Below, one piece after another: positions 1 through 33,176 of a DNA stretch of 33,176 nt. Location of the stretch: assembly GCA_946629065.1 (NCBI GenBank), contig CAMOXK010000017.1, positions 1 through 33,176 of the forward strand. Direction: 5' to 3'. The notes beneath the pieces are model-generated. The model saw only the letters and a list, made by a program, of their open reading frames with translations. It did no database searches and was not told where the DNA came from. Source of the DNA: an uncultured Clostridia bacterium (lineage in GTDB: Bacteria; Bacillota; Clostridia; Oscillospirales; Oscillospiraceae). Numbering within the stretch: the first letter of the stretch is position 1; each line of letters starts with the position of its first letter. Made by a program: the position numbers and the translations under genes.

Positions 1-1162
1 GGCACTCCTCGTGCATAAAGGGCGCGTCCCGGAACATGCCGATCTCGTTCTGGATGCCCCAGCAGAAGATGGAAGGATGGTGGATGTTCTGCAGGATCAG
101 CTCCATGAGCTGCTGCTCGATGTTGGCGTAAAGCGCGCCGTTCTCCGTCATTTTCAGCATGGGGACCTCGGCCCAGACAAGCAGGCCGTCCTCATCGCAG
201 CGGTCATAGGCGTGCTGGGGATGCTGGTAGTGGCTCAGGCGCACGGCGTTGGCGCCGATCTCCCGGATGATGTCAAAATCCTCATCGATCTGCCCCCCGC
301 TCACGGCGGAGAACACGCCGGCGCGGTCCTGGTGCTTGGCAACGCCATGGAGCTTGAGCAATTCGCCGTTGAGGCGCAGGCCCTCGTCGGGGCTCATGCT
401 GATGCTGCGGAAGCCCAGGCGCAGGACGGTTTCATCCACCGCTTCCCCGTCGACCTGCAGCGCCGCCCGGAGCGTGTAGAGCCTCGGGGCCTTTTTGCCG
501 TTCCAGAGCTTCGGCTCCGCGACACGCAGAGAACAGCTCTCATTTGCGGCGGCGCAGCCTTCGGCGGCAAGCTCGCCCTCCGGTCCGGTCAGCGTATACG
601 CGACGAGCGCGCCGGTCTTGTCGGTGCAGACATGGGGCTCCAGCTCCAGCAGGCCGCAGCCGGTCTCGTCCACAGTCGCGCGGGCGATCACGCCGTCGGT
701 GCCGTAATAGCAGTAGTCAAAATGGTCTTCGCCGGTGACCAGAAGATTCACATTCCGGTACAGGCCGCCGAAGATCGTGAAATCTCCGAAATTGGGGGAA
801 GAATCCGGGGAGACCCCGTTGTCCAGCAGCACCTCGATCCGCAGCAGGCCGCTCTCCCGCGCCTCATCGGGCACCGGGAAGCGGAAGCGGGCATAGGCTC
901 CCTTGTGCTCTCCGATCTCCCTGCCGTTGACAAATACGCGGCAGCGCTGATCGGCGCCTTCAAATTCCAGAAAAGCATTTTTCCATCCATCCTCGACCTC
1001 TATCTTCCTGCGATAGAGCACAAGACCGTGGTAGGGATCATTCTCCCGATACCAGGTGTGAGGAAGAGATACCGGCTCCCAGTCCAGATCCTCTCTTTCG
1101 GCGGGGATGCCCTTAGGCAACTTGACAAATTGCCAGCCTGCATTCATCGAAATACGATTCAT
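1..1162 (-). CDS. Glycoside hydrolase family 2 beta-galactosidase/beta-glucuronidase, C-terminus cut by window edge
   Basis: Translation of the minus strand from ATG 1162 gives 387 residues beginning MNRISMNAGWQF and running off the window. It shows the GH2 order: an N-terminal sugar-binding jelly roll (LPHTWY near residue 34, then FEGADQRCRVFVNG), an immunoglobulin-like domain, and the start of the TIM barrel (LRLNGELLKLHGVAKHQD, GANAVRLSHYQH). WGIQNEIG contains the Asn-Glu pair in which Glu is the general acid/base in GH2; the nucleophile Glu lies beyond the window. A GGAAAGGAAT ribosome site precedes the ATG. No signal peptide, so it should act in the cytoplasm on imported beta-galactosides or glucuronides. 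The track ORF on the plus strand here is its shadow. The galactokinase-like gene 3 kb away fits a galactoside theme, but substrate cannot be read from the motifs. Confidence 0.93.
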   Translation of the reverse strand, partial: MNRISMNAGWQFVKLPKGIPAEREDLDWEPVSLPHTWYRENDPYHGLVLYRRKIEVEDGWKNAFLEFEGADQRCRVFVNGREIGEHKGAYARFRFPVPDEARESGLLRIEVLLDNGVSPDSSPNFGDFTIFGGLYRNVNLLVTGEDHFDYCYYGTDGVIARATVDETGCGLLELEPHVCTDKTGALVAYTLTGPEGELAAEGCAAANESCSLRVAEPKLWNGKKAPRLYTLRAALQVDGEAVDETVLRLGFRSISMSPDEGLRLNGELLKLHGVAKHQDRAGVFSAVSGGQIDEDFDIIREIGANAVRLSHYQHPQHAYDRCDEDGLLVWAEVPMLKMTENGALYANIEQQLMELILQNIHHPSIFCWGIQNEIGMFRDAPFMHEEC

Positions 1163-1459
1163 TGATAGTATTCCTTTCCAGATAGATTTCCCTTTGTTCA
1201 TTGGCATCATAGCGGAAATAGAAATGAAGAACAAGGCCTCCTGATAAAGTGGTAGCAAATCGATAAAAATGAATAGACGCCAACGGCAATTTCTATGATA
1301 TAGTTTTATTAGAAAGTACTAAGCATAAGAGGCCCGGAGAATAGCCAAACCGGTCGAAATGTTTGAAGCTTGCAAGGACGTCACGAAAGATCATCCACGC
1401 AGCTTCGATCAGAATAAGCATGTTAATTCCACGGCCCCTGCCACTCCACAAACATGGTA
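1163..1459. other. Divergent intergenic region, AT-richer, no gene found
   Basis: This gap separates the minus-strand GH2 gene from the leader of the plus-strand ATPase gene. It is clearly more AT-rich than its surroundings and must hold promoters for both genes, but I found no convincing -35/-10 pair in either direction. A 33-codon ORF from ATG at about 1359 has no good ribosome site and no recognisable product. Confidence 0.5.
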
Positions 1460-1588
1460 GGCCAGCCGTGAAAAAAGGAGGAAAAGTTCAAGCCCGGACT
1501 CGGGCTGCGGCAGTGTGGAGACCTGTCGCAACGCGGCAAGCCCAACGCGGCTGGCCGTGAGCACACAGCAAGCGGAGGCTCTGTGTGC
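1460..1588 (+). ncRNA. Candidate structured cis-regulatory leader RNA of the ATPase gene
   Basis: The 5' leader contains four perfect or near-perfect stems in nested order. A 9-bp closing helix pairs GGCCAGCCG (1460-1468) with CGGCTGGCC (1548-1556). Inside it are AGCCCG/CGGGCT with a 4-nt loop (1491-1506) and GCGGCAG/CTGTCGC with a 9-nt loop and one G-U pair (1507-1529). After the closing helix comes GCACACAG/CTGTGTGC (1561-1588), whose loop exposes a GGAGG and whose 3' side abuts the GGAG ribosome site used by the gene. A multibranch domain followed by an expression-platform-like hairpin just upstream of the start codon is what a riboswitch-type leader looks like. RNA motifs called malK-I, -II and -III are known upstream of such ATPase genes; I cannot say whether this is one of them. 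Confidence 0.5.
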
Positions 1589-1601
1589 GGAGTCGAGAAA
1601 C

Positions 1602-2786
1602 ATGGCAGAAGTCAAGCTGGTAAACATCAAGAAGGTCTACCCCTACGTCAGCGGCGAAGAGAAGAAAAAGAACAAGAAAAAGAGCGCTGATGAACCCGAG
1701 AAGAAGAAAGTGAACCTGCAGATCACCGATGAAGGCGTCGTTGCCGTTCAGCAGTTCAGCCTGGACATCAAGGACAAGGAATTCATCGTGCTGGTCGGCC
1801 CCTCCGGCTGCGGCAAGTCCACCACCCTGCGCATGGTCGCCGGTCTCGAAGAGATCAGCGGCGGCGAGCTGATCATTGACGGCAAGGTCATGAACGACGT
1901 GGCCCCCAAGGATCGTGACATCGCCATGGTTTTCCAGAACTACGCTCTGTATCCCCACATGACCGTGTATGACAACATGGCCTTCTCCCTGAAGCTGCGC
2001 CACACCCCCAAGGACGAGATCGACAAGAAGGTCCGCGAGGCCGCTGAGATCCTGGACATCACCCAGTACCTGCAGCGCAAGCCCAAGGCTCTGTCCGGCG
2101 GCCAGCGCCAGCGTGTTGCCATCGGCCGCGCCATCGTGCGTGCGCCTAAGGTGATGCTGATGGACGAGCCTCTGTCCAACCTGGACGCCAAGCTCCGTAA
2201 CGAGATGCGCGCTGAGATCATCAAGCTCCGCCAGCGCATCGACACCACCTTCATGTACGTCACCCATGACCAGACCGAGGCCATGACCCTGGGCGATCGC
2301 ATCGTCATCATGAAGGACGGCTACATCCAGCAGATCGGCACTCCTCAGGAAGTGTTCAACCATCCTGCCAACCTGTTCGTGGCCGGCTTCATCGGCATGC
2401 CCGTCATGAACTTCTTTGACGCTGAGCTGAAGCGCGAGGGCGACAAGTTCTTCGTCGAGGTCGGCGGCATCAAGGTGCGCATGAGCGAGGACAAGGAAGA
2501 GCGCCTGCTGAAGAACAATGTCCAGAGCCAGCCTGTCACCCTGGGCGTGCGTCCCGAGCACACCGACGTGTCCGACACCGGCATCACCGCCAAGGTCGAC
2601 GTGGCTGAGATGATGGGCTCCAGCGTGCACCTGCACGTGAACGCCGACGGCCGCGATGTCATCATCATCGTCCCCACCATCGACATGAAGGGCAACTACA
2701 ACATCGGCGACACCGTGCACTTCACCTTCGACGGCAAGGTGGCTCACGTCTTCTCCAAGGAGACCGACAAGAACCTGGAGTACTGA
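1602..2786 (+). CDS. ugpC: Carbohydrate ABC transporter ATP-binding subunit, UgpC/MsmX/MalK family
   Basis: 394 residues from ATG 1602, chosen over the track start because MAEVKLVNIKKVYP is the family N-terminus and GGAG lies 9 nt upstream; the extra 29 codons are untranslated leader. Walker A GPSGCGKST (about 66-74), Q-loop FQNYALYPHMT (about 111), signature LSGGQRQRVA (about 164), Walker B VMLMDEP (about 184), H-loop YVTHDQTEA and a C-terminal OB-like regulatory region are all present. This is the ATPase that energises CUT1 sugar importers and is often shared between several of them. No permease or binding protein lies nearby, which agrees with a shared ATPase. A lysine-rich insert (about residues 17-40, GEEKKKNKKKSADEP) sits between the first two beta strands. 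Codon choice is strongly biased to C/G endings, as in highly expressed genes. Confidence 0.93.
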   Translation: MAEVKLVNIKKVYPYVSGEEKKKNKKKSADEPEKKKVNLQITDEGVVAVQQFSLDIKDKEFIVLVGPSGCGKSTTLRMVAGLEEISGGELIIDGKVMNDVAPKDRDIAMVFQNYALYPHMTVYDNMAFSLKLRHTPKDEIDKKVREAAEILDITQYLQRKPKALSGGQRQRVAIGRAIVRAPKVMLMDEPLSNLDAKLRNEMRAEIIKLRQRIDTTFMYVTHDQTEAMTLGDRIVIMKDGYIQQIGTPQEVFNHPANLFVAGFIGMPVMNFFDAELKREGDKFFVEVGGIKVRMSEDKEERLLKNNVQSQPVTLGVRPEHTDVSDTGITAKVDVAEMMGSSVHLHVNADGRDVIIIVPTIDMKGNYNIGDTVHFTFDGKVAHVFSKETDKNLEY

Positions 2787-2802
2787 TCCAAGCATAGAAG
2801 CA

Positions 2803-2836
2803 AAAAAACGCACGCCCACACGGGCGTGCGTTTTTT
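2803..2836. terminator. Bidirectional intrinsic terminator
   Basis: CGCACGCCC and GGGCGTGCG form a 9-bp stem with a 4-nt loop, flanked by A7 on the left and T6 on the right. It can end both the ATPase gene and the convergent aminotransferase gene. Confidence 0.9.
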
Positions 2837-2848
2837 ATGCAGCAGGGT

Positions 2849-4033
2849 TCAGCAGAGGCCGTATTCCTCCGCCAACTTCCGGAAGGCGGGCATGGAGCGG
2901 CGGATCTGATCCGCGGAGACACAGTAGGCGATGCGGACATAACCGGGGACGCCGAAATCGTCGCTGGGGACCAGGAGCAGCTCGTACTTCTTGGCACGCT
3001 CGGCAAAGGCCTTGGCGTCGGGCTCCGGGGTCTTCATGAAGAGGTAGAAGGCACCGTCGGGATACACGCAGTCAAAGCCCAGCTCCTTGAGGCCGTTGTA
3101 GAGCAGGTCCCGGTTCACCTTGTACATGGAGATATCCGAGGTCTTGTCGATGCACTTTTCGATGACCCGCTGCATCAGACTGGGGGCGTTGACGAAGCCG
3201 CAGACCCGGCCGCCGCCGCAGATGGCGGCAAAGACGGTGGCGGCGTCCTCCATCCGGGTGCTCACGGCCAGATAGCCGATGCGCTCGCCCGGCAGGGAGA
3301 GGGACTTGCTGTAGGAATAGTCCAGAATGGCGTTGTCGTAGAAGCGCAGGATGCTGGGGACGGGCTGCCCATCGTAGACCAGCTCCCGGTAGGGCTCGTC
3401 GGAGACCAGATAGATGGGGTGGCCGAAGCGCAGCTCCGCCGCGTGGAGGATGCCGCAGAGCTTCTTCAGGCTCTCCTCCGAGAGGACCACGCCGGAGGGG
3501 TTGTTGGGGGTGTTCACGATGACCAGCTTGGTCTTTTCCGTGATGCTCGTTTTCAGAGCCTCCAGATCCGGCTGCAGATCCGCCAGCGGGGGTACCGTGA
3601 CCAGCTTTCCACCCACGCCCTCGGTGAACATGCGGTATTCGGGGAAGAAGGGGGCAAAGGCGATGACCTCCTCGCCGGGGAGCAGCAGGGCGTGCAGGCA
3701 GATGGCAAGACCCGCCGCCGCGCCGCAGGTGACGTAAATGAGATCCTCCCGGGCGGGAAGCGAGAAACGCTCCTGCAGGTCCTTTGCGATGGTTTTGCGC
3801 AGGCTGGGCAGGCCGGCGGCCGCGGTGTAGCCGTGGAGGGACGTGCTGTCCAGACTCAGCAGCTCCCGGATGGCCTCCTCCACGCAGGGGGGCGCCGGCA
3901 CACTGGGATTGCCGAGACTGAAGTCGAAGACCTGGTCCGCGCCGATCTCCGCCTTGCGCTTTGCGCCGTAGGCGGCCAGCTCACGGATGCAGCTTTTGCT
4001 GATGCCGAAACCGAGGATCTTTTCTGGAAGCAT
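2849..4033 (-). CDS. Class I/II pyridoxal-phosphate aminotransferase (aspartate aminotransferase-like)
   Basis: 394 residues from ATG 4033 (MLPEKILGFG), preceded by AAAGGGAGAG; the longer track ORF reads through the promoter and is rejected. Fold-type I landmarks are in order: the substrate/PLP loop LHGYTAAAGLPSLR (about 67), TCGAAAGL (about 102), NTPNNPSG with the PLP-O3' Asn (about 174), SDEPYRELVY with the ring-N Asp (about 212), and the Schiff-base Lys243 in SYSKSLSLPGERIGY with the phosphate-binding Arg251. The length matches the family. It transfers an amino group between an amino acid and a 2-oxo acid in the cytoplasm; the exact substrate (Asp, Ala, aromatic or other) cannot be read from these motifs. 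It is transcribed alone from a good sigma-A promoter and is divergent from the galactokinase-like gene. Confidence 0.92.
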   Translation of the reverse strand: MLPEKILGFGISKSCIRELAAYGAKRKAEIGADQVFDFSLGNPSVPAPPCVEEAIRELLSLDSTSLHGYTAAAGLPSLRKTIAKDLQERFSLPAREDLIYVTCGAAAGLAICLHALLLPGEEVIAFAPFFPEYRMFTEGVGGKLVTVPPLADLQPDLEALKTSITEKTKLVIVNTPNNPSGVVLSEESLKKLCGILHAAELRFGHPIYLVSDEPYRELVYDGQPVPSILRFYDNAILDYSYSKSLSLPGERIGYLAVSTRMEDAATVFAAICGGGRVCGFVNAPSLMQRVIEKCIDKTSDISMYKVNRDLLYNGLKELGFDCVYPDGAFYLFMKTPEPDAKAFAERAKKYELLLVPSDDFGVPGYVRIAYCVSADQIRRSMPAFRKLAEEYGLC

Positions 4034-4081
4034 AACAAAACTCTCCCTTTCCTGTAATCTGGTTTGCCTGTTCTTGCTCCT

Positions 4082-4110
4082 ATTATACGGCCCGCGTATG
4101 GAAATGGCAA
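4082..4110 (-). promoter_or_regulatory. Sigma-A promoter of the aminotransferase gene
   Basis: On the minus strand TTGCCA, 17 bp, TATAAT. The -10 box is perfect and the start codon lies 49 nt downstream. Confidence 0.8.
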
Positions 4111-4158
4111 GGCTTTTCCGCCCACGGAAAAATTCCCTGGAAAACAATGGATTTCCGA

Positions 4159-4187
4159 TTGACTTTGAACTGCCCATGGTTTATTCT
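4159..4187 (+). promoter_or_regulatory. Sigma-A promoter of the galactokinase-like gene
   Basis: TTGACT, 17 bp, TATTCT; predicted start of transcription about 35 nt before the GTG codon. It is arranged back-to-back with the aminotransferase promoter. Confidence 0.8.
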
Positions 4188-4229
4188 GATAAAAAGTGAT
4201 GGAGAGCATGCGGAGAACAGGGGGAGCTT

Positions 4230-5309
4230 GTGAAGAAAAACTTCAGTGTATCCGGCAGGACAGAGCTTGCCGGCAATCATACCGACCACCAGAACGGAAG
4301 GATCCTGGCCTCCACGGTCCATATGGGCGTGACTGCCAAGGTCGAGGGGAACAGCAGCGACATGATCCGGGTCAAGACCCAGGGCTACGGGCTGCTGGAG
4401 GTTCAGTTGAACCAGCTGAGCGTGCGGCCCAGGGAGTTCGGCTCCCCCATCGCCCTGATCCGGGGCGTGGCGGCGTCCTTCAAGGACCTGGGACTCAGCA
4501 TCGGCGGCTTTGACGCGGAGCTCCGCAGCACCCTGCCTGTGGGTGTGGGTCTGTCCTCCTCGGCGGCCTTTTCGGTGCTGATGGGGCGGATCCTGAACGA
4601 GCTGTATAACGACGGCAAGGTGGATCCCGTGGTCATCGCCAAGACGGCCCAGGAGGCGGAAAACCGCTTCTTCGGCAAGCCTTGCGGCCTGATGAGCCAG
4701 CTGGTCTGTTCCCTGGGCGGCACCGTGTATGTGGACTTCAAGACCCGGGAGATCCAGCGCCTGGAGGCGGATTTCTCTTCCATGGGCCTTACCATGTGCC
4801 TCACGGAGACCGGCGGCAGCCACGCGGGGCTGGACAGCTCCTATGCCCGCATCCCGGCGGACATGACCTATATCGCCAACCTCTTCGACAAGGGCGTGCT
4901 GGCGGATGTGGACCCGGCGGAGTTCCGGGCCAAGGGCTGGGATCCGGCCAACCGTCCCGTGCGGAGGGCCATGCACTTCTTCGATGAGAACGAGCGGGTC
5001 CCCCTGATGCGGGATGCCCTGAAAAACGGGGACGGGGAAGCGTATATGCGCCTCATGAACGAGTCCGGCCGCTCCTCGGAAAAGCTGCTGAACAACATCA
5101 TCACCAGCGCCACCGGGGACACCAAGCTGGCCGAGGGCCTGAGCCGGAGCCGGGAGCTGCTGGAGGGCCGGGGGGCCTGGCGGGTCCACGGCGGCGGCTT
5201 TGCCGGCTGCGTCCAGGCGCTGATGCCTTCGGATTACTTCGAAACCTACAAGGACGGGATGGAAAAGACCTTCGGCGCCGGCTCCTGCCGGGAGATCCGT
5301 CTGGTATAA
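4230..5309 (+). CDS. GHMP kinase, galactokinase family, with altered catalytic motif
   Basis: 359 residues from GTG 4230; an in-frame TGA at 4197 rules out a longer form and GGGGGAG lies just upstream. Motif 1 is GRTELAGNHTDHQNG (residue 9 on), motif 2 the ATP-binding PVGVGLSSSAAFSV (about 103), motif 3 VHGGGFAGC near the C-terminus. These are the galactokinase-type GHMP motifs, so the predicted reaction is ATP-dependent phosphorylation of a sugar at C1. Two points differ from classical GalK: the N-terminus before motif 1 is only 8 residues instead of about 25, and the catalytic Asp of the usual MDQ motif is Ser156 in CGLMSQLVC. The Arg of motif 1 is kept. It may act on a different sugar, work by another base, or be a non-catalytic paralogue. 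It is transcribed alone and divergently from the aminotransferase. Confidence 0.82.
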   Translation: MKKNFSVSGRTELAGNHTDHQNGRILASTVHMGVTAKVEGNSSDMIRVKTQGYGLLEVQLNQLSVRPREFGSPIALIRGVAASFKDLGLSIGGFDAELRSTLPVGVGLSSSAAFSVLMGRILNELYNDGKVDPVVIAKTAQEAENRFFGKPCGLMSQLVCSLGGTVYVDFKTREIQRLEADFSSMGLTMCLTETGGSHAGLDSSYARIPADMTYIANLFDKGVLADVDPAEFRAKGWDPANRPVRRAMHFFDENERVPLMRDALKNGDGEAYMRLMNESGRSSEKLLNNIITSATGDTKLAEGLSRSRELLEGRGAWRVHGGGFAGCVQALMPSDYFETYKDGMEKTFGAGSCREIRLV

Positions 5310-5312
5310 CAG

Positions 5313-5469
5313 AAAAAACGCGCTGCAAAATGCAGGAACCTGTCATTCCGAACCAGTGACCGAGGTCACTGGTGTGGGAATCCGCATTTCTCTAAGCAGG
5401 AAAACGGATTGCCACGACCAGTTTGCGAACTGGTCTCGCAATGACAGCGCATTTTGCAGCGCGTTTTTT
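5313..5469 (+). terminator. Terminator-like long hairpin split by an inserted repeat
   Basis: A 21-bp perfect inverted repeat, left arm 5313-5333 and right arm 5449-5469 (A6 CGCGCTGCAAAATGC and its complement ending in T6), encloses 115 bp of repeat sequence. Arms alone with a short loop would be a standard bidirectional terminator for the upstream kinase gene. Confidence 0.65.
5341..5446. repeat. Paired palindromic repeat element (GGATTGCCAC/TGTCATTGCGA type)
   Basis: 106 bp with inverted ends TGTCATTCCGA and TCGCAATGACA. It consists of two units in opposite orientation, each of the form GGATTsCCAC, a 16-20-nt perfect palindrome (CCAGTGACC/GGTCACTGG in one, CCAGTTTGCGAACTGG in the other), then TCGsAATGACA. 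No coding capacity. A related single unit lies at 31932-32028. Repeats with these conserved ends are common in bacterial intergenic DNA. Confidence 0.75.
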
Positions 5470-5472
5470 GCG

Positions 5473-5512
5473 TTCAGAGCCTTGCGTTTTTCTCAAAACG
5501 CAAGGCTCTGAA
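5473..5512. terminator. 18-bp hairpin between convergent genes
   Basis: TTCAGAGCCTTGCGTTTT (5473-5490) and its exact complement (5495-5512) flank a TCTC loop. It follows the stop codon of the minus-strand VanY-like gene by 5 nt. No classical U-run follows on either strand, so it may protect mRNA ends as well as terminate. Confidence 0.55.
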
Positions 5513-5517
5513 TCTTG

Positions 5518-6333
5518 TTATGCCAGGCGGCCGTTGTCGGGGATGTAGACCAGATCCGGATCATAGAGGGAGAGGAACTCCTCCAGGCAGAGATCGTGCT
5601 CGACCATGAATTTGGCGGCTTCCACACCCACATAGCGGAAATGGGCGTGGTGGCAGGCGGTGCCGTACCAGGGGGCCTTTTCCTCGGGGTAGCGGAACAC
5701 GAAGCCGTAGTCCGCGCAGTGCTCCATCAGCCAGGCAAAAAGCTCGGAATCGAAGATCTCCGGATCCTCGAACTGGAACTCATAGTTGGCTGCATAGGCG
5801 ATGGAATCGGTAAAGTCGATGGCAAGTCCGGTCTGGTGCTCGCTGACGCCGGGACCCTGGAAGCTGCGGGCGGTAAGCACGGGGTCATAGTTGCAGACCC
5901 AAAGGGTGGTCAGATACATGTTTTCCAGCCACTCGGTATTCAGATAGGCCCGGGCCATGTAGATGGTATAACCTGCGGCTCTGGCGTCAGCCATGAGGGT
6001 GGCGGCCGCTTCCCGGATCCGCTCGTCGATGCCGATGCCTTCCAGATTGCCCCGCTGGCAGGTGATCCAGCCCCGGGAGTTGTAGGAGTTGCAGAGGGCG
6101 AATTCCCAGCTGTGGATGTCCACATCGGGCAGGGGATCCGTGATCTCCGGGACCGTGGGCCTCTCCGCGGATACCGGCGGGGCCGAGGGCGTCGCCTCTT
6201 CGGCGGCCTCCTGCTCCGGCTCTGCCACGGTCTCCTCCGACTCCTGGGCGGATGCGGCGGGGGCGGGAATCATCAGGACGCACAGGGCCATCAGCACCAG
6301 GGCCAGAAAGCCTGCAAGGAAACGATTTTTCAT
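5518..6333 (-). CDS. Secreted VanY/DacB-type (peptidase M15) protein, divergent active site
   Basis: 271 residues from ATG 6333 (MKNRFLAGFLALV), with AGGAGG 5 nt upstream. Residues 1-30 are a signal peptide ending ASAQ, followed by an E/A/P-rich linker (about 31-65) and the M15B D-alanyl-D-alanine carboxypeptidase fold. The zinc motif SEHQTGLAIDF is intact (His166, Asp173) and the last zinc His is His231 in HFRYVG. However, the expected E-x-W-H is H-H-A-H: the catalytic Glu position is His228 and the Trp is Ala230. The upstream paralogue keeps ETWH. It lies 10 bp after that gene and ends in the same way (LEEFLSLY), so this is a tandem duplication in one operon. It may have changed specificity or only bind stem peptides. 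Confidence 0.85.
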   Translation of the reverse strand: MKNRFLAGFLALVLMALCVLMIPAPAASAQESEETVAEPEQEAAEEATPSAPPVSAERPTVPEITDPLPDVDIHSWEFALCNSYNSRGWITCQRGNLEGIGIDERIREAAATLMADARAAGYTIYMARAYLNTEWLENMYLTTLWVCNYDPVLTARSFQGPGVSEHQTGLAIDFTDSIAYAANYEFQFEDPEIFDSELFAWLMEHCADYGFVFRYPEEKAPWYGTACHHAHFRYVGVEAAKFMVEHDLCLEEFLSLYDPDLVYIPDNGRLA

Positions 6334-6343
6334 GGCGTCCTCC

Positions 6344-7309
6344 TTACTCCACACCGTAGAGGCTCAAAAACTCCTCCAGGACCAGGTTGTTGTCGGTCAT
6401 ATAGCGGGCGGCCTCCAGCCCCACATAGCGGAAGTGCCAGGTCTCGTTCATGACGCCGGTGGCGTCCTCCTTGCCTGCGGGGAAGCGCTGCACGAAGCCG
6501 TACTCCGCGCAGTGGGCCAGCAGCCATTCCACCGTGTCGCTTTTCACGATATCGGCGCTCTTGATCTCGTAGTACCGATCGGTGATATCGCAGCAGAGGG
6601 CCAGCTGGTGCTCGCTGCAGCCGGCGGGCATGGTGATGTAATGGCCGGCGCCGTCCTTCCCGTCGGTGATACCGTTGTTCTGGCAGACACGGGTGAAGTT
6701 TGCCGCCTGGTCGCCGTAGCTGCGGTAGCCGGAGGACAGGAAGATGGGCAGCCCCGCGTCCTTGCAGCCCCGACCCATGGCGATCAGCGCCTCGGCAATG
6801 CGGATGTCCACCGGGCAGCGGTTGCCGTTGTAGGCGGTCTGGATGTCGGTCTCGTCCAGGGTCTGGTGCAGGTAGGCCAGCTGCTCCGGCTCATACTGGC
6901 CGATGGAGTGGTCGCCGTTGACCAGGGTGAACTCCCAGCTGGTCACGTCCACATCAGGCGGCTGGGGCAGTCCCTTGGCCGCGGCGTTGGCCAGAGCCTT
7001 GCCGTAGGGGGAGTTGGGGTCCACCGTGGGGACCGGCTCCTCCGTGGGCAGGGCCTCCTGGGCGGGGGCGGTGATGAGGCCCTGCTCCGGCTGGACGGCG
7101 GGCGCCTCGGCCTGAGGGTCGGCGGCGACAACGGGGATCTCCTCCTGAGCGGGGGCTTCCGCAGCCTGGGCAGGGGCGGCGGTGTCGGCAGCCGGAGCGG
7201 AGGGAGCCCGCAGCTCCTCATACCCGGCGATCTGCAGATAAGAATAGGCGGCGAAGATCACAAAGACCAGAAAGGCCAGGATGACCCTTGTGCCGCGGCT
7301 GTAACGCAT
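6344..7309 (-). CDS. Membrane-anchored VanY-type D-Ala-D-Ala carboxypeptidase (peptidase M15B)
   Basis: 321 residues from ATG 7309 with GGGAGGAA upstream; the track ORF extends back through the promoter. Residues 8-28 (RVILAFLVFVIFAAYSYLQI) are an N-terminal membrane anchor, followed by an Ala/Pro/Glu-rich spacer (about 35-100) suited to crossing the wall, then the M15 domain: SSGYRSYGDQ (about 192), zinc motif SEHQLALCCD (His234, Asp241), and NETWHFRYVG with catalytic Glu289 and zinc His292. The predicted role is trimming of the terminal D-Ala from peptidoglycan stem peptides outside the membrane. The usual G and A in SxHxxGxAxD are A and C. First gene of a two-gene operon with the divergent paralogue. 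Confidence 0.88.
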   Translation of the reverse strand: MRYSRGTRVILAFLVFVIFAAYSYLQIAGYEELRAPSAPAADTAAPAQAAEAPAQEEIPVVAADPQAEAPAVQPEQGLITAPAQEALPTEEPVPTVDPNSPYGKALANAAAKGLPQPPDVDVTSWEFTLVNGDHSIGQYEPEQLAYLHQTLDETDIQTAYNGNRCPVDIRIAEALIAMGRGCKDAGLPIFLSSGYRSYGDQAANFTRVCQNNGITDGKDGAGHYITMPAGCSEHQLALCCDITDRYYEIKSADIVKSDTVEWLLAHCAEYGFVQRFPAGKEDATGVMNETWHFRYVGLEAARYMTDNNLVLEEFLSLYGVE

Positions 7310-7343
7310 GGCAGTTTCCTCCCGGAAAATTATTGTACAGTAT

Positions 7344-7372
7344 ATCTTATCATTTTGCGGCCCGGGGGTCAA
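7344..7372 (-). promoter_or_regulatory. Promoter of the VanY-type pair
   Basis: Minus strand TTGACC, 17 bp, TAAGAT, with a TGA extended -10 element directly in front of the -10 hexamer. Start codon 35 nt downstream. Confidence 0.65.
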
Positions 7373-7428
7373 CACCCTTTTTGGCCGGAGGCCTGGGCGG
7401 AAAGGATGCTTTTGGAAATCAGTACAAA

Positions 7429-7611
7429 GCGCGCTTGCCTCTCTCCGCGCGGGGGAAGGTGTCACGATAGCGCGCTTGCCTCTCCCCGGGTCGGGGAGAG
7501 GTGTCACGAAGTGACGGAGAGGGGCCGCTGGACCTGCGAATACCCCCTCTCTGCGCTGTACCGCCGGACCCAAGCCCCCCTCGCCTTAGGCGGGGGGCGA
7601 GCAATGGCGCA
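7429..7611. repeat. Two-hairpin repeat units, partly in tandem
   Basis: A 41-bp segment starting GCGCGCTTGCCTCT occurs twice in tandem (7429-7469 and 7470-7510). The second copy is a full unit: CCTCTCCCC/GGGGAGAGG, then GTCAC-GAA-GTGAC, then GGAGAGGGG. A third hairpin with CCCCCCTCGCC and GGCGGGGGGCG follows at about 7576-7605. Part of the dispersed family described in the findings. The rest of the 500-bp gap before 7810 holds two palindromes listed separately. Confidence 0.75.
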
Positions 7612-7660
7612 ACCGCGCATTTTAGCCGCGGACCTCTTGTCAGTGGCGCGGCCGCTCTGG

Positions 7661-7690
7661 TATAATAACGGCATAGATGCCGCTATTATA
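7661..7690. repeat. Palindrome containing outward TATAAT motifs
   Basis: TATAATAACGGCA and TGCCGCTATTATA are inverted copies (12 of 13 positions) around a 4-nt centre. Each arm begins with a -10-like TATAAT, on opposite strands. It shares GCATCTATG with the next palindrome. Confidence 0.5.
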
Positions 7691-7746
7691 CGATTTGAAG
7701 TCGTTTTTCTCGCCGCTGACGCGGCAACCGAAAAACATGACAAATG

Positions 7747-7778
7747 ATACCATAGACGCTTTGCATCTATGGTATAAT
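7747..7778 (+). promoter_or_regulatory. Extended -10 promoter inside an inverted repeat
   Basis: ATACCATAGA (7747-7756) and TCTATGGTAT (7766-7775) are perfect inverted arms around 9 nt. The right arm overlaps TGG-TATAAT (7770-7778), an extended -10 element for the hydrolase gene; no -35 box is evident. The overlap would suit an operator. Confidence 0.55.
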
Positions 7779-7809
7779 AGAAACAAATCCAAAACAGGAG
7801 GAGAGCGCA

Positions 7810-8421
7810 ATGAAGATCACCTGGTATGCCCATTCCTGCTTTCTGGTGGAGACGGCAGACGGCTCCGCGGTGCTGGACCCCTATGCCCCCGGCAGCGTGC
7901 CCGGCCTCAGCCTGCCGCCGCTGGAGGCGGACCTGGTGCTGTGCAGCCATGAGCACAGCGACCATAACTACCGCCAGGGCGTGAAGCTCAGCGGGAACGA
8001 AGCAAAGCTGCACATCGAGAAGCTGGAAACCTTCCATGATGAGAAGCGGGGCGCCCTGCGCGGCCCCAACACCATCCACGTGCTGGAGGCTGAGGGCCTG
8101 CGCGTCGTGCACCTGGGGGACCTGGGCCACATGCTCAGCGACGAGCAGATCGCCGCCCTGGGCCGTGTGGATATCCTGCTGATCCCCGTGGGCGGCTACT
8201 TCACCATCGGGCCGGAGACGGCCGCGGAACTGGCGGAGCGGCTGCAGCCCGCGATCACGGTGCCCATGCACTACCGGGGAGAGGGCTTCGGCTATGAGGT
8301 CATCGGTCCGGTGGAGGATTTTCTCTGCCGCCGGGACAAGGTCCTGCGCCTGGAGACCAATGTCCTCCGCCCCGAGGAGCTGGAGACGCCGGTAACAGTG
8401 GTCCTCCGCTGCCCGGTATGA
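7810..8421 (+). CDS. Metallo-beta-lactamase-fold hydrolase (UlaG-like)
   Basis: 203 residues from ATG 7810, with AGGAGGAG 7 nt upstream. The N-terminus MKITWYAHSCFLVET is typical of the small UlaG/YtkL-like branch. The metal motif HxHxDH is SHEHSDH (His47, His49, Asp51, His52), followed by HLGDLGHML with a further metal ligand and PMHYRG near the C-terminus. No signal peptide, so cytoplasmic. Members hydrolyse varied esters and phosphoesters and substrate cannot be predicted here. The 203-residue length is a little short of the 220-230 common in the branch. Transcribed alone. Confidence 0.87.
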   Translation: MKITWYAHSCFLVETADGSAVLDPYAPGSVPGLSLPPLEADLVLCSHEHSDHNYRQGVKLSGNEAKLHIEKLETFHDEKRGALRGPNTIHVLEAEGLRVVHLGDLGHMLSDEQIAALGRVDILLIPVGGYFTIGPETAAELAERLQPAITVPMHYRGEGFGYEVIGPVEDFLCRRDKVLRLETNVLRPEELETPVTVVLRCPV

Positions 8422-8477
8422 GAGAAAAGTGAAAAGGGAAGAGCATATTGCAAGATGCGCACATCCCGGTAGTTACC

Positions 8478-8640
8478 GTAGGGGAGGGCCTTGCGCCCTC
8501 CCGGCGGAAGCAGGCTTTTATAGCAAGAAATGTTCGGCGAATTCGTACAATCTGCGAGTTCGCCGAACATATATTATGATAGTGCATGATGCTGCCGGGA
8601 GGGGACATACCCGCAGGGCACGCAGAGCCCCTCCCCTACG
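8478..8640. repeat. Composite GTAGGGG repeat with internal hairpin
   Basis: Inverted ends (GTAGGGGAGGG at 8478, CCCCTCCCCTAC ending 8639) with secondary copies of CCCTCCCGG and CCGGGAGGGG inside. The centre is an 11-bp hairpin, TGTTCGGCGAA (8531-8541) and TTCGCCGAACA (8559-8569), whose loop contains TTCGTACA. The same loop motif occurs in the hairpin at about 30771-30810. The rest of the gap 8422-8697 shows nothing else, apart from an AGTGAAAAGGGAAGAG tract after the stop that recurs after two other genes. Confidence 0.65.
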
Positions 8641-8697
8641 TGTGAACCAAGGTCTCCGCTTATTGTTTGTGTATTGCAGCATGCCCGTTTTCACGCT

Positions 8698-9705
8698 TCA
8701 CTGTATTTTCCCGGCCAGGAAGCTTAGCTCATTTCCCGCCTCATCCCGCAGCAGATAGCAGCGGATGCGCCCGTCCGGCTCATAGACCGTGTCGATCCAC
8801 AGGCCCTCGCCCAGCCAGTCGCAGATCCGGTAGCCCCGGTCCAGATCCTCGAAGGGGCCTTCGACCCCGCCCTCCCACTGGAGGACGCCGTTGGTATCGC
8901 AGATCCCCCGGAGGAGAAGCCCCTCGTTCACGGGCAGCAGCTCCGGATCTCCCGTGTGCTCCGGCAGGGCATAGACCAGGTCCTCCCCGCCGCTGAAGCT
9001 GCGGGCCACAAGGCTTCCCGCAAAGCCGTACCAGACCCGATCCTCCAGCACCAGAGGGGGCGAGGCCCCCTCCGGGCTGAGGAGAAACTCCCGACCGCTT
9101 TCGTTCCGATAGAGGATGCGTCCGCTGTCGGCCTCCCGGTAGAGGATGCCCTCTCCCATGGGCCAGAGGAAGGAGCAGGGCCCCTCCAGCACAAGGGTGT
9201 CGAAATTCCGGGCCATGTCCAGGGCCTGGCCGCGGCCCGCCTCGTCGCAGTAGTACAGCAGGCCGCCCCGGGCGGTCAGGCAGCTGCAGGGCCCCTGGCG
9301 CATCAGCTGCCGCTCGCCGCCCTCCGCCGAAACCCGCTCCATGGCGCCGGTGTCCCGGTTGATGTAGCAGAGCCAGCCGTCCACATAGCAGAGATATTCC
9401 GGCACGCAGCCCTCCGCCAGCACCCGGAAGCCGGAGAGCTTCCCGTCCTTCCAGGTATAGCGGGCCAGCACCGGCGTCCAGTCCTTGTCAAAATCATAGC
9501 AGTAGAGACTGCCCTCCCGGTAAAGCACCCGGTTGGCGTTCAGCACCCGGGCCATGGCCTGGCTTTCCTCCAGACTCAGGCGGATCGGGGCAAGACGCTC
9601 TCCCGCGGGCGCGCCGCCCTCGCTGTCTGCGGACTCCCGGCTGCACCCTGCCAGAAGCAGCAGAAGCAGCAGAAGCAGCAGCAGCGGAAGCAATCGTTTT
9701 TTCAT
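8698..9705 (-). CDS. Lipoprotein with beta-propeller-like repeats, unknown function
   Basis: 335 residues from ATG 9705 with an AGGGGG ribosome site. The signal peptide MKKRLLP is followed by 11 consecutive leucines and the lipobox LAGC, so the mature protein is a lipid-anchored surface protein. The rest holds repeated short aromatic/Gly strands (LCYINRDTGAMERVS, LLYYCDEAGRG, ILYREADSGRILYRN), a pattern seen in DUF5050-type beta-propellers that present six or so blades. I recognise no catalytic motif. It has its own sigma-A promoter, divergent from the barnase-type lipoprotein gene, so the two may be co-regulated. The poly-Leu tract is encoded by a 9-nt tandem repeat. The functional class is inferred from the sequence pattern only. 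Confidence 0.75.
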   Translation of the reverse strand: MKKRLLPLLLLLLLLLLLAGCSRESADSEGGAPAGERLAPIRLSLEESQAMARVLNANRVLYREGSLYCYDFDKDWTPVLARYTWKDGKLSGFRVLAEGCVPEYLCYVDGWLCYINRDTGAMERVSAEGGERQLMRQGPCSCLTARGGLLYYCDEAGRGQALDMARNFDTLVLEGPCSFLWPMGEGILYREADSGRILYRNESGREFLLSPEGASPPLVLEDRVWYGFAGSLVARSFSGGEDLVYALPEHTGDPELLPVNEGLLLRGICDTNGVLQWEGGVEGPFEDLDRGYRICDWLGEGLWIDTVYEPDGRIRCYLLRDEAGNELSFLAGKIQ

Positions 9706-9737
9706 CCCGGCGGCACCCCCTTTTTTCAGATAAGGGA

Positions 9738-9766
9738 ATTGTAACACAAGAAACGGGTCCCGGCAA
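9738..9766 (-). promoter_or_regulatory. Sigma-A promoter of the propeller lipoprotein
   Basis: Minus strand TTGCCG, 17 bp, TACAAT; start codon 33 nt downstream. Confidence 0.78.
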
Positions 9767-9770
9767 TCCC

Positions 9771-9799
9771 TTGCAGAGCGCCGTCCTTCGTGGTACAAT
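9771..9799 (+). promoter_or_regulatory. Sigma-A promoter of the barnase-type lipoprotein
   Basis: TTGCAG, 17 bp, TACAAT with TGG in front (extended -10). Only 4 bp separate it from the -35 box of the divergent promoter, so the two polymerase sites overlap. Confidence 0.78.
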
Positions 9800-9826
9800 A
9801 AACTGAACAAATCTCCGAAAGGATGA

Positions 9827-10453
9827 ATGAGCATGGGCAAAGGAAGAAAAAGCCTGGCGCTGCTGCTGATGCTGGCGCTGCTGGCCTCGCTGCTGATGGG
9901 CTGCGCGGTCACCCCTGTAAGCGAGGCACCTGCGCAGAACGGCCAGAGCCAAAGCACTCCGGTTTCGGATGAGCTGGTCTTGCTGCCGGAGGAGGATTCG
10001 ACAGGGGAAACCGGTCCCGCGGAGGCTTCGACCCCGGCGGAAGACCCGGCACCGGCGGAAGATCCGACCCCAGCTGAGGACCCGGCACCGGCGGAGGACA
10101 CCGCCCCGGACGAGGACGGCAGCTATACCACCAAGGAGGACGTCCTTGCCTATCTCATCGCCTACGGCCATCTGCCCTCCAACTTCATCACCAAGAACGA
10201 GGCCCGCGCCGCCGGCTGGGAAGGCGGCAGCCTGGAACGCTACTGCCCCGGTAAATGCATCGGGGGCGACCGCTTTGGCAACCGGGAGGGCCTGCTGCCT
10301 TCCGCCAAGGGCCGGGTCTGGACCGAGTGCGATATCAACACCCTGGGCAAAAAGTCCCGGGGGGCCGAGCGCATGGTGTTCTCCAATGACGGCCTGATCT
10401 ACTATACCGGGGACCACTACGAGAGCTTTGAACTGCTCTACGGCGAGCCCTGA
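9827..10453 (+). CDS. Lipid-anchored barnase-family ribonuclease (microbial RNase N1/T1)
   Basis: 208 residues from ATG 9827; an in-frame ATG at 9833 fits the AAAGG spacing about as well and may be the true start. Residues 1-26 are a lipoprotein signal ending LLMGC, then a Pro/Ala/Glu/Asp-rich linker with PAEDP repeats (about 64-97). Residues about 101-208 align along their whole length with barnase: YGHLPSNFITKNEARAAGW, APGK-like CPGKCIGGD, FGNREGLLP, WTECDIN, TGDHYESF. All catalytic positions are kept: Lys123, Glu167, Arg178, Arg182, His197. It should cleave single-stranded RNA after G outside the membrane. Cys140, Cys144 and Cys168, absent from barnase, could form a disulfide. No barstar-like inhibitor gene is present in the window. 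A strong terminator follows directly. Confidence 0.92.
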   Translation: MSMGKGRKSLALLLMLALLASLLMGCAVTPVSEAPAQNGQSQSTPVSDELVLLPEEDSTGETGPAEASTPAEDPAPAEDPTPAEDPAPAEDTAPDEDGSYTTKEDVLAYLIAYGHLPSNFITKNEARAAGWEGGSLERYCPGKCIGGDRFGNREGLLPSAKGRVWTECDINTLGKKSRGAERMVFSNDGLIYYTGDHYESFELLYGEP

Positions 10454-10494
10454 AAAAACGATCCCGCCCCAGATCTGGAGGCGGGATCATTTTT
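10453..10494 (+). terminator. Intrinsic terminator after the barnase-type gene
   Basis: GATCCCGCC (10460-10468) and GGCGGGATC (10480-10488) form a 9-bp stem, with an internal CAGATCTG palindrome in the loop, flanked by A6 and by ATTTTT. Confidence 0.85.
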
Positions 10495-10503
10495 GCCGCC
10501 GCT

Positions 10504-10617
10504 TTCGACAAAATTCGACAAAACAAGTCCGCGGGAAAGAGCGTTCTTTGTCGAACACGCTTGTATGATGTCTAAGAAAATAATATTATGTCAACAAGTT
10601 TTCCGCGGGATTCGACA
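10504..10617. promoter_or_regulatory. Cluster of four Spo0A boxes upstream of spo0A
   Basis: TTCGACA at 10504-10510, 10514-10520 and 10611-10617, and its complement TGTCGAA at 10549-10555. These match the 0A-box core TGTCGAA. The first two are direct repeats 10 bp apart, one helical turn, as expected for a Spo0A dimer. The cluster straddles the likely promoter, which fits autoregulation. Confidence 0.8.
10561..10589 (+). promoter_or_regulatory. Possible sigma-A promoter of spo0A
   Basis: TTGTAT, 17 bp, TATTAT, lying between the third and fourth Spo0A boxes. A second candidate, TTGTCT with TAAATT 18 bp on (about 10624-10653), is weaker. No clear sigma-H promoter was recognised. Confidence 0.5.
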
Positions 10618-10732
10618 GCGTTCTGTTGTCTGGAAAGTGTCAGCTATGGTAAATTAAATGCGACTTAACGGTAAATATGCGTCCGGGAAGTTCCGGACGA
10701 TCCACATACCGCATTGATGGGAGGAAAATGTT

Positions 10733-11530
10733 ATGGAAACCAAAATCCGCATCCTGCTGGCTGACGCAAACCCCGATTTCGCCGCGCTCCTGGCCGATAC
10801 CTTTGCCGCCGAGCAGGACTTGGAGCTCGCCGGCGCCGCGGCCGACGGGCCGGAGGCTCTGGACCAGCTCCGGAGCCTGAAGCCGGATCTGCTGCTGCTG
10901 GACCTGGTGCTGCCCAAGCTGGACGGGCTGGAGGTGCTGCGGCGTCTCCCCGAGACCGGCTGCAAGTGCCCGGTGATCGTGCTCTCCGGCTTTATGAACA
11001 GCCAGGTGGTGGCGGACTGCGCCGCCCTTGGCGCGGCCTATTTCATGCCCAAGCCCTGCGACACGGCTGCCCTGCTGGAGCGCATCCGCCAGATCGGCGG
11101 CGCCGGCACCGGGGACACCGCCCTGGAGGGCATTGATTGCCGCCCCGCGGCCCAGGCCCAGCGCCGGGAGGCGGATCTGGAGGCCCTGGTCACCGAGATC
11201 ATCCACGAGATCGGCGTCCCTGCCCACATCAAGGGCTATCAGTACCTGCGGGAGGCCATCATCCTCACCATCAAGGACATGGACATCATCAACGCCGTCA
11301 CCAAGGTGCTCTATCCCGAAGTGGCCAAGCGCTTTTCCACCACGCCCTCCCGGGTGGAGCGGGCCATCCGCCATGCCATCGAGGTGGCCTGGGATCGGGG
11401 CGACATCGAGGTGCTGCAGAAGTACTTCGGCTACACGGTGTCGAACATCAAGGGAAAGCCCACGAACTCTGAATTCATTGCCATGATCGCGGACAGTTTG
11501 ACCCTCCGCCAAAAGCAGGCGAGGCGGTGA
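10733..11530 (+). CDS. spo0A: Sporulation master regulator Spo0A
   Basis: 265 residues from ATG 10733 with GGGAGG 8 nt upstream. Receiver domain (1-120): phospho-acceptor Asp57 in [13 protein letters not shown], Thr/Ser position in VLSGF (Ser85), Lys107 in FMPKP. A linker (about 121-145) leads to the Spo0A-specific DNA-binding domain: [21 protein letters not shown], then the near-invariant [18 protein letters not shown] recognition region. This activates or represses early sporulation genes through 0A boxes once phosphorylated by the phosphorelay or orphan kinases. The acidic pocket is LADANPDF: the second of the usual two Asp residues is Ala12. The usual upstream neighbour spoIVB is absent; the neighbour is a secreted RNase gene. 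Four 0A boxes upstream suggest autoregulation. Confidence 0.98.
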
Positions 11531-11682
11531 AAATACCGGGTTTTCGGGTTCGTATTTTGAAGATCACAAAACATTCATAGGTATGACAGCGGCTTGGTAG
11601 ACCTATAAATATTATTCTTCAAGCCTATAAACACTTCCAGTTTATTGGGGTCCAAATCCTGATTTATTGGGAGTGATTTTTT

Positions 11683-11760
11683 ATGACCAACATAGACTTT
11701 GATTGGCAGATCGATGCGGTGGGTTTCACAGCATCCTGTTTTTCCCAAATAAAGACTTGA
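11683..11760 (+). CDS. Possible 25-residue small ORF or gene remnant
   Basis: ATG 11683 with GGGAG 9 nt upstream encodes MTNIDFDWQIDAVGFTASCF and five more residues. It is not recognised. It sits in the AT-rich gap 11531-11836 between spo0A and the YbjQ-like gene, which also contains the short direct repeats CCTATAAA and TTTATTGGG. It may be decayed insert DNA. A weak hairpin AAAATAC/GTATTTT just after spo0A could be its terminator. Confidence 0.25.
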   Translation: MTNIDFDWQIDAVGFTASCFSQIKT

Positions 11761-11786
11761 GGAACGAACTGAATATATGATATTAT
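11757..11786 (+). promoter_or_regulatory. Probable promoter of the zinc-ribbon gene pair
   Basis: TTGAGG, 18 bp, TATTAT, 50 nt before the ATG at 11837. Confidence 0.55.
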
Positions 11787-11836
11787 TCTACTAGTATATG
11801 CGGCTGAGAACCGTAAAAAAAGAGAGGAGAAAGAAG

Positions 11837-12457
11837 ATGAATTGCCCTCATTGTAAAGTTCCCTTGATGGGAGGAATGACAAGCTGCCCCAAATGTAAGT
11901 ATGACGCAAAGCAGCCGGAGGGCGGCGAAAAGCATGCAATCTGGCTCGTGGAGCATGGAGAGGGGCTCAGCAATGCACAAATTGCGCGGTACCCAGAGGT
12001 GGCGGAAAAGTACTCTAGCAAAATCAGCGAACAAGAGGCAGCGGCTGAGGCAGCGGCTGAGGCAGCGAAGGAAGCCGCAGAACGCCGGCTGGCGCGTCAG
12101 GCCGCTCTCCCCAATATAATGATTTCCTCCGGATTCAGCTTTGATGGTTACCGGATTGTTAAATACTCCGGCTATATCTCTGGTGACGACGCTGTACAAA
12201 TTCCCCGAAGCGGTGTATTTGGCGGACGAAACGGCCAGAATTTGACTGACGCGCTGGTGCGCATCCGGCGGCAGGCGCTGAAAGAGCTAAAAGAGGCAGC
12301 CTACGATTTGGGTTGCAATGCTGTCATTGGAGTAGACTTCGATTACATCACATTAGAGCCCGAAACGGCCAATATCAGTGGTGGCACACTCTATGAACCC
12401 TATGTTATCTGTGTTACGGCCAATGGTAACGCGGTGATCATCGAGAAAGAAGAGTAA
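11837..12457 (+). CDS. Zinc ribbon plus YbjQ/UPF0145-type domain protein
   Basis: 206 residues from ATG 11837, with GAGAGGAG upstream; the track ORF adds 13 codons of leader. The N-terminus MNCPHCKVPLMGGMTSCPKC is a four-Cys zinc ribbon. An Ala/Glu-rich helical segment (about 68-90) is encoded by an imperfect 12-nt tandem repeat (GCGGCTGAGGCA). The C-terminal 110 residues match the YbjQ (heavy-metal-binding, UPF0145) pattern: GYRIVKYSGYISGDDAVQIP, GGRNGQNLTDALVRIRRQAL, DLGCNAVIGVDFDYITL. That family forms pentameric rings of unknown physiological role. The gene is distinctly more AT-rich and less codon-biased than spo0A, suggesting transfer. First gene of a two-gene unit. Confidence 0.85.
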   Translation: MNCPHCKVPLMGGMTSCPKCKYDAKQPEGGEKHAIWLVEHGEGLSNAQIARYPEVAEKYSSKISEQEAAAEAAAEAAKEAAERRLARQAALPNIMISSGFSFDGYRIVKYSGYISGDDAVQIPRSGVFGGRNGQNLTDALVRIRRQALKELKEAAYDLGCNAVIGVDFDYITLEPETANISGGTLYEPYVICVTANGNAVIIEKEE

Positions 12458-12493
12458 ACGTCTGCACGGGAAATGCGGCGAGAGGACAGAAGT

Positions 12494-13045
12494 ATGACAA
12501 AGCTAGTCTGTGAAAAATGCGGGTCCAACGAGCTGTATGAAGAAAATGGCTACAGGATTTGCCGTTACTGTGGAACCAGGCACCAAATTCCACGGGAAGA
12601 GAGGACAGCACAACAATCCACCATTTCATGGAAAGCAGATGTAGAAGCGATGCTTCAAAAGTGCCGGGAAGAACCTGAGCGAGCAGGAAAATATGCTGAG
12701 CGAATTCTGGAGATGGATCCCGGAAATACTGAGGCCCGCAAATATCTGGTGGCGCGGAGCAGCGGTGGAAGCTCTAACGGATGTTACGTGGCTACGGCGG
12801 TTTACGGCTCTTATGACTGCCCACAAGTATGGACATTGCGCCGCTATCGGGATGACGTGCTCGCGGAAACATGGTGTGGCCGACTCTTTATTGCCATTTA
12901 CTATGCTATTAGCCCCGCATTGGTAAAATGGTTTGGAAAAACGGAGTGGTTTACAAATCTTTGGAGGCCAAAACTTGACAGGATGGTGGAACGCTTGATT
13001 AAACAAGGAATAGCGGACACACCATATCAGGATAGACAATGGTAA
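12494..13045 (+). CDS. TFIIB-type zinc ribbon protein with CFI-box C-terminal domain
   Basis: 183 residues from ATG 12494 with AGAGGA 7 nt upstream, 36 nt after the YbjQ-like gene. The N-terminus LVCEKCGSNELYEENGYRIC RYCG has a zinc ribbon of the TFIIB type. A short helical, TPR-like stretch (AERILEMDPGNTEARKYLV, about 72-90) follows. The C-terminus begins at the CFI-box variant GCYVATAVYGSYDCPQVWTL and continues with LRRYRDDVLA, a hydrophobic IAIYYAISPALVKWF and DRMVERL, the pattern of the CFI-box-CTERM family. Function is unknown; the hydrophobic C-terminal part suggests membrane association. AT-richer than the surrounding genes, like its partner. Confidence 0.85.
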   Translation: MTKLVCEKCGSNELYEENGYRICRYCGTRHQIPREERTAQQSTISWKADVEAMLQKCREEPERAGKYAERILEMDPGNTEARKYLVARSSGGSSNGCYVATAVYGSYDCPQVWTLRRYRDDVLAETWCGRLFIAIYYAISPALVKWFGKTEWFTNLWRPKLDRMVERLIKQGIADTPYQDRQW

Positions 13046-13115
13046 AAGTATGCAGGGGGCTCCAATTCCTCTCTGCCCTTTCTATTTAGCGGGCGAACCG
13101 AACAGATGCCCTTAC

Positions 13116-13166
13116 AACGCAAAAAGATGGAGAGACTTGCACATCTCTCCATCTTTTTGCGTTTTT
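13116..13166. terminator. Bidirectional terminator, 20-bp stem
   Basis: AACGCAAAAAGATGGAGAGA (13116-13135) and its exact complement (13144-13163) around an 8-nt loop. The plus-strand T-run ends at the stop codon of the convergent minus-strand gene, so the hairpin serves the CFI-box gene and, on the other strand, the cyclophilin-like gene. Confidence 0.85.
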
Positions 13167-13750
13167 CAGCCCAGCGCCAGACGGATACTCACGTCGCCGC
13201 CGCCGAGAAGGGCGCGCAGCTCGCCCTCGTCCAGGCCCTGGATCTTCCCCAGCCGGGTGTAGGCCCAGGAATTGGAGCCGTAGAAGAGCACGATGCTGTT
13301 GCCGGAATAGAGCACGATGTCTCCCGGCCCGGTCACGGTCTGCACGTCATTTCGCGGCAGGCGCGTGCCCAGGGAGCCCACCTGCTCAAAGCCGCCGTAG
13401 CCGGAGAGCGCCACCGTGAGCCCTTCCGCCCCAGCCAGCTCCTCCAGGGCCCGGACGCTGTCATTGTCCTCCCAGAGGACTTCAAGTTCCTGTTCTCCGA
13501 TCCAAAGCTTCAAGCTTGCTTCCTCCTCTTCGGGTTCTTCTGCTCGCGCCTCCGTCTCCGCGGGCGTGGGCGCCTCCGTCTCCGCCGGCGGGATCGTCTC
13601 CGTGGGTGCGGGCGTCGGTGCTTCCGTCACCTGTGCTGCTTCCGTTGGGGCCGGAGTGGCTGCCGGGGCCACCGCCTCTCCGCCGCAGGCGGAGAGCAGC
13701 AGCGCCAGCAGCAGAAGCAGCGCCGCAAGCCGCGTTTTCCTCACACGCAT
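13166..13750 (-). CDS. Lipoprotein with cyclophilin-like fold domain
   Basis: 194 residues from ATG 13750 with GGGAG 8 nt upstream. The lipoprotein signal MRVRKTRLAALLLLLALLLSAC places the lipid-anchored Cys at 22. A Thr/Pro/Glu/Ala-rich linker (about 23-85) leads to a C-terminal domain (KLWIGEQELEVLWEDNDSVR, LSGYGGFEQVGSLGTRLP, GDIVLYSGNSIVLFYGSNSW, YTRLGKIQ) that matches the bacterial cyclophilin-like family. That family resembles cyclophilin in fold, but its role is unknown. The start overlaps the end of the flavoprotein gene by 10 bp, indicating translational coupling as the last gene of the LysR-flanked operon. Confidence 0.87.
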   Translation of the reverse strand: MRVRKTRLAALLLLLALLLSACGGEAVAPAATPAPTEAAQVTEAPTPAPTETIPPAETEAPTPAETEARAEEPEEEEASLKLWIGEQELEVLWEDNDSVRALEELAGAEGLTVALSGYGGFEQVGSLGTRLPRNDVQTVTGPGDIVLYSGNSIVLFYGSNSWAYTRLGKIQGLDEGELRALLGGGDVSIRLALG

Positions 13751-14280
13751 CTTCCCAGCTCCCGTGCCTTTTCCAGGGCGGGGCTGCCCGCGATCTCCCC
13801 GGCGCCGGTGACGCCGCCGCCGAAAACACTGCCGCAGAGCTTCGCCTTGGGGAAGCACTCCACCCAGCCCTCCAGGCCGCTCTGGGCCCGCAGGGGAACC
13901 TCTTCCTCCGCCTCCGCGGCGGAAGCGAGGAAATAGACCTGCCGGAACTTGTAGTCCGAGACGAAGAGGGGATTGGCCCGGTCCAGCAGCACCTTCATCT
14001 GCCCGCTCATCTCATAGTAGTAGATGGGCGTGGCAAAGACCAGCACGTCGGCCTGTTCCATCTTCTCCACAATGGGACCCATGTCGTCGGGGATGACGCA
14101 GCGGCCCTTTTCCTGGCACACGAAGCAGCCCAGGCAGAAGCGGATGTTCTTGCCCCGCAGGCTGATCTTTTCTACCTGATTCCCCGCCTCCGCCGCGCCG
14201 CGGCCGAAGGCGTCGGCCAGGGCCTCGGAGTTGCTGTTCAGTCGGGGGCTGGTGGACAGGATCAATACTTTTTTGCTCAT
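13741..14280 (-). CDS. Flavodoxin-fold NAD(P)H-dependent FMN reductase
   Basis: 179 residues from ATG 14280. The FMN phosphate loop is STSPRLNSNSEAL (about 9-21), followed by GCFVCQEKGRCVIPDD (about 50-66), a two- to three-Cys segment typical of the iron-sulfur flavoprotein-like branch, and TPIYYYEMSGQMKVLLDR, which lines the flavin. It should move electrons from NAD(P)H or ferredoxin to an unknown acceptor in the cytoplasm. The spaced Cys residues could bind a metal centre but are fewer than in true Isf proteins. It lies 10 bp after the hydrolase gene and overlaps the lipoprotein gene, within a four-gene operon opposite a LysR regulator. Confidence 0.9.
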   Translation of the reverse strand: MSKKVLILSTSPRLNSNSEALADAFGRGAAEAGNQVEKISLRGKNIRFCLGCFVCQEKGRCVIPDDMGPIVEKMEQADVLVFATPIYYYEMSGQMKVLLDRANPLFVSDYKFRQVYFLASAAEAEEEVPLRAQSGLEGWVECFPKAKLCGSVFGGGVTGAGEIAGSPALEKARELGRCV

Positions 14281-14290
14281 CTTCTTATCC

Positions 14291-15286
14291 TCACTTCAGA
14301 TTTTCACGGAAGAAGCTTTCCATCTTGTCAAAGGGGATGACGTCCACCCGGTCGTAGAGGTCCGTATGCACGGCGCCGGGGATGATCATCAGCTCCTTGT
14401 TGGCGGCGTACTTGCTGTCCCGCACCATGGCGGCGTAGGTGTCCCGGCTCAGGTAGCAGGAGTGGGCCTTCTCCCCGTGGATCATCAGCACTGCGCCGCG
14501 GATCTCCTTGGCGTAGGTGAAAAGCCGCATGTTCATGAGGGAGGTGCCGGTGTTTACGGTCCAGCCCTGGTTGGAGTTCAGGGACCGGGGATGATAGCCC
14601 CGGGGAGTCTTGTAATAATCGTAATAGTCCTTCACGAAGAAGGGGGCGTCCTCCGGCAGGGGGTCCACCACGCCGCCGGCCCGGGCGTAGTCGCCGTTTT
14701 GGTAATCCAGGGTCCGCTGGGCGTTCAGGGCCAGGCGGGCCTGGTGCCGGGCCTCCTCGCTGTCGGCGGCGTCAAAGTAGCCGTTGCCCGCCACCCGGGA
14801 CATGTCGTACATGGTGGAGGTCACGGTGGCCTTCACCCGGGTGTCGATGCAGGCGGTCTGCAGGGCCATGCCGCCCCAGCCGCAGATACCGATGATGCCG
14901 ATCCGCTCCGGGTCCACATCTTCGCTGCAGGAGAGATAGTCCACCGCCGCCTGGAAGTCCTCCACGTCCACATCCGGGGAGTGCATGGCCCGGGGGAAGC
15001 CGCCGGACTCGCCGGTGAAGCTGGGGTCAAAGGCCAGGGCCACAAAGCCCCGCTCCGCCATGGTCTGGGCGTAGAGGCCGGAGCTCTGCTCCTTGCAGGC
15101 GCCGAAGGGGCCGCACACCGCGAGAGCCGGCAGCTTGCCCTCCGCCCCCTTGGGGCTGTACAGATCCCCCGCCAGGGTGATGCCGAAATGGTTTACGAAG
15201 CAGACCTTGCGGTGCTCCACCTTGTCGCTCTTGGGAAAGGTCTTGTCCCATTCCTGAGTCAGCTTCAGTTCTTCCGTTTTCATCAT
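14291..15286 (-). CDS. Alpha/beta hydrolase with Cys nucleophile (dienelactone hydrolase-like)
   Basis: 331 residues from ATG 15286, chosen because its ATGA overlaps the stop of the preceding small gene and GGGAG lies 9 nt upstream; the track ORF adds 82 out-of-context codons. The core shows the oxyanion region CGPFGACKEQ, the nucleophile elbow GICGWGG (Cys135 instead of Ser, as in dienelactone hydrolases), and a late His in IIPGAVHTDLYD. No signal peptide. Members act on esters or lactones, often of xenobiotic or carbohydrate origin. Operon context with an FMN reductase and LysR control suggests an inducible detoxification or catabolic route, but this is inference. Confidence 0.87.
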   Translation of the reverse strand: MMKTEELKLTQEWDKTFPKSDKVEHRKVCFVNHFGITLAGDLYSPKGAEGKLPALAVCGPFGACKEQSSGLYAQTMAERGFVALAFDPSFTGESGGFPRAMHSPDVDVEDFQAAVDYLSCSEDVDPERIGIIGICGWGGMALQTACIDTRVKATVTSTMYDMSRVAGNGYFDAADSEEARHQARLALNAQRTLDYQNGDYARAGGVVDPLPEDAPFFVKDYYDYYKTPRGYHPRSLNSNQGWTVNTGTSLMNMRLFTYAKEIRGAVLMIHGEKAHSCYLSRDTYAAMVRDSKYAANKELMIIPGAVHTDLYDRVDVIPFDKMESFFRENLK

Positions 15287-15501
15287 GATTTTGTACTCCC
15301 TTTCTGTTTTTCCGTTTCCCGGATCAGCAGGTCCAGGGCGTCCAGTCGTCGCTGGCAGCCGTGCAGCTCCTCCATGAGCTCGCCCCGGGCGCTTCGCAGC
15401 GCAAGCAGCGCATCCCGGAAGTTTCCCTCCCGGCAAAAGGCCTCCGCCCGGTCCGCCTGGGCCGCGCTCAGACCCAGCTCCATCAGGCACGCTCTGTCCA
15501 T
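15283..15501 (-). CDS. Small helical protein, unknown function
   Basis: 72 residues from ATG 15501 with GGAGGCGGGA upstream. The sequence (LMELGLSAAQADRAEAFCRE, then ALLALRSARGELMEELHGCQ, RRLDALDLLIRETEKQK) is predicted all-helical with a C-terminal coiled coil. It resembles the dimerisation helix of MerR-type regulators but has no DNA-binding domain. First gene of the operon, overlapping the hydrolase by 4 bp (ATGA). It may be a regulator fragment, a subunit, or an adaptor; I do not recognise a family. Confidence 0.65.
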   Translation of the reverse strand: MDRACLMELGLSAAQADRAEAFCREGNFRDALLALRSARGELMEELHGCQRRLDALDLLIRETEKQKGSTKS

Positions 15502-15544
15502 CTTCCCGCCTCCGTTCTTTTTCTGATGGCACCAGTATACCCCC

Positions 15545-15573
15545 TTGCGCGGAGGCGCGCTAATGGTTATAAT
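15545..15573 (+). promoter_or_regulatory. Sigma-A promoter of the LysR gene
   Basis: TTGCGC, 17 bp, TATAAT. On the other strand a -10-like TATACT (15534-15539) with a poor -35 could serve the operon and need activation. Confidence 0.75.
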
Positions 15574-15575
15574 GC

Positions 15576-15603
15576 ATATCGCGATATTCGATTTTGGCAT
15601 ATC
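15576..15603. promoter_or_regulatory. LysR-type T-N11-A operator
   Basis: GATAT (15583-15587), 11 nt, ATATC (15599-15603): an inverted repeat with the exact T-N11-A geometry of LysR binding sites. A 12-bp palindrome ATATCGCGATAT (15576-15587) overlaps its left half. The box lies just downstream of the LysR -10 element and about 65 bp upstream of the probable start of the divergent operon, the canonical places for autorepression and activation. Confidence 0.75.
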
Positions 15604-15616
15604 AGGAGGCCTTGTT

Positions 15617-16498
15617 ATGGAGATCCGCACCCTGCGCTATTTTCTGGCCGTGGCCCGGGAGGAGAACATGACCCGGGCGGCGGAGCTTTTGCACGTCACC
15701 CAGCCTACCCTTTCCAAGGCGCTGCGCGCGCTGGAGGAGGAGCTGGGCAAAAAGCTCTTCACCCGCCAATCCTTCAGCATCCGCCTCACCGACGAGGGGG
15801 TACTGCTGCGCAACCGGGCGGAGGACCTGGTCACCATGGCGGACCGGATCGAGCGGGAGTTCGTGTCCCTGGACGACATCACCGGGGGCGATCTGTACCT
15901 GGGTCTGGCCGAATCCTGGCAGATCGGCCTGCTGGCCCGGCAGATCCGGCGGCTCCGGGAGCGCTTCCCGGACCTGCGCTATCACATCACCAGCGGCGAT
16001 ACCGAGCAGGTGGCGGAGAAGCTGGACAAGGGGCTGTTGGACTTCGCCGTCCTGGCGGAGACGCCGGACCCCCGGAAGTACGAGGCGCTGCCCTTCCCGG
16101 AGGCGGACCGCTGGGGCCTGGTCTTTCCGGCGGGAGATCCCCTTGCCCAAAAGGACGCCATCCGGGCGGAGGATCTCATCGGCCTTCCCCTCTTCTGTTC
16201 CGGCCAGGGCAGGGAGAAGGACATCCCCCTCTGGGCCGGGGAGCAGATGGGAAAGCTCCGCCTGGAGGGCTCCTTCCGCCTGTCCTACAACGCCTCCCTC
16301 TTTGCCCGGGAGGGCCTGGGCTATCTGCTGACCTTTGACCGCCTGGTGGACACCTCCCCCGGGAGCGGCATGGTCTTTCGCCCCCTGACCCCGGCGCTGG
16401 AGACGAAGCTCTATCTCGTCTGGAAGCGCTACCAGACCTTCTCCCCCATCGCCGAGCGCTTCCTGGAGCAGCTCCGGATCAGCTTCTCAGGAAGCTGA
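15617..16498 (+). CDS. LysR-family transcriptional regulator
   Basis: 293 residues from ATG 15617 with AGGAGG upstream; the track start lies upstream of the LysR box and is rejected. The winged HTH is residues 1-60 (MEIRTLRYFLAVAREENMTR, AAELLHVTQPTLSKALRALE). The co-inducer-binding domain follows (GDLYLGLAESWQIGLLARQI, YHITSGDTEQVAEKLDKGLL, then the second lobe LVFPAGDPLA). Length is typical. It is divergent from the small-protein/hydrolase/flavoprotein/lipoprotein operon and most likely controls it and itself. The inducer is unknown. Confidence 0.95.
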   Translation: MEIRTLRYFLAVAREENMTRAAELLHVTQPTLSKALRALEEELGKKLFTRQSFSIRLTDEGVLLRNRAEDLVTMADRIEREFVSLDDITGGDLYLGLAESWQIGLLARQIRRLRERFPDLRYHITSGDTEQVAEKLDKGLLDFAVLAETPDPRKYEALPFPEADRWGLVFPAGDPLAQKDAIRAEDLIGLPLFCSGQGREKDIPLWAGEQMGKLRLEGSFRLSYNASLFAREGLGYLLTFDRLVDTSPGSGMVFRPLTPALETKLYLVWKRYQTFSPIAERFLEQLRISFSGS

Positions 16499-16505
16499 TC
16501 CGGAG
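16472..16505 (+). terminator. 15-bp hairpin spanning the LysR stop codon
   Basis: CTCCGGATCAGCTTC (16472-16486) and its exact complement (16491-16505) with a TCAG loop; the TGA at 16496 lies in the right arm. There is no T-run, so it may stabilise the mRNA end or be a repeat arm rather than a standard terminator. Confidence 0.5.
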
Positions 16506-16601
16506 AGGGAAGAGGGAATAGTGAATAGTGAATAAGGAATAAGGGACAGGGAGAATACCCCTGCGGGGAGGGTCGGATTTGTGCGAAGGGGCGGGACTGG
16601 C

Positions 16602-17030
16602 CGTAGGGGCTGCCCCTGGCTCCCCCGCCGGGGGAGCTGTCACGGCGGCTTGTCAACGTGACTGAAGGGGTTCGACGGTGACTTGGGGATACGGCAGCCC
16701 GAAGCCTTCCCCGCGCACGGGGAATTGTTGCCTTACGCACTTGCCTCTCCCCGCGACGGGGGATTCCGGCTTCGCGCTGCCGGTGGCAGAGGAAGCGAAG
16801 CCGGAATTTCCGCAGCGGTCGAAAATCCCGAGGATCAGCGCAAGCCCGACGGGATTTTCGGGAACCGCAAGGTGGAGAGGTGTCGCGAAGCGACGGAGAG
16901 GGGCCGCATTCCTTCCAACGATTCCCCCTCTCAGGCGCAAGCGCCAGCTCTCCCCCTGCCTTCGGCGGGGCGAGCCAGGAAAACAGGGCACACTTGCCCA
17001 GATGCCTCAATTCCGAATTCCGACTTATTC
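16602..17030. repeat. Repeat field: GTAGGGG element plus three two-hairpin units
   Basis: The 698-bp gap after lysR has no gene. It contains a GTAGGGG element (16602), a unit GGCTCCCCC/GGGGGAG with GTCACG/CGTGAC (about 16617-16680), a unit CCTCTCCCC with GTCGC-GAA-GCGAC (about 16740-16905, interrupted by an insertion) and CTCTCAGGCGCAAGCGCC/GCTCTCCCC hairpins (about 16922-16980). About 300 bp of it matches 22015-22290 nearly base for base. The track ORFs crossing it are artefacts of this repeat. Confidence 0.85.
16763..16875. mobile_element. Nested about 114-bp palindromic insertion within a repeat unit
   Basis: The sister repeat at 22015-22290 reads straight through CGACGGGG-AGAGGTGTC, while here the two halves are separated by about 114 bp. 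The extra DNA is made of two hairpins, ATTCCGGCTTCGC/GCGAAGCCGGAAT and CGAAAATCCCG/CGGGATTTTCG, with no coding capacity. It is a filled site opposite an empty one. Confidence 0.7.
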
Positions 17031-17070
17031 CCGCCTCAGGGCGTCGCCCCCGATAACCGTTCCCCCACAA

Positions 17071-17094
17071 GGATGCGCTGCCGCATCCTTTTTT
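17071..17094 (+). terminator. Short intrinsic terminator
   Basis: GGATGCG and CGCATCC form a 7-bp stem with a 4-nt loop, followed by T6. It insulates the sigma-factor promoter from upstream transcription. Confidence 0.7.
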
Positions 17095-17103
17095 CATACC
17101 CTT

Positions 17104-17132
17104 TTGTCCGCCCCTCTCTTTTTTGCTATAAT
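17104..17132 (+). promoter_or_regulatory. Promoter of the ECF sigma operon
   Basis: TTGTCC, 17 bp, TATAAT, with TGC in front (extended -10). It is a housekeeping sigma-A type; no separate ECF autoregulatory promoter was recognised. Confidence 0.75.
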
Positions 17133-17196
17133 AATCGAAAAAGATTGTGACCCTTGTTGCTTTTTGACGTTATGAAGGGTGAAAGGAGGCTTTGCC

Positions 17197-17754
17197 ATGG
17201 AAGACGCAGCGATCGTGGAACTCTACTGGCAGCGCTCGGACCGGGCCATCCCGGAGACCGACCGGAAATACGGCCCCTACTGCCACAGCATCGCCTATCA
17301 GATCTGCGCCAACCGCGAGGACGCGGAGGAGTGCGTGAACGACACCTGGTTTCGTGCCTGGAACCTGATGCCGGACAAGCGTCCCGCTGCCCTCTCCCCC
17401 TTCCTGGGGGCCATCGTGCGCAATCTGGCCCTGGACCGCTGGCGCCGGGCCCGGCGGCAAAAGCGGGGCGGGGGTGAAACGGAGTTGGCCCTGGAGGAAC
17501 TGAGAGACTGCCTGCCCGCCCGTGACCGGGTGGAGCAGCACCTGGAGGAAGCGGAGCTTGCCGCGGCCATCAACGCCTTTCTGGCCCGCCTGCCGGAGGC
17601 GGACCGGAAGCTCTTCGTGGCCCGCTATTGGTTCCTCACCCCTGTCACCCGGCTTGCCGAAAAGCTGGGATGCAGACCGGGCAGCGTAAAGACCCGGCTC
17701 TATCGCCTGCGGCTGCGGCTGCAGGAGGAGCTGAGAAGGGAGGGCCTGGTATGA
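17197..17754 (+). CDS. ECF-type RNA polymerase sigma factor
   Basis: 185 residues from ATG 17197 with GAAAGGAGG 7 nt upstream; the track GTG start lies inside the ribosome site. Region 2 is seen in YGPYCHSIAYQICANREDAE and ECVNDTWFRAW (residues about 28-58), which binds core polymerase and the -10 element. Region 4 is LPEADRKLFVARYWF with LAEKLGCRPGSVKTRLYRLR (about 128-175), the -35-binding HTH. There is no region 1 or 3, as expected for ECF factors. Its stop overlaps the start of the membrane protein gene by 4 bp, the usual coupling of a sigma factor to its anti-sigma factor. Confidence 0.93.
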   Translation: MEDAAIVELYWQRSDRAIPETDRKYGPYCHSIAYQICANREDAEECVNDTWFRAWNLMPDKRPAALSPFLGAIVRNLALDRWRRARRQKRGGGETELALEELRDCLPARDRVEQHLEEAELAAAINAFLARLPEADRKLFVARYWFLTPVTRLAEKLGCRPGSVKTRLYRLRLRLQEELRREGLV

Positions 17755-19373
17755 GCTCCTATGCCCTTTTGCAGGCCATGAGCGGCATCCGGGCGGATTA
17801 CGTTCTGGAGGCGGAGGACTTCCTGGGCCTCTCCGGGGAGGTCCGCAAGCCCCGCCGAACAAGGCGGCGGCTTTGGACCACGCTGCTGGTGGCGGCGGTG
17901 CTCCTGGCTCTCTTCACCATGACCGCCTATGCCATGGGCTGGTTCGGTCTGCGCCAGCGCATGATCGAGATCACGATCCAGCCCTCCCCTGCGGCGGAGA
18001 GTGCCGCGCCGGACGCATCCCCCGTGCCAACGGCCGAGCCGCAGCGCTGGGTCTCCCTCAACGGCTATGTGGACTCGCCGGAGTATCTGGCCAACGCGGA
18101 GTGGCTGCGCTTCCGGGACGAATATCTGGCTTCTCACCCCGTCAGCAACGATGTCTCCTGGATGGATGGGCTGGACGAGGAGACGGTGGACACCTGCCGC
18201 TTCTACGGCGTCTATGACCCGGCCATGCTGGAGGAGCTGAACGCCCTGGCCGAGCGCTACGGTCTTGCCCTGCACACCCGCATGGTCACGCCCGTCAGCC
18301 TGGAGGATTTCTACCGGACCGCCGGGACCGGCGCCTTTCTGACCAAAGGAGATGGGAACGGATACATCTATGAGGACGGCTCCTTCCTTCTGGACTGGAA
18401 CCTGGACGGGCAGGGCAGCATCATCACGATCCTCAAAAACCTCTCCGGCACCATCCTGCCCTATATGAGCGGCATCGACAAGCCGGAGAACTATCGGGAG
18501 TGGGAATATACCACCGCCCACGGGGACACGGTGCTCCTGGCGCTCAACGAGAGCCGGGAGGACATCGCCGCGGGCCGGGCGGATCTGCGGATCTTCTATG
18601 ACCGGGATGAGGTCTTCGTCATGGTCTGCGACGGCTTTTACCGTGCGGGGAGCGTGACGGAGGCGGACTGCGAGGCGGTGGCGGACCGGATCCTGTTTCG
18701 CGAGCTCGTGAAGACCGCGCCGGATCTGGACGCGGGATACCGGGAGCCCACCGTCTGCGCAGACCCGGGAGACGCCGCCACCCTTGAGGATTTCCTGGCC
18801 TCCCCGGAGGGGCAGGCAGCCAGAGCCTGGAGCCAGGCAGCCCGGTCCCGCCAGGGAACCGAGGCGGGCCTGCGGGAGCTGGCGGCGCTCCGCCCCGGCA
18901 TCGTCGAGCGCTACGGCCTCACGGATTCTGTCCGCTATATGGATGTGACGAGCCGGAGCGATGTGGATGCCGGAGGCTACGAGGACGCGCCCTATCCTCC
19001 CATCAGCTTTGAGGACTTTGCCGCCCTGGGCTACGAGGAGCAGCTTGCCCGGCAATTCTCCGGTTTTGAATACTGGGACAACGGCGTTATGATGGGGCGC
19101 TTCAATCACATAGAATGGATCTACATCCCCTTCGGCGCATTTTGCGACTACGGCTATGACCTGACGGCGGAACACTATCCGGACGTTTGGTTTTACCGTA
19201 CCAGGAGCGGGACAGTGGTCCAGCTCTGTGCGGACCTTACCAGGTCCCGTGAAGGTCCGGCGGTGATTTGCCGGACGGAGAGGGGTTGGCTCATCGGCCG
19301 CGGTTATTCCTGCCACAACGCCGAGGAACTGGAGACCTGGGCGGACGAGATCGACTATACGCTGTTTCCGTGA
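17751..19373 (+). CDS. Membrane-anchored putative anti-sigma factor with large extracytoplasmic domain
   Basis: 540 residues from ATG 17751 (MSSYALLQAMSGI), overlapping the sigma gene by ATGA. Residues 1-40 are cytoplasmic and basic (RKPRRTRRRL), residues 41-63 form one transmembrane helix (WTTLLVAAVLLALFTMTAYA), and about 475 residues lie outside. The organisation matches Clostridial anti-sigma factors encoded after ECF genes: a short N-terminal sigma-binding region, one helix and a sensor domain. The outer part, rich in aromatic and acidic residues, is not one I recognise. It shows a weak internal repeat (LEDFYRTAG, LEDFLASPEG, FEDFAALGYEEQ), each followed by a similar pattern. The assignment rests on position and topology. 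Confidence 0.75.
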   Translation: MSSYALLQAMSGIRADYVLEAEDFLGLSGEVRKPRRTRRRLWTTLLVAAVLLALFTMTAYAMGWFGLRQRMIEITIQPSPAAESAAPDASPVPTAEPQRWVSLNGYVDSPEYLANAEWLRFRDEYLASHPVSNDVSWMDGLDEETVDTCRFYGVYDPAMLEELNALAERYGLALHTRMVTPVSLEDFYRTAGTGAFLTKGDGNGYIYEDGSFLLDWNLDGQGSIITILKNLSGTILPYMSGIDKPENYREWEYTTAHGDTVLLALNESREDIAAGRADLRIFYDRDEVFVMVCDGFYRAGSVTEADCEAVADRILFRELVKTAPDLDAGYREPTVCADPGDAATLEDFLASPEGQAARAWSQAARSRQGTEAGLRELAALRPGIVERYGLTDSVRYMDVTSRSDVDAGGYEDAPYPPISFEDFAALGYEEQLARQFSGFEYWDNGVMMGRFNHIEWIYIPFGAFCDYGYDLTAEHYPDVWFYRTRSGTVVQLCADLTRSREGPAVICRTERGWLIGRGYSCHNAEELETWADEIDYTLFP

Positions 19374-19390
19374 CAGCTCCCTCAACGAGG

Positions 19391-19575
19391 GAACCGTAGG
19401 GGCTGCCGCCCTCTGTCAGCCCCAAGCCTTCCCCCAGCGGGGGAAGGTGGCAGCCGCCGATCCCCCGCGAGGCGGCTGACGGATGAGGGAGAGCCTTGAA
19501 TAACAGGATTCATTTTCACTCTCCCTCACCTGTCAGCTGCGCTGACATCCTCCCCCGCTGGGGGAGGAACAGCCT
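19391..19575. repeat. Inverted pair of two-hairpin repeat units
   Basis: A GTAGGGG element at 19391 is followed by a unit (GCCTTCCCCC/GGGGGAAGG, then CAGCCGCC/GGCGGCTG, then GGATGAGGG, about 19425-19490) and an oppositely oriented unit (CTCCCTCACC, GTCAGC-TGC-GCTGAC, CCTCCCCC/GGGGGAGG, about 19518-19570). They lie between the anti-sigma gene and the lipoprotein gene; the track start at 19496 is inside this repeat. Confidence 0.8.
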
Positions 19576-19609
19576 TTTGCCCTCCAACCGATCAAAGAAA
19601 GGACTTAAC

Positions 19610-21874
19610 ATGAATAAGAACATACGGCTATGGGCCGCGGCTTTGGTGCTTTGCTTGGCACTGAGTCTGGGGCTTGGCGGCTGTGCGCCCAAAAACGAAA
19701 ACAAAACAGCAGCCTCTCCCGCCCGGGAGGGCGTCAGCACCTACGGTGCCGGGGAGAACCTGGCTCCCGACGGCAGCCCCTTGGAAACCGTCTACGTCCC
19801 CGGCATCCTAGAATTTGACCGAAGCCTGCAGCCCTTCACCCGCTTCCAGACCTCCCCCAACGGGCTTTACGCCTTTGACGAGATGGCCCAAAAGCTCTAT
19901 GAATTCGATGGGGAGGGCCGCTGCCTGCGGGAGTGGACGGGGGATTATGCAGACTACGAGGCCCTGGCCGACCCCGTCAGCAGCACCTGGCGCCTGGAGG
20001 CCCGGGAAGACAGGGCCGCCCGCGCCACGGACTACCGCGTCCTGCGCCTGCGGGACGGGCAGGAGAGCACAGTGCTCTCCTTTCGTTGTGAGAACGGGAC
20101 CGCCACGCTGGTTGGTCTGGAAGAGGGCTTTTTGCTCTATCGCTTCGGCTGGGACGAAAACGGCGTCGATGCCTTCACCCTGGAGAGCTATGATGCCGCG
20201 GGGCAGCTGCTCCACAGCCGGGACCTGGGGGAGTGGATGGAGATCTACCGCACGGGGGATGGGCTTTATTTCTTCGGTTTTGACAGCCGCGGCCTCTATC
20301 GCTATGATCCCGCGGACTTTTCCCTGACCCGGGTGGACAGCGTGCCGGAGGACTTTCGCGTCTGCGGTTTTCAGGGCGGCACCGTGTCCCAGACGGATGT
20401 GCTGTATCTCACGGATTACAGCTATCTCTATCGCCACAGGCTCGGCAGCGGAGAGAACGAGCCGCTTTTCCGCTATGACGCGCTCTTCCTCTCCGAGGGA
20501 GTAGCGCCCGTCCCTATTGGGGGCACGGAGAGCTTCTTTTTCCTGGATCTGCGCAACGAGTCCAGCCCCTTCCGCATCGTCAGTCCCGTGGCGAAAAGCA
20601 GCCTCCCCGCGGAGAAAAAGATCCTCACCCTTGCCATCAACGAGATCATCCCGGAGGAAAAGGCACCACATCTGCAGTATGGGAGCTTCCACGATGAGAT
20701 CCTGGACTTCAACACCGTGAGCCGGGACTATGAGCTCGTTGTGCGCAATTACGCGGATTGTCCCGATCCCTTCCTGGCCCTCTCTGCGGACCTGGCCGGC
20801 GGCAACGCTCCCGACATCATCGACGTGCGGGGCTTTGGCAGCGCCATCTGCTCCCCCGCCGCGGCGGAGGACTTACTGCCCTATGTGGAGCGGGACCTGG
20901 GTAAGGACGCCCTGCTTTCCGGGCCGCTTGCGGCCATGCTGCAGGAGGGCAAACTTCTGAGCCTGATGCCCAGCTTTTCCCTGGTTGCCATCCTGGGGCC
21001 AGCCTCCCTGCTGGACGGGCGGGAGATCGAGAGCTTTTCCGCGCTCTCCGACCTGGCAGGCGGGGCGGAGCGGGTGTTTGACCAGAGTCTTGACCGGGAG
21101 AGCTTCTTGAAATGGGTTTTCGCCAACAGCCGGCGGGACTACAACGCCGAGCAGGCGGAGGACCTGCTCCGCTTTGCCGCCGCCCTGCCGGAGGGCAGCA
21201 TGCAGATCCCCGAGGGCCTCACAGAGCAGGAATACCGGGAGGCCCTGGCCCACGGCACGGTTTTCCGTGTGGACTACGGCCCCATCCGCGAGGGGCGGCA
21301 GCGCTTCCAGCTTGCCCTTATTGCCGACCCCCTGGGCAGGACCCTGACCACCGGCGCGGCCTCCATCCCGGAGACGGAGGGCTGGCTGGGGGAGCGGGTC
21401 TCCGCCCTGGGCCTGCCCGGCACAGGAGGCAGTGGGATCTATCTCGCGCCCACCCGGGAGCTGATGATCCCCCAGGCCGCGGGCGACAAGGAGGGCGCCT
21501 GGGCCTTCCTCTCCTTCGTGCTCAGCGACCGCTACCTGGTCCGGGGTTTCACCGGCAGCTTTTCCCACGGCATCCCCCTTACCCGCGCCGCCTATGCCCG
21601 GGGCATGGCCCAGTATGAGATCTGGATGGACGGGCATCTGGGCGGCACCGTGAACGGCATGGACTACGAGCTGGGCTATGACCCGGAGAATGCCAAAACG
21701 CTGTTCCTTTCGCTGCTGGACAAGGTGGAGGGCGTTTGCCGGGACGGAGACGAGCTCTATACCGCCGTCCGCCACACAGCGGAAGCATATTTCTCCGGGG
21801 ACAAGGCCCTGGAGCAGGCTGCCTCCGAGATCGCCCGGCAGCTGCGGATCTACCATGCGGAACAGGGACAGTAA
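19610..21874 (+). CDS. Large lipoprotein with solute-binding-protein-like C-terminal half
   Basis: 754 residues from ATG 19610 (MNKNIRLWAAALVLCLALSL), with AAAGGA 6 nt upstream. The lipobox is GLGGC (Cys about 26). Residues about 50-330 have repeated YAFDEMAQKLYEFDGEGR- and YFFGFDSRGLYRYD-like strands, as in beta-propellers. From about 335 on the sequence resembles family 1 extracellular solute-binding proteins: NYADCPDPFLALSADLAGG, NAPDIIDVRGFG, then LGLPGTGGSGIYLAPTRELM and KEGAWAFLSFVLSDR. No transporter permease is adjacent, so it may be a sensory or orphan receptor. It lies in the same direction after the sigma/anti-sigma pair, separated by a repeat. Confidence 0.82.
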   Translation: MNKNIRLWAAALVLCLALSLGLGGCAPKNENKTAASPAREGVSTYGAGENLAPDGSPLETVYVPGILEFDRSLQPFTRFQTSPNGLYAFDEMAQKLYEFDGEGRCLREWTGDYADYEALADPVSSTWRLEAREDRAARATDYRVLRLRDGQESTVLSFRCENGTATLVGLEEGFLLYRFGWDENGVDAFTLESYDAAGQLLHSRDLGEWMEIYRTGDGLYFFGFDSRGLYRYDPADFSLTRVDSVPEDFRVCGFQGGTVSQTDVLYLTDYSYLYRHRLGSGENEPLFRYDALFLSEGVAPVPIGGTESFFFLDLRNESSPFRIVSPVAKSSLPAEKKILTLAINEIIPEEKAPHLQYGSFHDEILDFNTVSRDYELVVRNYADCPDPFLALSADLAGGNAPDIIDVRGFGSAICSPAAAEDLLPYVERDLGKDALLSGPLAAMLQEGKLLSLMPSFSLVAILGPASLLDGREIESFSALSDLAGGAERVFDQSLDRESFLKWVFANSRRDYNAEQAEDLLRFAAALPEGSMQIPEGLTEQEYREALAHGTVFRVDYGPIREGRQRFQLALIADPLGRTLTTGAASIPETEGWLGERVSALGLPGTGGSGIYLAPTRELMIPQAAGDKEGAWAFLSFVLSDRYLVRGFTGSFSHGIPLTRAAYARGMAQYEIWMDGHLGGTVNGMDYELGYDPENAKTLFLSLLDKVEGVCRDGDELYTAVRHTAEAYFSGDKALEQAASEIARQLRIYHAEQGQ

Positions 21875-21939
21875 AGAGTGAAGTGTGAACAGGGAAGAGG
21901 GAATAAGGAACAGCCCTCCGCGGGGAGGATCGGACGTGC

Positions 21940-22300
21940 CCGCAGGGCTTCCTGCGTGCCATCTGCAAAGGCCCCCTTGCCTACGAAGGCGCGAGGCACC
22001 AAGTCCTTTAGGGAAGGGGGCTGCCCCTGGCTCCCCCGCCGGGGGAGCTGTCGCGGCGGCTTGTCGCCGTGACTGAAGGGGTTCGACGGTGACTTGGGGG
22101 CACGACAGCCCGAAGCCTTCTCCGCGCACGGGGGAATTTTTGCCTTACGCACTTGCCTCTCCCCGCGACGGGGAGAGGTGTCGCGAAGCGACGGAGAGGG
22201 GCCGCATTCCTTCCAACGATTCCCCCTCTCAGGCGCAAGCGCCAGCTCTCCCCCTGCCTTCGGCGGGGCGAGCCAGGAAAACAGGGCACACTTGCTCGGA
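21940..22300. repeat. Repeat field, intact sister copy of 16602-17030
   Basis: Three units in order: GGCTCCCCC/GGGGGAG with a GTCGCGGCG/CGCCGTGAC second stem (about 22028-22085), CCTCTCCCC/GGGGAGAGG with GTCGC-GAA-GCGAC (about 22152-22205), and CCCTCTCAGGCGCAAGCGCC with GCTCTCCCC (about 22220-22280). No gene found in 21875-22376. An AGTGAAGTGTGAACAGGGAA tract follows the lipoprotein stop, similar to tracts at 8424 and 16508. Confidence 0.85.
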
Positions 22301-22328
22301 CTCCGTAATTCCGAATGATTCCCCAACC

Positions 22329-22370
22329 GCAGCAAGAAGCCGCAGGCGCGTGCCTGCGGCTTTTTGCTGC
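22329..22370. terminator. Strong bidirectional terminator
   Basis: A 19-bp stem with one mismatch, core GCCGCAGGC/GCCTGCGGC, loop GCGT, followed by T5 on the plus strand. It lies between the lipoprotein gene and the convergent PLP-enzyme gene. Confidence 0.88.
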
Positions 22371-22376
22371 AAATGA

Positions 22377-23492
22377 TTATTCCACGTTTTTTTTCGTCCC
22401 GTTTCCGCGGATGTCCACAGTGATCAGATGATCTACTTCATCTCCCCGGTGGCCCACATAGTAGCCCGTCAGGTTGGCGCTGGAGCAGGAATGGTTGGGG
22501 ATGATGCGGATCCGATCCCCCACCTTCAGGTCCGTCTCCCCCTCCACATGGAGCTTGCCCACCTCTTCCGAGAGTCCCGCCACGGTGATCTCCGGGTGGC
22601 CGATCACCACGCCGTAGCCCCGGATGGAGCTGTTGCCGTGGGCTCCCTGGTCCAGACCCAGGCACTTGGCCCCGGCGTCGCAGAGGAACAGATCCTCCCG
22701 CGGGTGGGAGATAACAGACGCCAGGATGGTCAGGGCGCAGTCCTCCTCCCGGGCGGTGCCGGTGGAGAGCTGAATGGCGTCCATAAAAATGTAGTTGCCC
22801 GGGTGGTAAACCGTCAGCAGCTCGTCTCCTATGGTTCCCCGGAAGGTGGGGGTGGAGCCGCTGGAGACGATCTCCGGCGTGAAGCCTGCCGCCTGCAGGG
22901 AATGAAACGCGGTCTTCACCGCCTGCCGCTCCTCCTCGCAGTACCGGGGCAGCTCTTCCCCGGAGCCTGCGGCGTAGACATGCCCCGGGTGGGTGGAGAG
23001 GCCCCGAAAGCGCAGGGACGCAAACTGCCGCAATTCCCGGACAAAGGCGCCGGCTTCCTCCGGCGGGATGCCGAAGCGGTGCAGCCCCGCGTCGATGATG
23101 ATGGTGTAGGAAAGCTTCTGCCCCGCTTTTTGGGCTGCCGCATTCAGCGCCCGGGCGGCGTCCAGCCCGTCGATGCGCAGGATGAGATCGCTCGTTTCCG
23201 CCACCCGGAGCAGCCTTGCGATGGAGAGAGGGTCCACCGCCGGGTAGGCGTACATCAGATTCTGGTAGCCCGCCTTTGCCAGGGCCTCCAGTTCGTCCAG
23301 GGTGCCGCAGAGAAAACCGGTGGCCCCGGCTTTTGCCTGCACTGCCGCCAGCTCCAGACTCTTGTGGGTCTTCACCATGGGCCAGAGCTGCTTGCCATGG
23401 TCCGCCGCCTCTTCGGCGAAGCGAGCCACGTTCCGCTCCAGGATATCCAGATCCAGCAGCACCGCCGGGGTATACACTTGGCTGAGCTTCAT
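22377..23492 (-). CDS. Fold-type III PLP enzyme, D-serine dehydratase/D-threonine aldolase family
   Basis: 371 residues from ATG 23492 (MKLSQVYTPAVLLD), since AGGAG sits 7 nt before it and too close to the ATG at 23498. The alanine-racemase-like barrel starts TPAVLLDLDILERNVARF; MVKTHKSLELAAVQ carries the probable PLP Lys41. Further on are DAGLHRFGI, STHPGHVY and SSGSTPTF. The C-terminal beta domain contains IPNHSCSSANL, where His334 and Cys336 have the H-x-C form used to bind the zinc of D-serine dehydratases. The reaction is therefore likely D-serine to pyruvate and ammonia, or D-threonine/D-allothreonine retro-aldol cleavage. It follows thrC by 19 bp, so it belongs to the same transcript. 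Confidence 0.85.
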   Translation of the reverse strand: MKLSQVYTPAVLLDLDILERNVARFAEEAADHGKQLWPMVKTHKSLELAAVQAKAGATGFLCGTLDELEALAKAGYQNLMYAYPAVDPLSIARLLRVAETSDLILRIDGLDAARALNAAAQKAGQKLSYTIIIDAGLHRFGIPPEEAGAFVRELRQFASLRFRGLSTHPGHVYAAGSGEELPRYCEEERQAVKTAFHSLQAAGFTPEIVSSGSTPTFRGTIGDELLTVYHPGNYIFMDAIQLSTGTAREEDCALTILASVISHPREDLFLCDAGAKCLGLDQGAHGNSSIRGYGVVIGHPEITVAGLSEEVGKLHVEGETDLKVGDRIRIIPNHSCSSANLTGYYVGHRGDEVDHLITVDIRGNGTKKNVE

Positions 23493-23511
23493 GTGCATTC
23501 TCCTTTCCCGG

Positions 23512-24972
23512 TCAGGCCAGCAGCGTCTCGGTGACGTAGGCCGTCAGCTCCTCCGGGCCGATCTCGTCCCGGAAGCGGACGGGCTTGCCCTTGAGCTCCC
23601 GCAGCCCCTTTGGCGCGGGGACGCCGGTGAGCGCCTCCAGCTTTTCCATCTGCCGGAAGGCGTCCTCCGGCACGGCTTCGCCCAGCGCATCCAGCACCGC
23701 CGCCGGGAATTTGTAGGGCGAGGCGGTGGAGAGCACCACCATGGGCGCCTCCCACCGCAGCTCCTCGGCCACGCGGAAGGCCACCGCCGTGTGGGTGTCG
23801 CAGAGGTAGCCCCGCGCCCGCCAGATCCGGCCGATGGTCTCCTTCGTCTCCGCCTCGGTGCAGCAGCCCGCGGCAAAGCTCTGCCGCAGCTTTTCCATCA
23901 GATCCTCGGGGAAGCGGTAGCGGCCCTGCTCCTCCAGCTCCTTCATGCAGCGGCGCACCAGCTCGGTGTCGCCCCCGGAGACGTAAAACAGCATCCGCTC
24001 CAGGTTGGAGGACACCAGGATGTCCATGGAGGGGGAGGCGGTCTTGTAAAAGTCCCGCCGCTTGTCGTAAACGCCGGTCTCGAAAAAGTCCGTCAGCACC
24101 CGGTTGGCGTTGGAGGCACAGATCAGGCGCCCTACCGGCAGGCCCAGGCGCTTGGCCATCCAGCCCGCCAGAATGTCCCCAAAATTGCCGGTGGGCACGG
24201 TGAAGTCCACCGGATCTCCCACCCGGATCCTGCCCAGCTCCGTGAGGCGGGCATAGGCGGAGAAGTAATAGATCACCTGGGGAGCCAGACGGCCGATGTT
24301 GATGGAGTTGGCGGAGGAGAAGGAAAAGCCCCGCTCCCGCAGCGCCTCATTTTCCCGCAGGGCGGCAAAGGCCCGCTTCACCCGGGTCTGACAGTCGTCA
24401 AAATTCCCCCGCACCGCGCAGACCCGGACGTTGCTTCCCGGCTGGGTCGTCATCTGCAGCTGCTGGATCTCCGAGACGCCGCCGGCGGGGTAGAACACAA
24501 AGATCCTGGTGCCCTCCACGTCGTGGAAGCCCTCCAGGGCGGCCTTGCCCGTGTCGCCGGAGGTGGCGGTCAAAATCACGGTCTCCCCGGGCAGGGCTTT
24601 CTGCCTGCGTCCCGCGGAGATCAGCCGGGGCAGCATGGAGAGGGCCACGTCCTTGAAGGCAGAGGTTGGCCCCCGGAAGAGCTCCAGCACATAGTCCTGC
24701 CCCACGGGCACCAGGGGCGTCAGCTCATCGGTCTCGAACCGGCCCGCGTAGGCCAGGCGCACCAGCTCCCCCATGTTCTCGAAGCCCGGCAGCAGATAGC
24801 CCAGGATCTTTTCCGCCCGCGTAAGCGGCGCGCAGGGAAGGCAGCCCTTCCAGTCGAAGGGCCGGGAGCCCAGCTCCTTTTCCACAAACAGGCCGCCGTC
24901 GGGGGCCAGACCCTCCAGCACGGCGCCGAGATCGTCGGTTTCGTATGCAGAACGGGTACTTTGAACCAGCAT
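23512..24972 (-). CDS. thrC: Threonine synthase
   Basis: 486 residues from ATG 24972 (MLVQSTRSAYETDD), with AAGGAG 8 nt upstream; the track start seven codons earlier lies on the ribosome site. Fold-type II PLP enzyme converting O-phosphohomoserine to threonine. PLP Lys107 is in GPTSAFKDVALS, the phosphate-binding loop is TATSGDTGKAALE, and SANSINIGRLAPQVIYYF, VPTGNFGDILAGW and CASNANRVLTDFF are hallmarks of the longer ThrC class of about 480-500 residues. First gene of a two-gene operon with the D-amino-acid PLP enzyme. No thrA or thrB is present; the ApgM-like gene 4 kb away belongs to a family proposed to supply homoserine kinase activity. Confidence 0.96.
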   Translation of the reverse strand: MLVQSTRSAYETDDLGAVLEGLAPDGGLFVEKELGSRPFDWKGCLPCAPLTRAEKILGYLLPGFENMGELVRLAYAGRFETDELTPLVPVGQDYVLELFRGPTSAFKDVALSMLPRLISAGRRQKALPGETVILTATSGDTGKAALEGFHDVEGTRIFVFYPAGGVSEIQQLQMTTQPGSNVRVCAVRGNFDDCQTRVKRAFAALRENEALRERGFSFSSANSINIGRLAPQVIYYFSAYARLTELGRIRVGDPVDFTVPTGNFGDILAGWMAKRLGLPVGRLICASNANRVLTDFFETGVYDKRRDFYKTASPSMDILVSSNLERMLFYVSGGDTELVRRCMKELEEQGRYRFPEDLMEKLRQSFAAGCCTEAETKETIGRIWRARGYLCDTHTAVAFRVAEELRWEAPMVVLSTASPYKFPAAVLDALGEAVPEDAFRQMEKLEALTGVPAPKGLRELKGKPVRFRDEIGPEELTAYVTETLLA

Positions 24973-25003
24973 TTCGGCAGCTCCTTTTGTCATTTTCTCA
25001 AAA

Positions 25004-25060
25004 AGCCCGGACAGTTCTTCGGGCTGATCTTATTCTACCAGCTTCCCCCGGGGAAATCAA
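25004..25060 (-). promoter_or_regulatory. thrC promoter with hairpin at the transcript start
   Basis: Minus strand TTGATT (25055-25060), 17 bp, TAGAAT (25032-25037), with TGG in front. The predicted RNA would begin near 25025, exactly where AGCCCG/CGGGCT (25004-25025) forms a 6-bp hairpin followed by U5. Too near the start for normal attenuation; it may pause polymerase or protect the 5' end. Confidence 0.65.
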
Positions 25061-25101
25061 TGCAGGAGGACGCCTTTCCCGGCTTTCATCAAAAGGAAGC
25101 A

Positions 25102-25130
25102 TTGACTTCCCGACTGATTTCGAGTACAAT
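25102..25130 (+). promoter_or_regulatory. Sigma-A promoter of the TAXI-TRAP operon
   Basis: TTGACT, 17 bp, TACAAT. Just downstream, GTACA-GAAA-TGTAC (25140-25153) is a small inverted repeat near the transcription start that could bind a regulator. Confidence 0.8.
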
Positions 25131-25178
25131 CTGACATAAGTACAGAAATGTACAATATACAGAAAGGACAAATGGAAA

Positions 25179-26189
25179 ATGAAAAGATTTCTTGCTCTTC
25201 TTCTCGCGCTCATGATGGTCCTGGCTCTGGCCGCCTGCGGCGAGGCCAAGCCCGAGTCCGCAGCTCCCGCCGAGGGCGGCTCCGGCGAGCCCAGCTTCCA
25301 GGGCAGCTACCTGATGGGCACCGGCTCTGCCACCGGCAACTACTACAACTTCGGCAACGCCGTCTGCACCATCATCAACCAGGTCACCGGCGCCAACATC
25401 ACCGTCAACGCCACCGGCGGCTCCACCGAGAACGCCCGTCTGCTGGGCTCCGGTGAGAACGAGTTCGCCATGATCCAGTCCGACGTGTTCAGCTATGCGC
25501 ACCAGGGCATCGAGCTGTTCGACGGCACCCCCATCACCAACTTCAAGGCTGTCACCGCCTGCTACCCCGAGATGGTGCAGATCGTCGTCCGCAAGGACAG
25601 CGGCATCACCTCCGTGGCTGACATGGCCGGCAAGAAGATCTGCGTCGGCGCTGTGGGCTCCGGCTACGAAGTCGCCGCCCGTCAGATCCTGGGCGCCTAC
25701 GGCATGAGCTACGACGATATCGACGAGCAGTTTGCCGACCAGGCCACCGCCAAGAACGGCGTGCAGGACGGTACCCTTGACGGTATGTTCCTCTGCTCCG
25801 GCTACCCCAACTCCAACGTGACCGAGCTCTCCCTCAGCGGCAAGATCGAGGTCATCACCATCGATCAGGAGCACCTGGACATCCTGACCAAGCAGTACCC
25901 CTTCTACTCTCCCTTCACCACCCAGACCGATGAGTACAACCTGGGCCATGAGATCACCAGCGTGGCTGTCAAGTGCATGCTCGTCTGCGCCGACACCTTC
26001 TCCGAGGACGAGATCTACGCTCTGACCAAGGCCATCTACGAGAATCTGGACGCCATCAAGGAGATCAACTCCAAGGCCAACTACATGAGCCTGGAAGCCG
26101 CTCTCTCCGGTATCCCCAGCGACCTGCACCCCGGTGCCGCCCGCTACTTTGCCGAGCAGGGCATTGAGATCCCCGATTACCTGAAGTAA
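25179..26189 (+). CDS. TAXI-family TRAP transporter solute-binding lipoprotein
   Basis: 336 residues from ATG 25179 with AAAGGA 10 nt upstream. The signal peptide MKRFLALLLALMMVLALAAC ends in a lipobox (Cys20). The TAXI pattern is clear: LMGTGSATGNYYNFGNAVC at the mature N-terminus, ATGGSTENARLLGSGENEFA, KKICVGAVGSGYEVAARQIL, DGTLDGMFLCSGYPNSNV. Members bind small organic acids such as glutamate or 2-oxo acids; the ligand here is unknown. As a lipoprotein it is held at the outer face of the membrane and hands the ligand to the fused permease 72 bp downstream. Codon bias is strong, and a hairpin after the stop suggests it is made in excess of the permease. Confidence 0.95.
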   Translation: MKRFLALLLALMMVLALAACGEAKPESAAPAEGGSGEPSFQGSYLMGTGSATGNYYNFGNAVCTIINQVTGANITVNATGGSTENARLLGSGENEFAMIQSDVFSYAHQGIELFDGTPITNFKAVTACYPEMVQIVVRKDSGITSVADMAGKKICVGAVGSGYEVAARQILGAYGMSYDDIDEQFADQATAKNGVQDGTLDGMFLCSGYPNSNVTELSLSGKIEVITIDQEHLDILTKQYPFYSPFTTQTDEYNLGHEITSVAVKCMLVCADTFSEDEIYALTKAIYENLDAIKEINSKANYMSLEAALSGIPSDLHPGAARYFAEQGIEIPDYLK

Positions 26190-26201
26190 ACCCGTGTGCC
26201 G

Positions 26202-26231
26202 ATCAGGCAGGGCACATCTGCCCTGCCTGAT
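26202..26231 (+). terminator. Intercistronic hairpin (partial terminator)
   Basis: ATCAGGCAGGGCA (26202-26214) and TGCCCTGCCTGAT (26219-26231) form a 13-bp stem with a CATC loop, followed by TTCTTAT. The imperfect U-run would let part of the polymerase through into the permease gene. Confidence 0.75.
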
Positions 26232-26261
26232 TTCTTATCCTGAAACGGAAGGAGACCCGCC

Positions 26262-28229
26262 ATGGCACTTTTCAAGAAGAAAAAGGCCGATCCCGAAGAG
26301 ATCGACCTGACCGCGCTGGACCGCGAGTCCAAATACAAGATCTTTTCCGGCAAAGTCGAGACCGTCATCGAGATCATCCTGACGCTGTGGGCCCTGTTCC
26401 AGCTCTATGCGTCCATCTCCAACAAGGTCCCCCTGCAGATCCTGCGCTATACCCACCTGGGTCTGGCCATTTCCTTTGCCTTCCTTCTTTATCCTGCCAC
26501 CAAGAACGCCGACCGGCGGAAGCTTCCCTGGTATGATATCGTGCTCTGCGTCGCATTCCTCTGCGTCTCCGGCTACTTTATCATCAACTACAAGCCCCTG
26601 CAGTTCCGCGCCGGCGCTTATAATATGATGGACACCATTATGGCGGGCCTTGGCATCGCGCTGGTGCTGCTGGCCTGCTGGCGTGTCGTCGGTCCCCCCA
26701 TCGTCATCATCGCAAGCTGCTTCTTCATCTACGGCATGGTGGGCAAGTACATGCCCGGCTTCCTGCACCACAGAGGCTTCGCTTTCAAGCGCATCATCAC
26801 CCACCTCTTCATCACCACCGAAGGTGTCATCGGCAACCCCCTGGGCGTCTGCTCCACCTTCATCTTCCTGTTCATCCTCTTCGGCGCCTTCCTGGAGAAG
26901 ACCGGCATCGGCCAGTTCTTCATCGACCTGGCCAACTCCCTGGCCGGCTGGGCTGCCGGCGGCCCGGCCAAGGTGGCTGTGCTGTCCTCCGCCCTCCAGG
27001 GCACTGTTTCCGGCTCCTCCGTGTCCAACACCGTGTCCACCGGCTCCTTCACCATCCCCATGATGAAGTCCCTGGGCTATGAGCCGGAGTTTGCCGGCGC
27101 CGTGGAAGCGGCCGCCTCCACCGGCGGTCAGATCATGCCGCCCGTCATGGGCAGCGCCGCCTTCCTCATCAGCGAGACCGTGGGCGTGCCTTACCGGCAG
27201 CTCATGGTGGTCGCCGTCATCCCGGCGCTGCTGTACTTCGTGGGCATCTGGATCAGCGTCCATCTGGAGGCCAAGCGCCTGGGTCTGAAGGGCCTTCCCA
27301 AGGACAAGCTGCCCAAGACCTGGCCCCTCATGCGGGACAAGGGCCATCTGCTGCTGCCCCTGCTTGCCATCATCTATCTGATGCTGGCGGGCTTCACCGT
27401 CTCCCGAGCCGCCCTCATCGGCTGCGCCATCTGCATCGTGGTGCCCTATCTCCGCAAGGGGACCCGGGTGCCCTTCCTGCAGATCTTCAAGGCTCTGCCC
27501 CAGGCGGCCCGCAGCGTCATCTCCGTTGCCACCGCCTGCTCCACCGCCGGCATCATCATCGGCATGGTGACCCTCACCGGTCTGGGCCAGCGCATCGGCT
27601 CCGGCATCTTCGACCTGGTGGGCAACAGCGTGTTCCTGGCTCTGGTCTGCGCCATGTTCACCTCCCTCATCCTGGGCATGGGCGTCTCCACCACCTCCAA
27701 CTACCTGATCACCTCTACCATCGCGGCGCCCATCCTGATCAAGGCGGGCATCCCATTGCTGGCCGCCCACATGTTCTGCTTCTACTTCGGCATCGTGGCC
27801 GATATCACCCCGCCTGTGGCCCTGGCCGCCTACGCCGGCTCCGCTATCGCCAAGGGCAACGCCTTCAAGACCGGCGTGAACGCCACGAAGCTGGCCATCG
27901 CCGCCTTCCTGATCCCCTACATGTTCGCCATGAACCCGGCCATGATCATGATCAACGGCGGCGAAGTGATGCTCTCCGGCGGTGCCCTGCTGAAGGCTCT
28001 GCCCATGATCCTCACGGCCATCGTCGGCCTGGTGGGCATCGGCGGCGGCTTCATCGGCTACCTCTTCGGCAAGCTCAGCATGCCGCTGCGCCTGATCTCC
28101 TTTGCCGGCGGCCTGCTGCTGGTGGTCCCCGGCACCCTCACCGATATCATCGGCGTGGCGCTGGTGGCCCTGGTGGTGGTCTTCACCAAGCTGCGCAGCA
28201 AAAAGAACAGCCCCGCCGAAGCGGCGTAA
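26262..28229 (+). CDS. TRAP transporter fused permease (DctQM-type)
   Basis: 655 residues from ATG 26262 with GGAAGGAG upstream. A cytoplasmic N-terminus (FKKKKADPEEIDLTALDRES) is followed by about 16-18 hydrophobic segments: a small DctQ-like part (to about 150) joined to a large DctM-like part. Landmarks of the large subunit are SSALQGTVSGSSVSNTVSTG with FTIPMMKSLGY, ASTGGQIMPPVMGSAAFLIS, and in the second half LILGMGVSTTSNYLITSTIA and GIVADITPPVALAAYAGSA. It imports the TAXI ligand using a sodium gradient, as known for the family. The fused form is normal for TAXI systems. Second gene of the operon. Confidence 0.95.
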   Translation: MALFKKKKADPEEIDLTALDRESKYKIFSGKVETVIEIILTLWALFQLYASISNKVPLQILRYTHLGLAISFAFLLYPATKNADRRKLPWYDIVLCVAFLCVSGYFIINYKPLQFRAGAYNMMDTIMAGLGIALVLLACWRVVGPPIVIIASCFFIYGMVGKYMPGFLHHRGFAFKRIITHLFITTEGVIGNPLGVCSTFIFLFILFGAFLEKTGIGQFFIDLANSLAGWAAGGPAKVAVLSSALQGTVSGSSVSNTVSTGSFTIPMMKSLGYEPEFAGAVEAAASTGGQIMPPVMGSAAFLISETVGVPYRQLMVVAVIPALLYFVGIWISVHLEAKRLGLKGLPKDKLPKTWPLMRDKGHLLLPLLAIIYLMLAGFTVSRAALIGCAICIVVPYLRKGTRVPFLQIFKALPQAARSVISVATACSTAGIIIGMVTLTGLGQRIGSGIFDLVGNSVFLALVCAMFTSLILGMGVSTTSNYLITSTIAAPILIKAGIPLLAAHMFCFYFGIVADITPPVALAAYAGSAIAKGNAFKTGVNATKLAIAAFLIPYMFAMNPAMIMINGGEVMLSGGALLKALPMILTAIVGLVGIGGGFIGYLFGKLSMPLRLISFAGGLLLVVPGTLTDIIGVALVALVVVFTKLRSKKNSPAEAA

Positions 28230-28272
28230 CGCGAAAGAAAAGGCTGCTGAAAGGGTAAAGTCCCGTTTATGC

Positions 28273-28306
28273 CGTAGGGGAGGGGCTTGCCCCTCCCGTG
28301 CCCAAA
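28273..28306. repeat. GTAGGGG repeat element
   Basis: GTAGGGGAGGGGCTTGCCCC followed by TCCC: a short hairpin of the GTAGGGG family, sister to those at 8478, 16602, 19391, 30723, 30841 (inverted) and 31084. Confidence 0.7.
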
Positions 28307-28322
28307 GCACCGGGAAAACACA

Positions 28323-28378
28323 AGAAAAACCGGGATGAATTCAGCCTGTCTTTCGAATTCATCCCGGTTCTGTTTTGT
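28323..28378. terminator. Bidirectional terminator between convergent genes
   Basis: AACCGGGATGAATTC (28328-28342) and its exact complement (28355-28369) around 12 nt. On the minus strand it is followed by a T5 run, a good terminator for the YcxB-like gene; on the plus strand by CTGTTTTG. Confidence 0.85.
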
Positions 28379-28399
28379 GTTATGCCGAAGCAGCGTCCT

Positions 28400-28942
28400 T
28401 TATCGTTTTCCCTTCTTCACGAAACGGGAGGAAAAACGCTCTCCCAGGGAGGAGACCAGCTCTTCCCGCAGCGCCTCCACTTCCTCCTGCTCCAGCGCCC
28501 GCTTTGGCAGCAGGTACACGTTCTGGGGCGTGGTGTAGATGAGAAACATGGAGGCCAGCTCGAAGCAGCAGTGGAGACTGTGGAGATTGAAGGACTCCCG
28601 GATCTTTTTCTCCGGGATCTCGATGCGGATGCGGTGATCCTCCAGCAGGATCTTGTACTCGCAGCCGATCAGACTCTCCGGGCTTCTGATGTAGCGGCGG
28701 ATCTCCTTTTCCGCCCCGGCGAAGAGCAGCAGCCCCCAGACCAGATAGGCCGCCGCCAGGAAGAACACCAGGGGATTGGGCGTGCCCAGGTTGACGCTGG
28801 CTCCGATGTAGTAGAGCACCGCCGCGCCCAGCACCAGAAACAGGATCTGCAGCGCACGCCTGTGGCGCAGAAACAGCCCGTAGTAGCTGGCCCGGCGGAA
28901 ATCCGTCAGCTCCGTGTGAAAGCTCGTCTCGATCTTCTTCAT
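28400..28942 (-). CDS. YcxB-like membrane protein
   Basis: 180 residues from ATG 28942 with AGGAGG 7 nt upstream; the track ORF reads back through a repeat. A short cytoplasmic N-terminus (MKKIETSFHTELTDFRRAS) is followed by two transmembrane segments (about 31-50, LQILFLVLGAAVLYYIGASV, and 57-76), and a C-terminal domain of about 100 residues (IGCEYKILLEDHRIRIEIPE, SLHCCFELASMFLIYTTPQN, VYLLPKRAL) that fits the YcxB-like domain. That domain is found in small membrane proteins of unknown role. Transcribed alone, convergent with the TRAP operon. Confidence 0.82.
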   Translation of the reverse strand: MKKIETSFHTELTDFRRASYYGLFLRHRRALQILFLVLGAAVLYYIGASVNLGTPNPLVFFLAAAYLVWGLLLFAGAEKEIRRYIRSPESLIGCEYKILLEDHRIRIEIPEKKIRESFNLHSLHCCFELASMFLIYTTPQNVYLLPKRALEQEEVEALREELVSSLGERFSSRFVKKGKR

Positions 28943-28977
28943 CGCGTGTCCTCCTGTGTTTTTGCCGTGAAAATCCC

Positions 28978-29130
28978 TGCTTCCCCCTTTGGGGGAAGTC
29001 CCCAGTGCGCACACTGGGGAATAGGGGTTGCTCCGCCGTCGCTCCGCCATGGCCCCCTTGCTTAAAGGGGACTGTCGCCCTTGGCTCCCCCACCGGGGGA
29101 GCTGTCAGCGAAGCTGACGGAAGGGGGGCA
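28978..29130. repeat. Two two-hairpin repeat units
   Basis: Unit 1 (about 28979-29025): GCTTCCCCC/GGGGGAAG, then CCCCAGTG-CGCA-CACTGGGG, then AATAGGGG. Unit 2 (about 29083-29130): GGCTCCCCC/GGGGGAGC, then GTCAGC-GAA-GCTGAC, then GGAAGGGGG. They lie between the YcxB-like gene and the divergent ApgM-like gene. I found no convincing promoter for the latter in 29131-29235. Confidence 0.85.
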
Positions 29131-29235
29131 AAGATGACTGGGGGCTACTTGTCCTGCGCCGCAAAATATCTGTCATTTCGGCATTACATCGTCATTATAA
29201 ACCAAATCCCGTCAAATGCAAAGGAAACAAAGATC

Positions 29236-30507
29236 ATGAAGTATTTACTCGTCATCGGCGACGGCATGGCCGACAATCCCGTCCCGGCTCTGGGCGGCAA
29301 GACCCCCCTGGAGGCCGCCTCCATCCCCGCCATCCACCGCCTTGCGGCCCGGGGCGTGGTGGGCAGCGTCGTCAATTGCCCGCCCCAGCTCCCCGCCGGC
29401 AGCGAGACCGGCATCCTCTCCATCTTCGGCTGCGATCCCCTGCGGTACTTCACCGGCCGCTCCCCCATGGAGGCCGCGGCCCTGGGGCTCAGCCTCCGGA
29501 AAGGGGACTGCTGCTACCGCTGCAACCTGGTGGGCCTGGAGGCCGGGGACCTGCCCTTTGAGCAGCGGCACATCCTCTCTCACAGCGCGGGCTCCATCTC
29601 CGGAGAGGACGCACTCAAGACCATTCAGGCCCTGAACGCGGACCCGGACTTTGCCGCCGCCATGCATGCTGCCAACATGGAGCTGCCCCCCATCGCCACC
29701 TTCCGGCCCCTGGCCATCGAGCACGACGGGGACTTTTCGGGCATCCGCTTCATCCCGCCTCACGACCACCTGGGCGAGGTCATCGGTCCCCTGCTCCCGG
29801 ACGGAGATCCCAAGGCAAAAAAGTTTGCCGATCTGATGCGCCTGGCGAACAAGGTCCTGGAGCACCATCCCGTGACCGAGGCGCGCCGTGCCGTCGGCAA
29901 AATGGGCGCCAACGGCATCTGGTTCTGGGCCGAGGGCACCGCCGTGAGTCTGCCCTCCTTCGAGGCCGCGTACGGCCATCCCGGCGCCGTGGTCAGCGCC
30001 GTGCCCATCTGCCACGGCATCGGCGTGCTGCGTGGCCTGGAAAAGGTGGAGGTGGAGGGCGCCACCGGCGAGATCGACACCAATTTCGAGGGCAAGCTGG
30101 AGGCCACCTGGCAGAAGCTGCAGGAGTATGACTTCGTGTGCCTGCACCTGGAAGCCCCGGACGAGTGCACCCACAACGGGGACCTCCCCGGGAAGGTCCA
30201 GTCCATCGAGTGGCTCTCCTCCAAGCTGGTTGGCCCCCTGGTGGAGCGCCTGGAGCAGGCGGGCCTGGAGCACCGCATTCTCCTCCTCTCCGACCACAAG
30301 ACCCTCACCGCCACCCGGGGCCACGACGGGGACCCGGTCCCCTATCTTTTCTACGACAGCCGCGTGGATTCCGGCCGGGGCACGCCCTATACCGAGGCCG
30401 CCGGCGAGACCGGCCCCTTCCTGGACCACGGTTTTGAGCTGCTGGACATCCTGTTTGAGAAAAAGCCCCTGCTTCCCCCTCGGGGGGAAGTGGCCGAAGG
30501 CCGATAG
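29236..30507 (+). CDS. apgM: ApgM-type cofactor-independent phosphoglycerate mutase / proposed homoserine kinase
   Basis: 423 residues from ATG 29236 (MKYLLVIGDGMADNP); the track ORF adds 77 codons of repeat sequence. Alkaline-phosphatase superfamily: metal site VIGDGMAD, nucleophile Ser in PAGSETGILSIFGCDP (about 54-69), FTGRSPMEAAALGL, and the late metal sites LHLEAPDECTHNGD and LLLSDHKT. This is the archaeal-type 2,3-bisphosphoglycerate-independent mutase family, one bacterial branch of which has been proposed to act as homoserine kinase. thrC lies about 4 kb upstream on the other strand, so either role (glycolysis or threonine synthesis) is possible. The last 12 residues (LLPPRGEVAEGR) and the stop are encoded by a dispersed repeat unit, so the native C-terminus has been replaced. 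Confidence 0.88.
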   Translation: MKYLLVIGDGMADNPVPALGGKTPLEAASIPAIHRLAARGVVGSVVNCPPQLPAGSETGILSIFGCDPLRYFTGRSPMEAAALGLSLRKGDCCYRCNLVGLEAGDLPFEQRHILSHSAGSISGEDALKTIQALNADPDFAAAMHAANMELPPIATFRPLAIEHDGDFSGIRFIPPHDHLGEVIGPLLPDGDPKAKKFADLMRLANKVLEHHPVTEARRAVGKMGANGIWFWAEGTAVSLPSFEAAYGHPGAVVSAVPICHGIGVLRGLEKVEVEGATGEIDTNFEGKLEATWQKLQEYDFVCLHLEAPDECTHNGDLPGKVQSIEWLSSKLVGPLVERLEQAGLEHRILLLSDHKTLTATRGHDGDPVPYLFYDSRVDSGRGTPYTEAAGETGPFLDHGFELLDILFEKKPLLPPRGEVAEGR

Positions 30508-31205
30508 GGGGAACAACAAAGCCCCGGGCAGGAACTGCCGCCCTTGGCTCCCCCTCCGGGGGAGCTGTCAGCGGAGCTGACGGAAGGGGTTCGCCGTGAC
30601 TGAGGGAGTCAATTTCCCGCCTCTGGCATAGGGGCGCATCACGATGCGCCCGCCCAAGCCTTCCCCCCTCAGGGGGAAGGTGCCCCAGTGCGCACACTGG
30701 GGCGGATGAGGTCCCCGTCCTCTGTAGGGGAGGGCCCTCCCAGCAGAAACAGCTTTTGCTTTCCAGAACAGGCGGGGCGAGTTCGTACACAGCTGCGAAT
30801 TTGCCCCGCCTTCCTTCGTGCGTTTCGTTTTCCCGCCGGGCGACCGCAAGGGTCGCCCCTACTACTTTGTCACGCTATAAACTTTGCTTTCCACCTCATC
30901 CGTCACGGCCCTTGCGGGAGACGGGCCGCGCCACCTTCCGCTCGAGGGGAAGGCTTGAATTCGTGCGTTTCTTGGCTTCCCCTTGAGGGGAAGCTGTCGC
31001 GTCAGCGACTGATGAGGTGTTGTATAAACAGCGTCATGTTTTACTTGTGACAGCGTACTACGCATGAACCCTCGGTCCCACTGTAGGGGCCGGCGTCCTC
31101 GACGGCCCGCACAGCACGCAGCGCTGTCATGGCTTCGCACAGCGAAGGGACTCGCCCCGCCTTTCTTGCCTCCCCCTCCGGGGGAGGTGGATCCGGGCTT
31201 TCCAC
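30469..31205. repeat. Dense field of two-hairpin and GTAGGGG repeats
   Basis: An 821-bp region (30508-31328) without a credible gene. Units at about 30469-30511 (GGCC-GAA-GGCC), 30543-30592 (GTCAGC-GGA-GCTGAC), 30653-30710 (CCCCAGTG-CGCA-CACTGGGG), 30891-30952 (inverted, CGCGGCCC/GGGCCGTG), 30971-31019 (GTCGC-GTCA-GCGAC) and 31168-31205 (TCCGGGC/GCCCGGA). GTAGGGG elements at 30723, 30841 (inverted) and 31084. A hairpin GGCGGGGC/GCCCCGCC at 30771-30810 has TTCGTACA in its loop. The units at 30891 and 30971 face each other. Confidence 0.85.
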
Positions 31206-31250
31206 AGCCCGGAACCGGAAGGGGAAGCCTTCGAACGAGTATCCGATCCA

Positions 31251-31287
31251 TCAAAAGCACCCCGGGGACGAAAGTCCTCGGGGTGCT
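31251..31287 (-). terminator. Terminator of the XRE gene
   Basis: AGCACCCCGGGGAC (31256-31269) pairs with GTCCTCGGGGTGCT (31274-31287) with one mismatch and a GAAA tetraloop. On the minus strand it is followed by TTTT. Confidence 0.8.
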
Positions 31288-31328
31288 GTGTTCAGGATCA
31301 AGTTGCGCTGTATCAGGCGAGGTCAAAC

Positions 31329-31568
31329 TCAATCGAAAAATAATTCCTCGATCGAAACACCCAGCACCTTGGCAAGGCCATACAATTCAATGTCCGTCAC
31401 AGTGCGCTGCTTGTCTTCGATCCGAGAGATGGAGCCGCGGCAGATATAGATCGCAAGGGTTTCCAGACGATCCGAAAGCATCTGCTGGCTCATTTTCTGC
31501 TCTGTGCGCAGCTTCCGAACCTTATCTCCCACCATGTTCTGGGCTTTTCCGTCAATGATTCGTGCCAT
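31329..31568 (-). CDS. XRE-family HTH transcriptional regulator
   Basis: 79 residues from ATG 31568, with AAAGGAG upstream. A single Cro/CI-type HTH fills the protein: VGDKVRKLRTEQKMSQQMLS, then GSISRIEDKQRTVTDIELYG and LAKVLGVSIEELF. The segment between the second helix and recognition helix is long (DRLETLAIYICRG), a form common in small Clostridial regulators. No sensor domain is present, so it should act as a simple dimeric repressor. It faces the small coiled-coil gene across 112 bp containing two near-identical palindromes that are its probable operators. Confidence 0.9.
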   Translation of the reverse strand: MARIIDGKAQNMVGDKVRKLRTEQKMSQQMLSDRLETLAIYICRGSISRIEDKQRTVTDIELYGLAKVLGVSIEELFFD

Positions 31569-31581
31569 GCGTGTACGCTCC

Positions 31582-31651
31582 TTTGTCTTGACTTAGGACA
31601 AAGCTAAGCGTAAACTACAGAACAAGAATTCTTGTCCTGTTATAGGACAAG
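31582..31651. promoter_or_regulatory. Operator array between the XRE gene and its neighbour
   Basis: Operator 1 (31631-31651) is CTTGTCCT-N5-AGGACAAG. Operator 2 (31582-31602) is TTTGTC, 9 nt, GGACAAA. Aligned as 21-mers they agree at most positions (TTGTC-TG---TAGGACAA). Their centres are 49 bp apart. A third perfect palindrome, ACAAGAATTCTTGT (31622-31635), overlaps operator 1 and shares its half-site. Confidence 0.75.
31588..31616 (+). promoter_or_regulatory. Promoter of the small coiled-coil gene
   Basis: TTGACT, 17 bp, TAAACT. The -35 box lies inside operator 2, and operator 1 lies in the 5' leader, so repressor binding would block initiation. Confidence 0.7.
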
Positions 31652-31680
31652 GCAGAAATATTGCATGGACGGGTGTGAAT

Positions 31681-31917
31681 ATGGACTACAGAAAAGGATT
31701 GCTCCTGGCCTCAGTGGCGCGGCTGTATAGCCTGGGCGTAGACCTGGAGGCGGCGCGGGCCAAGCTCAAAGAGTTGGTGGAGCAGGGCGTTGGCTATGAC
31801 TCTCACGAGATGATACGTTCCTACCAAAATTTCAAGGAGCTGGATCAGCAGTGGAAAACCCTGGAGCAGCAGTATTTGGAGCTGCGGGACGAGATCGTGA
31901 AGGATGGGAGAAACTGA
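31681..31917 (+). CDS. Small coiled-coil protein, unknown function
   Basis: 78 residues from ATG 31681; a GTG two codons earlier (31675) is possible, and the ribosome site (GGACGGG) is weak. The sequence MDYRKGLLLASVARLYSLGV, then LEAARAKLKELVEQGVGYDS, ends in a helical LDQQWKTLEQQYLELRDEIV likely to form a coiled coil. No signal peptide, membrane segment or known motif. It is divergent from the XRE regulator and controlled by a promoter overlapping that regulator's probable operators, so the two form a regulatory pair. It could be an effector, an anti-repressor, or one half of a toxin-antitoxin-like module; nothing in the sequence decides this. Confidence 0.7.
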   Translation: MDYRKGLLLASVARLYSLGVDLEAARAKLKELVEQGVGYDSHEMIRSYQNFKELDQQWKTLEQQYLELRDEIVKDGRN

Positions 31918-31931
31918 GGCACATTTTGGCG

Positions 31932-32028
31932 CGGATTGCCACACCAGTGACATCGGTCACTTAAGTGAGTCTCCAAATCTTTGATTTGGCTAAGGCGAAC
32001 TTACACCTGTGGCGGGTTCGCAATGACA
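31932..32028. repeat. GGATTGCCAC/GCAATGACA repeat element
   Basis: Begins CGGATTGCCAC and ends GTTCGCAATGACA, the same ends as the units at 5341-5446, with a different interior (CCAGTGACATCGGTCACT followed by about 55 bp). No coding capacity. Confidence 0.65.
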
Positions 32029-32052
32029 ATCTCTCTCCCACTTCTCCCACGC

Positions 32053-32083
32053 AAAAAGCAGAGGCGTTTGCCTCTGCTTTTTT
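32053..32083. terminator. Bidirectional intrinsic terminator
   Basis: GCAGAGGC and GCCTCTGC with loop GTTT, flanked by A5 and T6. It separates the small gene from the convergent PEP/pyruvate-binding gene. Confidence 0.9.
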
Positions 32084-32118
32084 GTGTCTATCTCATTTTC
32101 TGGCTGCCCGCCCCGCGT

Positions 32119-33176
32119 TTACATCCCGCCGAGGAAGCACTCCTGGCTGGCCATTTCGGCGTAGAGGATGGCCTCCCGGTCCCGCAGGTCGCAGACCCGG
32201 ATGACGCCCTCGAACATGCTGTCCCCGGTGAGCTCTTTGTAGCGGTCCGGGCAGGCGTCGAAGAGCTCCTCCCGGAACTCGCAGCCCGCCTCGCCCTGAT
32301 AGAGCGCCGCGTAGAAGATGCCGGACTCCACCAGGTCCTGGAAGAAGTGGCTGCCGTAGCTCAGCTCCGGCCGCAGCCCGTGGGAGGAATAGGCCAGCTC
32401 GCAGATGCAGGCGAAGCGGTTGATCTCCGCAAAACCCACCGGCACGCCAAGGCTGGGCGTGGTGGTGCCCCAGCGGCCGGGGCCCAGGAGGATGGCATGC
32501 TGGTCCTTCAAGGCGCTGTTCAGCAGGCCGATCTGTCGCGCCACCTGGTATTTCCGCTGCTCCGGCAGGTCCAGATAGGGCCCCACCTTCACAAAGACCA
32601 CGTGCTTCACCGGGATGGCGGCGTTGCCGCCCATGAAGTTGCCCTTTATGTGCCAGAAGAAGTCCTTCACCTTGGGCTTCACGCCGGCCTGGCCCAGGCC
32701 CCGGGTCTGGATGGTCCGGCACTGCAGCAGGTTCACCCGGTACTCCCCGTCGGGCCGGAAGTTGCAGGCGTATTCGATGTCCACCGGGTACTGGTAGGTC
32801 TGGGCCACGATGGCCATGATCCGCTTCATCACGGCGGCAAAGTCCGTCCGCCGCAGGAGCTTGCGGAAGTTCAGCAGATCCGGGATCGGCTCGTTGTAGA
32901 GCCCGTATTCCCGGAAGCGGGCCGCCGCGGCGGTGTCCGGCTCCATAAAGAGGCCGGTGTCGGTGCCGATGGCCCTCTTGTCCAGCTGCTCCAGATCCAC
33001 GGTGGTGAAGCAGTTGCGCCGCAGGTCGATGGCGTCCACCTTGTGCTGGCTGTACTTGTACTCGTCCCCGTAGGCCACCATCAGCGGCGCGGTGGGGTTA
33101 TCCAGCCGGATGAAGCGGGCATAGTCGTCCGCCTCCCGGTCCACGGCCCGGGTGCCCATGCCGAAGACCAGCCGCA
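32119..33176 (-). CDS. PEP/pyruvate-binding domain protein (PPDK/PEP synthase N-domain type), N-terminus beyond window
   Basis: The frame is open through the right edge; the Met at 33159 is internal (RLVFGMGTRAVDR), so the gene continues upstream. About 352 residues are visible. GMGTRAVDR with DYARFIRLDNPTAP is characteristic of the ATP-grasp-like PEP/pyruvate-binding domain of PpsA/PPDK relatives. Further on, YPVDIEYACNFRPDGEYRVN is the ATP-site segment (V-D-I-E, then L-Q-C-R). The remaining C-terminal part (ILLGPGRWGTTTPSLGVPVG, SYGSHFFQDLVESGIFYAAL) belongs to the subfamily that lacks the phospho-His and PEP-utilising domains of PPDK, so it is not a complete PEP synthase. Its biological role is not established. 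A strong terminator follows the stop. Confidence 0.85.
   Translation of the reverse strand, partial: RLVFGMGTRAVDREADDYARFIRLDNPTAPLMVAYGDEYKYSQHKVDAIDLRRNCFTTVDLEQLDKRAIGTDTGLFMEPDTAAAARFREYGLYNEPIPDLLNFRKLLRRTDFAAVMKRIMAIVAQTYQYPVDIEYACNFRPDGEYRVNLLQCRTIQTRGLGQAGVKPKVKDFFWHIKGNFMGGNAAIPVKHVVFVKVGPYLDLPEQRKYQVARQIGLLNSALKDQHAILLGPGRWGTTTPSLGVPVGFAEINRFACICELAYSSHGLRPELSYGSHFFQDLVESGIFYAALYQGEAGCEFREELFDACPDRYKELTGDSMFEGVIRVCDLRDREAILYAEMASQECFLGGM

Follow-up and report, generated by a model that had tools for sequence, protein, structure and literature searches.

Barnase and barstar form a textbook toxin-inhibitor pair and are assumed to travel together, and a surface-anchored barnase encoded directly before spo0A, with no inhibitor gene beside it, raises the question of how the cell that makes it avoids self-poisoning and what the enzyme does. 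The gene lies in the window, here the whole analyzed stretch of 33,176 nucleotides, which belongs to a 2.37-Mb genome assembly of 203 contigs and 67% completeness. The features that bear on the question are the following.

8698–9708, minus strand: divergent lipoprotein with weak DUF5050 similarity (below cut-off)
9771–9799, plus strand: putative promoter TTGCAG-N17-TACAAT with extended −10 (TGG), a consensus match
9818–9823, plus strand: ribosome binding site AAAGGA for the ATG at 9833, from the sequence
9827–10453, plus strand: open reading frame of the anchored barnase-family RNase, likely translation start 9833
9833–9904, plus strand: predicted signal peptide and lipobox L-M-G-C (Cys26 counted from the 9827 start), by motif only
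9905–10129, plus strand: acidic, proline-rich spacer of low complexity; PAEDP-type repeats span 10025–10108
10130–10432, plus strand: barnase/binase domain, from Pfam, PDB and AF2 matches
10460–10494, plus strand: rho-independent terminator-like hairpin GATCCCGCC/GGCGGGATC and T run, read from the sequence
10504–10617, no strand assigned: four exact Spo0A boxes (TTCGACA at 10504, 10514 and 10611; TGTCGAA at 10549)
10733–11530, plus strand: spo0A (TIGR02875, 311 bits), given as context and not as a functional partner

The open reading frame encodes 208 residues, or 206 from the ATG at 9833, which is the likelier start because of its spacing from the AAAGGA motif and the start position of orthologues. 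A basic and hydrophobic N terminus precedes the lipobox LLMGC (residues 22–26), and the signal peptide with its lipobox cysteine marks the product as a predicted bacterial lipoprotein. PF00545 is the sole domain found in the protein (E = 3.4e-19, 69.6 bits against a cut-off of 24), with no delivery or trafficking domain N-terminal to it; a PDB search matches residues 102–202 to binase and barnase (E = 1e-28), and an AF2 model built with 36 homologues (pLDDT 95.5) superposes on barnase crystal structures with a TM-score of about 0.9. Together with the catalytic residues K123 (K27 in barnase numbering), E167 (E73), R178 (R83), R182 (R87) and H197 (H102), profile and fold point to a barnase-type ribonuclease (PF00545, N1/T1 superfamily). 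Among relatives, E73, R83 and R87 are kept in 91/91 RNase domains and H102 in 87/91. The intact, surface-anchored barnase of the initial annotation, with its complete catalytic set, lipoprotein signal and PAEDP spacer, is thus borne out, and its anchoring is conserved: about a third of the listed orthologues have a lipobox recognizable by motif, and the others, some of which could be cleaved and secreted, have a hydrophobic N terminus without lipobox, so that the conserved trait appears to be anchoring rather than lipid. The spacer sequence is not conserved among relatives. The extra cysteines noted earlier are likewise real (C140, C144 and C168, at barnase positions 46, 50 and 74), but the disulfide suggested for them holds in part: Cys74 is present in 91/91 domains, Cys50 in 71/91 and Cys46 in 27/91, and a Cys50-Cys74 bridge is possible but not universal. 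Four relatives (G013, G085, G020, G066; L007, L145, L016, L149) encode two tandem RNase domains in one anchored protein, with Arg replacing the catalytic His102 in one of the two domains each.

No barstar is adjacent to the RNase or found anywhere in the window, and the gene does not form part of a linked barnase-barstar pair. The earlier statement that none lies nearby is therefore true of the window but incomplete for the genome, where a single barstar was detected on another contig (C45) beside a second barnase-like RNase. This second locus (L004:6229-7092) comprises a MuF-type, phage-like RNase toxin fragment and its linked barstar; the N-terminal part of the RNase matches the phage Mu F protein (PF04233), a delivery domain, and in the barstar Asn replaces the first binding Asp (YGANWNAFWD for YGxNLDALWD). 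We assign the C45 pair, a MuF-type RNase toxin and the inhibitor that goes with it, to a class already described (PMC3482391) and regard it as separate from the window RNase.

A candidate inhibitor emerges from the relatives. In a sample of 102 genomes of the same genus, a gut (largely rumen) member of the Oscillospirales, the anchored RNase was found in 84 and a barstar over the cut-off in 72, and most of these barstars form the C-terminal half of a protein of about 235 residues in which a low-molecular-weight protein tyrosine phosphatase (LMW-PTP) makes up the N-terminal half; the gene for this fusion lies at a locus different from that of the RNase. Pfam recognizes both LMWPc (PF01451, >100 bits) and Barstar (PF01337, 42–60 bits against 23.4) in the fusion, and its AF2 model has a pLDDT of 93.9. 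Barstar D35 and D39 contact barnase R83, R87 and H102; this DxxxD pair (D186 and D190 in the fusion) is invariant in 28 diverse fusions, as are the phosphatase active site CxGNxCRSP and the DP acid (C9, R15, S16, D125 and P126, comprising the C-x5-R-S loop and the DP general acid of LMW-PTPs). The C-terminal half can accordingly be placed in the barstar family by profile and inhibitory helix, and the N-terminal half among the LMW-PTPs, and because of this invariance both halves look functional. The phosphatase half shares fold, active-site residues and 36% identity with B. subtilis YfkJ (PDB 4etm); unlike ordinary LMW-PTPs, which end after about 155 residues, the fusion adds a barstar domain. 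No paper joining barstar with LMW-PTP was found in a literature search covering sources other than subscription journals, and as far as searched the genus-wide relocation of barstar onto a phosphatase is undescribed.

The fusion tracks the anchored RNase. It is present in 63/84 genomes with the RNase and in 3/18 without it (Fisher P = 6e-6, a test assuming an independence that these genomes do not have); with only genomes that have an assembled LMW-PTP considered, the figures become 63/67 and 3/14 (P = 3e-8 by the same test). The three RNase-less carriers (G071, G096, G105) are 69–86% complete, and G071, left out of the RNase-positive count, has a weaker match next to a linked barstar. Bare phosphatases occur in eleven RNase-less genomes at several separate places of the phosphatase tree, and no obvious barstar remnants were seen behind bare phosphatases in three forward frames. 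Four RNase-positive genomes have an unfused phosphatase, and three of these carry barstar alongside the RNase: G068 and G112, whose bare phosphatases are complete at 154–155 residues, have it as immediate neighbour, and in G066 it stands beside a tandem RNase; in the fourth, G086, no barstar was found. The near-complete, RNase-positive G091 and G110 have barstars linked only to a second, MuF-like RNase. On the phosphatase tree the fused/unfused label changes four times on the best topology, of which supported branches force one, and a tree-corrected sign test on independent pairs points in the same direction with too few pairs for significance. RNase distances correlate with those of the phosphatase domain (r = 0.48) and of barstar (r = 0.34–0.42), a mirror-tree result that shows shared history and does not single out barstar over the phosphatase. 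In this genus, then, barstar has apparently for the most part left the RNase and become fused C-terminally to an LMW-PTP at another locus.

Whether the window's own genome carries the fusion is best approached through a sister genome, G088, which is 96% complete and about 91% identical in DNA at the RNase locus. G088 has the anchored RNase, a MuF-like linked RNase-barstar pair resembling that on C45, and the fusion (L378:9323-10129). No LMW-PTP was found in the 67% complete assembly of the window's genome, and genomes in which no phosphatase was found are in general less complete (median 79 versus 86%, P 0.007). Base 1 of its contig C133 aligns 0.94 kb beyond the fusion, to L378:11066 onward at 93% identity, and the G088 sequence before L378:11066 has no substantial match in the assembly; the fusion locus consequently falls in an assembly gap, which makes its absence uninformative, and the fusion is likely present in the window's strain. 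The fusion locus of another relative, G024, is too divergent for a synteny comparison to be of use. The notion of an RNase without inhibitor is therefore not well supported, since relatives carry an unlinked fusion that tracks the RNase and the corresponding region is unassembled here: the one barstar recovered from this genome has its own RNase, and the locus expected to encode the cognate inhibitor is missing from the assembly.

Beyond the genus the arrangement differs. Among 394 genomes across the order, barstar was found in 82 (the window's own included), and outside the genus the RNase adjoins barstar in 26/30 inspected loci, none of which (0/30) is fused to a phosphatase; barstar is likewise linked to the RNase in loci L323-L338. 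A scan of named genomes recovered anchored RNases with linked barstar in Lachnospiraceae, Butyrivibrio, Clostridium and Paenibacillus, as well as 61 fused loci plus one (L322) with both domains in shifted frames. All 61 come from uncultured assemblies, many of ruminant origin, and with few exceptions these bear the label Clostridia, Clostridiales, Oscillospiraceae or Ruminococcaceae. Membrane-anchored barnases are thus frequent among Clostridia, and beyond this genus their barstar gene comes directly downstream. The linked barstar is accordingly, within what was searched, the widespread state and the fusion peculiar to this group. The linked pairs of Lachnospiraceae, Paenibacillus and other Oscillospirales (L324-L338, L348-L377) share with the window gene a signal/lipobox or hydrophobic anchor, a spacer and the RNase clade, and most clostridial members also the Cys74-type motif; they differ in that their barstar lies directly downstream and not on a phosphatase. 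In another family of the order, two loci (L352, L351) encode proteins with two or three barstar-like repeats beside MuF-style RNase fragments.

We propose, and consider probable, that the window gene encodes an anchored surface RNase from which a relocated, phosphatase-borne barstar protects the cytosol. After export through the Sec route the RNase would stay attached to the outside of the membrane by its lipid anchor, or in most relatives by a hydrophobic N-terminal anchor, while the spacer would let it reach through the cell wall to cut extracellular RNA. In clostridial anchored barnases the gene that follows normally encodes barstar; in this genus the inhibitor would have moved away and become the C-terminal part of a cytosolic LMW-PTP from another locus, and this fusion would bind RNase folding in the cytosol before export and so prevent self-poisoning. 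The mirror-tree result and the RNase-positive genomes without a fusion or a barstar beside the anchored RNase (G026, G075, G091, G110 and G086) count against this proposal. Physical inhibition of the window RNase by the fusion is what co-occurrence and residue conservation suggest. A functional coupling of the two halves, in which RNase capture by barstar switches or recruits the phosphatase so that failed export is sensed through a phosphotyrosine or phosphoarginine signal, is a speculative extension that we think rather unlikely.

An anchored barnase is in itself not new in kind. The window RNase shares fold and catalytic residues with Bacillus barnase and binase, as the relatives' fusion shares the DxxxD motif of the barstar-family inhibitor, but it is membrane-anchored with a spacer rather than freely secreted, has the additional Cys74, and its barstar is unlinked and apparently fused to an LMW-PTP. 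What sets the genus apart is that barstar has apparently been separated from the RNase gene, transferred elsewhere and joined to an unrelated phosphatase of the housekeeping type, and that most genomes without the RNase also lack it. This amounts to a natural experiment in the retention of inhibitors without linkage, and it cautions that apparent "orphan" toxins in fragmented genomes could have their inhibitor at a distant locus; why a phosphatase became the barstar carrier is a testable question.

The RNase could also be an antibacterial or anti-phage surface weapon, with the fusion as an immunity protein against sister cells, an interpretation that we judge unlikely. Polymorphic toxin systems, including those with MuF delivery, do use the same toxin and immunity domain families as Tox-Barnase and Imm-Barstar (Zhang et al. 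2012, PMC3482391), and the tandem RNase domains of four relatives would fit such a role; yet the window gene has neither a delivery module nor toxin-cassette polymorphism, its product is anchored rather than released, and its single RNase domain evolves slowly, at 66–90% identity between species. The genus' separate phage-like MuF-RNase/barstar pair, as seen on C45, falls within the polymorphic toxin class and suits the weapon role better. The window RNase has no match among 50,697 phage records, on which ground a phage origin of the gene was also rejected. The most likely function is surface RNA degradation, with RNA scavenging as the presumed benefit, chosen over antagonism because the gene lacks a delivery module, evolves slowly and does not lie in a phage setting.

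A less probable alternative, to which we give a small chance, is that the anchored RNase can do without an inhibitor because export tightly coupled to translation, perhaps together with oxidative folding through its cysteines, keeps it inactive in the cytosol, and that the phosphatase-borne barstar serves another purpose. Two RNase-positive genomes of 95–96% completeness (G026, G075), in which neither phosphatase nor barstar was detected, speak for it, as do the invariant Cys74 and common Cys50, which would allow folding only outside the cytosol. However, Cys50 is absent from 20/91 domains, leaving the disulfide short of universal, the presence of the fusion tracks that of the RNase, and relatives outside the genus retain a linked barstar.

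Very doubtful, too, is a role of the RNase in sporulation or late growth under control shared with spo0A, the link at which the initial annotation had hinted. The position itself is confirmed, the RNase preceding spo0A directly and on the same strand in 62/82 genes with enough flank, but the regulatory reading is not supported. The RNase has what appears to be its own, conserved, sigma-A-like promoter, a TTGC...TGnTAnnnT layout recurring upstream of most orthologues, and the terminator-like hairpin separates it from spo0A. At least two exact Spo0A boxes occur in the gap between the genes in 63/64 cases, and they belong to spo0A, since equally spaced boxes precede it in nine genomes with spo0A in which no RNase was found. 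No Spo0A box lies within 250 bp upstream of the window RNase, and one precedes the RNase in just 1/87 genes; control of the RNase through these boxes was accordingly rejected. Moreover, five genomes carry the RNase without detected spo0A (G063, G077, G083, G068, G112), the converse of the nine above. In RNase-less G124, G018 and G008 the divergent lipoprotein directly flanks spo0A, an empty site, and the position before spo0A is best read as inherited, conserved synteny. Spo0A was also undetected in G001, G069 and G103, and its absence from these eight genomes suggests that sporulation has been lost in part of the genus.

That the C45 barstar is the real inhibitor of the window RNase is the least credible proposal, for although no other barstar was detected in the assembled genome, this one adjoins its own RNase with a phage Mu F-like segment, reads Asn at its first binding aspartate and has no such linked counterpart in most genomes with the anchored RNase.

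Two further elements of the window may be recorded. Positions 19424–19573 hold a short imperfect palindromic element with nested inverted arms of 25 and 22 nt, which looks like a MITE/REP-type repeat; near-identical part-copies occur on many other contigs, three of them near C45:7540-7882. Positions 1428–1607 match the malK-I RNA (RF03069, 133 bits) upstream of a MalK-like ABC transporter ATPase (1515–2783), whose start at 1515 is probably set too far upstream, since the RNA match overlaps it.
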